Assembly: GCF_001747405.1 (NCBI RefSeq)
Contig: NZ_CP017305.1
Location: 204,001 to 268,000, forward strand
DNA length: 64,000 bases
Source: Chlorobaculum limnaeum
GTDB taxonomy: Bacteria; Bacteroidota; Chlorobiia; Chlorobiales; Chlorobiaceae
Reading direction: 5' to 3'
A program made the position numbers and the translations under genes. The stretch's first letter is position 1, and the number at the start of each line of letters is the position of its first letter. The notes under the pieces are model-generated. The model saw only the letters and a list, made by a program, of their open reading frames with translations. It was not told where the DNA came from and searched no databases. Shown here in pieces: positions 1 to 64,000 of this stretch.

Positions 1-1
1 C

Positions 2-454
2 ACTATCATCGTCAAACGGTTGCGCAACCGGATGGTCGATCAGAAGATGAACGGGTTCCGCACCATGCAGGGGAACCGCATCGTATACCCGCGTCAATCG
101 GTCAGGGCGGGGTTGCGCCTGCTACAGAATGGCGGCACGCTGGCTATACTCGGCGACCAGTCTGACCCGGACGAGGCGAATTTCGGCGAGTTTCTCGGGC
201 GGCGGGCCACCATATTGCACGGCGCGGCTTTTTTTGCGCTCCGGGCGAAAGTGCCGCTCTTCATGCCCATCTGCACGAGCAACGGCGACGGGCGTTACAC
301 CATCACCGTCAGCCAGATCGACACCTCCGGCCTCACCTTCAACAAGGCGGATATCGCCACGCTCGCCGCCCGCTACACCAGCGCCATTGAAGCACAGATC
401 CTCCGTCGCCCCGAAGAGTGGTTCTGGCTGCACGATCGCTGGAAGCGAAGCTGA
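2..454 (+). CDS. Lipid A biosynthesis acyltransferase (LpxL/HtrB family), 3' part
   Basis: The reading frame is open from the first bases of the window, so the 5' half of the gene lies outside it. The visible 150 or so residues are the C-terminal part of a lysophospholipid/lipid A acyltransferase: an internal GDQS segment, then FLGRRATILHGAA, and the family-typical end RRPEEWFWLHDRWK. Enzymes of this family add secondary acyl chains to lipid A at the inner face of the cytoplasmic membrane. The catalytic HX4D motif should be upstream of the window. The TTG at 20 is internal and should not be taken as a start. The gene is GC-rich, unlike the AT-rich DNA after it, so it probably marks the conserved edge of the polysaccharide island. 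Confidence 0.85.
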   Translation, partial: TIIVKRLRNRMVDQKMNGFRTMQGNRIVYPRQSVRAGLRLLQNGGTLAILGDQSDPDEANFGEFLGRRATILHGAAFFALRAKVPLFMPICTSNGDGRYTITVSQIDTSGLTFNKADIATLAARYTSAIEAQILRRPEEWFWLHDRWKRS

Positions 455-1809
455 AGGGGGCTTCGGGTTATCCGGTAAAGGTTCACTCAAAAGACTGAAC
501 CCGCTCTTCAAGAGGCCACTCAGGCTCTTCGGTCGGATGCCCAATTCCTGTCTAACGTCATGACGTCGCATCCAACGTATTCGATATTGCCAGCCAGAAT
601 AAAACATGTACGCGATTTGGCAACGCCAACTGGACGCATGCGTACATTCGTCTTGAATATGCCGATCCACATGCGCTCATCCTCAGATAAAACCATAAAA
701 AATTATGGGTTATACACAATTGACAAACCGCTGTACTGATAAAAGAGCTTCCCGAGTATTGAGACGTGAACTTTCCGGTTGAACATAGTTTTTTTGATTT
801 CAACGGTAACCGTCATTCATGGTATTTGAAAAGAGGTATCTCCATATTGAATTATAAGGTTATGGATGTTTTTGCATAGGACTTCAAGGTCTTGTTTATA
901 ACGAAGTCAATGCACACTTTATCGCCTCTGGAGCCAGAATATGCGCGAGTTGGATAAATAGTGTTTGGGCAAAAAATCGCTCCGGTAACAAAATATCACC
1001 ACATAGCCGCTGAAATTGATTTGGGTAAAATCTCTTTTTTGCTCAAGATTCTCGAGACAGCCTGAAAAAGATTGCCTTTTTCATAAGATTAAAGAGTAGG
1101 GTACTCTAAGAGTAGTTTTGTTGGTTTGATGTATTTATATTATCGGTATTACTTGAGTTGCGCGCTATATATATTGTGTATATTTATGTTATTATTTAGT
1201 CATAACATTGTGCCTTGAGAATTAATTTATTGTGCATTATTACTTTGATGTTGTATATTATGGTAATATTTTGTCAGGAGATTTAGGAGCAGTTATTGCT
1301 TTGTATACCTATTATCTATATATTGATGAGGGGCTAAATTAAGCGACACCTTGAGCAGGTGAGTGTTCATTGAATCGATCTGGTTTAGATGATTTTGGTC
1401 TGTCTGATGAACTTTTAATACCGGTAATTCTTATGTCTCGGAACAGCCAGCTTGTCTTGTTAACTGTCAAAATTCTGATTGAATGTCAGAAGGAATTCAC
1501 TTCTGACGAGATCGAGAATTCAGTCAATAGTAGAGTGTAATACATGTATATGATCAATTTATATAATCAGTATACAGGTGCCTGTTCTGGTTAATAAAAG
1601 GCATGGTAAGTATCGGCAATACTGTTTTGGTTTGCTATGGTTAAACTTTATATGGTTAAGTAAAGTATTTTATTAATAGGGTTATATCATGACAGCAGTA
1701 TTGATATCTTTTATAAGTACTCTGTTTCTATTCGTCAATATAATGTACAAGATATGAGGCAGGCGGTTTGTTTGGTGATCAACTTCAGGAAAAGTGAAAT
1801 AGTCAGTAA
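455..1809. other. Long AT-rich region without a recognisable gene
   Basis: About 1.35 kb between the acyltransferase and the O-antigen ABC transporter. Composition drops from GC-rich to strongly AT-rich at about 560-650. Short ORFs here (for example 558-803 and 1682-1888 on the minus strand) show no family motif and no convincing start. A small inverted repeat, ggttca/tgaacc, lies at 480-501 without a T tract, and a more regular one at 1485-1507 is listed separately. The region probably carries the promoter for the downstream cassette, but I could not place one with confidence. Confidence 0.6.
1485..1507. repeat. Perfect 8-bp inverted repeat around an EcoRI-like core
   Basis: gtcagaag (1485-1492) and cttctgac (1500-1507) are exact reverse complements separated by 7 bases (gaattca). 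No T tract follows, so this is not a standard terminator. It lies 300 bp upstream of the O-antigen transporter genes in otherwise featureless DNA and could be an operator or an RNA hairpin. Function is unknown. Confidence 0.4.
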
Positions 1810-2556
1810 ATGAAGCTTTTTCAGAATAGCGTTTATTTAGCTTGGGCCGATACCAAGGCTCGTTACAAAAAGAGTGTTCTTGGGCCATTCTGGCCAGTAC
1901 TTACTAATCTGATAGGTGTACTTGGTCTTAGTGTAGTTTGGGCTAATCTGCTTAATGAAAACATGACTACTTTTGTTCCTTCTCTGACTTTAGGGCTGAT
2001 AGCATGGCAATTGATATCAGGAACTTTGATCGACGGTCCGATAACTTTTTATCGTCAGGCGGGGATGATAAAAAATGTAGCAATTCCTGCATGGTTTTTC
2101 GTGTTACGACTTTTGGCGCGTCATACCATCAATATGTTACATAATGTTGTGATTGTTATTGGTGTGATGTTCTTTTTTAAAGTAGCAGTTACATGGAATA
2201 CGTTATTGATCATTCCGGGACTCGTTTTGGTACTCATGAACCTTTTCTGGATCATGTTTTTACTTGGAATGCTCGGAGCGCGATTTCGTGATATTGAACA
2301 CCTTGTTAACAGCGCAGTACCTATGCTCTTTTTTGTAAGCCCGGTTGTATATCGAATCAATCGACTACCTGAAAATTTCAATATAGTCTGGTTCAATCCA
2401 TTGAGTTATTTCATTGAGGTTGTCAGGGCTCCAGTACTTGGCCAGATTCCGGGACACAATGCATACATTATTATGATAGCGCTGTTTATATCAGGATCGT
2501 TAATGACCTGGGCATATTATAAAACTTATGGTAAACGTCTTGCTTTCTGGGTTTGA
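1810..2556 (+). CDS. O-antigen/polysaccharide ABC transporter permease (Wzm-like)
   Basis: This 248-residue membrane protein has the ABC-2 permease pattern: an N-terminal amphipathic segment with YKKSVLGPFWP just before the first membrane span, then about six hydrophobic segments, with LLGMLGARFRDIEHL between two of them. That is typical of Wzm/RfbA-type permeases that move polyprenyl-diphosphate-linked glycan across the inner membrane. The gene is followed after 18 bp by its ATPase, so the two form one exporter. It opens an AT-rich same-strand cassette. The family is clear, while the exact cargo is inferred from the sugar genes downstream. Confidence 0.88.
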   Translation: MKLFQNSVYLAWADTKARYKKSVLGPFWPVLTNLIGVLGLSVVWANLLNENMTTFVPSLTLGLIAWQLISGTLIDGPITFYRQAGMIKNVAIPAWFFVLRLLARHTINMLHNVVIVIGVMFFFKVAVTWNTLLIIPGLVLVLMNLFWIMFLLGMLGARFRDIEHLVNSAVPMLFFVSPVVYRINRLPENFNIVWFNPLSYFIEVVRAPVLGQIPGHNAYIIMIALFISGSLMTWAYYKTYGKRLAFWV

Positions 2557-2574
2557 ATAATTATATGCAGGTTT

Positions 2575-3294
2575 ATGGCAAATATTACTTTCGATAACGT
2601 AACCATACGTTACCCTGTTTACGATAGCCATGGTTTGTCTTTGAGAAGTCAGCTCATGAGAGTGGCAACTGGTGGAAGCATAGAAAAAAATGCAAGAAGC
2701 ACGCTGGTTACTGCATTAAATGATGTGAACTTTATTCTCAAGGATGGCGATGCAGTGGGACTCATAGGTCATAATGGTTCCGGCAAAAGCACCTTGTTAC
2801 GTACCATGGCCGGTATTTATCCTCCCGATAAAGGTCAGGTAACTCGTGAGGGTAAAACAGCGACCGTATTCGAGATAGGTGCCGGGCTGGATTATGAGCT
2901 TTCTGGCTACGACAACATTATTCATCTGGGTTTGATGATGGGATTGAGATATAAGGAAGCAAAAGCCTTGACCCCGGATATTGAAGAGTTTACAGAGTTG
3001 GGTAACTTTTTGCAACTGCCGATTCGTACCTACTCATCTGGAATGACAATGCGACTAATGTTTGCTGTTGCCACTGCTGTAACGCCCGAGATTTTGCTTA
3101 TTGACGAAATGTTTTCTGTTGGTGATGCAGGTTTCCAGGAAAAAAGCTTGGCTCGTATAAAAAAAATGATTGGGTCGGCCAAGATTTTCGTTTTTGCTTC
3201 TCACGATCATCATTTACTTAAAGCCTATTGTAACAGGATATTCCGTTTAGAACATGGTATTCTTCAGGAAATACAATATGAGGCTTTTGTTTGA
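2575..3294 (+). CDS. Polysaccharide ABC transporter ATP-binding protein (Wzt-like, short form)
   Basis: The 239-residue ATPase has Walker A GHNGSGKST (65-73), an ABC signature YSSGM (153-157), Walker B ILLIDE (173-178) and an H-loop region ASHDHH. It pairs with the permease just upstream to export a lipid-linked O-polysaccharide. Well-studied O8/O9-type Wzt proteins carry an extra C-terminal carbohydrate-binding domain of about 180 residues that recognises a capped chain end. This protein stops right after the nucleotide-binding domain, so export here should not depend on such terminal recognition. That last point is an inference from length. Confidence 0.88.
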   Translation: MANITFDNVTIRYPVYDSHGLSLRSQLMRVATGGSIEKNARSTLVTALNDVNFILKDGDAVGLIGHNGSGKSTLLRTMAGIYPPDKGQVTREGKTATVFEIGAGLDYELSGYDNIIHLGLMMGLRYKEAKALTPDIEEFTELGNFLQLPIRTYSSGMTMRLMFAVATAVTPEILLIDEMFSVGDAGFQEKSLARIKKMIGSAKIFVFASHDHHLLKAYCNRIFRLEHGILQEIQYEAFV

Positions 3295-3360
3295 TGGTTT
3301 TTATAAGAATATTTTGATAATGGTTAATATGTGGTATTGATTTAATTTGGAGATGACGAA

Positions 3361-4515
3361 GTGAAGGAATCAGTATTATATGATTCTCGGGTTAATGGCG
3401 ACGATATATTGATAAGTTATATTGTGCCATTATATAATACAGAGCGGTATGTGCTCGAAGCAATCGACTCATTGGCTTGTGGAGCAGGCAGAGATATTGA
3501 GATAATTGTTGTTGATGATGGTAGTACAGATAATAGCGCGAATGTTGTGTCGGAATGGATGCATAATGCTTTATTGCCGTGTATGCTTATAAAGCAATCC
3601 AATAGAGGTCCTTCTGCGGCAAGAATGCTTGGGTTGTCATACGCTCGAGGAGAATATATAGGTTTTTGTGATAGTGATGATTTTGTTGATGTTGCATCAT
3701 TTAAAAAAGCAATATCCATTGCTAAAAATTATCAATGCGATGTCATTTTATTGCGTTCGGTAGTGTTTGATAGTGTTACGGGGGAGTCTTATGATTTTTA
3801 TGATACGCATTGGTGGGATTATATATTGCAGGAAAAAGCATTTGCCGTGGTAACGGCAATTTCGGCTCCGGCAGTATTTCGTTTGGAGCCGAATGCTAAT
3901 ACACGTTTGTTGAAAAGATCATTTATAGAAAAAGAAAATTTGTCGTTTCCGTTGGGTTTGGATTTTTTTGAGGATTTTACTTTTCATGTCGCAGAACTGG
4001 CTGCTGCTAAAATATTTATGTATGATAAGACTGGATATTATTACAGGGTCAATCGAGCCGGGAAGCTAACTGAACAAAAAAGTACCAAGCGTTTTGATAT
4101 GTTGAAAAGTGTCGATTTGGCTTTTAAAGAAGCATCGTCAAGAAATGTCAATATGTCAGGTTGGGCTTATATTATTTGTATTGCTTGTCGTGTAATGTAT
4201 TGGTGTGGTCAAAATACTCTTGTTAAGGATAGGAGACGTTTTTTTGAATTGTCAACTGAATTGATTCAGAAGAATGTCAGTAAAGAGTTATTCTGTGTTT
4301 GCATGGAAACATTTATTGATGAACAAGAAAAAGTGCTGTTATCAGCACTTAAAGTTGGAGCTGTAAATTTCCTTGTGACGCATGCTTCTGCCGGTAGGAT
4401 TCGTGCAGTTGATACATTTCGATTGCTGTTGAGTAAGGATTATGGCAAGGAAGCGAGACGTGTCGTTATCAAGATGTTTTTTTCAAAAGTTAAGTCATCG
4501 TTATATAATAAGTGA
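3361..4515 (+). CDS. Glycosyltransferase family 2
   Basis: A GT-A fold glycosyltransferase of 384 residues. The nucleotide-sugar binding start is ISYIVPLYNTERYV (18-31), followed by IIVVDDGSTDNS (48-59) and the metal-binding GFCDSDD (101-107). Start is GTG at 3361 with a good ribosome site (ggag, about 8 bases upstream). The stop codon overlaps the GTG of the next gene by 4 bases (GTGA), so the two are probably translationally coupled. It should add a sugar to the growing O-unit on the cytoplasmic side. Donor and acceptor cannot be told from the sequence. Confidence 0.85.
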   Translation: MKESVLYDSRVNGDDILISYIVPLYNTERYVLEAIDSLACGAGRDIEIIVVDDGSTDNSANVVSEWMHNALLPCMLIKQSNRGPSAARMLGLSYARGEYIGFCDSDDFVDVASFKKAISIAKNYQCDVILLRSVVFDSVTGESYDFYDTHWWDYILQEKAFAVVTAISAPAVFRLEPNANTRLLKRSFIEKENLSFPLGLDFFEDFTFHVAELAAAKIFMYDKTGYYYRVNRAGKLTEQKSTKRFDMLKSVDLAFKEASSRNVNMSGWAYIICIACRVMYWCGQNTLVKDRRRFFELSTELIQKNVSKELFCVCMETFIDEQEKVLLSALKVGAVNFLVTHASAGRIRAVDTFRLLLSKDYGKEARRVVIKMFFSKVKSSLYNK

Positions 4516-6071
4516 TAGGCGATATGTTAAGATCTCAAGAAATAAAAAGATTTGCGGCCAGATTGCAGAGTGGTGCACTCGGGAGATATTATGAGGAGGA
4601 TGTAGCAAGATGCAGAATAAATTTTTATGGGTTGAAGATATGGCCTGATAATATAGAATATCCTGTTGTGTTTATTGGCGTTAGGTCAGGCCTTGAAATA
4701 ATCCGATTGTTGTATGATTATGATCCTTTGAAGATTGTTGTTGTTGAGGGTAATGAAAAAATTATTAAAGAATTGATTTCAGTTCTCCAAGGTTGTGAAA
4801 GATTAAATTGGTCAGAGAGAGTTTTTTTTTGCCGATCTATGTCAAAGCTTGAGGAGTATATTGTCGGTGACGTTATAGGTATGATTCGTGTTGATGTAGA
4901 AAAGTTTTATTGGTCTGATTTGTTGAAGATATTAAATACATATACTATTAATTATATTTGTGGTGAGTTTGATCCCGTTGACGTTGATCCAATGGAAGTA
5001 TATAGAACGTCGAGAGATAAGACGAAAAGATTTCATTGGCGAGTATTAGGGATGACGATGCCATTGGTTGAACGTGATAAAAAATGTATGTATGAAGTGT
5101 CTGTTGTCATTCCTTCATATAAGGTTCTTCCATGGATAGATCGTTGTATGAGTTCATTGGTTGATCAAACTATAGAATCAATAGAGATTATTGCTGTCGA
5201 TGATGGTTCTCCAGATGATACCGGCAAGCGATTGGATGAATGGGCTTCACTATATCCGCAAAAGGTTAGAGTTATTCATAAAAAAAATGGTGGTTGTGCT
5301 TCGGCAAGAAACTGTGGTTTATATGAGGCTCGTGGAGAATATGTGGCTTTTGTTGATGCTGATGATTGGGTTGACAAAAGAATGTTTTCAGAGCTGTATC
5401 GTTCAGCAATTATGAACGGTACAGATGTCGCTGAGTGTGGATATACGGAATATTTTGAAAATACTGGAAAAGTAAAGAATTATCCATCGACATCCATGAG
5501 TGTCGATAAAAGTGAAGTTGGTGGACTGGTAAATGATCCACGTTTACATCTTGTAGTAAAACCAACGATATGGAGAAGGATATATAGAAAAGATTTTTTA
5601 ACCAGTAATTCAATATGTTTTCCTGAGGATATACGGCGTTTTGATGATCTGCCTTTTCAGTTTGAAGTGCTGTCAAGAGTGCCAAAGATGTCACAGATTC
5701 CTGAGTGTTATTATTTTTATAGACAGGAGCGCGAAGGACAGGATGTTATGGTTAGAGATAATAGACTATTTGTTCATTTTAAAATATTTGACTGGTTACA
5801 TGAACGGGTCGGCGTATGGTGTGATACTAAGATTAATAGGTATATGCTGCTATGTAAGATTAATACTCACAGATGGGCACTGTCGAAAATAGAAAAAAAA
5901 TATCTGTTTGCATATTTGAGAGCAGCCATTAATGACATTGTTCATTATCATGGTTCTATTGATAGAATAGAACTGTTTGGTAAGATTTTGAAAAAAGGAG
6001 GGCCGTTTATTCTTGCTGGCATAATACTGATATCGTTGTTTGGGCCTGGAAAGATACCTGATGATAATTAG
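4512..6071 (+). CDS. Two-domain protein: methyltransferase-like N-terminus fused to GT2 glycosyltransferase
   Basis: The C-terminal two thirds are a GT2 enzyme: VSVVIPSYKVLPWIDRC at about 196-212, IIAVDDGSPDD at about 226, and AFVDADDWVD at about 279. The first 190 residues are different: they contain a Rossmann-like stretch (YPVVFIGVRSG, then IVVVEGNEKI) and a segment IRVDVEKFYW that resemble the nucleotide-binding core of FkbM-type methyltransferases, but the glycine motif is weak. It may be a degenerate domain used for binding. The start is either GTG 4512, overlapping the previous stop, or ATG 4524. It is AT-rich like its neighbours. The GT2 call is firm and the N-terminal assignment is tentative. 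Confidence 0.78.
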   Translation: MIGDMLRSQEIKRFAARLQSGALGRYYEEDVARCRINFYGLKIWPDNIEYPVVFIGVRSGLEIIRLLYDYDPLKIVVVEGNEKIIKELISVLQGCERLNWSERVFFCRSMSKLEEYIVGDVIGMIRVDVEKFYWSDLLKILNTYTINYICGEFDPVDVDPMEVYRTSRDKTKRFHWRVLGMTMPLVERDKKCMYEVSVVIPSYKVLPWIDRCMSSLVDQTIESIEIIAVDDGSPDDTGKRLDEWASLYPQKVRVIHKKNGGCASARNCGLYEARGEYVAFVDADDWVDKRMFSELYRSAIMNGTDVAECGYTEYFENTGKVKNYPSTSMSVDKSEVGGLVNDPRLHLVVKPTIWRRIYRKDFLTSNSICFPEDIRRFDDLPFQFEVLSRVPKMSQIPECYYFYRQEREGQDVMVRDNRLFVHFKIFDWLHERVGVWCDTKINRYMLLCKINTHRWALSKIEKKYLFAYLRAAINDIVHYHGSIDRIELFGKILKKGGPFILAGIILISLFGPGKIPDDN

Positions 6072-6117
6072 TTGTACATTAGTCATTTAGAGCATTATAA
6101 AGATTTATTGATTTTAG

Positions 6118-7299
<1,182 letters not shown>

Positions 7300-7318
7300 A
7301 TGAGTAAAAAGAAATTCA

Positions 7319-8263
7319 ATGAAGCTATATGCAGTAATAGTGACATACAATCGGCTTGAACGATTGAAAAGAACACTGGAAGCTACTCTTGGAGAGAATC
7401 CAGCGGGAGTTCTTGTTGTAAATAATGCTTCAACTGATGGTACAACAGAATGGCTTTCGAATGTAGAAGATAAACATATAAAAATACTTAACTTGCCGGA
7501 AAACAAGGGTGGTGCAGGAGGTTTTCACGCAGGTTTCAAATGGATAGTCGAAAATACCGATGCTGAATGGCTGGTATGTTATGACGATGATGCGTATCCA
7601 CAAGATGGCGCATATACTGCTTTTAAGAAATTGCCTTTATCCAATCAGATTGGCGGTGTTGCTGCTGCCGTATATCTGCCGGATGGTCAGATCGCAGAAA
7701 TGAATCGTCCAAGTATAAATCCCTTCACAAATATAAAGACAATAGTAAAAGCTGCTATAGGCGGCAGAATGGGATTTCATATATCTGATGATTGGTATCG
7801 TTTAAAAGTCAATAAAAAAATTGACCAATCATCATTTGTTGGGCTATTTCTTCGTGTTTCACTTGTCAGAGATGTATGGGGGTATCCGGATGAAAACCTG
7901 TTTATATATGCTGATGATATGATTTATACCAATCAAGTGTCTCATAGTGGTTATGATATTCTGTTTGCGCCCACGGTAGAATTTGTTCATGACTGTATTA
8001 CTCTTATTCAGCAAAAAGCTGTTTACAATCCGTTGTGGAAAGCATTTTATACCTATCGCAATGGTTTGAAGCTATACCGTTTAATGGCGGGTCATCTTTT
8101 CTGGTTAGTTGTTTTACCAAAAATATTTGTATGGATACTAAATACACGTCACTATAAAAATAAAAAAGTATACTTGAGGCTATCAATTATAGCAATATTT
8201 GATGGGTTATTTGAAAAATATGATAGGCCACATATAGAAGTTATTAAAATTAGTGAATGTTGA
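7319..8263 (+). CDS. GT2 glycosyltransferase, probable galactofuranosyltransferase/rhamnosyltransferase
   Basis: The 314-residue protein starts with AVIVTYNRLERLKRTL (5-20), followed by VVNNASTDGT and a YDDDAYP metal-binding site near residue 90. The order NNASTDGT ... GGAGGFHAG ... DDDA is characteristic of the GlfT1/rhamnosyltransferase branch of GT2. It begins 19 bp after glf, which supports UDP-Galf as donor. A C-terminal hydrophobic patch near LFWLVVLPKIFVW may anchor it to the membrane. The substrate is inferred from context and the family call is direct. Confidence 0.83.
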   Translation: MKLYAVIVTYNRLERLKRTLEATLGENPAGVLVVNNASTDGTTEWLSNVEDKHIKILNLPENKGGAGGFHAGFKWIVENTDAEWLVCYDDDAYPQDGAYTAFKKLPLSNQIGGVAAAVYLPDGQIAEMNRPSINPFTNIKTIVKAAIGGRMGFHISDDWYRLKVNKKIDQSSFVGLFLRVSLVRDVWGYPDENLFIYADDMIYTNQVSHSGYDILFAPTVEFVHDCITLIQQKAVYNPLWKAFYTYRNGLKLYRLMAGHLFWLVVLPKIFVWILNTRHYKNKKVYLRLSIIAIFDGLFEKYDRPHIEVIKISEC

Positions 8264-8362
8264 ATAATATGTAAAGGTGTATTATTTTTTTAAAATACAG
8301 TGAATAGCATTAGTAGTTATCCGTATTGTATTTTTCTTGTGTGAAAATATATAATTTAGATT

Positions 8363-8485
8363 ATGATGATGGAGGTTAAGCAATATCGCTCTTTATTTGT
8401 CTTCGTAAAGCGTATGCTGGATGTTTCGCTTCCGTTGATAGTATTGTATTTTTTTAGCGCTGTGGTATGGCGTGCCATGGGCTGA
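8363..8485 (+). other. Out-of-frame 5' segment of the sugar transferase gene
   Basis: A 40-codon frame begins with three consecutive ATGs at 8363-8371, just after a ggatt/ggag-type purine run nearby. It encodes a basic stretch and a hydrophobic helix (VSLPLIVLYFFSAVVW), then meets TGA at 8483. The helix followed by GVPWADRYTLLG in the next frame is what one expects at the start of a WbaP/WcaJ-type enzyme. The two frames can be joined at about 8468-8472 by one extra base or two missing G residues. I read this as the original N-terminus, separated by a frameshift. Sequencing error is the main alternative. Confidence 0.65.
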
Positions 8486-9761
8486 TCGCTATACACTTCT
8501 TGGTTTTATAGGAGGCGTGCTTTTTGTTACCTATAACCAGTATTTAGAAGTATATGATAAATGGCGTGCGCGTTCTTTATTTGGGAGCATTCAACTTGTT
8601 ATTAGATCATGGGGATCTACAGTTATTTCTTTGATTATTCTTGGTTTTGTTTTAAAACGGTCAGCTGATTTTTCTCGATTTGTAATAGCGGCATGGTCTA
8701 TCTCTCTTCCGCTTTTTGTTATGGTTCAGAGACTTGTTGTGAGGGTGATGTTAAGATATGCTTTCAAGCAAGGTTTGAGTATGAAGAATGTCAGCATAGT
8801 TGGAGCAGGTAAAGTTGGCCAATATCTCATCAATCTTTTCAATAATACTCCTTCACTTGGGCACCAAATCTCCGGTTTGTATGATGACGATACGGCGTTG
8901 ATTGGAGAAACGATCGAAGGTGTTCCTGTTATTGGGGATTTAGAGCAGGCTTGCATTGATGCTCAACAAGGAAAATGTGATGAAATGTATCTATGTTTAC
9001 CATTGGGAGATGAGAAGCATATCATGATGATGCTCGATCAATTGTCGCAGAGTACTGTGGTTGTAAAGTATGTCCCGGACCTCTTTGCTTTTGATTTATT
9101 GCATTCAAAATGGATGAGTATTAAAGGGCTGCCAGTCATAAGCGTTTATGATACGCCCATGAGTTCGATAGTTGCAAGAGTATTGAAAAGAGCTGAAGAT
9201 GTAGTTGTTGCAAGTATCATTTTGATGATTATATGGCCGATTATGATTATGATAGCAATTGGCATAAAGGTTACTTCACCGGGTCCAGTATTTTATAAGC
9301 AGACACGTATTGGCTGGAATAAATTGCCATTTACAATATTGAAATTTAGATCTATGCCAGTTGGTGTTGAAAATAATGGTGTCAATTGGGGTAATGCAAA
9401 CAAAAAAACGGAAACAAAATTTGGACGTTTCATCAGGGCCACAAGTCTTGATGAGTTACCACAGTTCATAAATGTATTGATAGGTAATATGTCGATTGTT
9501 GGGCCTCGTCCAGAACGCGATCTGTTTATTGAAAAGATCAGTCAGGAGGTGCCTCGTTATATGCAAAGGCATATGGTCAAATCAGGGATTACTGGTTGGG
9601 CGCAAATTAATGGTTTGCGAGGGGACACATGTTTGAAAAAGAGAATAGAATATGACCTCTATTATATAAGCAACTGGGCGCTTTCGCTCGACATGAAAAT
9701 CATTTTTATGAGTATTTTTAAAGGGTGGTTAAATGAGGGATTTTCTAAAAATGCAATATAA
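8472..9761 (+). CDS. Undecaprenyl-phosphate sugar phosphotransferase (WbaP/WcaJ family), 5' frame disrupted
   Basis: A polyisoprenyl-phosphate hexose-1-phosphate transferase that would start O-unit synthesis at the inner membrane. The N-terminal half has membrane spans and a Rossmann-like CoA-binding-type domain (VSIVGAGKVGQYLI). The C-terminal catalytic domain has a membrane helix (about 240-265), then SPGPVFYKQTRIGWN, ILKFRSM, DELPQFINVL, MSIVGPRPE and the end GITGWAQINGLRG. In this frame the only start is GTG 8472, with a TAG at 8439, which leaves out the first membrane helix; that helix lies in another frame at 8363-8485. The catalytic part is intact, so a shortened protein might still work. 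Confidence 0.85.
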   Translation: MPWADRYTLLGFIGGVLFVTYNQYLEVYDKWRARSLFGSIQLVIRSWGSTVISLIILGFVLKRSADFSRFVIAAWSISLPLFVMVQRLVVRVMLRYAFKQGLSMKNVSIVGAGKVGQYLINLFNNTPSLGHQISGLYDDDTALIGETIEGVPVIGDLEQACIDAQQGKCDEMYLCLPLGDEKHIMMMLDQLSQSTVVVKYVPDLFAFDLLHSKWMSIKGLPVISVYDTPMSSIVARVLKRAEDVVVASIILMIIWPIMIMIAIGIKVTSPGPVFYKQTRIGWNKLPFTILKFRSMPVGVENNGVNWGNANKKTETKFGRFIRATSLDELPQFINVLIGNMSIVGPRPERDLFIEKISQEVPRYMQRHMVKSGITGWAQINGLRGDTCLKKRIEYDLYYISNWALSLDMKIIFMSIFKGWLNEGFSKNAI

Positions 9762-9778
9762 TAAACATCCAAAAGTAG

Positions 9779-11830
9779 ATGATTAAAAATAATCGGTGGT
9801 TTTATTTTGTAGGTATATTATTATTTCTTTTCGTACAGCTGACTGGTATATGGTACATGTGGTACGAACATCCTGGTCCTGTTGGCCTTGACGATGCTGG
9901 ATGGTATATGTCAAACATTGAGTATTTTAGAGAGTTTCCTTTTATCACCAGAGGAAGCACTGAACTGACTTCTCCACCTATATACAATATCAATAAAATC
10001 AGCCATCCTTTATTGTTCGGATGGCTTGCTTTTGTATTTGGTACATCGGCTGAGACGATGTATCACATAAACTTTTATGTCGGCATAGTATTGATGGGAT
10101 TCGTTTTGGTCGCCTTGTTCAGGCGAATAGATGCATCTCCATGGTTTGTTCTTTCTGCTTTTGTTCTGTTTGCATTTTATGAAGGAAAGGGAAGTTATCA
10201 TGGATTTTCATGGGTTGTTCCGAGTTTTTATGCCATAGCTTTATTTTTATCAGGTATTGTAGTATTTTTTTTCTCGCAACGTCCGATTCTCTATGGATTT
10301 CTGGTAATACTTCTTCTGCTACTTACTCATTCAACAGGCATTTATCTTGCTTCGATATTGTTGTTATCGTATATGCTGAATGAAAGCGTATGCAATAGAA
10401 ACGGTAAGCCATTGATTGCCGGATTCATTCTTTCTGGGATTGTGGTATCGTTTTTTCTTATTGGCGAATATCTGTACTTTAAAAAAATGATACCGGCGTC
10501 AATAACTTTATCATTCCAGTCATATCATAAAGGCGGCTTCGCTTTTGTTGAGGGTTGGGGAGATCGTTTCATCGTTGCCATGCAGGCGATTTACAAAACA
10601 GTGAATATGTATGATTTTAATAAATATTTTTATGGTTTGTACACGCCGCTGGTTGGTTATGGGCTGTTTGAATTGATTCGGAAAAGAAAATATCCAATAG
10701 TATGGTTGTTTGTACTGCTTTTTGCAGGTTTGATTATCGCGTCGCCACTTGCACGTTTTCCAATGCGTTTTTTCTATCCGCTCGAGGTGGTAACATGGAT
10801 TATGATTGCTTATGGTATAAGTGTGAATCTCAAGCGTTTGTTTGGTAATAGCATGGAAGAGCTCGATAGCGTCAAGTCAGGATGCCCAAAGTTGACTCAA
10901 AGAGTTATTGATATTGGAATTATTGTGATTGCCGTGTTATTTCTTTACAATGCCATTCATCAGAAATCTGATCATATAACGTATGTAAAATACAGTAACG
11001 TGCGCTTTTTCGATAAAGAACGACTTATAGAAATCATGGAGCAGAATCCGGACAAAAGGTTCGTGGTTTTTACAAAAATGAGAGATGTCTACTTGTCGTA
11101 CGATGGTATGTGGCAAAATCCTCAACTGCTGTTTCCTGAGAAATCAGATCCTGAAACAATAGCACAATCGCCCTCTGATTATATCTTCATAGCTGAGAAT
11201 CATCGGTATCTGGACGAGAATAAACGTGGTGAGGCTCAGGTGTTTGTGCCCGACAGTGCTTCGATATGGCTCTCAGTCGAGGGCCTGAAACCAGGACGGT
11301 ATCGGCTTGAAATGATCGATACCGGTCTTTCAAGAATCGATGATATACAATTATTCTCTGGCGAGTCTGTTTTTTCTTCCTGGCAGGTTGATGACTATCC
11401 GGTACGTTTTCCTGATGAAGGGATGACGCCGCCGGTATTGCCGCCGTGGTACTGGCAGCACGACAAGCCGTGGCTCTTGAAAAAGCGTCCGATTCGCCGT
11501 GATAATGTCGCAAGGATGGCGAAGCGCCATTCATGCGAATTTCGGATTGAACGCCCACTCGAAATCATTACGCTGTTAAATTACGACGGCGATCTGTCGT
11601 TGAACGGCATCATCAGAATTGTCGATCTCGACCGTGGCGGCAGCCGCGTGTTCGACCTCTATTGGGGTGACGAGAGGGTACTGAAAAACGATCTCGGCAT
11701 GATCTATGAGGGCAAGCGATATCCGTTACTCTGGTCAGGCGCCTATCCCGGAATGCTGATGACTCTGGAGAAGAACTTCCGCGACGTCAAGGCGTTCAGC
11801 TTTCATTCGTTGGGCTGGCCGGTACAATAA
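9779..11830 (+). CDS. Large polytopic membrane protein, probable GT-C-type glycosyltransferase
   Basis: The 683-residue protein has an N-terminal membrane helix, then an early loop with GLDDAGWYMSN near residue 40. An acidic pair in the first periplasmic loop is typical of GT-C enzymes that use polyprenyl-phosphate sugars. About ten further hydrophobic segments run to around residue 395. The last 280 residues are soluble, probably a periplasmic domain. No known subfamily was recognised. The first part of the gene is AT-rich like the cassette upstream, while from about 11,250 on it is GC-rich like the DNA downstream, so the composition boundary falls inside the gene. Confidence 0.65.
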   Translation: MIKNNRWFYFVGILLFLFVQLTGIWYMWYEHPGPVGLDDAGWYMSNIEYFREFPFITRGSTELTSPPIYNINKISHPLLFGWLAFVFGTSAETMYHINFYVGIVLMGFVLVALFRRIDASPWFVLSAFVLFAFYEGKGSYHGFSWVVPSFYAIALFLSGIVVFFFSQRPILYGFLVILLLLLTHSTGIYLASILLLSYMLNESVCNRNGKPLIAGFILSGIVVSFFLIGEYLYFKKMIPASITLSFQSYHKGGFAFVEGWGDRFIVAMQAIYKTVNMYDFNKYFYGLYTPLVGYGLFELIRKRKYPIVWLFVLLFAGLIIASPLARFPMRFFYPLEVVTWIMIAYGISVNLKRLFGNSMEELDSVKSGCPKLTQRVIDIGIIVIAVLFLYNAIHQKSDHITYVKYSNVRFFDKERLIEIMEQNPDKRFVVFTKMRDVYLSYDGMWQNPQLLFPEKSDPETIAQSPSDYIFIAENHRYLDENKRGEAQVFVPDSASIWLSVEGLKPGRYRLEMIDTGLSRIDDIQLFSGESVFSSWQVDDYPVRFPDEGMTPPVLPPWYWQHDKPWLLKKRPIRRDNVARMAKRHSCEFRIERPLEIITLLNYDGDLSLNGIIRIVDLDRGGSRVFDLYWGDERVLKNDLGMIYEGKRYPLLWSGAYPGMLMTLEKNFRDVKAFSFHSLGWPVQ

Positions 11831-11911
11831 TCCGGCTGCTGTAATTGCCGGGTTCGGCAGCGTTGCCTCACACAGGTGCGCCTCATATCCCGCTTCCTGC
11901 CGCATCACAGC

Positions 11912-13849
11912 TCAGGAGGTGGGATTTTCGTTCGTCTTGTCAGAGAACTGAATGTCGAAGAGGTGTTTGTATGTTCCGTTCATTTCGAGAAGCTCTTTGT
12001 GACTTCCGGATTCGATAACGCGACCGCGTTCCATGACTATGATACGGTCAGCGTTCCTGACGGTTGATAGCCGGTGCGCGACGACCAGCGCGGTACGATT
12101 CTCCATGGCGTGGTTGATGGCATCCTGCACCACTTTTTCCGATTCGTTGTCGAGGGCGCTGGTGGCTTCATCGAAGATCAGAAGTTCAGGATTTCTGACC
12201 ATCGCCCGCGCAATGGCCAGGCGTTGACGCTGGCCACCCGAGAGCTGGATGCCGCGATCGCCGACTTGCGTTTTGTACCCTTCGGGTTTGTCCATGATGA
12301 AGTTGTGAGCGTTGGCCAGACGGGCCGCGCGTTCGATCCGTTCATGGTCGATACCGTTACGGATGCCGTAAGCGATGTTTTGTTCGATGCTGTCGTTGAA
12401 CAGGATCACCTCCTGACTCACCACGCCAATTATCTGGCGGAGCTGTTTGTAGTCATACTCCCGAATGTCAATGCCGTCGATGGTGATTCGGCCCGATTCT
12501 ACATCATAAAAGCGCAGCAGGAGATCGACTGCGGTCGATTTGCCAGAGCCGGACTGGCCGACCAGCGCGACCATTTCGCCTTTCCGGATTTCAAAGCTCA
12601 CCTTGTCGAGCACGAATGGCGCCTCCGGTTCTTTCCGGTACCGGAAGCTGACCTCCTCGAAGCGGATGGAGTGCGAGAAGCCATCGATATTTCTTGTTCC
12701 ATTGATGATATCTGGCCGGGTATCGAGCAGTTCGAAAAGCTTTTCAGCCGAAGCCATGCCAATGTGTATCTGGGTGCTCATGGAGCTGAAGGTCTTGAAC
12801 GGCCCCATGATCGAGTAAAGCGTAAAAGCGAAAAGCAGCAGTTCGGTGGAGGTCATTTTGCCGGCGAACACCTGCAATCCGCCGTACCAGAGCACCATGG
12901 CGACCGCTGCGATCAAGAGCGTTTCATTCAGCGGGCCGATGATGTTTTTCAGCCGGTTGATGCGGATATCGAGCTTGCGGTAGTCGCGGGTAAACTGTTT
13001 GAAGCGGCTCAGCTCGACATCCTCGAATGCGCTCGATTTGATCACCTTGATGCCGCTGAATTTCTCTTGCAACACAGAATTCATGTTGCCCATCACGTCT
13101 CTGAGGCGTCGGGCCATCGATTTGATCCGTATGCCGATAGCGCGCATAATGCCGAAGATGAGCAGCGAAGTGACAATGGCGAACAGGGTCAGTTTCCAGC
13201 TGAGCACCAGCAGCACCACGACATAAACAAGCATCGAAAAAGGGTTCTGGAGCAGGTTGACGAAGGTCGAACTGATCATGGCGTTCACCGAGCTGACCTC
13301 GTTATGAACGTAATTCATCAGTGTCCCGACCCGGTTCTGATTGAAGTAATCGATCTGCATTTCAACGATGCTGCCAAAGACATCGTCCCGTAGGTTCTTG
13401 GCTGTTCGGGTCTGGATGCGAAAAATGAGCTGGCCATTCAGGTAAGAGAACAGATTTTTCAGGAAGAACGCAGCGATCAGGAAGAGGCATATTCTGAGGA
13501 GTGTCTCTTCGCGGCTGCCTGCTTCGAAGAGTTGCTGAAACTTTGCGGTCGCCCAGGTTTTGAGGGCTTTGGTGTCGGTGAGATTGTCGGGAAACACGAC
13601 CTCGGTATTGACCGGCATCGCCGTTGTTTTGGCGCTTTGCAACTTCGGCACGTCCGGAAGCCTGACACCAGGCGCATTGGTAGAGGTTTGCTGAGGTTGG
13701 CTGCCAGAAAAGACCGCGTTCAGGAGTGGAAGCACCGAATAGATGGAGATGACGCTGAACAGGGAGGTCAGGATGCTCACAAAGAAAACGATGACGATCC
13801 GGCTTTTCGACGGCGCGAGATATTTCAGGAGTCTCAGGTATATATTCAT
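11912..13849 (-). CDS. msbA: Lipid A/LPS-type ABC exporter (MsbA-like)
   Basis: A 645-residue half-transporter: six-helix ABC membrane domain followed by an ATPase with Walker A VGQSGSGKST (about 428), signature LSGGQRQRLAIARA, Walker B LLIFDEATSALD and H-loop VAHRLST. MsbA-type proteins flip lipid A-core across the inner membrane, which fits the LPS gene setting. It is about 60 residues longer than usual: between the first and second helices there is an extra hydrophilic loop (about 48-110), rich in Pro, Thr, Ala and Gln, that should face the periplasm. It is convergent with the gene ending at 11830. Substrate is inferred from family and context. Confidence 0.85.
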   Translation of the reverse strand: MNIYLRLLKYLAPSKSRIVIVFFVSILTSLFSVISIYSVLPLLNAVFSGSQPQQTSTNAPGVRLPDVPKLQSAKTTAMPVNTEVVFPDNLTDTKALKTWATAKFQQLFEAGSREETLLRICLFLIAAFFLKNLFSYLNGQLIFRIQTRTAKNLRDDVFGSIVEMQIDYFNQNRVGTLMNYVHNEVSSVNAMISSTFVNLLQNPFSMLVYVVVLLVLSWKLTLFAIVTSLLIFGIMRAIGIRIKSMARRLRDVMGNMNSVLQEKFSGIKVIKSSAFEDVELSRFKQFTRDYRKLDIRINRLKNIIGPLNETLLIAAVAMVLWYGGLQVFAGKMTSTELLLFAFTLYSIMGPFKTFSSMSTQIHIGMASAEKLFELLDTRPDIINGTRNIDGFSHSIRFEEVSFRYRKEPEAPFVLDKVSFEIRKGEMVALVGQSGSGKSTAVDLLLRFYDVESGRITIDGIDIREYDYKQLRQIIGVVSQEVILFNDSIEQNIAYGIRNGIDHERIERAARLANAHNFIMDKPEGYKTQVGDRGIQLSGGQRQRLAIARAMVRNPELLIFDEATSALDNESEKVVQDAINHAMENRTALVVAHRLSTVRNADRIIVMERGRVIESGSHKELLEMNGTYKHLFDIQFSDKTNENPTS

Positions 13850-14204
13850 GAGGTCTGTGTGTTTACTGCAAGCTGGAGTTCAGGCCGGTGGGCGATGCTG
13901 CTGCCGGTTCGGCTTCGTGGTGAACCGGAATTCTCAGAGGTTCAATGTAAATCATTTTTCAATTATTGCGCTTTTCGATTCGCCGAGGTTTCAGGCAATG
14001 CTCAGGGCGCTGGCGGTTTCATGGGTTTGGCGGACGGATTTGCCGATGCACGCCGATTACCACGGGTTGCTTGTCAATTGGGGGTGGTGATGACGAGGGC
14101 GGAGTTGAGACAAACCCGGCATTTTCTCCACGCGGGATTTCGAATATCAGCGATGTCGCGCTTGAGGATATGCCGGGTTGCGGGGCAAAATTCGGATTTG
14201 GTGT
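13850..14204. other. Intergenic stretch upstream of the ABC exporter
   Basis: About 355 bp between the msbA-like start and the broken GT2 gene. No frame shows family motifs; the overlapping short plus-strand ORFs look like chance frames. It probably holds the promoter for the minus-strand exporter gene. Confidence 0.5.
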
Positions 14205-14966
14205 TCAGAAAAATGGTGAGACCTCTTTTTCTGTGAGAGGGCCTTTGCAGTAATTTTTTTCTTCCAGTCAGTTCCGAAGTTATATCTCAGGAACCGGGAA
14301 ATAAACTTTGCATAAGAGCGCTTTTCGAATGCCGATCTGATTGACATGACTTCAGATGGATTGAGTTTGTTTTTTTGAGCAGGCCCTCTGGTTGAGCTGC
14401 TTCTCGGTACGAATACCGCATGGAGACAGCGGAAACAGGAGTCATTCCAGTTGAATTCTCGATAAAGTTCGTGTTTATGTAGATGATTTTTTGTTTCGCT
14501 TTTGAATTTAAGCACTCCGGAGTGCAGTCTTTCCGGGCAACCGGTCCAGCTCTCGATGAGCGAAAAATTGTACAGTTTGGTCATGGAGCGGGCTGGTGGG
14601 GTCAGGTAACCTTTCGCTTTTTTGTTCGGAATGTCAATTTTGGTACAGTGCAGTACGTTGCCAAAAACAGACCATGTATTGCTGAAGCGCCCTTCAGTCA
14701 AGAGCCGCTTCATTTTTTTCAGACCCTCTGGGTCATAAATTTCATCTCCGTCCACAGCAAATATCCAGGTGTTTGTTCCTGCATAAGGTGCGATTGCATC
14801 ATGCGATTCCCGTGGATGAGATATTCTGGAAAGGCGTATTTTTGGGTTATTCGATGCAAGGGCGCTGACGATTTCATAGGTATTATCGCTCGATTCGTTG
14901 TCGGTTACGATGATTTCATCACAGAAGTCGAGTACATTGCGGAGCGCCTGTTCGATATAACAGTCT

Positions 14967-14974
14967 TCATTTTT
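14967..14974. repeat. Target-site duplication, left copy (8 bp, tcattttt)
   Basis: Identical to 16333-16340 and directly flanking the ISL3-family element. An 8-bp duplication is the usual size for this family. Confidence 0.9.
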
Positions 14975-16332
14975 GGTTCATCGTAAAATTTAATGGTAAC
15001 GCTCGTCAGCAATTACGTCAACCGGTAATAGCCATGTTGAGCTTTCCACAGTAAAACAAAATCCTTATGCGGTAGCTGTGAAAGCTGTGGAACCCACGAG
15101 CCGATGCTTTGTACAACTGGATCTTGCTGTTCAGACCTTCGGAAACTGCGTTGGTCATTTCGTGCTCGAAATAGTTCAGGATGTTGTCGAGATGCCGCTT
15201 CAGCAGCTCTTTGACCTTGATCATGGGTTTCAACGCTAACTGGTCAACGCGTTCAGACCAGTAATCGAAAAAGAAGCTTGCACTCTCTCGACAACCCAGC
15301 CGCCAGAACTCCCGAAACATGTTCTTCATCGACCAGGCTTTTCCGGTTTTCAGCTCACAGGCCATCAATTGATCAAAGCTTGTCCGCTGGCTTTCCGTCA
15401 TGTTCTCCGGATTGCGCAGCCAGGTGAATTTCGAGCCAATCAGAGTCCTGTCCCCTGCATGATGAAGTTGACGGGACTCTTGGCGACGAACCGTGTCGAC
15501 CGCCTCGTTCAGATATTTGCTGATATGGAAACGGTCATGCACAATATCGGCCTGCGGCAGATGCTTTTTGGCAGCAATCGCGAAGGGTTTCCACATATCC
15601 ATCGAGATCGATTTCACACCCTGGCGTTGCGATGCTTCAAAGCTGAGGAGTAGCGCTTCTGCTCCATCGGTCGTTCGGCTCTGGACCACCTCAAGTACCC
15701 GGCCACCTTTCAGGTCGTTCAGGATCGTCACATACTGATGGCCTGCCCGGAAGCTCTTTTCATCAAGACCAAGATGAGCAATCGCCTCCTTATTCCGGCG
15801 GCTCAGGCCTCGCTTAACCGCACGGTTCATGATCTCGTTGGTTGCATGCCAGTTCAATCGCAAGAGCCTCGATGCCGACTGAATGCTTGAACACTCCTGA
15901 AGCAACTCGACAGCAAGCGCTTCAAACTTCAGGGTGTAGCGCGAATAGCGCGTTGCCCACGGAACTTGAATTGTCTTGATCCTGTGCTCTTTGCACTCAC
16001 ACCGAGGCACCCTGGCTATCAGATGCGTCTCATACTCCATGGTATCCAGATGCCGCCACCGTTGTTCTGGCGCCAGGTCATAAATTCGTCCGGCCTTGCC
16101 GCATTCAGGGCATTCGACTTTGGGTCCGATATACTCCAGATGGATTTCTATCCGGGGGCCGGACATCGACAGCCGGACATCCGACACCTTCCATGTTTCT
16201 GGTAATCCTAATAACTGCTGGTAATGGGCAATGAGGCTCGGCATACGTTGGGGTTAGTGTTTTGGCGTTCTTGGATAAATTACACCAAGCCACTCATTTT
16301 TACTACCAGCCCATTAAATTCTGCGAAGAGCC
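14975..16332 (-). mobile_element. ISL3-family insertion sequence, 1358 bp, complete
   Basis: Both ends are visible. The left end begins ggttcatcgtaaaatttaat and the right end, read inward, begins ggctcttcgcagaatttaat: imperfect terminal inverted repeats of about 22 bp that start GG and resemble ISL3 ends. The 8-bp direct repeat tcattttt flanks the element on both sides. It contains one full transposase gene on the minus strand. It lies inside a GT2 gene and disrupts it after codon 16. Intact ends, matching duplications and an open transposase suggest a fairly recent insertion. Confidence 0.93.
15018..16244 (-). CDS. ISL3-family transposase
   Basis: The 408-residue DDE transposase has an N-terminal zinc-binding region (CPECGKAG ... 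CECKEHR, about 35-85), a helix-turn-helix-like part, then catalytic segments HLGLDEKSFR, SMDMWKPF and a downstream acidic residue in the segment around TNAVSEGLNSKIQ. Length and order match ISL3 transposases. The stop codon is about 43 bp inside the left terminal repeat. No frameshift or internal stop is seen, so the element may be active. Confidence 0.93.
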   Translation of the reverse strand: MPSLIAHYQQLLGLPETWKVSDVRLSMSGPRIEIHLEYIGPKVECPECGKAGRIYDLAPEQRWRHLDTMEYETHLIARVPRCECKEHRIKTIQVPWATRYSRYTLKFEALAVELLQECSSIQSASRLLRLNWHATNEIMNRAVKRGLSRRNKEAIAHLGLDEKSFRAGHQYVTILNDLKGGRVLEVVQSRTTDGAEALLLSFEASQRQGVKSISMDMWKPFAIAAKKHLPQADIVHDRFHISKYLNEAVDTVRRQESRQLHHAGDRTLIGSKFTWLRNPENMTESQRTSFDQLMACELKTGKAWSMKNMFREFWRLGCRESASFFFDYWSERVDQLALKPMIKVKELLKRHLDNILNYFEHEMTNAVSEGLNSKIQLYKASARGFHSFHSYRIRILFYCGKLNMAITG

Positions 16333-16340
16333 TCATTTTT
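16333..16340. repeat. Target-site duplication, right copy (8 bp, tcattttt)
   Basis: Second copy of the 8-bp sequence at 14967-14974. Keeping one copy and removing the element rejoins the GT2 reading frame. Confidence 0.9.
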
Positions 16341-16381
16341 AACGAGGACTATGCCGATGATTTTTATCTGATTCGCTGTCA

Positions 16382-17515
16382 TTATATGAGCTTCGATGCT
16401 TTGCTTGAGTGAGCGGTATTGATCAGGTTGATGAGAATCTGTTCTTCCATAGCTACGATGTTGTCGAGAGCGTAGTGCTGCAAAACGAAACTTCTTGCAT
16501 TATTTCCGAGCTGTTCTCTTTTTCCGGAATCGGCTGCAATCGACTCGATTGCAGAGTGTATATCTTCAGCGTTCGGTTCGCACAGCCAGCCGTTTTCGCT
16601 ATGGGCGATGACCTCGCGGATACCGGGCACATTCGAGCCGATGACCGGCAAGCCTGCGGCCATCGCTTCGATGAGGGTTTTCGGATGACCTTCGTAATGG
16701 GAGGGCAGGATGAACATTTTCGACCGGTTCAGGTATCCCGGCAGCTCGGTGTTGGGCCGGTTCCCCTTCCAGTCGATGTCGAGATCGAGGGCGCGAGCTT
16801 TCTCCTTCAGCTCGTTTTCGAGCGGGCCGCTGCCGATGATGACTGTTTTCAGCTTCAGTCCGCGCAGCGCTTCGAGGAGCGACTCCAGATTTTTTTGCGG
16901 GTTGAGTCTGCCGATGAAGAGCAGGTCGATCTCTTTATCCGCAGCTCGCGGCGAAAAGGTCTCGGTATCGACATAGTTCGGCGTGACGGTGATCTTCGCC
17001 GTGCTGCCGGGGATGCGTTTGATGATGCTGTCGCGCATCATCGGCGTCGTCACTTCGATGGCGTCTGCCTCGCCGAAAAGCTTCCGCTCATCGTCGAGCG
17101 CCTGCCGCGCTTGCGAAGAGTCCGCTCCGTGCTGGTTGGCGATGAACTCCGAGTGCATGTAGCCGCAGCGGGCGAGCATGGGCTTGTTGAAACGCCGCGC
17201 CGCCGCGAGCGCCGTCAAGGCTCCGGGGGTCTGGTTGGACTTGATGACGCTGCTCTGCCGCAAAACCTTGCCGTGCAGGAACTGGATCATTCGGGTGTAG
17301 AGGCCAAGCGGCAACCTGAACTCGTTGCAGAGGATTTCGATGCCTCTCAGTTTTTCCGAGTAGAGTTTTTTATCCCGGCGCCCGTAGGTGATGAACGACA
17401 CCCGCACGCCTTTTTCGACGTACTTACGGTACAGCGCCACCTCGCGTTCGAGCATCCCGCTCCGCTCCCAGGCTCGGAGCGATGTATCGTGAGTGAAGAA
17501 GAGGACGAGGTGCAT
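16382..17515 (-). CDS. GT4 family glycosyltransferase
   Basis: A GT-B fold enzyme of 377 residues. The start chosen is ATG 17515 (MHLVLFFTHDTSLRAWE), because the extra 52 upstream residues are low-complexity and not protein-like. The C-terminal domain shows LLFIGRLNPQKNLESLLEAL, ILPSHYEGHPKTLIEAMAAG and GSNVPGIREVI, the EX7E retaining-transferase pattern. The TAA stop overlaps the ATG of the next minus-strand gene (the split GT2) by one base, so the two were an operon. The gene is intact, although IS elements now sit in both neighbours. The sugar is not predictable. Confidence 0.88.
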   Translation of the reverse strand: MHLVLFFTHDTSLRAWERSGMLEREVALYRKYVEKGVRVSFITYGRRDKKLYSEKLRGIEILCNEFRLPLGLYTRMIQFLHGKVLRQSSVIKSNQTPGALTALAAARRFNKPMLARCGYMHSEFIANQHGADSSQARQALDDERKLFGEADAIEVTTPMMRDSIIKRIPGSTAKITVTPNYVDTETFSPRAADKEIDLLFIGRLNPQKNLESLLEALRGLKLKTVIIGSGPLENELKEKARALDLDIDWKGNRPNTELPGYLNRSKMFILPSHYEGHPKTLIEAMAAGLPVIGSNVPGIREVIAHSENGWLCEPNAEDIHSAIESIAADSGKREQLGNNARSFVLQHYALDNIVAMEEQILINLINTAHSSKASKLI

Positions 17516-17854
17516 GGGAATTTGAGTATTATATTTTGTTTTAAGAAAAAATAATGGATTTTTTGCTGATGTCTGTTTTGAATGGCCATATTGTATGGAG
17601 TTATTATTACTACGGCCATTATAACTCAAAATAATTAACCTGATAGCCAAGTCAGAACTTGCTGGCAACACAAATTAAATCAAAGACTTAGCAAAATTGA
17701 TTGTCATTTTCGGATTGCGCTTTTTTGTGGCCGGAGCAATAATAAAATTTTGAAATAAATGAAGTTGCAGTTCGTCGTCTCTGCATATGGTGACAAGTAT
17801 GCAGGTATGCTGCTTACGACGGTGTATTCTATTTTGTCATCCCAGTCATCCCCT

Positions 17855-17858
17855 TGTA
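17855..17858. repeat. Target-site duplication, left copy (4 bp, tgta)
   Basis: Matches 19162-19165 at the other end of the IS5-family element. Four base pairs is a usual duplication length in part of the IS5 family. Confidence 0.8.
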
Positions 17859-19161
17859 GGGCGTCTCTAAAAAGTCAAATGTGCTATAAGCTATTATAAA
17901 AAAGCAATATAGTGCATCGACATCAGACCAATATTCCGTATTTTATGGCAGAACCTCATCGCTCATTTCCACTGCCATGAAGAACATCAATCCTCTGGGT
18001 TTTTTCGACGAGCATTTTCTCTTGGAACGCCTGACCAAGCTGAAAGATCCGCTGGTAAAGCTTGAAACACATATCGACTGGGCTCTCTTTCAGCCTGTCC
18101 TTGAGATCGCGTTCTCCAAGCCGGCCAACAAAAGCAAGATGGGACGTCCCCCGTTTGATCGCACCATGATGTTCAAGATTCTCATTCTGCAAAGCCTCTA
18201 CAGCCTTTCGGACGACCAGATGGAGTACCAGATTACCGATCGTTTGAGTTTCAAGCGCTTTCTCGGGCTGAAATCGAGTGACAAGGTTCCCGATGCCAAA
18301 ACCATCTGGCATTTCCGTGAAACCCTGATCCGGGAAGGGCTCATCGAGGCACTGTTTGCACGCTTCAATCAAGCCCTTGACGACCAGTGCATCTTTGCAA
18401 ACACGGGTCAGATTGTTGATGCCAGTTTCGTTGAAGTACCCCGTCAGCGCAACAGTCGTGATGAAAACCAGCAGATCAAGCAGGGCCAGACCCCTGAGGC
18501 TTGGAAAGCTAATCCCAACAAGCTTCATCAAAAAGACCGTGACGCCCGTTGGGCCAAGAAAAACAAGATGAACTTCTACGGCTACAAGAACCATATCAAG
18601 GTTGATAAAGGAACCAAGCTTATCAGCGACTACACGGTAACCGATGCGTCAGTCCATGACTCCCAGGAACTCGAGACGCTTCTCGATCAAACTGATGCTG
18701 GACAGCCGCTGTACGCTGACGCAGCCTATATCGGCCAGGAAGCAAGCATCGAACAGTGCGGCATGACCAATAACGTCCATGAGAAAGCCAACAAACACCA
18801 TAAGCTTACCGAGACCCAGAAAGCCTCAAATCAAGAAAAAACTCGTCATCGTGCCCGAGTGGAGCATATCTTCGGTTTTCTGACCAATTCGATGAAAGCC
18901 ATGTACATCAGAACCATCGGCTACGATAGGGCAACGGCAAAGATTGGCTTGGCCAATCTGACCTACAACATGATGCGTTGTGTGCAGCTCAACAAAAAGG
19001 TTTACAACGTGTTTCTCTGGGGATAAGTGCGCCCAGTATGACCAAATCCTGGGTTTGTAGACTCAAATCTGTCAAAGAACGTTCATTGGTGCCCGCTAGC
19101 CTGGCATGTACCAACTTTGCTGGCAAGAGAATATTTCAAATCCCTTTTTTTCGAGGTGCCC
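17859..19161 (+). mobile_element. IS5-family insertion sequence, 1303 bp, complete
   Basis: The left end reads gggcgtctctaaaaa and the right end, read inward, gggcacctcgaaaaa: 12 of 15 positions match. The tgta duplications lie directly outside both ends. The single transposase gene reads on the plus strand with about 118 bp before it and 135 bp after it. The insertion is in a GT8-like gene, whose frame is restored exactly when the element is removed. Boundaries were set from the agreement of three things: end repeats, duplication and the host frame. Confidence 0.9.
17977..19026 (+). CDS. IS5-family transposase
   Basis: A 349-residue DDE transposase. The N-terminal domain contains GRPPFDRTMMFKILILQSLY and LSDDQMEYQITDRLSF, typical of IS5-type proteins. 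Catalytic positions are in GQIVDASFV, LYADAAYIGQE and HRARVEHIFGFL, with the Y(2)R(3)E(6)K-like end MYIRTIGYDRATAKIGLANL. It is full length with no internal stop. Unlike many IS5 members there is no sign of a programmed frameshift. Confidence 0.93.
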   Translation: MKNINPLGFFDEHFLLERLTKLKDPLVKLETHIDWALFQPVLEIAFSKPANKSKMGRPPFDRTMMFKILILQSLYSLSDDQMEYQITDRLSFKRFLGLKSSDKVPDAKTIWHFRETLIREGLIEALFARFNQALDDQCIFANTGQIVDASFVEVPRQRNSRDENQQIKQGQTPEAWKANPNKLHQKDRDARWAKKNKMNFYGYKNHIKVDKGTKLISDYTVTDASVHDSQELETLLDQTDAGQPLYADAAYIGQEASIEQCGMTNNVHEKANKHHKLTETQKASNQEKTRHRARVEHIFGFLTNSMKAMYIRTIGYDRATAKIGLANLTYNMMRCVQLNKKVYNVFLWG

Positions 19162-19165
19162 TGTA
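19162..19165. repeat. Target-site duplication, right copy (4 bp, tgta)
   Basis: Second copy of tgta at the right end of the IS5-family element. Joining here to 17858 restores codons TGT AGT ATT AGA of the interrupted gene. Confidence 0.8.
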
Positions 19166-20048
19166 GTATTAGAGTGTATTGGCAGGATATTTCCGATCAA
19201 ATAATGCGCCCGTTTATGAAGGCGTATTCTGATCATTGCGAGTTTATTCAGACCAGCTTTGCTCTTTCCGATGATCCTGATACGCGAATCAGCATGAAAA
19301 CGCTGTTATGGGAAAAAGCTGTTGAAGAGGCAAAAGACAAACCTCTGGTGCTTCTTGATGGAGATACACTGGTTACAGGCGATGTGTCGCGTTATTTTGA
19401 AGAGCGTTTCGATATTGGCTTTACGGTAAAAGATGAGCAGGTGCCCAATAACAGTGGGGTCATTCTTGTGAAAACGCCAAAGAACAGTCGCCTGTTTTTT
19501 CAAAAATGGCGCGAACAGACCATAGCACTTCTTCGTGATCCTGAGCGGTATGATGAATCGATCAGATTGTGCGGTGGTATCGATCAGATGGCTTTTGTGA
19601 ATATAATCGGTTTTAAACGTGAAACCGGACGCTATAATGTTACTTATGGGAATATTCAATTGGTTGTGCAAACGTTTCCCTGTAGTGTGCTGAACCAGAC
19701 CCGTTCTGTTCCTGTTGTCCCGGAAGCGGTTATTTACCATTACAAGGGGGGATGGAGGCGCATATTGACAGATGGAGGGTTGTTTACCAGGAAACGTCCC
19801 AAAAAAGATAGTTTCGAAATGTATCTGCTTTACATGAAGACTTTTTTATCCGCAGTAAATAAAATTGTGGTACAACAGAAAAATTTTGATATTCGCAACA
19901 TGGGGGTGTTTTTGCCTTTTTATATAACGTCAGATGGGCGCGGGACTTTTGCTGGTTACACAAGGTACGTTATTTTTTATCGTCTTAATAAATTTCTCAT
20001 CAAGTTGTCAAGGCGAATATTTGGTAAAAAGAAATCAATATCAAGTCA

Positions 20049-20927
20049 TTAAAGGATATACCTCAGTGTGGTATTGAGTGAGCCAATGTCATATGAAAGT
20101 ATGTCATGATTAGTAGCCAGATCATGAGCCAGTATGGATGCTGCAGGCCCAGCCTGGATCCAGACAGCATCAAAATTCGTCGAGTTCAGAATTTTTGATT
20201 TGATCTCCTGATAATAGGTGTAGGCATCTTTTTCGGGCATGTCGATGTGGGTTATGCCTGATGCACCGGCTGCAAGCAATTTTGGTTCGAGTTCTCGGAA
20301 TGAGGGTGCCATCAGCGGAGTTTTTGGAGCGGCAATCAACAGGCGTTTTTTCTTGAAGAGCGTTACAAATAGCTCGAAAACCCTTTCCATCTGTGCTTTT
20401 TTGTACTCTTCAGTATAAAGCCCGAGCATGAAAAGCGTGGCGTCACCGAAAACAGATGGCTTTTTTTTGCCGAAAAGAATTCTGTAGCATTCATTGTAAA
20501 ACGCCCACTCGGCTTTTCTGGAAAGGATCCCAATGTCGTTTGGATCCCTCCAGGTTTCGAATCTGATATATTTTTTACTGGAACGTTCATATTGTAGAAC
20601 CCAGAAAATCTCGTTATTGCGCATGAATTCGTTGTTCATGCATACCAAAAGTCTCGAATCTTTTTCATAGAGAATCTGTTTGAGTCTGGCGCTCAGTTCC
20701 CTGTTTTTTTTCTGAAATGAAATTCCTCTTTCTAGTAGTGCTATCATGAGTTCTCCGTCTCCGAATCTTGATATTGAAACATTGCATTTGACGATCTTCT
20801 GCAATGTATCGATTCTGCTTAGAAGGTTTTGGCGATTGCTATGGCGGTACGGCATTCTGCGTGATTCAATGCGTGAGACCGATTTCAATCGCCAGCGGTT
20901 CATATGTTTATTATTGAAAAGGCTCAT
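20049..20927 (-). CDS. GT-D fold glycosyltransferase (DUF1792-type)
   Basis: A 292-residue protein with the pattern of the DUF1792/GT-D group: an early SISRFGDGELMIALL (about 52-66), a central region ending in PSVFGDATLF, and the C-terminal WIQAGPAASILAHDLA followed by SYDIGSLNTTL. In the known GT-D enzyme from streptococcal glycoprotein synthesis, the acidic DGE motif binds the sugar nucleotide. Here the setting is LPS/O-antigen synthesis. It is convergent with the split GT8-like gene, overlapping it by 4 bp. Family membership is judged by motif order only, and the donor is unknown. Confidence 0.72.
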   Translation of the reverse strand: MSLFNNKHMNRWRLKSVSRIESRRMPYRHSNRQNLLSRIDTLQKIVKCNVSISRFGDGELMIALLERGISFQKKNRELSARLKQILYEKDSRLLVCMNNEFMRNNEIFWVLQYERSSKKYIRFETWRDPNDIGILSRKAEWAFYNECYRILFGKKKPSVFGDATLFMLGLYTEEYKKAQMERVFELFVTLFKKKRLLIAAPKTPLMAPSFRELEPKLLAAGASGITHIDMPEKDAYTYYQEIKSKILNSTNFDAVWIQAGPAASILAHDLATNHDILSYDIGSLNTTLRYIL

Positions 20928-21000
20928 TGTAGTAAATGGTCGGGAGGTGAATATAACATGAAATAAATTAATTACGTTAGTTGCGTTTTCATCGTCTATT

Positions 21001-21999
21001 TTACAAGGGGATAAGATGCCTCAGTTTGAACTTGAGGTACTTTGAAAAGTCTGGTCGGTAATAGCGACAAAGAGGAGAAGATGCATACAGTTCTGCTACC
21101 TTTTTTCCGTGCTTCCGGTTATTTTTGCAGCAGTGCCACCATCTTCTGCTCATTTCACGTTCAAACTCTTCATTGGAAAACACTCCTGTTTGACGGTTGA
21201 TTTCCATCAAATGACGGAGCCAGCTTTCAGCATCGGGAAGATTAATATCCGTGCGGTTTTCCGCGATGGCGTGGTGAATCGCAAGCTGCTCGTCAGATGC
21301 CACGCTTATCAGTCGCTTCAGATAATCCGCTCGCAATGTTCTGGAGTTCGAGACCTGCATATCCGCTTTTCTGGCGCTTATCTGCCCCTCGTGCTCGCGG
21401 AAATGGAGCAACACTTCGCGCAGATTGGCGAAGCTGGTCAGGGGGGCGAGTTTCGTCCAGTAGTTGTAGTCCTGCGTGTAGACGAGATTGCCGGGATAGG
21501 GTTGCGCTTTGGCCAGCTCCGCGCGGATGATGACCGTCGGGTGAAAGAAGCAGGGGCTGAAAAGGAGCTGGATTTTAAGCTCCGGGTCGCTTGCCGCGTG
21601 CGTCCGGATGTTCCTGAGTTTGCCGTTTTTGATGAGGCGCATCCCCGTGCCCGAAACGCCGACTTCGGGGTGCTCGTCCATGAACCGCACCTGCCGTTCG
21701 AGCCGATCCGGCAGGCTGATGTCGTCGGCGTCCATGCGGGCAATGTACCGGCCACTGGCGAGCGCGATTCCCTGGTTGAGCACGTGCACGGTGCCTCTGT
21801 TCTCCGCGTTGGCCACGAGCACGATTCGCGGATCACCGTACGATCCAGCGATCTGGTGGCTCCGGTCGGTCGAGCCGTCGTCGATGACGAGAAACTCGAA
21901 ATCCACGAAGTTCTGCGCGAGGATGCTCTCGATAGCCTCCTTCAGGTAGCGCTCCCCGTTGTGCACGGGCATGAGAACGGTGACGGCGGGCTGTGGCAT
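21001..21999 (-). CDS. GT2 glycosyltransferase
   Basis: This 332-residue GT-A enzyme opens with VTVLMPVHNGERYLKEAIES (about 6-25), then FLVIDDGSTDRS and RYIARMDADDISLPDRL, and has the ...QPYPGNLVYTQDYNYW region typical of the WsaE/SpsA-like GT2 group. Its ATG follows the TGA of the upstream GT4 gene with no gap, so the two are probably co-translated. It should act on a lipid-linked glycan in the cytoplasm. The specific linkage is unknown. Confidence 0.88.
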   Translation of the reverse strand: MPQPAVTVLMPVHNGERYLKEAIESILAQNFVDFEFLVIDDGSTDRSHQIAGSYGDPRIVLVANAENRGTVHVLNQGIALASGRYIARMDADDISLPDRLERQVRFMDEHPEVGVSGTGMRLIKNGKLRNIRTHAASDPELKIQLLFSPCFFHPTVIIRAELAKAQPYPGNLVYTQDYNYWTKLAPLTSFANLREVLLHFREHEGQISARKADMQVSNSRTLRADYLKRLISVASDEQLAIHHAIAENRTDINLPDAESWLRHLMEINRQTGVFSNEEFEREMSRRWWHCCKNNRKHGKKVAELYASSPLCRYYRPDFSKYLKFKLRHLIPL

Positions 22000-23175
22000 T
22001 CACTGCTCCTGTTCGGCCATGCTGAGAATCCGGGTGGTCATGCTCGTGCCGGAGAACTGTTCGAGCACGAACTCGCGGCCTTTCCGGCCCATTTCGCGCG
22101 CCTTCTCTGGATCGTCGAGCAAGGTGCAGATGCTTCGCTTCAACGCCTCCTGGTCGCCGTTCGGCACGACGAATCCCGTTTCCCCGTCACGCACCCCTTC
22201 CGGCAGGCCGCCCGTGGTGCTGGCGATGACCGGAATTTCGCAGGCGCTCGCCTCGGGGATCACCCTCGGCAACCCCTCCTCCTGATAGAACGGGCAGTAA
22301 ACCGGCTCGGAGGTGAGCACGAATATGTCCGAAGCTTGCAGGATTTTCGGCAGTTCGCGGTTATCGACCGGCGGCTGGAAGAGGATGCGATCTTCGAGAT
22401 TCAGCTCCTTGACAAGCGCGTCGAGCCGCAGGGATTCCGGTTCATCCCGCCTGGAGACGATCATGCAGGCGAGATCGGGATAGCGATCTCGCAGGGCGGC
22501 CACGGCCATGATGACATGACGGAACCCCTTGACGGCCATCATCCGGCCCACGGTGACGAGCAGCTTGCACTCCGGCGCGATGCCGAACTGCTTGCGCAGC
22601 GCTTTTTTCTTTTCCGGGTCGCGCTCCGGCGTGAATACGTCCGTCAGCACATTGCAGTCGAGCACGAGGGTTGGGCAGCGCAGCGCCGGGTACATCGAGC
22701 GGGCGATGAGGTCGAGCGACTTGCTGACCGGCATGAAGAGATCGACCGAGCGGTAAATCCGGTTGATTTTTTCGAGCACCTTGCGCTTTCTCGGAAAGAC
22801 GTGTTTGGTGACGTCCGTGCCGTGCGAGGCGCAATAAATCCTGAAGCGGAAGAGCGGCTTGAGGTGGTGGATCACTTGCAGGTCGTCCCAGGTCGCGGCG
22901 ACGACAATCAGCTCCTTGCGGGTCGCCATGTATTTAAGCAGCGTCGGCAAGCGGTAGAGCCAGTGGAGCTTCTGCCAGTCGTGTCCGGCGATGTAGCGCA
23001 CCTCTCGCGTCGAACGAACCCCCTTTTTCTTGTGGCTCCGGGTCAGATGCGTCAGCACGACGGCTTCGTAACCGTTTGCGGTCAGCGTTTTCAGCAGGTT
23101 CTCCGCCCAGAGCGCGATGCCGCCCATGAATGGTGGATATTCCGAGCAGAGTATGACGAATGTTTTGTTCTTCAT
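22000..23175 (-). CDS. GT4 family glycosyltransferase
   Basis: A GT-B enzyme of 391 residues beginning MKNKTFVILCSEYPPFMGGI at 23175. The longer frame to 23331 adds 52 residues that look like out-of-frame coding sequence. Motifs include HGTDVTK, VGRMMAVKGFRHVIMAV and the C-terminal FYQEEGLPRVIPEASACEIP (E...E pattern) with ASTTGGLPEGVRDG. The start ATG overlaps (ATGA) the stop of an older, decayed gene upstream, which points to a former tight operon GT9 - lost gene - GT4 - GT2. Acceptor and donor are unknown. Confidence 0.88.
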   Translation of the reverse strand: MKNKTFVILCSEYPPFMGGIALWAENLLKTLTANGYEAVVLTHLTRSHKKKGVRSTREVRYIAGHDWQKLHWLYRLPTLLKYMATRKELIVVAATWDDLQVIHHLKPLFRFRIYCASHGTDVTKHVFPRKRKVLEKINRIYRSVDLFMPVSKSLDLIARSMYPALRCPTLVLDCNVLTDVFTPERDPEKKKALRKQFGIAPECKLLVTVGRMMAVKGFRHVIMAVAALRDRYPDLACMIVSRRDEPESLRLDALVKELNLEDRILFQPPVDNRELPKILQASDIFVLTSEPVYCPFYQEEGLPRVIPEASACEIPVIASTTGGLPEGVRDGETGFVVPNGDQEALKRSICTLLDDPEKAREMGRKGREFVLEQFSGTSMTTRILSMAEQEQ

Positions 23176-23625
23176 CGGACCGTTTTGCCGTTGCCGATGC
23201 CGTCCACTATCGCGATCCAGCGTCTGTCGTCGAGATATGCCATGGATGAAGGGGCCATTCGGGTATCGCTCGATTAGGGTTTCATGGTTTACCGGGTGGC
23301 TTTCTTTGCTGTATTCGCCACCGGATGGCATTGGAGTTCGTCCACCAGCGCGATCCAGCGGCTATCGGGCATGCGGTGCGGATCGACGGTGTGCATCGCC
23401 CTGCCGTTCCAGACCTCGCTCCCTTCCTGTAACACCGGAGTGTCGGAAACCGGCTCCTCGCGGTAGGACGTTGAATCAGCTCGGTGATGCGGATGCCCCA
23501 CGCCTTGCTGCCGTAACGGGGCCAGTCGTCCTGCGCGGAGCGGGAGGGCGATAATGCCGAGAACGAGGGTCATGTGCCGGGGCGATGCTTGATCGGAGAA
23601 ATTGTGCTCATTAATTTAGGCGATT
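23176..23625 (-). pseudogene. Decayed gene of unknown family between GT9 and GT4
   Basis: No single frame is open across this 450-bp gap, but pieces look like real protein. One minus-strand frame reads MSTISPIKHRPGT then a stop, and the same frame later AQDDWPRYGSKAWGIRITEL. Another frame reads VLQEGSEVWNGRAMHTVDPH and DSRWIALVDEL. A third, ending at 23174, reads DDRRWIAIVDGIGNGKTVR and a stop that overlaps the start of the GT4 gene. The motif D-x-RWIA-x-VD thus occurs twice. I read this as a frameshifted and partly duplicated relic of an operon gene. I do not recognise the family. Confidence 0.5.
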
Positions 23626-24723
23626 TCACGCTTCTTTCCCAATGGCGCGGCCCATGAGCCGCCGCACGGCGCTGGCGACTTCGCCCGGCTCGATGCCGCT
23701 CACTTCGCCGGTCGGCGAGATGACGATCTCGAACGGAATGGCGTAGGGGCCGAAACGCGAAATGTCCTGCGGCGCTTCGCGGTACAGCCCTGCGACCGGC
23801 GTACCGGTTGCCGAGGCGACGTGCACCATCGAGGTATCGGGTGTCACCAGCAGCCGCAGCTTCGAGACGATTCGGCTCGCTTCGTAGAGATTCCGGGTCG
23901 GCGGCGAGGCGATGACGTTCCGGCAGCGCGTTTCGAGGCGGCGTTTGGCGTCCACATCTTCCGGGCCGGAGAGCACTACGAAGCGCTCGCCGGGGAAGCG
24001 TTCGAGCAGCGCCTGCCACTTCGCCTCCGTCCAGAGCCGGTTCGGCTGGCCCGCGCTGAGGTTGACGCCGATGGGCGCGCTCGCCCCGATCTCGCCCAGA
24101 AACGCCGTCAGCTCCTCCGAAACCGGCATGGCGGGAAGCGACGGGCGACACGCCTCCGCATCTGCCGTGACGCCGAGCAGCGGCAGGAGGGCGCAGTTCT
24201 TCGCCGCCATGTGGCTGTGGAACTCAAGGTCGAGGAGTCGGTCGTAAAGGCCCTCGTGGAACGGGTTTTTGTGCCCCACCTTGAAGCGGGCGCGGATGAG
24301 CACCGACTGGAGCAGGAAGTGCGTCGAGGGGTGATCCTTGGTGTTGAAGAGCAGGTCGAACTTCCGCCAAAGCACCTCCCGGAAATAGCGCCGGGGCTGT
24401 TTCTTGACGAGATGCACCGCCGTGAGCTGCGGGTCGTTCATGAAGAAGCTCGCCGAGGCGCGGCTGAAGGCGATGAGGTGAATTTCGAGATCGGGAAACG
24501 CCTGCCGCAGATTCCTGACCAGCGGCGTGAGCAGCACGCAGTCGCCGAGCTTCTCCTGCGCGAGGATGGCGACGGAGCGCAACGGCCCGCTGAATTCAGC
24601 GCTGCCGCTTCGGGCAGGCGCGAGGCGTTGCAGCGAGCGGGCGAAAAGCTGGCGGAACTGCCGCTTCTTCTTTTTTCGGGGCTTCATTTCCGGGCTGGTT
24701 TTCCGGGCGGCATCCGTCGTCAT
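23626..24723 (-). CDS. Glycosyltransferase family 9 (heptosyltransferase-like)
   Basis: The protein has the GT9 pattern: SVAILAQEKLGDCVLLTPLV near the N-terminus, FDLLFNTKDHPSTH, IGVNLSAGQPNRLWTEAKW, and the donor-binding LLVTPDTSMVHVASATGTPV near the C-terminus. GT9 enzymes such as WaaC/WaaF/WaaQ add heptose to the inner core of LPS. The ATG at 24723 (MTTDAARK) is preferred, but a TTG at 24765 in the same frame is possible. The first 40 residues are rich in Lys/Arg and lie before the conserved fold. It is divergent from the gene starting at 24847. Confidence 0.85.
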   Translation of the reverse strand: MTTDAARKTSPEMKPRKKKKRQFRQLFARSLQRLAPARSGSAEFSGPLRSVAILAQEKLGDCVLLTPLVRNLRQAFPDLEIHLIAFSRASASFFMNDPQLTAVHLVKKQPRRYFREVLWRKFDLLFNTKDHPSTHFLLQSVLIRARFKVGHKNPFHEGLYDRLLDLEFHSHMAAKNCALLPLLGVTADAEACRPSLPAMPVSEELTAFLGEIGASAPIGVNLSAGQPNRLWTEAKWQALLERFPGERFVVLSGPEDVDAKRRLETRCRNVIASPPTRNLYEASRIVSKLRLLVTPDTSMVHVASATGTPVAGLYREAPQDISRFGPYAIPFEIVISPTGEVSGIEPGEVASAVRRLMGRAIGKEA

Positions 24724-24846
24724 TGATTTTCGGGATTTTTCGTCATCGACTTCGTTATCGAGCAATCAATGTACGCCATTTTTTATCTTTATGCAGGTTC
24801 ATCGATTTTCCCGGCAGTCATCTGTTATGCAGTAATCAGTTCAACC

Positions 24847-25605
24847 ATGAGCGTGAAGAAAAAGCTGGTCGTGGTGCTTGGCTCCAAGCTGGGCGCGGAT
24901 ATTCCTCTGGGCGACGCGGTGTATTGCGCCAACGGCGCTATCGGTTACTACGCGGAGACGGTCAGCCGTTTTCCGAGCGTGGTGAGTGTCATGAATCCGG
25001 ATGTGATCCATCCTAAAGGGTTCAGGGAAGGGGCGCCAGACAGAGAGTTGAATCAGCGGCAGTTTCAGATGGTCATCGCCTCACGGCCCGACAAAATGAT
25101 TCTGACAAGAACCGGTCATTTTGAATTTCTGAAGGAAACGCTTGCCGGGGCCGGGTTCACATCTCCCGTGGAGGCTGTTCCGGCGCAAGAGCGGCGGGCG
25201 CTGGTCGGCAAATTCAGCGGCTGTTACGATCCGATTGTCACGAGCGATTTTTTCCGCTTGCCGCTGGACAAGAAAATCCGCTACGCCGGTTCGCTGGCAA
25301 GCACCTTTCTGAAGAGGATACTCAATAAACGCAAGCCTTGCGGGTCGGCGTTCAGGCCTTCGACGGGCATTCTCGCGCTCGTGCTGGCTATCGCCGAGCA
25401 TGGGCGGGATGCTGACTACGTCATTTGCGGTATCGGTGTCCGGAAAAGGGACGAATACCTCAATGGCAAGCAGCTAAAAGGGCGTGATCTTCCACAGCAT
25501 GTCTTCGCCGACGTCAAGGTGCTCCGCAAGCTTGCCCGTCGATACAATCTCTTCACCACCGAGCCTGAGCTGGAGCACCTCGTTCCGCGTTATCGCCCCG
25601 CTTGA
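24847..25605 (+). CDS. Uncharacterised protein, possible sialyltransferase-like fold
   Basis: The protein of 252 residues starts at ATG 24847 (MSVKKKLVVVLGSKLGADIP); the 26 extra residues from 24769 are not conserved-looking. The order of a Rossmann-like start (LVVVLGSKLG), PSTGILALVLAIAEHG, VICGIGV, and a C-terminal HVFADVKVLRKLARRY followed by LFTTEPELEHL recalls GT29/GT42-type sialyltransferases, where PSTG and an H-x-F-x-D pattern occur. This is pattern recognition only. It sits alone on the plus strand among minus-strand glycosyltransferases, which supports a sugar-related role. Confidence 0.45.
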   Translation: MSVKKKLVVVLGSKLGADIPLGDAVYCANGAIGYYAETVSRFPSVVSVMNPDVIHPKGFREGAPDRELNQRQFQMVIASRPDKMILTRTGHFEFLKETLAGAGFTSPVEAVPAQERRALVGKFSGCYDPIVTSDFFRLPLDKKIRYAGSLASTFLKRILNKRKPCGSAFRPSTGILALVLAIAEHGRDADYVICGIGVRKRDEYLNGKQLKGRDLPQHVFADVKVLRKLARRYNLFTTEPELEHLVPRYRPA

Positions 25606-25629
25606 CCGCTCGCCGCGTTTTTCCTCTGA

Positions 25630-26742
25630 CTATTTCCGTCCGGCTTTTTCGGCGAGTTTCTGTTTCAAATGCTTTTCGAGGTTGTCGACCATGATCGGGA
25701 TCGTGAACTGCGTTTCGACGCGCTCACGCCCGGCTTTGCCGTATGCGGCGAGAAGCGCGGGGTTGTCGATGATCTTTTCGATTGCCTCGGCGATGGCCGC
25801 CGGATCTTTCGGCGGGATGATGAGGCCGGTGTCGCAGTCGAGGCTCTCCGCGCTCGCGCCCATCAGCTCGCGTGCGCCGTTCACGTCGGTGGCGACGACC
25901 GGCTTTTGCATGGCCATCGCCTCCATCACTACGTTGGGCATTCCTTCAAATAGCGACGCCAGCACGAACAGGTCGCACCCTTTGAGGCACGGGTAGATGT
26001 CGGGCGTGAAGCCGAGAAAGATGAACGAGGCTTCGAGGCCGAGCGCCTTGACGCGGTTTTTCAGCTCGATTTCGAGTTTGCCTTCGCCGGAGATGGCGAA
26101 GATGAGGTCGCCGCGCTTGCGTTGCAGCATGGAGGCGGCCTCGATCAGGTACTCGAATCCTTTCTGTTTCGAGAGGCGTCCGGCGCTGTAGATGATCTTC
26201 TTGCCGGGAAAGCGCGAGGCGAACTCGTATGGCGTGACGTTGCCGGGAATGACGAGGCCGTTATAGATCACCTTGACGAAATCGTCATCGAACCAGCCGT
26301 ATCCGGCATATGCCTCGCGGATGGTGTGGCTGTTGGTGATGATGCCGTCCGTCAGGCGGGTGAGCGTGAGCTTGTGCTTCCACTTCCTGCTGCACAGCAA
26401 CATGCCGTGCCGAGCCAGCACCACGGGTCGCCCGACGAGCCGCGCGGCCAGCCCGGCGACGCGCACATCCTTGTTGAGGTTGCAGATCAAGACGTCGGTC
26501 TGGTGGCGCTTCATCCACGCAGCGATTTTCAGCGTCGCCAGCGGGCTGAAGTCGCCGCGAATTTCCAACACTTCGGTGCGGACGCCGCGCCCGGAGGCGT
26601 ATTGCAACAGCCGCGAGTTGCGCTTGCTGGCGAGCACTACGTTATGGCCGCGATCGGTCAAGCCTTTGGCGGCGTTGACCATCCACTTTTCGCCGCCGCC
26701 AAACTTGTTGCGGCCGATGGAGTTGATAAAGAGTATGTTCAT
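25630..26742 (-). CDS. GT4 family glycosyltransferase
   Basis: The 370-residue GT-B enzyme begins MNILFINSIGRNKFGGGEKW, a WaaG-like GT4 opening. The C-terminal domain shows YSAGRLSKQKGFEYLIEA, LFVLASLFEGMPNVVMEAMA and VATDVNGARELM, matching the EX7E pattern of retaining enzymes. Its start overlaps the stop of the next upstream gene by 4 bp (ATGA), so it is the second gene of a pair. The protein resembles its two neighbours at 26739 and 28628, suggesting family expansion within the locus. The sugar is unknown; a hexose on the LPS core is likely by analogy. Confidence 0.88.
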   Translation of the reverse strand: MNILFINSIGRNKFGGGEKWMVNAAKGLTDRGHNVVLASKRNSRLLQYASGRGVRTEVLEIRGDFSPLATLKIAAWMKRHQTDVLICNLNKDVRVAGLAARLVGRPVVLARHGMLLCSRKWKHKLTLTRLTDGIITNSHTIREAYAGYGWFDDDFVKVIYNGLVIPGNVTPYEFASRFPGKKIIYSAGRLSKQKGFEYLIEAASMLQRKRGDLIFAISGEGKLEIELKNRVKALGLEASFIFLGFTPDIYPCLKGCDLFVLASLFEGMPNVVMEAMAMQKPVVATDVNGARELMGASAESLDCDTGLIIPPKDPAAIAEAIEKIIDNPALLAAYGKAGRERVETQFTIPIMVDNLEKHLKQKLAEKAGRK

Positions 26743-27821
26743 TTGCCTTTTTTTCGATCGAGGATTGCTGAACAGAACTCGAGCAGGTCGTTTCGCATCC
26801 GCTCGATCGAGAATCTCTGCATTATCGTCTCGTGCGCGTTTGCCGCGACTGAGGCGACTTTGCCGGGGTTTTTGTAAAGCTCGCTGAATATCTCTGCAAG
26901 CCGTTTTTCGTCACCGTACCGGACAAGAAAGCCATTCCTGCCATCATCGATCAGTTCGTCGGCTCCGCCCGATAATGTGCTGATCGGTGCGCAATAAAGC
27001 GCCATGCTTTCAAGAAGCACGTTGGCCAGACCTTCGGATGTCGATGCCGAGACAAACAGGTCGCAAGCGCGCATCATGGGGTAGGGGTTGGCCAGATGGC
27101 CGGTAAAATGCACCCGACCGGAGAGGCCAAAATCGGCCGCAAGCTTTTCGAGCGACTTCTGCTCAGGCCCCGTTCCGGCGATGACGAGTCCTGAATCCGC
27201 GAACTCGTCGCTTTCTGCGCAAAAGCGGGCGAACGAGCGAATCAGGTAGTCGAATCCTTTGCGCGGAATGAGCGCTCCGGCAGCGCCGATCGTGAACGGA
27301 AAGGGTTTTTCACAGGGTAGTCTGGAGTCCGATTCCAGTTTGTCCCGGTCGATGCCATTGTAGATCACCCCGATCTTGCCGGTGTCAAGCCATGAGGTCA
27401 TGCCAAGTGTCTGGCGGATTTTGTCGGCATTGACGATGATGCCATCCGTCAGCCAGCCGTAGATCAGCCGCTGAACCGGCGTGTTCTTCAGCGGGCGGTC
27501 GATGCCGAGACGGAGGATGTTTGCGGCTCCGGTGAGGCGGCAGACAAGACCGGCAAGCACGTAATCCTTTCGTTTCGTCGGGATTATGACATCGATGTTT
27601 TTCTGGCGGACGAGCCTGGCAAGACTGAAGATGGTGAGAAGATCGAATTCCCAGCGGAATGGCAGGCGGACTTTTCCGACTTCGAAGCGGTCGCCTATTG
27701 CGGGGTCGCGATACGCGAGCATCACCAAGTGTTCACCAGCGAGGGATTCGGCGGCCATTCTGGTCCATTTTTCGTTGCCGCCCCATCCGCGGCTCGCGGA
27801 GTTCAGGAAGAGGAAATTCAT
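26739..27821 (-). CDS. GT4 family glycosyltransferase
   Basis: 360 residues from ATG 27821 (MNFLFLNSASRGWGGNEKW). The ORF extends upstream to 27872, but those 17 residues do not resemble the paralogs. It has ILRLGIDRP, IIVNADKIRQ, VIYNGIDRDKL, GAAGALIPRKGFDYLIRSFA, LFVSASTSEGLANVLLESMA and LSGGADELIDDGRNGF. It is close in plan and motif to the gene at 28628-29698, and clearly paralogous. It is translationally coupled to the following GT4. Confidence 0.88.
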   Translation of the reverse strand: MNFLFLNSASRGWGGNEKWTRMAAESLAGEHLVMLAYRDPAIGDRFEVGKVRLPFRWEFDLLTIFSLARLVRQKNIDVIIPTKRKDYVLAGLVCRLTGAANILRLGIDRPLKNTPVQRLIYGWLTDGIIVNADKIRQTLGMTSWLDTGKIGVIYNGIDRDKLESDSRLPCEKPFPFTIGAAGALIPRKGFDYLIRSFARFCAESDEFADSGLVIAGTGPEQKSLEKLAADFGLSGRVHFTGHLANPYPMMRACDLFVSASTSEGLANVLLESMALYCAPISTLSGGADELIDDGRNGFLVRYGDEKRLAEIFSELYKNPGKVASVAANAHETIMQRFSIERMRNDLLEFCSAILDRKKGK

Positions 27822-28012
27822 GCCATGCGGTAAATCATTCAGGCAGTGTCCGTCATGAACACTGGCTTCCAAGATAAGAATTCGTCAGAATTTTCAGTTT
27901 GGCGATGTGGTTACGGAGCGATGTATTTGCCTGAATCGGAGAATTTTGTTACGATAGGGTTAATTTTTTCAGCGCTACCAATATCATAAAAGCATCGTGA
28001 CTGTATCGTACC

Positions 28013-28591
28013 ATGCTTGATCTGTCGAAAGCTTCTCTTGTAGGAAAAGGGTCTTCAAGACTTTGTTATGTTCACCCGGAGGATGACCGGAAGTGCGTGA
28101 AGGTCATCTATACCCGAAGGCCTGAGATCAATCAGGTCGAAATGAAGCATTACCGGAGGTTTCAGCGGCGTCACGTTTCGTGGGAGCTGCTGGCCCGTCC
28201 CTACGGGTTCGTGGAGACCTCCGAGGGAGAGGGGGTGGTGTTCAGCCTCGCCCGGGATTTTGACGGCGAAATATCGAAACCGCTGGAACACTACCTTTCA
28301 TTCGCCAGCTCCCGCGATTGCCTGAAGCACTTGCGAGACGCTCTTAAAGAGTTCAAGTCCTTCCTTTTCAGGGATGCTATTGTTGTCAGGGAACTCAAGC
28401 TGGACAATGTCGTTTTCCAGCGGATTTCGGAAGGTCGGTGCCGTCTGGTGCTGATCGACGGCGTTGGCAATAACCAGTTCCTTCCGTTGGCGAACTATTC
28501 CAGAACGTTCGCCCGCCGTATGCTGAAGCGCAAGTGGAGGCAGTTCGAGGCCGATCTGCTCGAACGGGGCTTTAGCGATCTGCCGGAGTGA
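28013..28591 (+). CDS. YrbL-like / LPS-kinase-like protein
   Basis: The 192-residue protein begins SKASLVGKGSSRLCYVHPED, then KCVKVIY, which matches the glycine-rich loop and the lysine of the PhoP-regulated YrbL family, a branch of the protein-kinase-like fold. Further on are VVRELKLDNVVFQ (the region of the catalytic loop) and RLVLIDGVGNNQFLPLA (the metal-binding D position). In other bacteria related proteins are uncharacterised or act as sugar kinases of LPS. It lies on the opposite strand between paralogous GT4 genes, so phosphorylation of a core sugar is a reasonable guess but unproven. The family call is good; the role is inferred. Confidence 0.75.
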   Translation: MLDLSKASLVGKGSSRLCYVHPEDDRKCVKVIYTRRPEINQVEMKHYRRFQRRHVSWELLARPYGFVETSEGEGVVFSLARDFDGEISKPLEHYLSFASSRDCLKHLRDALKEFKSFLFRDAIVVRELKLDNVVFQRISEGRCRLVLIDGVGNNQFLPLANYSRTFARRMLKRKWRQFEADLLERGFSDLPE

Positions 28592-28597
28592 ACTGAG

Positions 28598-28619
28598 CGG
28601 CGTTTTGCCGGATTTTTTT
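28598..28619. terminator. Weak hairpin with T run between convergent genes
   Basis: A short stem cggc/gccg around gttt is followed by a run of about eight T after the kinase-like gene (28591). It could end plus-strand transcription facing the minus-strand GT4. The stem is only 4 bp, so support is limited. Confidence 0.35.
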
Positions 28620-28627
28620 TCATCTTC

Positions 28628-29698
28628 TTATTCTTTTCCCACCACTTCCCGGCAGAAGCCGGCGATTTCGCTCGCCATCCGCTCTATCGAAAATTGCTCC
28701 AGAACCCGGCTTCTCGCCTTTTTCGCGAGACTGTTGCGCAGTTCCGGGGATCGATAGAGCGAGAGCAGCGCTTTGGCCAGCGCATCGACGTCGCCGTAGT
28801 CGAGCAGGTAGCCGTTCCGGCCGTCGTCGATCACCTCTTCGGCTCCGCCTGCTCTCGTGCTGACGGGCGCGTTGCCGAGGTACATCGCTTCGAGCAGGGC
28901 ATTGGCGATACCCTCGTTTTTCGATACCATGGCAAACAGATGGCTTCGGGCAAGTTCAGGCAACGGGTCGTTCAGAAAGCCGGTGAACCTGAGCCGTCCA
29001 TCGATGCCGAGTTCGGAGGCAAGCGATTCGAGCGCCGAGCGTTCAGGGCCGCTGCCGATAATGACCAGTCGCGCGTCCGGCGCTTCGGTCAATTCGAGAA
29101 ACCGCGCAAAGCCGCGCATCAGGAAATCGAATCCCTTGCGCCGGGTCAGTATGCCCATCGAACAGATGGTAAATCCTTCAGGCTTGCCGGAGATGACCTC
29201 CGGGAACCGCCGGTCGATGCTCTCCGTGTCGATGCCGTTGTAAATGACGCGAATGTTCGCCTCCCTGATCCATGTTGCGCGCAGAAGGCTCTCCCTGCTT
29301 CTTCGGGCATTGACGATAATGCCGTCGGCCAGCGAGCCGTACATGAGTCTGTGGAACCAGAATCCAGAGGGGGTGCGGTCGATGCCAAGGCGAAGAATAT
29401 TGGTGACGCCGCAGATTTTCGCGGCAATACCGGCTATCAGATAGTCTTTGCGCTTGGTCGGGATGAGGACTTCGATGCGATGTTTTCGGATGAGCCTGAC
29501 CACCTGAAAGATCGTGTACAGATCGAGGTGGCTCAGGCACGGGAGCCGGTATTTAGGAATCGTGAAACGCTCTCCGACGACAGCGCGACGGTAAACAAGA
29601 TGCGTCCGGTGCTCTGTCGCCAGCGCGTGAGCCGCCATGAAAGTCCACTTTTCCGTTCCTCCCCAGGTTCGGGCCGAGTTGATGAAAAGAATGTTCAT
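28628..29698 (-). CDS. GT4 family glycosyltransferase
   Basis: This 356-residue GT-B enzyme begins MNILFINSARTWGGTEKWTF. It carries ILRLGIDRTPSG, VIYNGIDTESID, SMGILTRRKGFDFLMRGFA, LFAMVSKNEGIANALLEAMY and RAGGAEEVIDDGRNG. The residues and their order closely follow the gene at 26739-27821, which makes the two paralogs; the pair probably act on related core positions. The gene is alone on this strand, with the kinase-like gene converging on its end. Confidence 0.88.
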   Translation of the reverse strand: MNILFINSARTWGGTEKWTFMAAHALATEHRTHLVYRRAVVGERFTIPKYRLPCLSHLDLYTIFQVVRLIRKHRIEVLIPTKRKDYLIAGIAAKICGVTNILRLGIDRTPSGFWFHRLMYGSLADGIIVNARRSRESLLRATWIREANIRVIYNGIDTESIDRRFPEVISGKPEGFTICSMGILTRRKGFDFLMRGFARFLELTEAPDARLVIIGSGPERSALESLASELGIDGRLRFTGFLNDPLPELARSHLFAMVSKNEGIANALLEAMYLGNAPVSTRAGGAEEVIDDGRNGYLLDYGDVDALAKALLSLYRSPELRNSLAKKARSRVLEQFSIERMASEIAGFCREVVGKE

Positions 29699-30354
29699 GG
29701 ATCAGAATCTGCCATCGATATTCCTGGTCGGCAGCCCCCCTTGACAATCGTAGACAATGGCGTTCTGGCAGAAGCAGAGCGAGCGGATGTTCATGTTTCG
29801 TCCATTTTTTCCGTTTGGTCAGAGAGAGTTTCGCTCAGGCATCTTGCTGCTGCGTTTCCGGTTTTTCCCCCACGAGCAGGCAAGGCAGTCGCTCGAACCA
29901 TGTGGGCTAAGCTCCTGCCTGGAAATCGGATAACCTGTAGTGTACTGCCGATCAATATAAGAAATCGTCGTGATTTTTAGCTGATCTGTCTGCCTGTTCG
30001 TAGTTGTGCTGTAAATGAACAATGTGAAATAACCGTAATTCGTCTCTGATGTATCGCAGCGTTATAGAAGAAAAATATATTTGTAGTTTTAAAAAATAAA
30101 GTATATTGCCAAATAAAATACTAACTATTTGCTGTTTCCGGACAAGCTTGCGACATCGGGCAAGGTCTTGCTTTTGTTGACATCCAGTGGCTGACCGGAG
30201 AGAATAAGTGGTTACAGTAAAATATTTTAGTGTGTTATTTCCGATGCAATTACCAGCGGCGTTGCGGTTTTTTCCGAGACACCTCAATGCCTGATTTTGT
30301 GCCTGTCAATTGAAAGGTCAGCCTGATCAATATCTAACTTGAAAAGTCAATAAC
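29699..30354. other. Intergenic region, no gene seen
   Basis: About 650 bp between the divergently transcribed GT4 and HAD-UbiA genes. It becomes AT-rich from about 30,040. No frame shows a domain or a convincing start. Two similar short tracts, ttgaaaggtca and ttgaaaagtca, occur at about 30,311 and 30,338, just before the HAD-UbiA start, but I have no evidence that they are binding sites. Confidence 0.5.
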
Positions 30355-31791
30355 ATGAATCTTCCTATAGTTGTTGACCTCGATGGTACGCTTACACCTA
30401 CCGATACGCTTGTCGAGTCTCTTTTGAAGTATGTTCGCAAATCGCCTCTCAATCTGTTCAGAGTCGTCGGATTGGGACGGCAGGAGCGGGCAGTCTTCAA
30501 GAGCCACATCGCGGATCACACCAGCATATCGGGGGAGTTGCTGCCGTATAACGAGCAGTTTCTTCAGTACCTGAAAGAGGAAAAAGCCAAGGGCCGCCGT
30601 ATCGTTCTCGCAACTGCGGCTCACCGGTCGATTGCCGATGCGGTGTCGTCTCATCTCGATATCTTCGATGATGTGCTGGCAACGGATGGCACGCACAATC
30701 TGAAAGGCAAAGAGAAGCTGGCGGCCATCCGTCAGAATCTGGGGGAGCAGTTCGTCTATGCCGGCAACAGCCGGGCGGATATTCCCATATGGAAAGAGTG
30801 CAAGCACGCCATTCTGGTGGGGGTTCCCTCACAGGTTGCCAGGTCAATGAGGCAGCAGGTCGCCGTCGAGCGTGAGTTCAAGTGGCCCGCTCCCGACCTC
30901 AAGGTTTTGATGAAAGCGCTGCGCGTGCATCAGTGGCTCAAGAATCTTCTGCTCTTCGTGCCATTGCTGACCGCAATCAATCTGTCGAGTTTCAGCCGGT
31001 TGTGGCACGTCATTGTTGCGTTCGTTGCGTTCTCGCTCGCGGCCTCGTCTACCTATATTTTCAACGATCTTCTCGATATCGAGAACGATCGTGCCCATCC
31101 CCGAAAGTGCACTCGTCCGTTTGCGAGTGGGAAACTGTCGATCCTGACCGGCGTGATCATGAGCGTCGTGCTCATGATTGTCGCTGTTGTACTGGCGTTG
31201 TCGCTTTCGCAAGGATTTTTTTTCATGCTCATGCTCTACGTTATGATGACGGTCTTCTACACCCTGGTGCTCAAGGAGATCGTTCTGATAGACGTGCTGA
31301 TGCTATCCCTGCTCTATACGTTGCGCATTCTGGCTGGCTCGATTGCCACTCCTGTGAAGACAAGCTTCTGGCTGATGGCTTTTTCGGTGTTTATCTTTTT
31401 CAGCCTGGCGCTCGTCAAGCGTTGCGCGGAGCTGGTGACCATGGACGAGAAAGGGAAGATGGGCACCTATGGCCGCGATTACTGGGTCGAAGATTTGAGA
31501 GTCTTGTGGCCGCTTGGTGTCGGTGCGGCGCTCGCCGCGGTGGTGATGTTCGGGTTGTTCATCAGCGCCCCGGAAACCAGGATCGGGTATGCAACACCCG
31601 ATATGTTGTGGCTGGTTGCGATTGCGCTCATCTACTGGCAGTCACGGTTGTGGGTCATGACTTCTCGAGGACAAATGCATCATGATCCGGTTATTTTCGC
31701 CATTACCGACAGGGGGAGCCAGTACATCGTCTTTATCATGATTGTCATGACGATCATGGCCCGTTTTATCTCGATCAAATTGATTCCATGA
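30355..31791 (+). CDS. HAD phosphatase - UbiA prenyltransferase fusion (phosphoribosyl-polyprenyl-phosphate synthase-like)
   Basis: Residues 1-165 are a HAD-type phosphatase: motif I PIVVDLDGTLTPTDT (4-18), motif II VLATAAHRS and a late FVYAGNSRADIPIW. Residues 180-478 are a UbiA-family membrane prenyltransferase: LRVHQWLKNLLLFVPLL, the metal-binding NDLLDIENDRAHP, and DVLMLSLLYTLRILAG. This variant resembles decaprenylphosphoryl-5-phosphoribose synthase rather than UbiA of quinone synthesis. In actinobacteria a separate phosphatase removes the 5-phosphate; here a HAD domain is fused on. I infer it makes a polyprenyl-phosphate pentose at the inner membrane. It overlaps the next gene by 4 bp (ATGA). 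Confidence 0.82.
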   Translation: MNLPIVVDLDGTLTPTDTLVESLLKYVRKSPLNLFRVVGLGRQERAVFKSHIADHTSISGELLPYNEQFLQYLKEEKAKGRRIVLATAAHRSIADAVSSHLDIFDDVLATDGTHNLKGKEKLAAIRQNLGEQFVYAGNSRADIPIWKECKHAILVGVPSQVARSMRQQVAVEREFKWPAPDLKVLMKALRVHQWLKNLLLFVPLLTAINLSSFSRLWHVIVAFVAFSLAASSTYIFNDLLDIENDRAHPRKCTRPFASGKLSILTGVIMSVVLMIVAVVLALSLSQGFFFMLMLYVMMTVFYTLVLKEIVLIDVLMLSLLYTLRILAGSIATPVKTSFWLMAFSVFIFFSLALVKRCAELVTMDEKGKMGTYGRDYWVEDLRVLWPLGVGAALAAVVMFGLFISAPETRIGYATPDMLWLVAIALIYWQSRLWVMTSRGQMHHDPVIFAITDRGSQYIVFIMIVMTIMARFISIKLIP

Positions 31792-32153
31792 ATACTTTTG
31801 TCGTTGCATTGTGCAGTATTCTGATTTCGGCGGCAGCACAATTTTCGCTGAAAGCCGGGATGTCAGCCGATGCCGTCAAGACGGCGATGCAGCAGCCCTT
31901 TTCGATCAGGACACTGCTGGTTATCCTGAGTGACAAGTTTGTTCTTGGCGGTTTCCTGCTCTATGGATTCGGCGCGGTCGTCTGGCTTTGGGTGCTGTCG
32001 AAGTGGGAGGTGAGCAAAGCATACCCGATGGTGGGAATCGGTTTCCTGGTTACGGCGGCGGTTGGCGCGATGATCGGTGAGCACATAACGATATCAAGGG
32101 GTGTCGGGGTTATCATGATCTGCATTGGAATCTGGTTTATCTCGAACTCCTGA
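31788..32153 (+). CDS. Small multidrug-resistance/EamA-like four-helix membrane protein
   Basis: The 121-residue protein has four hydrophobic helices: an N-terminal FVVALCSILISAAAQFSLK, then VLGGFLLYGFGAVVWLWVL, VSKAYPMVGIGFLVTAAVGA and ITISRGVGVIMICIGIWFI. This is the ArnE/EmrE-type plan. ArnE/F and the actinobacterial Rv3789-type protein are proposed to flip polyprenyl-phosphate sugars. Since it is translationally coupled to the HAD-UbiA gene, a role in moving its lipid-linked product across the membrane is likely. It has no obvious drug-binding motif beyond an early Gln in place of the usual Glu. Confidence 0.75.
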   Translation: MNTFVVALCSILISAAAQFSLKAGMSADAVKTAMQQPFSIRTLLVILSDKFVLGGFLLYGFGAVVWLWVLSKWEVSKAYPMVGIGFLVTAAVGAMIGEHITISRGVGVIMICIGIWFISNS

Positions 32154-32618
32154 TCCGGAACCTGACGCATCGGCGGGCTGATCGCTCTCCTTCGCCCGCC
32201 GGAAGCAGCTTCTGATGCCGCAATGCCAGCTTGTATCGACAGTCCGCTGACTGGATTCCACCACGGAATCCGCAACTTTGCCGCTGATATCTCCTGTCAT
32301 CTCCCGCATCCTGCCCCCATACTGGAGTCCAGCCTTGACGCTTTGTATGCCACTCTGAAGGTCTTTCCCTCAATCGCCTCTGTTCATCCGCTGATTTTTT
32401 TGACGGATGGCGGCGCCTGACCGTTATTTTACACTGTGGTCATTATCCGCAAACGGATCGAATCCGGCGGTTCAGCTCTCTTTGGCAGCTCGCCGGTCGC
32501 CGGCTTTTGCACGTTATGCCTTGAATCCTGTGACCGCTTCAATCGCGATTTCCCGGCATGAGTCTGGCGGCGTTTCGACGCTTTTCGGGAGATTTCCGGA
32601 ATTTCTGTTATCGACAGC
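32154..32618. other. Intergenic region, no gene seen
   Basis: About 465 bp between the SMR-like gene and the next membrane protein. Short ORFs on both strands lack motifs and overlap each other in incompatible frames. No clear terminator or promoter was found. Confidence 0.5.
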
Positions 32619-34457
32619 ATGAAAGATGCCTTGAGCCATCGGATGCCTCCAAAGCTATGGAAAGCCGTCAGTTATGTGCTGATACCGGTAATATGTGGCT
32701 ACGTGTCTACGCTGCTCACGGGGTTCTCTTTCGGGGTGATCAACAACGTTTTTCATTTGCCCTATGTGCTGAATCTGACCCGGTTGCCCGAGTTCCGCGA
32801 CGATGTGTTTTACGCGACACTGAACAACTTCACCACGATCGTCTGGCCGATGCTCAGGGCGATCACTACCGAGGCCAATGTCGAGCAGGTTTTTGCTATC
32901 GCGAATCTGGCAAGCAGAATCGCGGCATTTGCAGGATTGGCCTCTCTGGTGAGAAGTGCCGGACTGGACAGGCCGCTCGAACTGCTGCTGGCGATGATCG
33001 TGCTGACGCTTACCTCCTTGCTGCAATCATTCTCCATCGTTGGCGGTCACGGAATGTTCATCCATTACTTCACTCACAGTGAGGTGACCTGGGTGTTCGT
33101 TTTTCTCTCTGTAGCATATCTGTATACCGGCAGGATCGTGCTGGCCTATGTGATGATGGGCATCGCCTTTTCTGTCAACGCATTCATCGGCCTCTGGCTT
33201 TTTGGAATGAATTCGCTGGTGATGCTGCTGGTGAAGCGCCCCTCAACCGTGGCGACGTTCCTGAAAACTCTGGCTGGATTCGCGCTTTTTGCCTTGCCTG
33301 CGGCGCTCTGGATCTACGTCGCCGTCAGCAGCAAACACGAAGCGGTCGATTTCAGCTATATCGACTATGTCCGTTCGTATTACCCGAAGCATTTCCTGAT
33401 CGAGGCAATCGAGTGGAAAGCGGCGCTGAAGCATCTGGTGCTGGTCTGTTCAGGTCTGCTGGCTGCACGGCATCTGCCGCAGAGCCGCTTCTGGGTCGCT
33501 CTGCAACTCAGCGCGTTGCTGCTTGTGATCGTGGGGGTGCCGTTGCCCTATCTGCTTGACAACCGCTTCATCTTCAATCTGCACCTGCTTCGCGCGGCCG
33601 GTATCGGGCAGGCGCTCGCGACCGTTTTGATCGCTTTGGCGGGGGTCAGGCTGTTGCTGAATCGCGAGGAGCTTGCGATGCGAGTCATCGGCGCGGTCGT
33701 GTTGCTCTCTCTGGCGATGCTGGAGATCAGGATAATCGGCATGGCTGTGCTTTTCGTTTCGATGCTCGCGGCACTGCCCGGCGACGGGTTCGTGGCCCGC
33801 TTCGACCGGTGGGGAATTTTCCGGTGGATCGAGGCGCGGCGGAAGCAGCTCGCCAGTCTCTGCGTATTGCTCTTCGTGCTTGCGCTGACGGATTTTTTCT
33901 GGCAGCATCGACTCGATGCGATTCAGGGCTTCAAGCTTGCGGTGTCGCTCGGGGTGTTTGCTCTTCTGGTTTTTGGCTACAATCGGCGCATGGAGGCGGG
34001 CTGGTCTCTGGCGTTTCTGCTACTCTGTTACACGACCGTTTTTTGCTGGCATCAGGTCAGAAGTTTCGAGGAAAATCAACGTTTCCAACGTACGCTTCCC
34101 GTGAACCAGAGCTGGGTGGAATTGACTTCGTGGATACGGAACAGCCGCTTGCATGGCCCGTTTTTGCTGCCGATGGATGACAATGACCATGTTGAATATT
34201 TTCAGTTGCAGTCGCGCCGGAAGGTGTGGGTGGACTGGAAGCAGGGGGCGGCGGTCATGTGGTCTCCGGACTTTCACCGGCAGTGGTCAACGAGACTTCG
34301 AGAGGTTTCCGCTCTTCGTACGCCCGGGGAGCTGGTCTCATATGCCAGGGCGCGCGGAATCCGTTACGTTGTTCTCCATGCTCCTGAGGCAGGAGTGCCC
34401 GCCTCTTGCCGGTTACTGAAACGGACGCCCGGCTATGTTCTGTACGAAGTGCGGTAA
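32619..34457 (+). CDS. Large polytopic membrane protein, GT-C-like, function unknown
   Basis: The 612-residue protein has about twelve hydrophobic segments and a C-terminal soluble part of about 110 residues. The first loop after helix 1 contains INNVFHLPYVLNLTRLPEF and RDDVFYATLNNFTT; an acidic pair there fits a GT-C fold. I do not recognise a characterised family. The C-terminus has LLPMDDNDHVEYFQL and AGVPASCRLLKRTPGYVLYE, a pattern seen at the end of other bacterial membrane glycosyltransferases. It follows the HAD-UbiA and SMR genes on the same strand, which suggests use of a lipid-linked donor in the periplasm. Confidence 0.6.
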   Translation: MKDALSHRMPPKLWKAVSYVLIPVICGYVSTLLTGFSFGVINNVFHLPYVLNLTRLPEFRDDVFYATLNNFTTIVWPMLRAITTEANVEQVFAIANLASRIAAFAGLASLVRSAGLDRPLELLLAMIVLTLTSLLQSFSIVGGHGMFIHYFTHSEVTWVFVFLSVAYLYTGRIVLAYVMMGIAFSVNAFIGLWLFGMNSLVMLLVKRPSTVATFLKTLAGFALFALPAALWIYVAVSSKHEAVDFSYIDYVRSYYPKHFLIEAIEWKAALKHLVLVCSGLLAARHLPQSRFWVALQLSALLLVIVGVPLPYLLDNRFIFNLHLLRAAGIGQALATVLIALAGVRLLLNREELAMRVIGAVVLLSLAMLEIRIIGMAVLFVSMLAALPGDGFVARFDRWGIFRWIEARRKQLASLCVLLFVLALTDFFWQHRLDAIQGFKLAVSLGVFALLVFGYNRRMEAGWSLAFLLLCYTTVFCWHQVRSFEENQRFQRTLPVNQSWVELTSWIRNSRLHGPFLLPMDDNDHVEYFQLQSRRKVWVDWKQGAAVMWSPDFHRQWSTRLREVSALRTPGELVSYARARGIRYVVLHAPEAGVPASCRLLKRTPGYVLYEVR

Positions 34458-34458
34458 G

Positions 34459-34501
34459 CCGAGGCATTGACGTGCCGGTCAATGTTCAGGAACTCGGTTT
34501 T
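34459..34501 (+). terminator. Nested hairpin with T run after the membrane protein gene
   Basis: Outer stem ccgag (34459-34463) with ctcgg (34493-34497), and inner stem cattgac (34465-34471) with gtcaatg (34478-34484), followed by tttta. It directly follows the stop codon, as expected for a Rho-independent terminator. Some mismatches separate the stems. Confidence 0.5.
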
Positions 34502-35407
34502 ATTTCAGACTTTTTTTATGAGCGAGCCCGTTGCCATGGTGCTCCGTTCTGTATCATTCGATGTAGTCGAAGGTTTTTGGATGACTGAAAGCCAGTGTGT
34601 TTTATTGAATCTGATACGAAATGTTTTTCAATATGTATATTTGTGTGAATGTTCCGAAATTGGAGGGAGCTCAAGAGCTTGTTCTGGACGTATATGCTTT
34701 TATTTATAAATAAAATTGTGTATACTGCACACGAGTAATACGAAGCAGACAGATGCCTGGCTCTCGGTTTTCGCTGGAAAATGTCATTTCGGTCGAGCAG
34801 GTTTATATAGATATCAGATAGTTCTATGCTCTTTAACATAGTTGAGTATGGTTCGCGCCCCACTCTAAAGCCAGCCATCACTTCCGCGTTGTCGGGCAGC
34901 TTCAAACGACACGAAACAGACATGCCGCCCGAAACGACAAAATCGAGTCAATCGTCGAGAAATTGGAACCAATTAACCAAAATGCTGCTTTGGAGTTTTA
35001 TATCTATGTCTAAATCCGTAAGAAGTATGAATTCCTGACAATAAAAAAAAATCGGCAGTCTCGGCCAATTGCAACAGTAGACGGTCATGTCGGTTGATTG
35101 AGCTGTTATAGAAATGGATAAAACAGAATCCGGAAATCAAGTCGTTCACCCTGATCCACAATGCTGTTTCGATGCAGAGCCGAATAGCTCAGTGCCCTTT
35201 CGCGCTCCCGGGTTTCATTGGGCGTTAAATCAATTGCCATGGCTGCGATTGTGTATTGACATAAAGGATCGTTGCTGTTGCCATGAAGCAGTGGTTGTGA
35301 ATCGATATTTGACATTCCACAATCGCTCGATAAAAAACAGGAAGAGCTGTTTCTCCGTCTACTCGTTTATGATTGGATACTAATTATGTATTAATCAATG
35401 ATTTGCT
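34502..35407. other. AT-rich intergenic region, no certain gene
   Basis: About 900 bp without a recognisable product. The best-looking frame, 35106-35315 on the minus strand, encodes 69 residues including MAIDLTPNETRERERALSY, but has no family match I know and no ribosome site. It may be a fragment of a lost gene. The region precedes an AT-rich membrane-protein gene. Confidence 0.5.
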
Positions 35408-37147
35408 ATGCTTAAAAACAAGATCTCTGAAGTTAATCGTCTCAACCTGGTTTTGAGGAGCGTATTTTGGGCTTTGGCGATCATTCTTGGTTTTATTCAG
35501 ACGCGGAGTGGTCGGTATCTGATGTGGTATGACGGCCCTTCCTATCTGGATATAGCAGATAATTACCTGAAGGGGGATTGGACAACGGCTATTAACGCTT
35601 GCTGGAGTCCTCTTTATTCATGGATATTGGGAATAGCTTTATTTATTTTCCATCCGTCTCCTTATTGGGAACTGTTTCTGGTCAAATCTGTAAACTTTGT
35701 GCTCTATCTGTTCGCTTTGTTTTCTTTTGATTTTTTCCTGAATCAAATAATATCTTATTCCTCTGATAAAGAAAATCGAAAAGAGGGTATTGATGACATC
35801 CTGAAAAAGCCGGATTGGGTCTGGATTGTGCTTGGATATACAATTTTTATCTGGTCGTCGATCGTATGGATTCTTGTGCATCGGGATAGCCCTGATATGA
35901 TGGTTGCTGCTCTTGTATATCTTGCGACGGGTTTTGTCGTAAGAATTGCGATGAATCCATTGAACTGGAGTAACTATGTGATACTTGGTTTTATTCTGGG
36001 ACTGAGTTATCTGTCAAAGTCGTTTATGTTGCCTTTAGGGTTTGTCTATATCATTTCAATTATTCACATAAGCGACCGCATAAGTTTAAAAAGCAGCCTG
36101 TTGAGAGCCTCGATTTCTGCATTGCTTATGTTGTTGGTCGCTTTGCCATTTATTACCGCCATTTCTTTGCAGAAGCAACGGTTTACAATAGGTGACGCAG
36201 GAAAACTGAATTATGCCTGGTATGTCAGCCCTGTCGCAAATGATCATTACTGGCAAGGTTCTCCTGAAACCGGCACCCCGGCCCATCCTGTAAGAACGAT
36301 TAATAAAAATCCTGAAATTATAGAATTCGCTACGCCAATATCAGGTTCTTACCCCGCCTGGTATGATCCTTCATATTGGAGTGATGGTATTCAGCCAAAA
36401 TTCGATTTGGAAAAACAGATTTATATTATTAAACAGAATCTTAAGTATTTAATAAAACTGTTTTTAGCTTTTTTCCTTCTGTTGTTCTTCTTTTTGGCGA
36501 GCATAAATAAAGAGTGTACTATAGGTTTTTTGAGAAATATCATTCATAATTGGAGGTTTTTTCTTACACCCATAGCTGGGTTTATCAGCTTTATTATATT
36601 TACTGATCTGGCGGTAATTGATGAGCCATGGATTGCATTTCAGACAAGATATATAGCGCCGTTTGTTTTGATGTTATTTGTGTTTGTTGTTTTTAGCGTA
36701 GATGTAAAAAGTGTACTATCAAAAAAAACATTAGGTGGCATAGTTATTGTTTCTGTGATACTTGCAAATGTTGCTCTTTTATTTCAGCCTTCATTTAAAA
36801 GAAGGACAATAGAGTATCCGGTCAATGATATAAGAAACTATCATTGGCAAGTTGCTGATAATCTGGCAAAAATGGGGGTCAGGCCGGGTGATCGAGTTGC
36901 TGTTTTAGGATTTGATGATGAAGAGTTGTATTGGGCCAGGTTGGCTAAAGTAAAAATAATAGCCGCGATGAGTGCTGACTACTATTCATCCAAAAAAAGA
37001 AAAAAAACTATTGCGCTGAATGTGCTGAAAAAAGCCGGGGTGAATGCTCTTGTAATACCTTCATTGCCGCCTTGGGTTTCAGATAAGGATTTGAGTCCGG
37101 ATTGGGATAAGATTGGGGAGACAAAGACCTATATTTATAAATTTTAA
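35408..37147 (+). CDS. Polytopic membrane protein, probable GT-C glycosyltransferase
   Basis: The 579-residue protein has around ten membrane spans in its first 430 residues and a soluble C-terminal end. The first periplasmic loop includes MWYDGPSYLDIADNYLKGDW, with the acidic residues expected of GT-C/GT39-like enzymes, followed by WSPLYSWILG. The C-terminal MGVRPGDRVAVLGFDDEELY is a frequent element of such proteins. The gene is AT-rich, unlike those on either side, which suggests separate acquisition. No specific subfamily could be assigned. Confidence 0.65.
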   Translation: MLKNKISEVNRLNLVLRSVFWALAIILGFIQTRSGRYLMWYDGPSYLDIADNYLKGDWTTAINACWSPLYSWILGIALFIFHPSPYWELFLVKSVNFVLYLFALFSFDFFLNQIISYSSDKENRKEGIDDILKKPDWVWIVLGYTIFIWSSIVWILVHRDSPDMMVAALVYLATGFVVRIAMNPLNWSNYVILGFILGLSYLSKSFMLPLGFVYIISIIHISDRISLKSSLLRASISALLMLLVALPFITAISLQKQRFTIGDAGKLNYAWYVSPVANDHYWQGSPETGTPAHPVRTINKNPEIIEFATPISGSYPAWYDPSYWSDGIQPKFDLEKQIYIIKQNLKYLIKLFLAFFLLLFFFLASINKECTIGFLRNIIHNWRFFLTPIAGFISFIIFTDLAVIDEPWIAFQTRYIAPFVLMLFVFVVFSVDVKSVLSKKTLGGIVIVSVILANVALLFQPSFKRRTIEYPVNDIRNYHWQVADNLAKMGVRPGDRVAVLGFDDEELYWARLAKVKIIAAMSADYYSSKKRKKTIALNVLKKAGVNALVIPSLPPWVSDKDLSPDWDKIGETKTYIYKF

Positions 37148-37248
37148 TCGTTGAAATAAATGGTTTTCTCTCAATGGATTTCCCTTATTTTATATAACCA
37201 TACTTGAATCATTACATTAATTATATGATAATATAAACCACATAGAAT

Positions 37249-38706
37249 ATGATTATGCCTGTTTTGCTGATGGCGGGGTTGTCATCGGTTATGTTACTGT
37301 ATCTGTTATCGGACAAAGCACCTGATCTTTTCAGGTTGAAAAAGTACCGGGAATATCCTCTGCTCAACAGGAGCTACTTGCTGCTGCTTACGCTGCTGGT
37401 CAGTTCTCTGCTGGTCAGCGCCATGCTGGCCGTATCGTTCCATCAGCCTGGCGACGCAACGACAGGCTATGTGGATACAACGGCAGGCTATATGCTCAAG
37501 ACACTCAATGTCTGGAATTTCACTCATTTAGCAGATTCCTGGAAACCCATGTTATGGGCCCTGCAAGAGTTGCAGGAAGATCCGCAAAATCCTGTCTCTC
37601 TGTATTATCGCATATTTTTTGACGAGAAGATCAAGTTCCAGTATCCGTTGAGTGCTTTGCTTTTTCTGGATTATCCCCAGCGGTTGACATCAGTCGATGG
37701 GCATGCAATGTCGTTTGCAATGAACCTGCTTTGCTGGCCCAGCCTGATTGCCATGGGTTTCATGAGCTATTATTTGTTTGTTAACTCCGCATCACGTTAT
37801 GAAGAGCAGAAAGAGATAATCGGTACCGGGAACCAGAAAAAGTCATGGATACCGTTTTTGTTGATCAGTCTGTTCTCTGTTTACCTGTTTTATCCCTTGA
37901 CCAGATCATTCTATATCGGGCAGATTCAGACTTTGCTTAGCTGTTTGATCGCATTAGCTCTGATCGCCTGGCACAAAAACTGGAAAGTTCTCGCTGGTTC
38001 AATTGTTGGTCTCTGCTGCGCCATCAAGCCGCAGTATGCGGTTCTGCTTCTGTGGGCGTTATTCAGGAAAGAATGGAAGTTTTCTGTCACTCTTCTGGTT
38101 ACGGCAGGTATTTTGCAGGTTGTTTCGGTGCTGGAATATGGATTCAGTAATGTTATCGGTTATATCGATGTTCTGCGATTCATCAGCAAAAGAGGCGAGG
38201 GCTTTTACCCGAACCAGTCGGTGAACGGACTGATGAACCGGTTGTTGTTTAATGGGAACAACCTTGAATGGCTTGGAAAAAGCTTCGCTCCATACCATCC
38301 GGCAGTCTATTACAGCACAGTGGCAACCTCGGTAATCATTCTGGGCGCCTCCTTGTTCTGGCGGATGCGGCAAAAGCCGCAGCTTCTCGACTTGGCGCTG
38401 ATGTTTCTCAGTGTCACCATCGCATCACCGATTGCCTGGGAGCATCATTACGGGATTTTGCTGCCTGTATTCGCCGTGCTGTTTCCGGCGGCTATTGCTC
38501 GTCGGCCATTCGGAGCCTGGACCGAGGCGTATCTGCTTACCGCCTATTTCCTCGCGAGTCAGACCCTCGACTTGTTTACCGCGCAGTTCGCCAATACTTA
38601 CCTGAACTTCTTGCAGTCCTACCTGTTTTTTGGCGCTCTCATGGTGCTGGTGCTGCTGTACCGGTTGCTGTATGTTGACCAGCGACTTGCGAAGGCGTCC
38701 GCTTGA
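37249..38706 (+). CDS. GT87-like membrane glycosyltransferase
   Basis: The 485-residue polytopic protein has an early signature of the GT87 family: TRSFYIGQIQTLLSCLIALA (where GQ-x-N/Q is conserved), then LAGSIVGLCCAIKPQYAVLL (K-P) and FYPNQSVNGLMNRLLF (N-Q-S). These elements recur in bacterial GT87 mannosyl- and arabinosyl-type transferases using polyprenyl-phosphate donors at the periplasmic face. Around ten hydrophobic segments are visible. It is separated from the gene upstream by 101 bp and is followed by a strong terminator. The sugar is not known. Confidence 0.78.
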   Translation: MIMPVLLMAGLSSVMLLYLLSDKAPDLFRLKKYREYPLLNRSYLLLLTLLVSSLLVSAMLAVSFHQPGDATTGYVDTTAGYMLKTLNVWNFTHLADSWKPMLWALQELQEDPQNPVSLYYRIFFDEKIKFQYPLSALLFLDYPQRLTSVDGHAMSFAMNLLCWPSLIAMGFMSYYLFVNSASRYEEQKEIIGTGNQKKSWIPFLLISLFSVYLFYPLTRSFYIGQIQTLLSCLIALALIAWHKNWKVLAGSIVGLCCAIKPQYAVLLLWALFRKEWKFSVTLLVTAGILQVVSVLEYGFSNVIGYIDVLRFISKRGEGFYPNQSVNGLMNRLLFNGNNLEWLGKSFAPYHPAVYYSTVATSVIILGASLFWRMRQKPQLLDLALMFLSVTIASPIAWEHHYGILLPVFAVLFPAAIARRPFGAWTEAYLLTAYFLASQTLDLFTAQFANTYLNFLQSYLFFGALMVLVLLYRLLYVDQRLAKASA

Positions 38707-38747
38707 ACGCGGCAGTGATCCGCTTTCGCTGAATGGAGGGAAAGGGG

Positions 38748-38788
38748 AAAGCCGAGGCCGGAGCAGTTGAAACTCCGACCTCGGCTTT
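38748..38788. terminator. Bidirectional Rho-independent terminator
   Basis: A 16-bp stem with one mismatch, aaagccgaggccggag (38748-38763) against ctccgacctcggcttt (38773-38788), around a 9-base loop. It has A residues on one side and T residues on the other and lies between two convergent genes, so it can stop transcription from both sides. Confidence 0.85.
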
Positions 38789-38821
38789 ATTCATATCCGG
38801 CTACAGGCTGTTTGCATGCGC

Positions 38822-39874
38822 TCAGACCTTGAAAAATTCACGATACCAGGCGATGAAGCGGTTGACTCCTTCCTGCACGGTGGTTTCCGGCTTGTAGCCG
38901 AGATCGTTCACGAGATCCTGAACATCGGCGTAGGTGGAGGGAACGTCGCCCGGTTGAATGGGCAGCAGGTTTTTTTCGATGCTCTTGCCGAGCGCATTTT
39001 CGATGGCTCCGATGTAATCCATCAGGCTGACTGGCTGATTGTTGCCGATGTTGTAGACGCGGTAGGGCGCGGATGAAGTTCCGGGATCGGGTGACGCGCC
39101 GCTCCAGTCGGGGTTCGGGCTTGCCGGATGGTCGAGCACCCGCACGACGCCCTCGACGATGTCGTCGATGTAGGTGAAGTCACGTTGCATGTTGCCGTAG
39201 TTGAAGACGTCGATCGGGCGGCCTTCGAGTGCGGCTTTGGTGAAGAGGAAGAGCGCCATGTCAGGCCGTCCCCAGGGGCCGTAGACCGTGAAGAAGCGCA
39301 GGCCGGTGGTCGGAATGCCGAACAGGTGGCTGTAGGTGTGGGCCATCAGCTCGTTCGATTTCTTGCTGGCCGCGTAGAGGCTGACCGGGTGGTCGACGTT
39401 GTGGTGCACCGAGAAGGGCTGGCGTTCGTTCAGGCCGTAAACCGACGAGCTCGACGCATAGCAGAAGTTGCCGAGGCTGTTGTGCCGCGCAGCCTCCAGA
39501 AGGTTCACGAAGCCGACGATGTTCGAGGTGACGTAGGAACCGGGATTGGTGAGGGAGTACCGGACGCCGGCCTGGGCGGCCAGGTTGCAGAGCGCGTCGA
39601 ATTTCTCCGTTTTGAAAAGCTGGTCGATGCCCTCCTTGTCTTCGAGGTTGAGCTTGACAAAGCGGTAGTTTGGATACTTCGAAGAGGTGACGGGTTTGCT
39701 GTATTCGATGGCGGATTCCTCGATGCCAGACCAGGCCAGACGCCCGTACTTTACCCGCTGGTCGTAATAGTCGTTGATGTTGTCGATGCCGACCACCTCG
39801 TCTCCCCTCGACGCGAGGCGTTCGCAAAGATGGAAGCCGATGAATCCGGCGGAGCCGGTAACGAGAATTTTCAT
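38822..39874 (-). CDS. NAD-dependent epimerase, UDP-glucuronate 4-epimerase-like
   Basis: This 350-residue extended SDR enzyme begins MKILVTGSAGFIGFHLCERL, then GIDNINDYYDQRVKYGRL, a stretch typical of UDP-glucuronate 4-epimerases (CapI/GAE type). The catalytic Ser/Thr region SSSSVYG and the YAASKKSNE motif (YxxxK) are intact, as is RFFTVYGPWGRPDMALF. The enzyme would interconvert UDP-glucuronate and UDP-galacturonate for surface polysaccharide. It is transcribed toward the GT87-like gene and separated from it by the bidirectional terminator. Confidence 0.87.
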   Translation of the reverse strand: MKILVTGSAGFIGFHLCERLASRGDEVVGIDNINDYYDQRVKYGRLAWSGIEESAIEYSKPVTSSKYPNYRFVKLNLEDKEGIDQLFKTEKFDALCNLAAQAGVRYSLTNPGSYVTSNIVGFVNLLEAARHNSLGNFCYASSSSVYGLNERQPFSVHHNVDHPVSLYAASKKSNELMAHTYSHLFGIPTTGLRFFTVYGPWGRPDMALFLFTKAALEGRPIDVFNYGNMQRDFTYIDDIVEGVVRVLDHPASPNPDWSGASPDPGTSSAPYRVYNIGNNQPVSLMDYIGAIENALGKSIEKNLLPIQPGDVPSTYADVQDLVNDLGYKPETTVQEGVNRFIAWYREFFKV

Positions 39875-40112
39875 GCAGAATGGATGATTGAGGCCCGTCT
39901 GCCGGGCGGTTATCGGGAACAGGCACGCAGTCTGATGGCTGACTTACGCAGGGAAAGTGTTTTTGAATTTCAAGATAATCAGCTTTTTGCAAAAAAGCGT
40001 TTCATTCAGGATGAAAACCGGAGCATGTTTGTTTATTGTCTGCGATATCAGAAATAGGGTAACTTTTCGCCCTGTATGACAGAGTTATTTATCAACCGGT
40101 GAACTGCGCTTC

Positions 40113-41066
40113 ATGAATTTATCTGACGATCCGAACCTGTACCGGCGGCCCCGTCTCTTCGACACCATTCTGGCGCTGCTCTCTGTTCTGGCTGCCTATC
40201 CGCTTGCCGGTTCGCTCATCACCCTGCTCGTTACCGGCGGCATATCTCTGGATGATGGATTCCAGAGCATTACCGCTCCGGTGGTGACGAAGATGCTCGT
40301 GGCTCAGGCTTTGGGGCAGATCGTGGTGCTCGCGCTGCCGGTGTTCTGGTTTGTCAGCCGTTTTACCGGCAAAGGGTTATTCGGCAAGGCGACGCTCGGG
40401 TGGCTCGGCATCGGCAAGCCGGGAAGCGTTCGTCCGGCGCTGATGGCCGGGTTGGGAATGCTGCTGTTGCAACCCGCCCTGTACAGCATTGTCGAGTTAC
40501 AGACTCTTCTGCTGCCTTCCCTTGGCGCGTTCGGAAAGACTCTTTTACAGGAGCAGGCAACGCTCGACCTTTTTCTCAGAAAGCTTGCAGGCGGCGCGTC
40601 AGTCGAGGGATTCATCCTGTCGATTCTTGTGCTTGTCCTGACTCCTGCGGTTTGCGAGGAGCTGTTTTTTCGCGGGTATATCCAGAAAAGCCTCGCCGTG
40701 AACCTCTCGCCACGAAGGGCTGTGCTTTTTACCGGCTTGGTGTTCGCCCTGTTCCACATGGCGTGGTTCAATTTCGTGCCCCTGACTTTGCTTGGGTGGT
40801 ATATTGGCTATATTTACTGGAAATCCGGGAATCTCCTGGCACCCGCCATCGCTCACGGCACAAACAATCTCGCCGCGCTGATCCTGCTGAAAACCGGCGT
40901 GGAATCAGGTGGCGCGGGTGAAGCTGCTTCCGGGATGCCTGTTTCCTGGCAGTGGTGGATTCTTGTGGCGGGTTCACTGGTTCTCTTTTTTCTGCTGATC
41001 CGGTCATTCCCGGTGAAGACGGCATTGGAGGATGCCGATAACCCGATGCCTCGGGGGCATCGCTGA
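40113..41066 (+). CDS. CPBP-family intramembrane metalloprotease (CAAX-like)
   Basis: The 317-residue membrane protein has seven or so helices. The three motifs of the CPBP/Abi family are present: VCEELFFRGYIQKSL (motif 1, EExxxR), ALFHMAWFNFV (motif 2, FxxxH) and AIAHGTNNLAAL (motif 3, H-N). These form the metal-binding active site of Rce1-like proteases. The role in bacteria is varied. It lies 15 bp before cdsA on the same strand, so the two are likely co-transcribed. No substrate is suggested by context. Confidence 0.85.
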   Translation: MNLSDDPNLYRRPRLFDTILALLSVLAAYPLAGSLITLLVTGGISLDDGFQSITAPVVTKMLVAQALGQIVVLALPVFWFVSRFTGKGLFGKATLGWLGIGKPGSVRPALMAGLGMLLLQPALYSIVELQTLLLPSLGAFGKTLLQEQATLDLFLRKLAGGASVEGFILSILVLVLTPAVCEELFFRGYIQKSLAVNLSPRRAVLFTGLVFALFHMAWFNFVPLTLLGWYIGYIYWKSGNLLAPAIAHGTNNLAALILLKTGVESGGAGEAASGMPVSWQWWILVAGSLVLFFLLIRSFPVKTALEDADNPMPRGHR

Positions 41067-41081
41067 AAAATCCCTGTTTCG

Positions 41082-41897
41082 ATGCAAAGCAATCTCATGC
41101 AGAGAGTGGCGGTCGCCATCGTGGGCATTCCGCTCTTTCTCTGGCTCAACATGCAAGGCGGGCCGTATTTCCTGGGGCTGGTGCTTCTGCTCAGCCTCAT
41201 GGCGACCTGGGAGTTCTGGCGCCTGGCGACGCACCGCGCGCATCCGCCGTCCGTCGCCATTCTCTTGCCGCTGACGGCCTTCATCCAGCTCGATTTCTAT
41301 TACGGCTTCATTGGCTACTGGGAGGCGATTCTCGCTTCGGTCATGTTTCTGTATGTGCTTGAACTCTGGCGGAATCAGGGTTCCCAGTTCATGAACCTCG
41401 GTGCGACGCTGGTTGGTCTGCTCTACGTGAACCTGAGCTTCGGCGCGTTGCTCAGGCTCCGTCTGTCGGACGCCACCGGCGCGGGTTCCGGCGAGGCGCT
41501 GGTGCTGCTTCTCTTTCTGTGCGTCTGGGCGGCGGATATTTTCGCCTATTTCGGCGGACGCGGCTTCGGAGGCAAGGTTATCAAAAAGAAGCTTTTCCCT
41601 CGCATCAGCCCGAAAAAGACCTGGGAGGGCTACCTCGTCGGCATCGCCGGAAGCGCGCTGGCGGCGTGGCTCTGTTCGACGTACATCTCCGGCTGCCCCG
41701 ACGGGCGGGCGATACCGGCGGGCTTGCTCATTGGCGTGGTCGCGCCTGCGGGCGATCTGCTCGAGTCGATGTTCAAGCGTGATGCCGGGGTCAAGGACTC
41801 GTCGGGCCTCATTCCGGGGCACGGCGGCGTGCTCGACCGCTTCGACACGGTGATGTTCGTCTCGCCACTGCTCTATTTTCTCGTCCGTTACTGGTGA
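41082..41897 (+). CDS. cdsA: Phosphatidate cytidylyltransferase
   Basis: A 271-residue integral membrane enzyme making CDP-diacylglycerol from CTP and phosphatidate, the entry to phospholipid synthesis. It has about eight hydrophobic segments. The conserved C-terminal signature is complete: KRDAGVKDSSGLIPGHGGVL followed by DRFDTVMF. Near the middle, ADIFAYFGGRGFGG and RISPKKTWEGYL match the family. Length is normal. Confidence 0.94.
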   Translation: MQSNLMQRVAVAIVGIPLFLWLNMQGGPYFLGLVLLLSLMATWEFWRLATHRAHPPSVAILLPLTAFIQLDFYYGFIGYWEAILASVMFLYVLELWRNQGSQFMNLGATLVGLLYVNLSFGALLRLRLSDATGAGSGEALVLLLFLCVWAADIFAYFGGRGFGGKVIKKKLFPRISPKKTWEGYLVGIAGSALAAWLCSTYISGCPDGRAIPAGLLIGVVAPAGDLLESMFKRDAGVKDSSGLIPGHGGVLDRFDTVMFVSPLLYFLVRYW

Positions 41898-42160
41898 TCT
41901 TTCGCGGTTTGAAACCGGTACGGAAAAGAATGTTTTTCTTATATTCCGGTTCTGTTTTTAGAGGTACTCCTCTGTTGATGGTATCGTGATCTCCGGTTTG
42001 CCGGAACCCGGCTCGAATCACCTGCGGCAGCCGGACTGTTCGCGGTTTTTCCCCGTTTCCGGCCCGTATCTGTTTTCCGTTTCGGCGGTTGGCTGCCACA
42101 AGCTCCGGAGAATGCGGTTTCACGATCTTGCGTCCACACTCTGCAATGCTGTCATCGACC

Positions 42161-42631
42161 ATGAAAATCGAAGCCCTTCTCACAGAAAAGCACATCAACC
42201 TGAATCTCGACTCCGGCTCAAAGGATGAGGTGATCGATACGCTGCTCGCCATGGTGGCCAGTCATGCAAAGGTAAGGGATGTCAGGCTGCTTGCCGAGGA
42301 TGTGCGCAAGCGGGAGCGCGAGATGTCCACGGGCATCGGTAAGAACATCGGCTTGCCGCACGCCAAGACCTCCGCCGTGACCGAGCCGGTGCTCGCGCTC
42401 GTCACGCTCTCCGGCGAGGTTGATTTCGAGTCGATCGACAACCAGCCGGTGAAGATCGTCTTCCTGCTCGCCACGCCGGAGTCGATGCTCGCCGAGCATC
42501 TCAAGCTGCTTGGACGCATCACGAGGATTGCGGGCCGCGACGATGTGCGCCGCAAGCTTCTCGAAGCCGTGAGTCCCGGCGAGGTGCTCGCGCTCTTCCG
42601 CGAAGAGGAAAAGGATTTGCCTCAGATTTAA
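42161..42631 (+). CDS. ptsN: PTS IIA-like nitrogen-regulatory protein (PtsN)
   Basis: The start used is ATG 42161 (MKIEALLTEKHINLNL), because the 24 residues upstream in the longer frame are not conserved-looking. The 156-residue PTS EIIA type-2 domain has the active-site region STGIGKNIGLPHAKT with the phosphorylatable histidine at about residue 67. PtsN proteins regulate potassium transport and metabolism in other bacteria. There is no sugar permease nearby, which favours the regulatory form. It precedes hisS by 21 bp. Confidence 0.88.
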   Translation: MKIEALLTEKHINLNLDSGSKDEVIDTLLAMVASHAKVRDVRLLAEDVRKREREMSTGIGKNIGLPHAKTSAVTEPVLALVTLSGEVDFESIDNQPVKIVFLLATPESMLAEHLKLLGRITRIAGRDDVRRKLLEAVSPGEVLALFREEEKDLPQI

Positions 42632-42652
42632 CGTGTTGATATAAAAAGATTT

Positions 42653-43945
42653 ATGGCGCAGTTGCAGGCAGTGAAGGGTACGCGGGACATTTTTCCGGAC
42701 GAGATCGCGCGGTGGCACTATGTCGAGGATGTCGTCCACTCGGTAGCGGCACTTTACGGATTCAGCGAAATCCGCACTCCCGTTTTCGAGTACACCGAGC
42801 TGTTCCAGCGGGGCATCGGCGCGACCACGGACATTGTCGGCAAGGAGATGTTTACCTTTCTTCCCGACCCCAATGGACGCTCCCTGACGCTTCGGCCCGA
42901 GATGACCGCGGGCGTGATGCGCGCCTGCTTGCAGAAGAATCTGCTCTCGCAGGCTCCGGTGCACAAGCTCTGGTACATCAGCGATCTCTTTCGCAAGGAG
43001 CGCCCGCAGGCTGGCCGCCAGCGCCAGTTCACGCAGTTCGGCGCGGAGCTGCTCGGCGTGTCGTCCCCCTCGGCGGTGGCCGAGGCGCTGACCTTCATGA
43101 TGCAGGTATTCGAAACGCTCGGGCTGCACGGCTTGCGGCTGCGCATCAACTCGCTCGGCGACCTCGACGACCGCGCCCGCTACCGCGAGGCGCTCCGGGC
43201 CTACTTCCAGCCCTACGAAGCCGACCTCGACGACCCCTCGAAAGAGCGGCTCGAAAAGAATCCGCTGCGCATCCTCGACTCCAAAAATCCTGCTCTGAAG
43301 GAGATGATCGCGGGCGCGCCGAGGCTCTACGCATCGCTCAAGCCTGAGTCCGTGGCCGAGTTCGAACAGGTGCTGGCCTACCTCGACGACCGTGATATCG
43401 CTTACGATGTCGATCACCTGCTGGTGCGCGGTCTCGACTACTACTGCCATACCGCGTTCGAGGTGACCAGTTCCGAGCTTGGCGCGCAGGACGCCATCGG
43501 CGGCGGCGGGCGCTACGACGGCCTGGCGCGGGAACTCGGATCGTCCAGCGATCTTCCGGCGGTCGGATTCGCCGTCGGCATGGAGCGCCTCATGATCGTC
43601 ATGGAGAAGCAGGGGCTGTTCGCCACGCTCAACCCGCACGGCCCGCAAGTGTATGTCGTCATACAGCAGCAGGAGCTTGCCGCTCACGCCATGCAGGTCG
43701 CCTTCCGGCTGCGCAAGGCGGGCATCCGCACCGAGATCGATCTTGCCGCGCGGAGCATGAAGGCGCAGATGCGCGACGCCAACCGCATGGGTTCGGCCTG
43801 CGCGCTCTTCGTCGGCCAGTCGGAGTTCGAGTCGGGCGTCTACACGCTCAAGAACCTCGTCACCTCCGGGCAGACCTCGCTCGACCTCGACGCCATCATC
43901 GAAGTGCTGCGCGAATCGGCGGCGCGGGAGTCGCAGAGGCCGTGA
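42653..43945 (+). CDS. hisS: Histidyl-tRNA synthetase
   Basis: The 430-residue class II synthetase begins [17 protein letters not shown]. Motif 2 is [20 protein letters not shown], the histidine-binding loops include [14 protein letters not shown], and motif 3 is GGGGRYDGL...[11 protein letters not shown]-terminal anticodon-binding domain follows from about residue 335. Length and motif order are normal. The last 4 bases overlap the GTG start of the glutaredoxin-like gene. Confidence 0.97.
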
Positions 43946-44184
43946 CGCCTCGCGTGACGATCTACGGCAAGCCGGAGTGCTGCCTCTGCGACCAGGCGCT
44001 CGAAGCGCTCGAAGCGGTGCAGAAGCTCGTTCCGTTCGAGATCGAAAAGCGCGACATCTCCGGCGACGCCGGACTCATCGGGCGCTACGGCCTCGACATT
44101 CCGGTCATCCTCGTCGATGGCAAGCTGGCCTTCAGGCACAGAGTCGACAAAGAGCGCCTGACCGAGCTGCTCAAGGGGGGGTAA
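43942..44184 (+). CDS. Glutaredoxin-like protein (DUF836/GrxA-like)
   Basis: The 80-residue thioredoxin-fold protein has [19 protein letters not shown] near the start, with a C-x-x-C site (CCLC), and the cis-proline region [13 protein letters not shown], then [14 protein letters not shown]. This is the small DUF836 glutaredoxin-like family. Start is GTG at 43942, overlapping the stop of hisS, so translation is coupled. The redox partner is unknown. Confidence 0.85.
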
Positions 44185-44298
44185 AAAGTCCGCAGGCGGA
44201 TTGGCTCTGCTGGCCGGATGATCGAAACACAACAGTACCCGGTTTAGTGTCCTGAACAGCATTTTTCAGGATTGAACGATGTATCGAGATTGACACCT

Positions 44299-44505
44299 AT
44301 GCTGAAATTCATTCTTCTTTTAATCGCTTTATGGATGGCCGTTCGCCTTGTGGGACGGCTTGTTCGTTTCACCACTTTCATTGGCGGTAATCAGAACGAC
44401 CGCCCGTCGGGCCGCGCGTCCTCCTTCTCCTCTTCACGCAAGCGGGAGGGGGTAGAGGAGGCGGAGTTCGAGGTGCTCGACAGTCGCATCAAGCAAAAAG
44501 AGTGA
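44299..44505 (+). CDS. Small membrane-anchored protein (DUF4834-like)
   Basis: A 68-residue protein from ATG 44299 with one N-terminal hydrophobic helix (MLKFILLLIALWMAVRLVGR), a serine/arginine-rich linker and the ending EAEFEVLDSRIKQKE. That helix plus a conserved acidic 'FEVLD-x-R-x-K' end is the pattern of DUF4834, found in Bacteroidota and Chlorobi. A longer frame from TTG 44272 exists but is less likely. Function is unknown. Confidence 0.7.
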   Translation: MLKFILLLIALWMAVRLVGRLVRFTTFIGGNQNDRPSGRASSFSSSRKREGVEEAEFEVLDSRIKQKE

Positions 44506-44533
44506 GCGGTTTGACGATTCCACGGCGAGCTGT

Positions 44534-44562
44534 TTGACATGTGCGCGCTTTTTTTGTACATT
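44534..44562 (+). promoter_or_regulatory. Sigma-70-type promoter for the rimP-nusA-infB operon
   Basis: A consensus -35 ttgaca (44534-44539) and a good -10 tacatt (44557-44562) are separated by exactly 17 bp. Transcription would begin near 44570 and give an untranslated leader of about 75 bases before rimP. Confidence 0.7.
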
Positions 44563-44604
44563 ATGGCTCACTGAGCACTGGCCTGTTAGAAGCATGGTTT
44601 CTGA

Positions 44605-44629
44605 AAGTGGGGTATCCCCACTTTTTTGT
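44605..44629 (+). terminator. Hairpin plus T run in the rimP leader (attenuator candidate)
   Basis: A perfect 8-bp stem aagtgggg (44605-44612) and ccccactt (44616-44623) with a 3-base loop, followed by a run of T. It sits after the promoter at 44534 and before the rimP start at 44648, so it would interrupt the operon's own transcript as well as read-through from upstream. Confidence 0.75.
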
Positions 44630-44647
44630 TTTTGGTAATTCGAGTGG

Positions 44648-45178
44648 ATGAACGTGATGCTGGATGAGTTGATACACCAGGCGATTGGAGAGTCGATCGC
44701 CGACCTCTCCGCCGCAACCGGCGATGAGATATATGTTGTCGAAGCCGCCATTCGCGCGGGCGGCAGAAAAATAGAGCTGACCGTCGATACCGACAAGGGC
44801 GTCAGCATCGATCAGTGCGCCAGGTTGAGCCGTGCCATAAGAGCGCGTCTGGAAGCATGCGAAGAGAACACCATGCTTGCAGACGGAGATTTCGATCTCA
44901 TGGTCTCTTCACCCGGCATCGGCGAGCCAATCATGGTTCAGCGGCAGTACCTGCGGCATCTGGGACGTTTGATACGGGTCAATTACCTCGACGGTGAGGG
45001 GCAGCCGAAGGAGATCACGGGCCGCCTGCTCGAAGCCGCCGTCGGCGCGGAGGAGCCGGAGCCGTCGATCACCATCGAAGCTGTCCGCGAGGGCAGGAAA
45101 AAGCGAACCGCCGGAGAACCTCCGGTGACGATTACTCTTGCCGATGTCGTCAGAGCGGTCGTGCAGGCCGGTTTGTAA
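44648..45178 (+). CDS. rimP: Ribosome maturation factor RimP
   Basis: The 176-residue protein has the RimP N-terminal domain (YVVEAAIRAGGRKIELTVDT, then GVSIDQCARLSRAIRARLE) and the conserved DFDLMVSSPGIGEPI, followed by an SH3-like C-terminal domain. RimP helps assemble the 30S subunit. It is the first gene of the rimP-nusA-infB-rbfA-truB-ribF-rpsO series. The SSPG motif usually reads SSPGLDRPL; here it is SSPGIGEPI, a variant. Confidence 0.93.
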   Translation: MNVMLDELIHQAIGESIADLSAATGDEIYVVEAAIRAGGRKIELTVDTDKGVSIDQCARLSRAIRARLEACEENTMLADGDFDLMVSSPGIGEPIMVQRQYLRHLGRLIRVNYLDGEGQPKEITGRLLEAAVGAEEPEPSITIEAVREGRKKRTAGEPPVTITLADVVRAVVQAGL

Positions 45179-45243
45179 CTCATGGTTCCGTGAAGTGCAA
45201 GAACGAATCGCAGACTATTTTATAAAAAAAAGATCACACAGCG

Positions 45244-46827
45244 ATGCCAAGAAAGCAGCTAAAGGGTGAAACTCATGATCAGAAGGCGCAGATTGCCAGC
45301 GCTTTCGGGGAAATCGAGCAGTCGAAGATCTTTCTGGACAAGCGCTCCGAAAGCGCCGCGGTCAAGATGGATATTGCCGACCTGCTCAAGGAGATCATCC
45401 AGAAACAGCTCAGGAAAGATTACGATCCAGAGGTGGAGTCCAATATCTTTATCAATCCGGAGCGAGGCGATTTCGAGGTGTATATTCTGAAGAAAATCGT
45501 CAAGGAGGTCGATCTTCCGACCATCGAGATCGACATCGACGAGGTGCGCCAGATCGATGATTCGCTCGAACTCGGCGACTATTACGAAGAGGGCCCTATC
45601 AAGCTCGACGACTACCTGACCCGCAAGTCGATTCAGATCATCAAGCAGTCGGTGCAGAAAAAGGTGCGCGACCTGGAGCGCCTGGCCGTCTATGAGGACT
45701 GCCTCGAAAAGGTCGGCGAAGTGGTCGCTGGCGAGGTTTACCAGGTCAGGCCGAACGAGGTGATTTTCACTTACAACACCTCCAAGGATCACCGCGTCGA
45801 GCTGGTGCTGCCCAAATCGGAGATGATGAAGAAGGACAATCCCCGCCGCACGCCGCGCATGAAGCTTTACGTCAAGCGCATCGAGCGCGAAAAGGTCAAG
45901 GTGCGCAATGACGATGGTTCCGTCGAGGAGCGCGAGAAGCCCGATGGCGGCATGAAGGTGATCGTCTCGCGCGTCGACGACCGCTTTCTCTACAAGCTTT
46001 TCGAGAGCGAGGTGCCGGAGATTCTCGACGGCCTGATCGTCATCAAGGGCATCGCCCGCGTACCGGGCGAGCGCGCCAAGGTGGCCGTCGAATCGACCAG
46101 TTCAAGGATCGACCCGGTCGGCGCGACGGTCGGTTATCGCGGCAAGCGCATCCAGAGCATCGTCAAGGAGCTGAACAACGAGAACATCGACGTCATCTAC
46201 TATACCGACGAGCCGCAGGTTTTCATCGCCCGCGCGCTTCAGCCGGCCAAGATCGATCCGATGACGGTGCACGCCGACATGAAGACCCGCAAGGCGAGGG
46301 TCATGCTCAAGCCAGACCAGATCAAGTACGCCATCGGCAAGAACGGCAATAACATCCATCTTGCCGAAAAGCTGACTGGTTACGAAATCGACGTCTATCG
46401 CGACGTGATCGACAAGTCGCTCGAAGATCCGAACGACATCGACATCATCGAGTTCCGCGAGGAGTTTGGCGACGACATGATCTACCAGTTGCTCGACGGT
46501 GGTCTCGATACGGCCAAGAAGATTCTGAAAGCCGGGGTCGAGCAGATCGAGGACGCGCTGGTCGGCACGCAGAAAACCGAAGAGCTGTTTGCTTTCCCCA
46601 AGGGGCGCAACAAGACGGTGAAGCCGCGCGAACGCAGGATTACCGACGAGGAGAAGCGCTACTGGAAGAAGATAGCCGAAACGATTTACCGTACGGTGCG
46701 CGAGCAGTTCAACGAAGAGGATTTCAAGGCGTTGCTCGACGACAGTCGCGACAGGCTGCTCATGAGCGACAGCACTATGGACGAGGATCCGGAGCCGGAA
46801 GAGCGCCGGGACGAAGAAACAAACTGA
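45244..46827 (+). CDS. nusA: Transcription termination/antitermination protein NusA
   Basis: A 527-residue protein with an N-terminal RNA polymerase-binding domain (to about 135), an S1 domain (GEVVAGEVYQVRPNEVIFTY), and two KH domains with VDPVGATVGYRGKRIQSIV-type and KYAIGKNGNNIHLAEKLTG loops (GxxG). The C-terminus is short and acidic, without the extra AR repeats of enterobacteria. NusA controls pausing and termination and may feed back on its own operon through the leader hairpin. Confidence 0.96.
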   Translation: MPRKQLKGETHDQKAQIASAFGEIEQSKIFLDKRSESAAVKMDIADLLKEIIQKQLRKDYDPEVESNIFINPERGDFEVYILKKIVKEVDLPTIEIDIDEVRQIDDSLELGDYYEEGPIKLDDYLTRKSIQIIKQSVQKKVRDLERLAVYEDCLEKVGEVVAGEVYQVRPNEVIFTYNTSKDHRVELVLPKSEMMKKDNPRRTPRMKLYVKRIEREKVKVRNDDGSVEEREKPDGGMKVIVSRVDDRFLYKLFESEVPEILDGLIVIKGIARVPGERAKVAVESTSSRIDPVGATVGYRGKRIQSIVKELNNENIDVIYYTDEPQVFIARALQPAKIDPMTVHADMKTRKARVMLKPDQIKYAIGKNGNNIHLAEKLTGYEIDVYRDVIDKSLEDPNDIDIIEFREEFGDDMIYQLLDGGLDTAKKILKAGVEQIEDALVGTQKTEELFAFPKGRNKTVKPRERRITDEEKRYWKKIAETIYRTVREQFNEEDFKALLDDSRDRLLMSDSTMDEDPEPEERRDEETN

Positions 46828-46912
46828 GAATTACCACGGGATTTCATGCAGGCGTCAGGGCGGCGGATTGCGGCGGAATTCCGGCAAGAGGATAATCATC
46901 CAGGAGAGGCCA

Positions 46913-49747
<2,835 letters not shown>

Positions 49748-49765
49748 GCTGAAAGGAGAGACGGT

Positions 49766-50128
49766 ATGTCGATACGAACCGATAAAGTCTCCTCCCTGTT
49801 GCAGCGGGAGTTGAGCGCGATTTTCGAGAAGGAGCTGCCACGCAGCGGCCCGCTGGTGACGGTGACGGAGGTGAGGATCACCGCCGATCTCGGCATCGCC
49901 AGGGTCTATGTTTCCGTGATCGGCTCCGAGGCGCAGCGCACGGAGGTGATGGAGTACCTGCACGCCGAAAACAAGATGATCCGCAAAACGCTCTCTTCTA
50001 AAATCCGCCACCAGTTCCGGAGGATTCCGGAGCTGGAGTTCTACGAAGACCGCTTGTTCGAGCAGGCCAACCGGATCGAGCAACTGCTCAAGTCGGTCAA
50101 GCCCGCCCGTAACGAAGAGCAGCCATAA
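49766..50128 (+). CDS. rbfA: Ribosome-binding factor A
   Basis: The 120-residue cold-shock and 16S rRNA maturation factor shows the KH-like fold and the family motifs TDKVSSLLQRELSAIFEKEL, LVTVTEVRITADLGIARVYV and RHQFRRIPELEFYEDRLFEQ. It lies 18 bp after infB and 27 bp before the truB start. Length is normal. Confidence 0.94.
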   Translation: MSIRTDKVSSLLQRELSAIFEKELPRSGPLVTVTEVRITADLGIARVYVSVIGSEAQRTEVMEYLHAENKMIRKTLSSKIRHQFRRIPELEFYEDRLFEQANRIEQLLKSVKPARNEEQP

Positions 50129-50155
50129 CCCGCATTGTACGGAACCGGGATCACG

Positions 50156-50881
50156 ATGATCGAACAGGGCCGCATGTCCGTCCTCAGCGAGGAGGGCGAT
50201 TATCTGCTGGTTGACAAGCCGCTCGACTGGACCTCGTTCGACGTGGTGGCCAGGATTCGCGGCGCCTACAAGCGCAATGGCGCGAAGCGTAAGGTCGGCC
50301 ACTGCGGCACGCTCGACCCGAAGGCCACCGGCCTGTTGATTCTCGCCACGGGCCGCAAAACCAAGACCATCTCGTCGCTCGAACTGCTCGACAAGGCCTA
50401 CGAAGGGGTTATCAGGCTCGGCGCAAAAACCGCGAGCCACGACACGGAGAGCGAGGAGTACGACCTCCGCGATGTGTCGCATATCGACGAAAGTGCGATC
50501 CGCGCCGCCGCCGCATCGATGGTTGGCGAGCGGATGCAGCAGCCTCCGATGCACTCGGCGGTCTGGCACAACGGCAAGCGGCTTTACGAACTGGCGCGGC
50601 AGGGCCACGAAGTCAAGGAGCGCAAGGCTCGCCAGATCGGGATTCGCCAGTTCGAGATCACCGGTATCGAGTTGCCGTACGTCCGTTTTTTCATCGACGT
50701 GACAAAGGGAGCCTATATTCGCGTGATCGCCCATGAACTCGGCGAGCTGCTTGGCGTTGGCGGCTATCTTGCCGAACTGAAGCGGGTGTCGATAGGGCAG
50801 TACCGGCTTTCGGACGCGGCGAGCGTCGGGGAGATCGTTGATGCAATTGGCCAGGCCGCCGCTTTGGCCACCGAAGAGTAA
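50156..50881 (+). CDS. truB: tRNA pseudouridine-55 synthase
   Basis: The 241-residue protein makes pseudouridine 55 in the T-loop of tRNAs. ATG 50156 is preferred over the upstream TTG at 50135. The catalytic aspartate lies in KVGHCGTLDPKATGLLI (about residue 53), with YLLVDKPLDWTSFDVV before it and GAYIRVIAHELGELLG later on. It lacks a long C-terminal PUA domain. A 4-gene run with ribF and rpsO follows. Confidence 0.94.
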   Translation: MIEQGRMSVLSEEGDYLLVDKPLDWTSFDVVARIRGAYKRNGAKRKVGHCGTLDPKATGLLILATGRKTKTISSLELLDKAYEGVIRLGAKTASHDTESEEYDLRDVSHIDESAIRAAAASMVGERMQQPPMHSAVWHNGKRLYELARQGHEVKERKARQIGIRQFEITGIELPYVRFFIDVTKGAYIRVIAHELGELLGVGGYLAELKRVSIGQYRLSDAASVGEIVDAIGQAAALATEE

Positions 50882-50894
50882 AACAGCCAGAAGT

Positions 50895-51860
50895 ATGCGC
50901 GTTGTTGTATTGCAGGGCGATACGATCCTCGATTCCGCCACGGGAGTGCCGGTCGAGCTGAAGGCCGAGCCTTCCGCCGTAACCATCGGATCGTTCGACG
51001 GACTTCATGTGGGCCACAGGAAAATCATCGGCTCCATGATCGGTCACGCCCGGGAGCTTGGCCTCAGAAGCGTCGTGGTGACGTTCGAGCCGCATCCGAG
51101 AATCGTGCTTGATGGCAGCGACCGGTGCGCGGTGCGGCTGCTTTCCACTTTCGAGGAGAAGGTGAGCCAGTTCAGGGCGATGTCGATCGACCTTTTGTTC
51201 GTGGTGCGTTTCGACCGTAAGTTCGCCTCGAAAAGCTCCGAAGCGTTCATCCGGGAGGTACTGGTGCAGCGGCTCGGCGCGCGTCATGTCACTGTCGGCT
51301 ACGACCACGGCTTCGGCAGCAAACGGAGCGGCAGCGAAGAGACGCTGCTCACGCTCGGCGCGGAGTGCGGTTTCAGCGTCGATGTGGTCGGCGAGGTGAT
51401 CGTCGCCGGTTCGCCGGTATCGAGCACCCGGATCAGGCACCTGCTCGACGCGGCAGAGATTCGACAGGCCAACGAATGCCTCGGAGCGCCGTTCGCGATC
51501 AGCGGCACGGTGGTCGAGGGCGACAGGCTTGGCCGCTCCATCGGGTTCCCGACGGCGAATCTCTCGCTTCCCGACGGATGCAAGATGCTTCCGGCTCACG
51601 GAGTCTATGCGGCGAGCGTCGAGGTTGATGGCAAGGAGTATCCGGCCATGATGAACATTGGTCGCCGTCCGACCGTCGCCGAGGATGGCGAGGTGAGGGT
51701 CGAGGCCCACATCATCGGTTTTTCAGGCGATCTGTACGGACGGTTCCTGATTCTGCGCCTGCTCGGCTTCATCAGGGCGGAAAAGCGTTTCGGTTCGATT
51801 GATGAACTTCGGGCGCAGCTCGAACTCGATAAAAAAGAGGCGAGATTATACAAGAAATAA
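50895..51860 (+). CDS. ribF: Bifunctional riboflavin kinase/FMN adenylyltransferase
   Basis: The 321-residue enzyme makes FMN and FAD. ATG 50895 (MRVVVLQGDTI) is the likely start, since the longer frame overlaps truB. The N-terminal FAD synthetase half has AVTIGSFDGLHVGHRKIIG and VTFEPHPR; the C-terminal kinase half has GRSIGFPTANLSLPDG and PAMMNIGRRPTV. Order and length are normal. Confidence 0.95.
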   Translation: MRVVVLQGDTILDSATGVPVELKAEPSAVTIGSFDGLHVGHRKIIGSMIGHARELGLRSVVVTFEPHPRIVLDGSDRCAVRLLSTFEEKVSQFRAMSIDLLFVVRFDRKFASKSSEAFIREVLVQRLGARHVTVGYDHGFGSKRSGSEETLLTLGAECGFSVDVVGEVIVAGSPVSSTRIRHLLDAAEIRQANECLGAPFAISGTVVEGDRLGRSIGFPTANLSLPDGCKMLPAHGVYAASVEVDGKEYPAMMNIGRRPTVAEDGEVRVEAHIIGFSGDLYGRFLILRLLGFIRAEKRFGSIDELRAQLELDKKEARLYKK

Positions 51861-51920
51861 TGTTACATTACAGACCATTTTTTTATTTCGTTTTTCTTGA
51901 AACAACATACAGTAAACATC

Positions 51921-52190
51921 ATGGGTCTGACAAAAGAACACAAAACCGAGATTATTACGAAGTTTGGTGATTCTGCGACGGATACCGGAAAAGCGGAAGT
52001 GCAGGTTGCCCTGTTCAGCCGCAGGATCACCGATCTGACCGGTCATCTTCAGCAGCATCCCAAAGACAAACACTCACGCCGCGGCCTCCTGATGCTGGTC
52101 GGCAAGCGCAAGCGAGTGCTGAACTACCTCAAGAAGGTCGATATCGAGCGTTACCGCAAAGTGCTCGCCGATCTCGATCTGCGCAAGTAA
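51921..52190 (+). CDS. rpsO: 30S ribosomal protein S15
   Basis: The 89-residue ribosomal protein starts at ATG 51921 (MGLTKEHKTEIITKFGDSA), with TDTGKAEVQVALFSRRITDL and KHSRRGLLMLVGKRKRVLNY following. The longer frame from 51897 is not part of the protein. It ends the translation operon, just before a hairpin. Confidence 0.96.
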   Translation: MGLTKEHKTEIITKFGDSATDTGKAEVQVALFSRRITDLTGHLQQHPKDKHSRRGLLMLVGKRKRVLNYLKKVDIERYRKVLADLDLRK

Positions 52191-52213
52191 CCGGGGGAGC
52201 TGGTTCGCCCGAA

Positions 52214-52239
52214 GCCTGCGGGGAGTGTTCTCCGCAGGC
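52214..52239 (+). terminator. Hairpin after rpsO
   Basis: Stem gcctgcgg (52214-52221) and ccgcaggc (52232-52239), with two more possible pairs inside, followed by atcttc. The T run is weak, so it may act as a partial terminator or as an mRNA 3' end for the rpsO operon. Confidence 0.6.
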
Positions 52240-52268
52240 ATCTTCAAAGAATGAAAGAGGGTAAGAGT

Positions 52269-53156
52269 ATGTTGGAAAGCATGACCGGATACGGTAGCGC
52301 CGAGCGTTCGGAAAAGGGCATGAAGGTGCTTGTCGAACTGCGTTCGGTCAATAATCGTTTTGCCGAAATCGGAGTCAAGCTGCCACGGCAATTGTTGTCC
52401 TGGGAGCTTGAGGTCAGGGAGCTGATCCGCTCCGGTTTCCAGCGCGGCAAGATATCGGCGTTCGTCCAGCTTCAGCTCGAAGAGGCAGAGCAGTTGCCGG
52501 TGACTGTAAATCCTTCGAAAGTGAGGGCTTACAAGTCTCTTCTCGAAACTGTACGCCAGGAGGCGGGTATCGAAGCGCCGGTGACGCTGGACCACGTTCT
52601 CCGCTTTTCCGAGATTTTCGAATCGGACCACACCATTCTGGAGCACCCGGACGAAATCTGGCCCATCGCCCAGTCGGCGCTAACCGAGGCTATCGGCCAT
52701 CTCAAGGAGATGCGTCAGAAAGAGGGCGAGGAGCTTGCCGGTGATTTCAGGGCGAGAATAGACGAAATCGAACGCACCCTGAAAGATATCAGGGAGATAG
52801 CGGCCAGCAACCTCGAAACGATCCGCAAGCGGCTGGCAACCAAAATCAGCGCCATAGCCGGACGCGATGTCGAGTACAGCAAGGATCGTCTTGAAATGGA
52901 GATCGTCATGGCTGCCGATCGGCTCGATATTACCGAGGAGTGTATCCGTTTCAACAGCCACAACAAGTTTTTCATCGAAGAGCTGAACAACAGTTCGAGC
53001 GGCTCGGGTCGCAAGCTCAATTTCCTCCTGCAAGAGCAGCTCCGCGAGGCCAACACCATCGCTTCGAAGTCGCAGAATGCCGATATTTCCCAGAAGGTGG
53101 TGCACATCAAGGAGGAACTCGAAAAGGTCAGGGAGCAGCTGCAAAACATCGAATAA
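52269..53156 (+). CDS. YicC/YloC-family endoribonuclease
   Basis: The 295-residue protein starts MLESMTGYGSAERSEKG at 52269, after an upstream aagag/gagg-like site; the ATG at 52251 is less likely. Family marks are the N-terminal SMTGYG, then ELRSVNNRFAEIGVKLPRQL and the C-terminal GRKLNFLLQEQLREANTIAS followed by KSQNADISQKVV. Known YicC proteins are RNA-degrading hexamers. The gmk gene follows 4 bp later, a common arrangement. Confidence 0.9.
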   Translation: MLESMTGYGSAERSEKGMKVLVELRSVNNRFAEIGVKLPRQLLSWELEVRELIRSGFQRGKISAFVQLQLEEAEQLPVTVNPSKVRAYKSLLETVRQEAGIEAPVTLDHVLRFSEIFESDHTILEHPDEIWPIAQSALTEAIGHLKEMRQKEGEELAGDFRARIDEIERTLKDIREIAASNLETIRKRLATKISAIAGRDVEYSKDRLEMEIVMAADRLDITEECIRFNSHNKFFIEELNNSSSGSGRKLNFLLQEQLREANTIASKSQNADISQKVVHIKEELEKVREQLQNIE

Positions 53157-53160
53157 GCCT

Positions 53161-53748
53161 ATGAGCGCAGAACAGGTTTCGGGCCGGGGCAGGCTGATCG
53201 TCTTTTCAGCCCCGTCGGGCACCGGTAAATCGACGGTTGCCAAACTGGTTATGGAGCGTCTCGGTTCTCTTGAATTTTCGGTATCTGCCACGACGCGCCA
53301 GATGAGGCCCGGCGAGCGCGATGGCGTCGATTACCACTTTCTGAGCCGCGAGGAGTTCGAGAAAAAGATTGCCGAAAACGGCTTCATCGAACACGAGTTC
53401 TTTTTCGGTAACTTCTATGGAACGCTGCTCGACAAAACGCGCGAGGCAATCGATGCGGGCCGCAATCTGCTTTTTGATCTCGATGTGAAGGGTGCGCTGA
53501 ATCTCAAAAAAATTTTCGGAGAGCGGGCGTTGCTCGTTTTTCTCAAACCCCCGAGCATGGATGAGCTTGCCCGGCGTTTGCAGTCTCGCCAGAGCGAGAG
53601 CGCCGAGGCGTTGAAAACCCGTCTCGAACGGGCGGAGATGGAGCTTTCCCATGCCAATCAATTTGATTTTGTCGTGGTCAATGACGATCTCGAACGCACG
53701 GTCGATCTTGTCGCTTCGGAGATCGCCCGGTTTCTTCCACAATCATAA
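53161..53748 (+). CDS. gmk: Guanylate kinase
   Basis: The 195-residue enzyme phosphorylates GMP. ATG 53161 (MSAEQVSGRGRLIVFSAPSG) is the start; a longer frame from 53077 overlaps yicC. The P-loop is SAPSGTGKST (about 17-26), with TTRQMRPGERDGVDYHFLSR as the GMP-binding part and ALLVFLKPPSMDELARRL as the lid region. Length is normal. Confidence 0.95.
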   Translation: MSAEQVSGRGRLIVFSAPSGTGKSTVAKLVMERLGSLEFSVSATTRQMRPGERDGVDYHFLSREEFEKKIAENGFIEHEFFFGNFYGTLLDKTREAIDAGRNLLFDLDVKGALNLKKIFGERALLVFLKPPSMDELARRLQSRQSESAEALKTRLERAEMELSHANQFDFVVVNDDLERTVDLVASEIARFLPQS

Positions 53749-53760
53749 CGCACTATTGCC

Positions 53761-54114
53761 ATGTCGGTCCAACCAGTAGATTTGAACAAGCTGAGAAGTA
53801 CGCATGAAAATCTCTATGAAACTGTTGTAGCCATTTCGAAGAGAGCGAGGGAGATTCACGAAGAGGAGCGGGCTGAGCTCGAAGAGCGCTTGCTGCCGTA
53901 CAAGGAGATGATCCGGAATCCCGCTTCGGAGTCCGAATCGGAAAAGGTGTTTCCCGAACAGATCGCCATCAGCGTCGAGTTCGAGTGCCGTGAAAAACCG
54001 TCCCAGCAGGCGGTGGCGCAGTATTTCGATCACCAGTACGATTATGTTCTCGAAAAAATCACTGAAACCAGGGTAGCGGAGACCGAGGATGAAGATGAAT
54101 CTGACGGGGATTAA
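53761..54114 (+). CDS. rpoZ: RNA polymerase omega subunit-like protein
   Basis: The 117-residue protein follows gmk, the usual place of rpoZ. It is rich in Glu and Lys and shows STHENLYETVVAISKRAREI, which matches the first helix of the omega subunit in Bacteroidota and Chlorobi (there often annotated as RpoZ/Rpb6-like). Sequence similarity to the E. coli protein is weak, so the call rests on the helix pattern and the neighbour. The end overlaps the next gene by 26 bp. Confidence 0.7.
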   Translation: MSVQPVDLNKLRSTHENLYETVVAISKRAREIHEEERAELEERLLPYKEMIRNPASESESEKVFPEQIAISVEFECREKPSQQAVAQYFDHQYDYVLEKITETRVAETEDEDESDGD

Positions 54115-54589
54115 CCAGATCACGCTCCGGGTCAACGATGTCCGGCTGGTCGAAGAGTTCTATTCCGGAATTCTCGGCTTCCGTGTGGATCATCGGGCCG
54201 GAGCGAATATCTCCTACCTGCGCCTCAATTCTGACATGCTCGTGCTGGTCAAGGCGGAAACGCCGGGCACGGCCGATGCGAGGGATATTCGCGTTGATCA
54301 TTTCGGATTCAGGTTGGCCTCGGACGACGAGGTTGACGAGGCCGCCGTCTATCTCGACGATCGCGGCGTGCACCTGGTTACCAGGCCTGCGCATCGCCGT
54401 GAAGGCCGGGCCTTTTTCGTGATGGATCCGGACGGCAACCTGATCGAATTTTACTCCATGAAAGCCACGGGCCTGGAATCTCCGGTGGAGAACATCGATA
54501 CCCGCACGGCGAACGAAATCGCCACGGACTCTCGCCGGGAGATGGCGGCTGGCAACGATATCAAAAAGACGAGGCGGTCGAGAAAGTAA
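54089..54589 (+). CDS. VOC-family (glyoxalase/bleomycin-resistance fold) protein
   Basis: This 166-residue protein begins MKMNLTGINQITLRVNDVRL, with VEEFYSGILGFRVDHRAGAN next and FFVMDPDGNLIEFYSM later. These are the paired beta-alpha-beta-beta-beta motifs of the vicinal oxygen chelate fold, including the metal-ligand Glu of the last motif. The C-terminal 30 residues are charged and non-conserved. The substrate is unknown. Start may be 54089 or the next ATG at 54095. Confidence 0.78.
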   Translation: MKMNLTGINQITLRVNDVRLVEEFYSGILGFRVDHRAGANISYLRLNSDMLVLVKAETPGTADARDIRVDHFGFRLASDDEVDEAAVYLDDRGVHLVTRPAHRREGRAFFVMDPDGNLIEFYSMKATGLESPVENIDTRTANEIATDSRREMAAGNDIKKTRRSRK

Positions 54590-54640
54590 GCCGGGGATCG
54601 CCGTTTCTTTGTTCCGCAACTCTTCGACGGGATCACACCC

Positions 54641-55813
54641 ATGCATATCGGTGTCCTGACCGGCGGCGGCGACGCGCCCGGAATCAACGCATGTATCAAG
54701 ACCATCGTGACGACCAGCGCCGAAAAAGGGTATCGGGTGACCGGTATTCGCCGGGGCTGGAATGGCCTCCTGGCGTTCAATCCCGATGAAGCGGCCAGTC
54801 GCGCCGAGCATATTTCCGATCTCGATCCCGAGCTGGTCCGGCGAATCGACCGCACCGGCGGCACCTTGCTTCATACCAGCCGGGTCAACCCCGGAAACCT
54901 AAAAAAGAAAGAGATTCCCGCTTTTCTCCGCAACTCGCCGCACCGGTTGCGTTCAGGCCTTCATCACTCCGGAAACTTTGATCTGACCGATCATGTGCTC
55001 CGGAGCATCGAAGCGCTCGGGCTCGATGTGATCATCGTCATCGGCGGCGACGACACGATCGGTTACGCCGAGCATCTCTCCCGCAAGGGGGTCAAGGTGA
55101 TCGGCGTGCCGAAGACGATGGACAACGATGTCTACGGTTCGGACTACTGCATCGGCTTCGGCACTGCGGTCACCCGGAGCGTGCAGTACATCCACCAGCT
55201 TCGAACAAGCTCCGGCTCGCACGAGCGTATCACCGTCGTCGAGCTGTTCGGACGCAACACCGGCGAAACCTGCCTCGTCAGCGCCTATCTCGCGGGCGTC
55301 GACCGCGCCCTCATTCCTGAGGCGCCCTTCGATCCCGAAACTCTCGCCGAGTTCGTGATTCAGGACAAGGTGGCCAATCCGAGCCAGTACGCCATGATCG
55401 CCATCAGTGAAGGGGCGCGGATGGTCGGGAGCAAGATGATCGAGTATTGCGGGCGTCGGTACGACGAAGATGGCCACGAGCCTGCCGGAATCGGCCAGTT
55501 GACTCGCGAAACCCTCTCGATGCTCACCGGCCAGGAGGTGATCTGCCAGCCGCTCGGCTACCTGATGCGTTCCGGTATTCCCGATGCGCTCGACCTGATG
55601 GTGGGCTTCAACTTCGCCCAGCTCGCCGTGGAGCTGGTCGCCGAAGGCACCTTCGGCGTCATGGTGGCGCTTCAGCAGGGTATCTACACCTGCCTGCCGC
55701 TTGCGGAGGTCTCATCCAACACCAAACAGGTCGATATCAGCGAACTCTACGACCTGCGCTACTACCGCCCGAAGATGCGAAGCGTCATGGGCAAGCCGAT
55801 GTTTCTTTATTAG
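54641..55813 (+). CDS. 6-phosphofructokinase, PPi-dependent type
   Basis: The 390-residue PFK has the family start [20 protein letters not shown]. The phosphoryl-donor loop reads [14 protein letters not shown] and the next motif [20 protein letters not shown]. In PFKs that use pyrophosphate, the second residue of this loop is Asp (GGDD) and a Lys follows in PKT; ATP enzymes usually have GGDG and PGT. On this basis it should act reversibly with PPi in glycolysis or gluconeogenesis. The protein is longer than ATP-PFKs by some 70 residues, also typical of the PPi group. Confidence 0.85.
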
Positions 55814-55915
55814 CAGGTTTAGCGGCGGCCTGGGAAATCGGGGATTCTGCGGGGATTGGGTGCTTTGGGACTTGTGGGAGAAGAATTTGTCCGCATTGTC
55901 CACCTCGTCCGTTGC

Positions 55916-56659
55916 TCACAAATACTCTTCGCCCTGAAGCAGAAGTTCGGCTTCGCGGAGCTGTTCAGGGGTATTGATGCCGCGGATTTCGTTGGCGTCG
56001 GCTACCTTGTAGGCGCACACCTTTTTGCCTTTGCCGAAGCAGATGCCGAACACGTCGGTGAGGTAGTATTCGCCTTGGGCGTTCTTGTTGGTGATGCCGT
56101 GCAGGGCGGAAAACAGCTCGGCGGCGTTGAAGACGTAAACGCCGGAGTTGATTTCCGTTACCGCTTTTTCCGCCTCCGTGGCATCCTTCTGCTCGACGAT
56201 TTTCAATACTTCTTCGCCGCCGCCGTTTCTGATGATCCGTCCGTAGCCTGTCGGATCGTCCATCTCGGCGGTCAGCACCGTGGCGACCGCCTGCCGCGAA
56301 CGGTGAAACCCGATCAGCGCCCCGAGGGTACGGGCCGTGAAGAGCGGCGCGTCGCCTGAAAGAATAACGACCTCTCCCTCGAAATCCTTCAGAAACGGTT
56401 CGGCCTGCATGACGGCGTGGCCGGTGCCGAGCTGCGGCTCCTGCAGGGCGTAATCGACCGGAAATCCTGCGGTTGCGTTTCGAACCAGCCCGGCCTGGTG
56501 ACCGACGATGAGCACGATTTTTCCGGGATCGAGCGCCTGCGATTTTTCGATGACATACGCCACCAGCGGTTTGCCGTTCGCTTCGTGCAGCACCTTCGGG
56601 AGATCCGATTTCATTCGCGTGCCTTTACCGGCGGCCATGATGACAATTGCAAGGCTCAT
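55916..56659 (-). CDS. GlmU-type N-acetylglucosamine-1-phosphate uridylyltransferase (single domain)
   Basis: The 247-residue nucleotidyltransferase begins AIVIMAAGKGTRMKSDLPKV, the GlmU pyrophosphorylase motif, followed by YALQEPQLGTGHAVM, VVILSGDAPLF, AEMDDPTGYGRIIR and VTEINSGVYVF. The left-handed beta-helix acetyltransferase half of full GlmU is absent, so only UDP-GlcNAc formation from GlcNAc-1-P is expected. The acetylation step may be encoded elsewhere. It is the last gene of the minus-strand run from fni. Confidence 0.88.
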   Translation of the reverse strand: MSLAIVIMAAGKGTRMKSDLPKVLHEANGKPLVAYVIEKSQALDPGKIVLIVGHQAGLVRNATAGFPVDYALQEPQLGTGHAVMQAEPFLKDFEGEVVILSGDAPLFTARTLGALIGFHRSRQAVATVLTAEMDDPTGYGRIIRNGGGEEVLKIVEQKDATEAEKAVTEINSGVYVFNAAELFSALHGITNKNAQGEYYLTDVFGICFGKGKKVCAYKVADANEIRGINTPEQLREAELLLQGEEYL

Positions 56660-56692
56660 AACGCGTAATTTTGTAAAGGGTTGATGAGAGTT

Positions 56693-57079
56693 TCAGCCGA
56701 GATATTCGTTCTCCGCGCCCACCCGGTGGCGGCGCTTCGGATTGTTCATCCGGTCAACGATGACGATCATCGGTTGCCAGTTACGCGCCTCTTCGGGCTC
56801 CATTTCGGCGAAGGTCATGATGATGATCTCGTCGCCGGGCAGCGCGCAGCGGGCCGCCGCGCCATTGAGCTGGATTTCGCGCAGGCCGCGGGTACCCTCG
56901 ATGATATAGGTCTCGAATCGCTCGCCGTTGTTGTTGTTGACCACCAGCACCTTCTCGTTGGCCATCATGTCGGCCATTTCGAGCAGCTCCTTGTCGATGG
57001 TGATGCTTCCTTCATATTCAAGGTCTCCACTGGTAACGATGGCGTTGTGGATCTTGGATTTGAGCATGTGTAATTTCAT
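56693..57079 (-). CDS. panD: Aspartate 1-decarboxylase
   Basis: A 128-residue pyruvoyl enzyme making beta-alanine for pantothenate. The self-cleavage site lies in [11 protein letters not shown], between Gly24 and Ser25. Other family residues include [17 protein letters not shown] and [20 protein letters not shown]. Length is normal. It is close behind lptC and before the GlmU-type gene. Confidence 0.96.
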
Positions 57080-57100
57080 AACGGCGCAAACAGAGTCGAA

Positions 57101-57646
57101 TTATTTGGATAAGGCTTCACCGCTGGCATGGAAAATCCTGTAGTGTTTCATGGCTTCGTCGCTTTCGAAGCCATATCCCCGAATAGTGCGGGAGGGGCCG
57201 GAAATCGTGACATATTTGTCTGATCGAATCATGCGGTCGTGACTGGTGCGCCAGATGTGTTCGGTGCGAATGACCGTGCCGTCAGCCGAACGGATGACGA
57301 CGTTGTCGAACGCTTCGATATCGTGATTGTCGTGCACGATGCCCCGGCCTGCCGTAATAAGGGTAGCGTCTCCATCACGGTTGAACAGTTGCACACTGAG
57401 TCCGCCATCGAGACGGATCTCCTGTTTCTCTCCCTGACGGTATTCAGATGCATGGCGAGCGCTGACAATCGTTTTGGTCCTGCCATTGTCCGAAACCACG
57501 AGCGTGACATTCCAGCTCTCCTGGGCAGGCATCTCTTTTGCCGAAACGGCAGCCGCCGACATGCGAGACTCCTTTTTGGGAGCGCTACAGCCGACGGCGC
57601 TGAACACTATTGCCAGAAATAAAAAAGTTGTCCGGCGAGAATGCAA
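57101..57646 (-). CDS. lptC: LPS export ABC transporter periplasmic protein (LptC-like)
   Basis: The 181-residue lipoprotein-like product has a lipobox FSAVGC (about 15-20) after a hydrophobic signal. The rest is a beta-jellyroll of the LptC type with ITAGRGIVHDNHDIEAFDNV and RSADGTVIRTEHIWRTSHDR. LptC bridges LptBFG in the inner membrane to LptA in the periplasm. Most enterobacterial LptC proteins have a TM anchor; a lipoprotein form is common in the Bacteroidota/Chlorobi group. It lies next to the OmpH/Skp gene. Confidence 0.85.
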   Translation of the reverse strand: MHSRRTTFLFLAIVFSAVGCSAPKKESRMSAAAVSAKEMPAQESWNVTLVVSDNGRTKTIVSARHASEYRQGEKQEIRLDGGLSVQLFNRDGDATLITAGRGIVHDNHDIEAFDNVVIRSADGTVIRTEHIWRTSHDRMIRSDKYVTISGPSRTIRGYGFESDEAMKHYRIFHASGEALSK

Positions 57647-57664
57647 GGGGCTTCCTGGAGAGTG

Positions 57665-58174
57665 TTACTTGATTTTAAGCTGGTCGAGCACCTTGAAGGT
57701 GATGTCCGACTGGGCATCGCCATACACGCGGGCGCTCTTGTCGAAAATCATGCTGTAACCATCCTTCTGCGCGACCGAAGCGACGGTTGCATCGATTTTC
57801 TGACGGATCGGCGCGATCAGCTCCTGCTCCTTCTGGGAGAGCAGCCGCTGCTTCTCCATGGCGCTTTTCTGCAGGTTCTCCTGCTGGGCGCGAAGCTCTT
57901 TCTCTTTGACCGCGTTCGGCTTGCCGGACTTCTGATAGGCCTGGATGGCGCTCTGGAGCGCGTTCTGCTGTTTGGCAAGCTCCGCGCCGCTCTGGTTTTT
58001 CATCGTCTGAAGAGACTGGTCGGCGGTTTTGGTTTCCGGCATCATCTGAAAAATCCTGCCGTAATCGACCACGCCGATTTTCTGGGTATTATCAGCGGCA
58101 AAAGCCTGTGGAGCCGAGAGAGTCATGCCAAGCGTGAGCGACATGAACAGAAAACCTGATACTGCTTTTTTCAT
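57665..58174 (-). CDS. OmpH/Skp-family periplasmic chaperone
   Basis: The protein of about 169 residues starts MKKAVSGFLFMSLTLGMTLS with a signal peptide cut near APQAFA-ADN. The mature part has KIGVVDYGRIFQMMPETKTA, then a long coiled coil rich in Gln, Lys and Glu (about 50-130) and the end DGYSMIFDKSARVYG. This is the jellyfish-like Skp fold. Alternative starts are ATG 58192 and 58216, which lie before the signal peptide and lack a clear ribosome site. It guides outer membrane proteins. Confidence 0.87.
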   Translation of the reverse strand: MKKAVSGFLFMSLTLGMTLSAPQAFAADNTQKIGVVDYGRIFQMMPETKTADQSLQTMKNQSGAELAKQQNALQSAIQAYQKSGKPNAVKEKELRAQQENLQKSAMEKQRLLSQKEQELIAPIRQKIDATVASVAQKDGYSMIFDKSARVYGDAQSDITFKVLDQLKIK

Positions 58175-58356
58175 TGTTTTGAAGTCTGTCATTATCGGTG
58201 TGTTTAGGTTTTTCATGATACAATGCGTACGGTTCTTTGGCTTTTCATCGAATCGATACCCCGAAAAGTAATAATTCCGGTCTGAAAATACTATTGCGCC
58301 AAAGAAAAACAGGATAAGGCAAACGCTCCCCGCGAAGGCAGTGTGTGTGGGGGGAT

Positions 58357-59505
58357 TTATGTGCTTCGCTGTGTGCGTTTTCTGAAAATCTGGCCGGGTT
58401 CCTGTTCTACGACCCGTTTCAGTTCGAGTTCGAAAAGGTGTACCAGCAGAGCGTCGATTGTCAGGCCGGTTTTGTCGGCGATGAGATCGATGTGCATCGC
58501 GCCCGACTGGAGCGCTTCGACGATGCACGACTCCTCGATGTTCAGCGCGAGCGGCTCGGGCGCTCCCGTCTGTTTCATCGCGGGATTGCGCGACGGGTCG
58601 AGTTCGGCAAGGATGTCTCCGGCTGAAAAGACGGGTCTGGCCTGGTTTTGCTGGATGAGAAAGTTCGCTCCGCGCGAGGCGGCGGAAAAGATGCTGCCCG
58701 GAATGGCGAACACTTCGCGGTTCTGTTCGAGGGCGCAGGCGGCGGTGATCATTGAGCCGCCCTTGATGTCGGACTCGACGATCAGCGTGCCCTGCGTCAG
58801 GCCGGAGATCAGGCGGTTCCTGCGCGGGAAGTTGCCCGGTTCGGGTTTGATGCCGATCCACTCCTCCGAGACGATCGCGCCGCGTTCGAGGATTCGCGGC
58901 CAGAGCCGTCCGGCTGGGTCGGTGTAGATGCGGTCGATGCCGCAGCCGAGCACGGCGACGGTGACGCCGTCGCTCTCAACCGCCGCGCGGTGCGCCATCA
59001 TGTCGATGCCGTAGGCCAGGCCGCTGAAAATCGCGTAGCCGTTGCCCGCCATTTCGCGGCAGATGAATTCGGTGGCCTGCTTGCCGTATGCCGTGGCCTT
59101 GCGCGTGCCGACGACGGCGAGCGAGGGGAGTCGGAGCGCGTCGGGATTGCCGCGCACGAAGAGGAGCAGCGGCGGATCGTAAATCTCCTTCAGAAGCGGC
59201 GGGTAGGCGGGGTCGAGGATTGTCACGACGGTGGCTCGCAGCAGTTCAGCCCGTGCGAGCTGCTCCGCCGCCGTCTCGCCCGCCTTCTGTCGCCACGCCG
59301 GGCTTGCGAGCCGCTCGGCGGTTTCGCGGGCGATGGTCTCGCCGACGCCGGGAATCTGGCGCAGCGCGTCATAATCCGCTTCGAGCAGTGCGGGAGTCGG
59401 GCCGAAACGGTTGACGAGGGCGCGCGCCCTTGAGGGCCCGATGCCGGGAAGCTGTGAGATGATGAGCAACAAAAGCGCAATGCTTTGCTCGGTGGTCGTT
59501 GTCAT
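58357..59505 (-). CDS. dprA: DNA processing protein DprA
   Basis: The 382-residue protein starts MTTTTEQSIALLLLIISQLP; the N-terminal helix-hairpin-helix region includes GIGPSRARALVNRF and IPGVGETIARE. The central Rossmann-like domain has VVGTRKATAYGKQATEF, VAVLGCGIDRIYTDP, RRNRLISGLTQGTLIVESDI and QNREVFAIPGSI. The C-terminal winged-helix-like end (IDALLVHLFELELKRVVEQ) is also present. DprA loads RecA on incoming single-stranded DNA during transformation. Confidence 0.95.
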   Translation of the reverse strand: MTTTTEQSIALLLLIISQLPGIGPSRARALVNRFGPTPALLEADYDALRQIPGVGETIARETAERLASPAWRQKAGETAAEQLARAELLRATVVTILDPAYPPLLKEIYDPPLLLFVRGNPDALRLPSLAVVGTRKATAYGKQATEFICREMAGNGYAIFSGLAYGIDMMAHRAAVESDGVTVAVLGCGIDRIYTDPAGRLWPRILERGAIVSEEWIGIKPEPGNFPRRNRLISGLTQGTLIVESDIKGGSMITAACALEQNREVFAIPGSIFSAASRGANFLIQQNQARPVFSAGDILAELDPSRNPAMKQTGAPEPLALNIEESCIVEALQSGAMHIDLIADKTGLTIDALLVHLFELELKRVVEQEPGQIFRKRTQRST

Positions 59506-59563
59506 GGCAGGGGTCAGGGGTATTGAAGAGAGTCGGGGGGAGGGGGTTCCCCCCGGAAAAATC

Positions 59564-60562
59564 TCAGAAATCGCGCTTCATGAGGATGTTGGCGAACCCT
59601 CGCAGGTAGCCGCGTCCCTCCTCCAGCGGCAGAAGGTCGAGCGCGGCGAAGGCCGCTTCGGTATCCTCGTTGATCTTTGCCCTGGTCTCGTCGAGCACGC
59701 CGCAGCGCTCGAAGATCGCCTTGACGGCGGGCACATTGTCGGGCGTGGTGCCCTTGTTGTCGAAAATCGACTGCAACAGCTCGCGGTCGCGGCCTTGGGC
59801 CAGTTCGAGCGAGCGCAGCAGGAGCCAGGTCTTCTTGCCGTTGATGACGTCACCGCCCGGCACCTTGCCCGACTTGCCGTCTCCGGCCATGATGTCGAGG
59901 TAGTCGTCCTGGATCTGGAAGGCGCGTCCGATCATTTCACCGAAGGTGACGAGCGCCGCGATCTCTTCCGGTTTGCCGTTTCCGGCCACACCGCCCGCTT
60001 CGAGCGCCGCCGAGATGAGTCGGCCGGTCTTTTTGGCGATCATGTCGAGATAGTCGGCGATGGAGACATCCGTGCGCTGTTCGAGCTCCATGTCGAGCGC
60101 CTGACCTTCGCAGATGGTGATGTTGGCGTCGTTGAAGATGTGGATCACTTCGGCGTGGCGTGCGGAGAGCGCCTTGAGCGCCAGCTCGTAGGCGTAGGCG
60201 ATCATCATGTCGCCCGAGAGAATCGCCGCGTTCACGTCCCACTGCTTGTGCACGGTCGGACGGCCATGCCGGAGGTCGGCGGCATCCATGATGTCGTCGT
60301 GCATCAGGGTGAAGTTGTGCAGCACCTCCACGCCGAGCGCGACGCCAAGCGCGTTGTCGCAGGAGCCGCTGACCGCTTCCGAAGCGAGGAGCGTCAGGAA
60401 CGGACGGATTCGCTTGCCCTTTCCTTCGAGAATGTAGCGAGCCGGGCCGTAGAGCGTGGCGGGACTCTCTTTCTGGAAGCACCGGGCGAGGGCTTCGTTG
60501 ATTCGGGCGTGGTATTGACGGTACTTGGATTCAACCTGCTCCTGGGTTATCTGTAAAGTCAT
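59564..60562 (-). CDS. Polyprenyl diphosphate synthase (GGPP/FPP synthase)
   Basis: The 332-residue enzyme begins MTLQITQEQVESKYRQY at 60562; the extra upstream frame is a shadow. Prenyl synthase motifs are all visible: GKGKRIRPFLTLLASE, the first aspartate-rich motif HDDIMDAADLRHGRPTVHKQ and the second DDYLDIM. Only two residues lie between the Asp of DDxxD, and no bulky residue obviously blocks elongation before it, so chain length is not certain. Being next to fni, it most likely makes C15-C20 diphosphate for bacteriochlorophyll and carotenoid synthesis. Confidence 0.9.
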   Translation of the reverse strand: MTLQITQEQVESKYRQYHARINEALARCFQKESPATLYGPARYILEGKGKRIRPFLTLLASEAVSGSCDNALGVALGVEVLHNFTLMHDDIMDAADLRHGRPTVHKQWDVNAAILSGDMMIAYAYELALKALSARHAEVIHIFNDANITICEGQALDMELEQRTDVSIADYLDMIAKKTGRLISAALEAGGVAGNGKPEEIAALVTFGEMIGRAFQIQDDYLDIMAGDGKSGKVPGGDVINGKKTWLLLRSLELAQGRDRELLQSIFDNKGTTPDNVPAVKAIFERCGVLDETRAKINEDTEAAFAALDLLPLEEGRGYLRGFANILMKRDF

Positions 60563-60573
60563 GGCTCCGGTGC

Positions 60574-61647
60574 TCAGGGTTTGTGATTGATGGGTGCTCG
60601 TTTCAGATTTTCGATGGTGGCCGATCCGGTCAGGAACATCGCCGCCTTGAGGTCGTTCGACCATGCGAGGATCATCTCGTCGAGCGTTCCGGCGTGGAGC
60701 GCGACGAGCATGTGCCGCGCGGAGGCCGCGATGTTTGCGCCGAGCGCAATCGATTTGGCGACGTCGAGTCCGTTGCGGATGCCGCCTGATGAGATGACGG
60801 CAAGCGAGCCGTACTCCGGATTTTTCTTTTTCAGCGCCGCGATGCCGGTCAGGCAATCGGCGGTCGGGATGCCCCAGTTCAGCAGCTCGTCAAGCGCCGA
60901 CGGGCTGAATCGCTCTTCGCTGCCGAAGCGGTCGAGATAGCGATGCTCTTCGACCTTCTGCCAGCTTATACCGCCCGCTCCGGCCACGTCGATGGCCCGG
61001 ACGCCCGCGTCGGCGAGCTTCTTCGCGGCTTCCGCCGAGATGCCGCAGCCGACCTCCTTGGCGATGACCGGTACAGCGATGGTCGCGGTGATGTCGCCGA
61101 GCTTGTCGAGGAATCCTTTGAAATCGGTGCTCCCTTCCGGCTGGAACAGCTCCTGCGCCGGGTTGAGGTGCACGATCAAGGCGTCGGCTTCGATCAGGTC
61201 GATCAATATCGAGAGCTGCTCGCGGCTCAGTCCGGCGGCTACCTCGGGCGCGCCGATGTTGGCGTAGATCGGAATCGACGGCGCGGACTGGCGGACAATC
61301 GAGAAGCTTTCGCGGTGCGCCGATCCTTCGAGCGCCTGGCGCATACTGCCGACGCCGAGCGGGATGCGGAAGCGTTCAGCGGTTTCGGCGAGGGTGCGGT
61401 TCAGGGCGAGCGCGTCGCCGTAGCCGCCGGTCATCGAGGAGATCATGAAGGGCAGGCCGATCTTCTTGCCGAGGAACTCCGTCGAGAGGTCGATGGCCGA
61501 GGCGTCGATCTCCGGCACGGCATTGTGCTCGAACCTCCACGCGCCGAGACCGGTATCCTGACGGTCGAAACAGACCTCGCGGTTCAGGCAGATATCGACG
61601 TGGCTGTGCTTGCGTTCAGCGGTTATGGCGGCGCTTGTCTCTTGCAT
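60574..61647 (-). CDS. fni: Isopentenyl-diphosphate delta-isomerase, type 2
   Basis: The 357-residue FMN-dependent isomerase interconverts IPP and DMAPP. It has [11 protein letters not shown] near the start, then [14 protein letters not shown] (about 70), [39 protein letters not shown] and [10 protein letters not shown]. This is the type II enzyme, unrelated in fold to the Nudix IDI-1. It ends 11 bp before the polyprenyl synthase and is the first gene of the minus-strand operon. Confidence 0.95.
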
Positions 61648-61759
61648 GGGCGGTGTAATACGCTCCTTGATCCGGGATGATTTTCAGAGGTGCTCTTAAA
61701 AGTATAACTTATGGCTGACTTACCAAACTTTTTCTAAAGCCTCCCGTCGCTATCCCGGA

Positions 61760-63025
61760 ATGTTCAGAACCCTGTTCGATATAGCCATCAGGCACATTCT
61801 CGGGCGCAGACGCCAGACGCTGACCACCATGCTCGCCGTGTCGGTCAGCACGATGGTGCTCATCACCACCATCTCGCTCACCAGGGGGCTGCTCGATTCC
61901 TTCACCGAAACCATCATCGACGCCGCACCGCACATCCGCATCAAGGGCGAGAAGATCGATCCGGTGCCGACCAACCTGTTCGACGCTGCCGGTTCGAAGA
62001 GGGCTTTCGTGGCGGACAATATCGGCAGGGATGAACCTGAAGAGGTGCGCAACTACGGGAGAATCCTCGAAATTGTCTCCTCTCCGGCTTTCTCCGCAAA
62101 GATCACCGCCGCCTCGCCCTTCGTCGAGTCGCAGATCATGGTGGTCAAGGGGAACCGAAACCAGCCGGTGCTACTCAAGGGGGTGGAGATCGACCGCGAG
62201 GAGCGCATCAGCCACATCGGGCGCAGCCTCGTAGCGGGTGACCTCGTGCTGTTCCGCAAAACCCCCGACGCCCTGCTCGTCGGGCGCTCCGTGGCCACCG
62301 ATCTCGGCGTGGAGCTGAACGACCAGATCACCATCATCTCGCCCGACGGTAAAAGCCGCCAGGGCAAGGTTACCGGAATCTTCTTCACCGGCATCAACGC
62401 CGTCGATAGCAGCATTCTTTCATCGCTCAAGCTCGGCCAGATCGTCGAGGGCATGCCGCCGAACAAGGTCACCGGCATCGCGCTGAAGGTGGCCGACCCG
62501 CTCGACAACGCGCCGCTGGCCCGCGAGCTGGAGCGCATGACCGGCTACCGCTGCCTGACCTGGCAGGAGGAGAACGCCAGCGTGCTGGTGCTCTTCAACC
62601 GGATCGGCTCCATCGTGCTGTCGCTCGTGGGGTTCGTCGGCGTGGTGTCGGGCTTCGGCGTGGCGAACATCCTCGTGACGACGGTTTTCGAGAAGAGCCG
62701 CGACATCGCCATCATGAAGTCCTTCGGCTTCTCGTCGGCGCAGATGGTGGCGCTGTTCGTCTTCGAGGGCTTTCTGGTCGGCCTCGGCGGAGCGCTCGCC
62801 GGAGGCCTCCTGGCGACCGGTTCGATAGGCTTTCTGGCCAGCCTGCAGATCGAAAGCTCGCAGGGGCCGCTCACCAAAAGCGGCTTCAGCATGTCATGGA
62901 ACCCCTGGTACTTTTTCTTCGTGATCGTGGTGACGGTCATCATCAGCACCATAGCCGCCGCGATTCCCTCGCTCAGAGCCGCCAGGCTGGAGCCGGTGAA
63001 GGTACTGCGCGAGAGCAATGTGTAG
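61760..63025 (+). CDS. ABC transporter permease, LolC/LolE-FtsX type
   Basis: The 421-residue permease has one N-terminal helix (about 20-40, TMLAVSVSTMVLITTISL), a large periplasmic MacB-like domain, and three C-terminal helices, the first with SLVGFVGVVSGFGVANILVT. The region VFEKSRDIAIMKSFGFSSAQ is the conserved cytoplasmic coupling element of this family. Such proteins extract lipoproteins from the inner membrane. No partner ATPase is in the window. It is divergent from fni. Confidence 0.85.
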   Translation: MFRTLFDIAIRHILGRRRQTLTTMLAVSVSTMVLITTISLTRGLLDSFTETIIDAAPHIRIKGEKIDPVPTNLFDAAGSKRAFVADNIGRDEPEEVRNYGRILEIVSSPAFSAKITAASPFVESQIMVVKGNRNQPVLLKGVEIDREERISHIGRSLVAGDLVLFRKTPDALLVGRSVATDLGVELNDQITIISPDGKSRQGKVTGIFFTGINAVDSSILSSLKLGQIVEGMPPNKVTGIALKVADPLDNAPLARELERMTGYRCLTWQEENASVLVLFNRIGSIVLSLVGFVGVVSGFGVANILVTTVFEKSRDIAIMKSFGFSSAQMVALFVFEGFLVGLGGALAGGLLATGSIGFLASLQIESSQGPLTKSGFSMSWNPWYFFFVIVVTVIISTIAAAIPSLRAARLEPVKVLRESNV

Positions 63026-63587
63026 GGCGGGGGAAATAAAAGTCTTTTCTAAAAATTTATCGGGACTGCACCGGTTTCTCTGCGCTTTTTCAAGGTTCTC
63101 ACGATAAAAAATAAAAGAATCTGGGGTGATTCTGTGATCAGTTTCAGGAAGAGATTGCTTTTTGATGTTATAAGAATTATCAGCAAGCACAAACAATTAA
63201 GATTGGGCGATTAAGCTTCAAGAAAAGCAATAGGGAATTAATTCCTTATTATAGTCTTTTTTAAAAAGCCACGCGCCCCCTCTTTGGGAGAATTTATCTA
63301 TAACTGTTTTTAATAAAGGCAGTAAGGCCGCCATGCATGACAGAAGGGCTGTGATTAGTTCTATATTTTTTTGAAGCTTCAACCATTTTATCAATTATAC
63401 GACTTTGGTTTTTTTCTGCTTGTGCATGTTTACGTTTTTATGATATGTTTTTATCCAAAAAAACACAAATTCTTTTGATACTGTCGCGTCAGTTATCTCT
63501 TTTCTGTCGTAATACATTGAAAAGCCGTAGCCGGTTCGTGAGACGCCCTCTTTAATTATCCATTGTCAACTATCAATTATCAACTGT
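63026..63587. other. AT-rich intergenic region, no gene seen
   Basis: About 560 bp between the permease and the ABC exporter. Nothing protein-like was found on either strand. The last 35 bases (about 63,555-63,588) hold short related repeats, attgtcaac, tatcaattatcaac, of the type scattered in bacterial intergenic DNA. Confidence 0.5.
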
Positions 63588-64000
63588 TCACCCCGCCCCT
63601 TCCAGCCTGCCCCGTTCCGGGTGCTGCAATAAATACAGCTTGTAGTACAGCCCGCGCTGGGCGAGGAGTTCCTGGTGGGTACCGGTTTCGCGGATGGTGC
63701 CTTTGTGCAGCACCACGATCTTGTCGGCGTGCTGGATCGTCGAGAGGCGGTGGGCGATGATAATCGAGGTGCGGTGCTTCATCAGGCGGTCGGTGGCCTG
63801 TTCGATGAGCGACTCGGTTTCGGTATCGACCGAGCTGGTGGCTTCGTCGAGCACGAGGATGTCGGGGTTGTAGAGCAGCGCCCGCACGAAGGCGAGGAGC
63901 TGCTTCTGGCCCGCCGAGAGGCCGGAGCCGTTCTCGCGGATGCGGTAGTCGTACCCGCCCGGCAACTTCTCGATGAATCGATCCGCGCCGACGATGCGCG
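63588..64000 (-). CDS. ABC transporter, ATP-binding C-terminal part (MsbA/exporter type)
   Basis: The gene runs off the window end; only the last 137 residues are visible. They are the nucleotide-binding half of an exporter: signature [19 protein letters not shown], Walker [14 protein letters not shown]-loop [14 protein letters not shown] and the ending [20 protein letters not shown]. The signature reads LSAGQ rather than LSGGQ, as in several YheH/MdlB-type heterodimeric exporters. The methionine at 63965 is internal. Confidence 0.85.

Follow-up and report, generated by a model that had tools for sequence, protein, structure and literature searches.

A candidate polyprenyl-phosphate ribose block with a HAD–UbiA fusion in Chlorobaculum limnaeum

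Does a compact gene block of the green sulfur bacterium Chlorobaculum limnaeum encode a route by which a pentose is carried on a polyprenyl lipid from PRPP to the periplasm, and if so, which pentose? A preliminary description of the window (the whole 64,000-nucleotide stretch of DNA that was analyzed) had proposed such a route from five open reading frames, and all five (5/5) are present at those coordinates, each on the plus strand:

30355..31791, + strand: HAD–UbiA fusion, predicted polyprenyl-phosphate phosphoribosyltransferase and HAD 5'-phosphatase (Pfam, NCBIfam, PDB match, site residues)
31788..32153, + strand: ArnF/EamA-type SMR-like protein, candidate flippase for polyprenyl-phosphate ribose (sub-threshold family matches, adjacency)
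32619..34457, + strand: GTC1, polytopic DUF6798-related candidate GT-C glycosyltransferase (sub-threshold DUF6798, hhalign)
35408..37147, + strand: GTC2, polytopic PMT-like candidate GT-C glycosyltransferase, accessory (sub-threshold PMT_2, hhalign)
37249..38706, + strand: GT87-family GT-C glycosyltransferase (Pfam GT87 above cut-off)

The start of the SMR-like gene (31788) and the stop of the fusion (31791) overlap by 4 bp, as first described, and translational coupling is confined to this pair, with later gaps of 465, 950 and 101 bp. The gene order HAD–UbiA, SMR, GTC1, GT87 is kept in three other Chlorobaculum genomes, which argues against a chance arrangement. Genes of families GT4, GT2 and GT9 adjoin the block, and an epimerase-family gene (38822–39874) borders it. 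A scan of genome contigs matched two close relatives only, and a phage search gave one partial match.

We consider it probable that the block serves to add pentofuranose in the periplasm. In this reading, the UbiA half would place 5-phosphoribose from PRPP on a polyprenyl phosphate, probably undecaprenyl phosphate, on the cytoplasmic side of the membrane. Removal of the 5'-phosphate by the HAD half would leave polyprenyl-phosphate-ribofuranose, which the coupled SMR-like protein would flip across the inner membrane. At least one of the polytopic enzymes encoded downstream, with GTC1 and/or GT87 the likeliest, would then pass the ribofuranose to a glycan of the cell surface, for which the adjacent GT4/GT2/GT9 locus is a plausible source.

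The HAD–UbiA fusion and its coupled partner

A single ORF joins an N-terminal HAD domain (PF12710, 7.9e-14; approximately residues 1–170) to a UbiA domain (PF01040, 1.3e-22), with the phosphoribosyltransferase half at approximately residues 182–478. The UbiA half had been likened to decaprenylphosphoryl-5-phosphoribose synthase (DPPRS) from the motifs NDLLDIENDRAHP and LRVHQWLKN, both of which are present, and this likeness is borne out by the NCBIfam model NF006088, which scores 610 bits over the full-length fusion (cut-off, 351). The DPPRS model NF008977 gives 161 bits, under its cut-off of 234, and the closest PDB match is Rv3806c, a decaprenyl-phosphate phosphoribosyltransferase (8j8j, E = 7.8e-27, residues 182–460). 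Ten of the 11 PRPP- and Mg-contacting residues of Rv3806c, taken from PMC10994848, are identical in the fusion (R22, K28, Y70, N73, D77, K87, R90, Y138, K143 and Y157), while at the eleventh position, Q135, the window protein has T, and almost every fusion has T or S there.

UbiA proteins form a superfamily, Chlorobaculum has prenylated pigments and quinones, and seven further UbiA genes are found in the same genome, all of which would suit an enzyme that prenylates quinone, chlorophyll or another aromatic acceptor and that merely sits beside unrelated glycan genes. However, the tree (taken without row L107) places the fusion apart from the chlorophyll- and quinone-type UbiAs of its own genome, so that the clustering which the preliminary description would have counted against its reading is not seen, and R22, K28 and Y70 are missing from the four own-genome UbiAs compared. 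DPPRS models score 118–162 bits on the fusion, those for 4-hydroxybenzoate, heme o and homogentisate enzymes do not exceed 39, and the fused HAD and coupled SMR genes suit sugar-lipid export, making an aromatic prenyltransferase highly improbable. Identification of the fusion as a predicted polyprenyl-phosphate phosphoribosyltransferase is instead supported by its PRPP-site residues and its position in the tree.

The HAD half, earlier proposed to act as the pathway phosphatase, keeps its catalytic motifs, namely DLDGT (motif I, with the nucleophile Asp), the Thr of LATAAH, the Lys of NLKGKEK and GNSRAD (motif IV). The same fusion type has been proven biochemically, making farnesyl-P-Rib from PRPP with dephosphorylation by the HAD domain (PMC11127046). 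It is not, however, a relative of the mycobacterial phosphatase Rv3807c, which is unrelated to HAD phosphatases (PMC11127046).

The SMR-like protein scores under all curated cut-offs, with 49.5 bits (E = 5e-13) for ArnF NF002816, whose cut-off is 99, and sub-threshold Pfam matches to TMEM234 and EamA; it falls outside the MATE family, and a PDB sequence search with it returned nothing. Its adjacency to the fusion is kept in the three Chlorobaculum relatives, and in Vibrio alfacsensis an EamA-family gene, 39% identical to the window protein, likewise overlaps the fusion by 4 bp. As first proposed, it is a candidate for a coupled flippase.

Candidate GT-C glycosyltransferases

All three downstream proteins had been described as GT-C-like and as potential users of the lipid donor. 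The family assignment holds for GT87 (Pfam GT87, 72.9 bits; cut-off, 25) and is weaker for the other two. GTC1 matches DUF6798 below threshold, with a distant homologue matching DUF6798 at 60 bits, and hhalign gives 94% to PMT_2 proteins (at low per-column confidence) and 0% to a UbiA control. GTC2 matches PMT_2 at a sub-threshold 19 bits, with hhalign values of 96% to PMT_2 proteins and 0% to the UbiA control. AlphaFold models of both had low confidence, too poor for a fold search (GTC1, pLDDT 47 from eight sequences; GTC2, pLDDT 40 from four), and PDB sequence searches returned nothing for GT87 and the GTC1 profile and only implausible short matches for the GTC2 profile. These weak profile matches make GTC1 and GTC2 candidates for the GT-C fold.

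GTC1 is present in all four genomes with the form of locus seen in the window (type B) and, across a 297-genome sample of the phylum, its highly similar matches are confined to the four that carry a type-B fusion. The GT87 gene is kept in the three relatives, although it is broken into two frames in one genome (G017). GTC2, by contrast, has a highly similar counterpart outside the window in G016 alone, is missing from two of the three relatives and is AT-rich (GC 0.38 versus 0.49–0.56 in neighboring block genes). It is thus a compositionally foreign, poorly conserved and optional member of the block, and the proposal that all three proteins use the donor was overstated. GTC1 and/or GT87 are favored as the transferase because they are always in the block, whereas GTC2 is optional. 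Relatives also carry an extra GT87, of which no remnant was found in the GTC1–GTC2 gap.

An alternative would keep the fusion and SMR pair as proposed but have the polytopic enzymes use other polyprenyl-phosphate sugars (hexoses), with the ribosyltransferase encoded elsewhere. The GT87 family includes hexose transferases, the neighbors of the Burkholderia and Vibrio fusions are not homologous to GTC1, GTC2 or GT87 by tblastn, and the foreign composition and variability of GTC2 point the same way. Set against this, GTC1 and the type-B fusion travel together (four genomes of 297), and we judge the alternative unlikely compared with ribofuranose transfer by GTC1 and/or GT87.

Identity of the pentose and two types of locus

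DprE1 had been noted as missing from the window, and homology searches extend its absence to the whole genome. The best match of a Chlorobiaceae DprE1 query was a longer FAD protein at 19 bits, and a PF04030 (ALO domain) search gave no match in the genome and a positive Corynebacterium control, this model being weak for the group (even the Chlorobiaceae DprE1 reaches just 19.6 bits). A DprE2-like query found only generic SDR matches, the best at 51 bits and 26% identity. With no DprE1 homologue in the genome, the donor sugar most likely stays ribofuranose and is not turned into arabinose, a possibility that the preliminary description had raised. A search of the literature for the sugar composition of Chlorobium or Chlorobaculum found nothing relevant.

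Epimerization of the donor by an unlinked or non-DprE enzyme, yielding xylofuranose or arabinofuranose, has a precedent in Citrobacter youngae O2, where a single SDR epimerase (ORF13) serves for Xylf (PMC11127046), and the window genome offers at least 12 SDR-like matches as well as the epimerase-family gene at the block border. However, these SDRs are only 23–36% identical to the DprE2-like query, no DprE1 was found, and the bordering gene occurs in 20 of 21 genomes of the genus, mostly without a type-B block. As this gene is nearly universal and not block-specific, we set it aside as the pathway epimerase. An epimerized donor seems to us distinctly unlikely, and retention of ribofuranose is preferred.

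Green sulfur bacteria also have a more complete form of the system that includes DprE1/E2; its locus is a different one, out of sight of the preliminary description. In this type-A locus the HAD–UbiA fusion is linked to DprE1, often to DprE2 and, in some genomes, to GtrA, which would amount to an arabinose wiring. Type-A loci occur in other Chlorobiaceae and elsewhere in the phylum (L024–L031, L047–L057 and L063–L076), with an unfused UbiA in L030, L031 and L076. Their fusions have the same active-site residues as the window protein, are approximately 40% identical to it and form a separate clade. Types A and B lie at different genomic locations, and G017 carries both, with type A kept and type B frame-broken.

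The nearest clade to the window fusion comprises Burkholderia multivorans/arboris and Vibrio alfacsensis (L087, L088 and L090; support 96/97 and 100/97), in which the fusion lies near or overlaps an EamA/SMR-like gene and no DprE1 was seen alongside. This grouping suggests that the epimerase-free, SMR-coupled variant spread horizontally. A broader scheme, which we judge to fall somewhat short of probable, is that lipid-pentose wiring in green sulfur bacteria comes as two alternatives with separate inheritance: one is the arabinose-type locus, the other a ribose-type block without an epimerase, gained by horizontal transfer and with swappable GT-C genes. Replacement and decay among strains would then work as a switch of serotype, and the SMR protein of the ribose-type block would be a third flippase solution beside the MATE and Rv3789 types. 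Our analysis would give green sulfur bacteria two forms of extracytoplasmic pentofuranose addition and predicts a strain difference in chemistry (type B, ribofuranose; type A, arabinofuranose), while the compact SMR-coupled variant makes the flippase question approachable with a two-gene pair.

Comparison with known systems

The pathway had been considered undescribed in green sulfur bacteria, but a HAD–UbiA fusion with both activities has been proven biochemically, and a 2024 paper called the three-component pentofuranose system widespread (PMC11127046). In C. youngae O1/O2 the components are ORF15 (HAD–UbiA PPPRS), ORF14 (MATE flippase) and ORF12 (GT-C of GT136), and direct evidence is missing for the flippase of every such system considered there (PMC11127046). 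Like these, the window block combines an N-terminal HAD phosphatase fused to a predicted UbiA-fold PRPP:polyprenyl-phosphate phosphoribosyltransferase with a separate candidate flippase gene and polytopic glycosyltransferase candidates, and it resembles the O1 version in having no epimerase. It differs in its flippase candidate, which is SMR/ArnF-like and not MATE, and in having up to three transferase candidates (GT87, DUF6798-related and PMT-like).

The mycobacterial decaprenyl-phosphate arabinose pathway (Rv3806c, Rv3807c, DprE1/E2, Rv3789 and Emb/Aft) likewise has a UbiA-fold phosphoribosyltransferase, whose PRPP contacts recur in the window protein, a small exporter (a candidate here) and GT-C transferases, but it uses Rv3807c where the window has a fused HAD phosphatase, contains DprE1, and has different transferases. 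Among the closest relatives of the fusion, the Burkholderia multivorans/arboris loci have a different polytopic partner (395 aa, no Pfam match) between fusion and SMR, and the Vibrio alfacsensis locus lies within an XrtA/PEP-CTERM exopolysaccharide region. The Chlorobaculum block is therefore well supported as a further example of described chemistry with a different candidate flippase, not as a new kind of system.

The HAD–UbiA fusion and its block

All five open reading frames proposed as a polyprenyl-phosphate pentose pathway were confirmed (30355–38706, + strand):

30355–31791 (+), HAD–UbiA fusion
31788–32153 (+), SMR-like gene, starting in the stop codon region of the fusion (4-bp overlap)
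32619–34457 (+), GTC1, polytopic, distantly related to DUF6798 proteins
35408–37147 (+), GTC2, polytopic, GC 0.38 versus 0.49–0.56 in adjoining block genes
37249–38706 (+), polytopic, clear GT87 family member (Pfam)

The fusion protein carries both HAD (PF12710) and UbiA (PF01040) Pfam domains, and its UbiA half is of the phosphoribosyltransferase type, as the preliminary description had proposed. NCBIfam NF006088 covers the whole protein (610 bits, cut-off 351), followed by decaprenyl-phosphate phosphoribosyltransferase models (161, 150 and 118 bits, all under their own cut-offs), with 4-hydroxybenzoate, heme o and homogentisate models far below these. The top solved-structure match is M. tuberculosis Rv3806c (8j8j, E = 7.8e-27), for which the residues touching PRPP and Mg2+ are known (PMC10994848). 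In a 49-row alignment, ten of these are retained (R22, K28, Y70, N73, D77, K87, R90, Y138, K143 and Y157), and Q135 is replaced by threonine, as in most HAD–UbiA fusions examined; R22, K28 and Y70 are missing from four other UbiA proteins encoded in the window genome. The HAD half retains DLDGT, the motif-II Thr, the motif-III Lys and the motif-IV Asp. Clustering with quinone or chlorophyll synthases, the alternative named at the outset, was not found: in trees built both with and without badly placed rows, all fusions split from the genome's chlorophyll/quinone-type UbiA proteins, at a point where long branches meet.

Three GT-C-like enzymes had also been proposed; GT87 stands, and GTC1 and GTC2 are probable GT-C enzymes, judged from weak profile matches. 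GTC2 has only a sub-threshold match to PMT_2, and hhalign to PMT_2 proteins drawn from 20 loci gave probabilities of 94% (GTC1, with low per-column confidence) and 96% (GTC2) over ~450–490 columns, with 0% for a UbiA control.

A GT4 gene flanked by ISL3-type and DDE_Tnp_1-type transposase genes (15018–16244 and 17977–19026) lies upstream of the glycan locus. Nearer the block is one further gene, in the same run as a 278-aa ORF (24769–25605) with no Pfam match:

28013–28591, YrbL-type protein (NF007671, 241 bits, above cut-off), between two GT4 genes

Two kinds of HAD–UbiA locus

A 297-genome sample of the phylum yielded 30 HAD–UbiA loci: in 25 a DprE1 homologue lies no more than ~1.5 kb away (type A), three are the SMR-coupled block (type B) and two have neither.

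Loci compared
L021/L045, Chlorobaculum thiosulfatiphilum DSM 249 (G016): type B
L022/L046, Chlorobaculum sp. 24CR (G010): type B
L023, genome G017 (G017:C1:165000–184900): type B
L022:8155–9603 (+), and L021 minus strand between GTC1 and GTC2: extra GT87-type gene
L024, L026, L027 (and L028–L031), other Chlorobiaceae: consecutive HAD–UbiA, GtrA, DprE1-like and DprE2-like genes

The type-B relatives share the order HAD–UbiA, SMR, GTC1, variable region, GT87 and epimerase-family gene at 60–95% identity. GTC2 occupies the variable region in the window and in G016; a second, opposite-strand GT87-type ORF is there in G016 and 24CR (77.8 bits to GT87 in 24CR), and an acyltransferase-like, frame-broken ORF, read from sequence, in G017. 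From this order and these contents, GTC1 and GT87 are read as the block core and GTC2 as optional, and the block resembles a cassette in which transferases can be swapped. The site of the extra GT87-type gene is a 950-bp AT-rich gap in the window.

Type A, also present in genome G003, runs HAD–UbiA, GtrA in part of the Chlorobiaceae, DprE1 (NF053785 scores of 436 and 406 bits, under the model's cut-off of 500) and then DprE2 (NF053786, 204 bits, under 250); L030 and L031 have UbiA alone, with no HAD fused. In green sulfur bacteria, then, such a row looks like a pathway to polyprenyl-phosphate arabinose. G017 has both types, with type A intact elsewhere in the genome and the type-B fusion and GT87 frameshifted, possibly through sequencing error.

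The window fusion is 51–52% identical to those of Burkholderia multivorans/arboris, ~42% to those of Vibrio alfacsensis and ~41% to the type-A fusions within its own family. Window, Burkholderia and Vibrio fusions group together (support 96/97 and 100/97) and have an SMR/EamA partner in common, with a 4-bp overlap in Vibrio and one gene further on in Burkholderia. We infer that the epimerase-free, SMR-coupled variant was acquired horizontally. On a V. alfacsensis plasmid (L090), the HAD–UbiA and EamA pair has as neighbours a gene annotated as an O-glycosylation ligase and XrtA/PEP-CTERM exopolysaccharide genes.

Sugar, mechanism and the published system

The preliminary description allowed that the sugar could stay ribose. 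A DprE1 homologue is indeed absent from the window genome: PF04030 found no match, and a Chlorobiaceae DprE1 query matched only a longer FAD_binding_4 protein (19 bits). For DprE2, the search gave only generic SDR candidates. With no DprE1 homologue in the genome, the likeliest sugar to be transferred is ribofuranose.

The proposed block is real and coherent, and its mechanism is probably right; what the analysis establishes is the sequence families, the residues, the synteny and the absence of a DprE1 homologue. Both halves of the fusion would be active enzymes, the SMR-like protein would flip the product, and GTC1 and GT87 would use the lipid-linked donor on an acceptor that is perhaps LPS or EPS from the adjacent GT4/GT2/GT9 locus.

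As a new idea, the pathway gives way to one already in print: the model is essentially that published for Citrobacter youngae, since the activities of ORF15 were proved in 2024 in a paper whose main text leaves Chlorobi unmentioned (PMC11127046). As described there, ORF15 converts PRPP to farnesyl-phosphate-ribofuranose, its HAD half acting as the 5'-phosphatase. ORF15 is a HAD–UbiA fusion like that of the window, with activities demonstrated for the former and predicted for the latter. To this published kind, the present analysis adds an SMR-coupled, DprE-less variant, where it occurs, and its contrast with the arabinose-type locus of close relatives.
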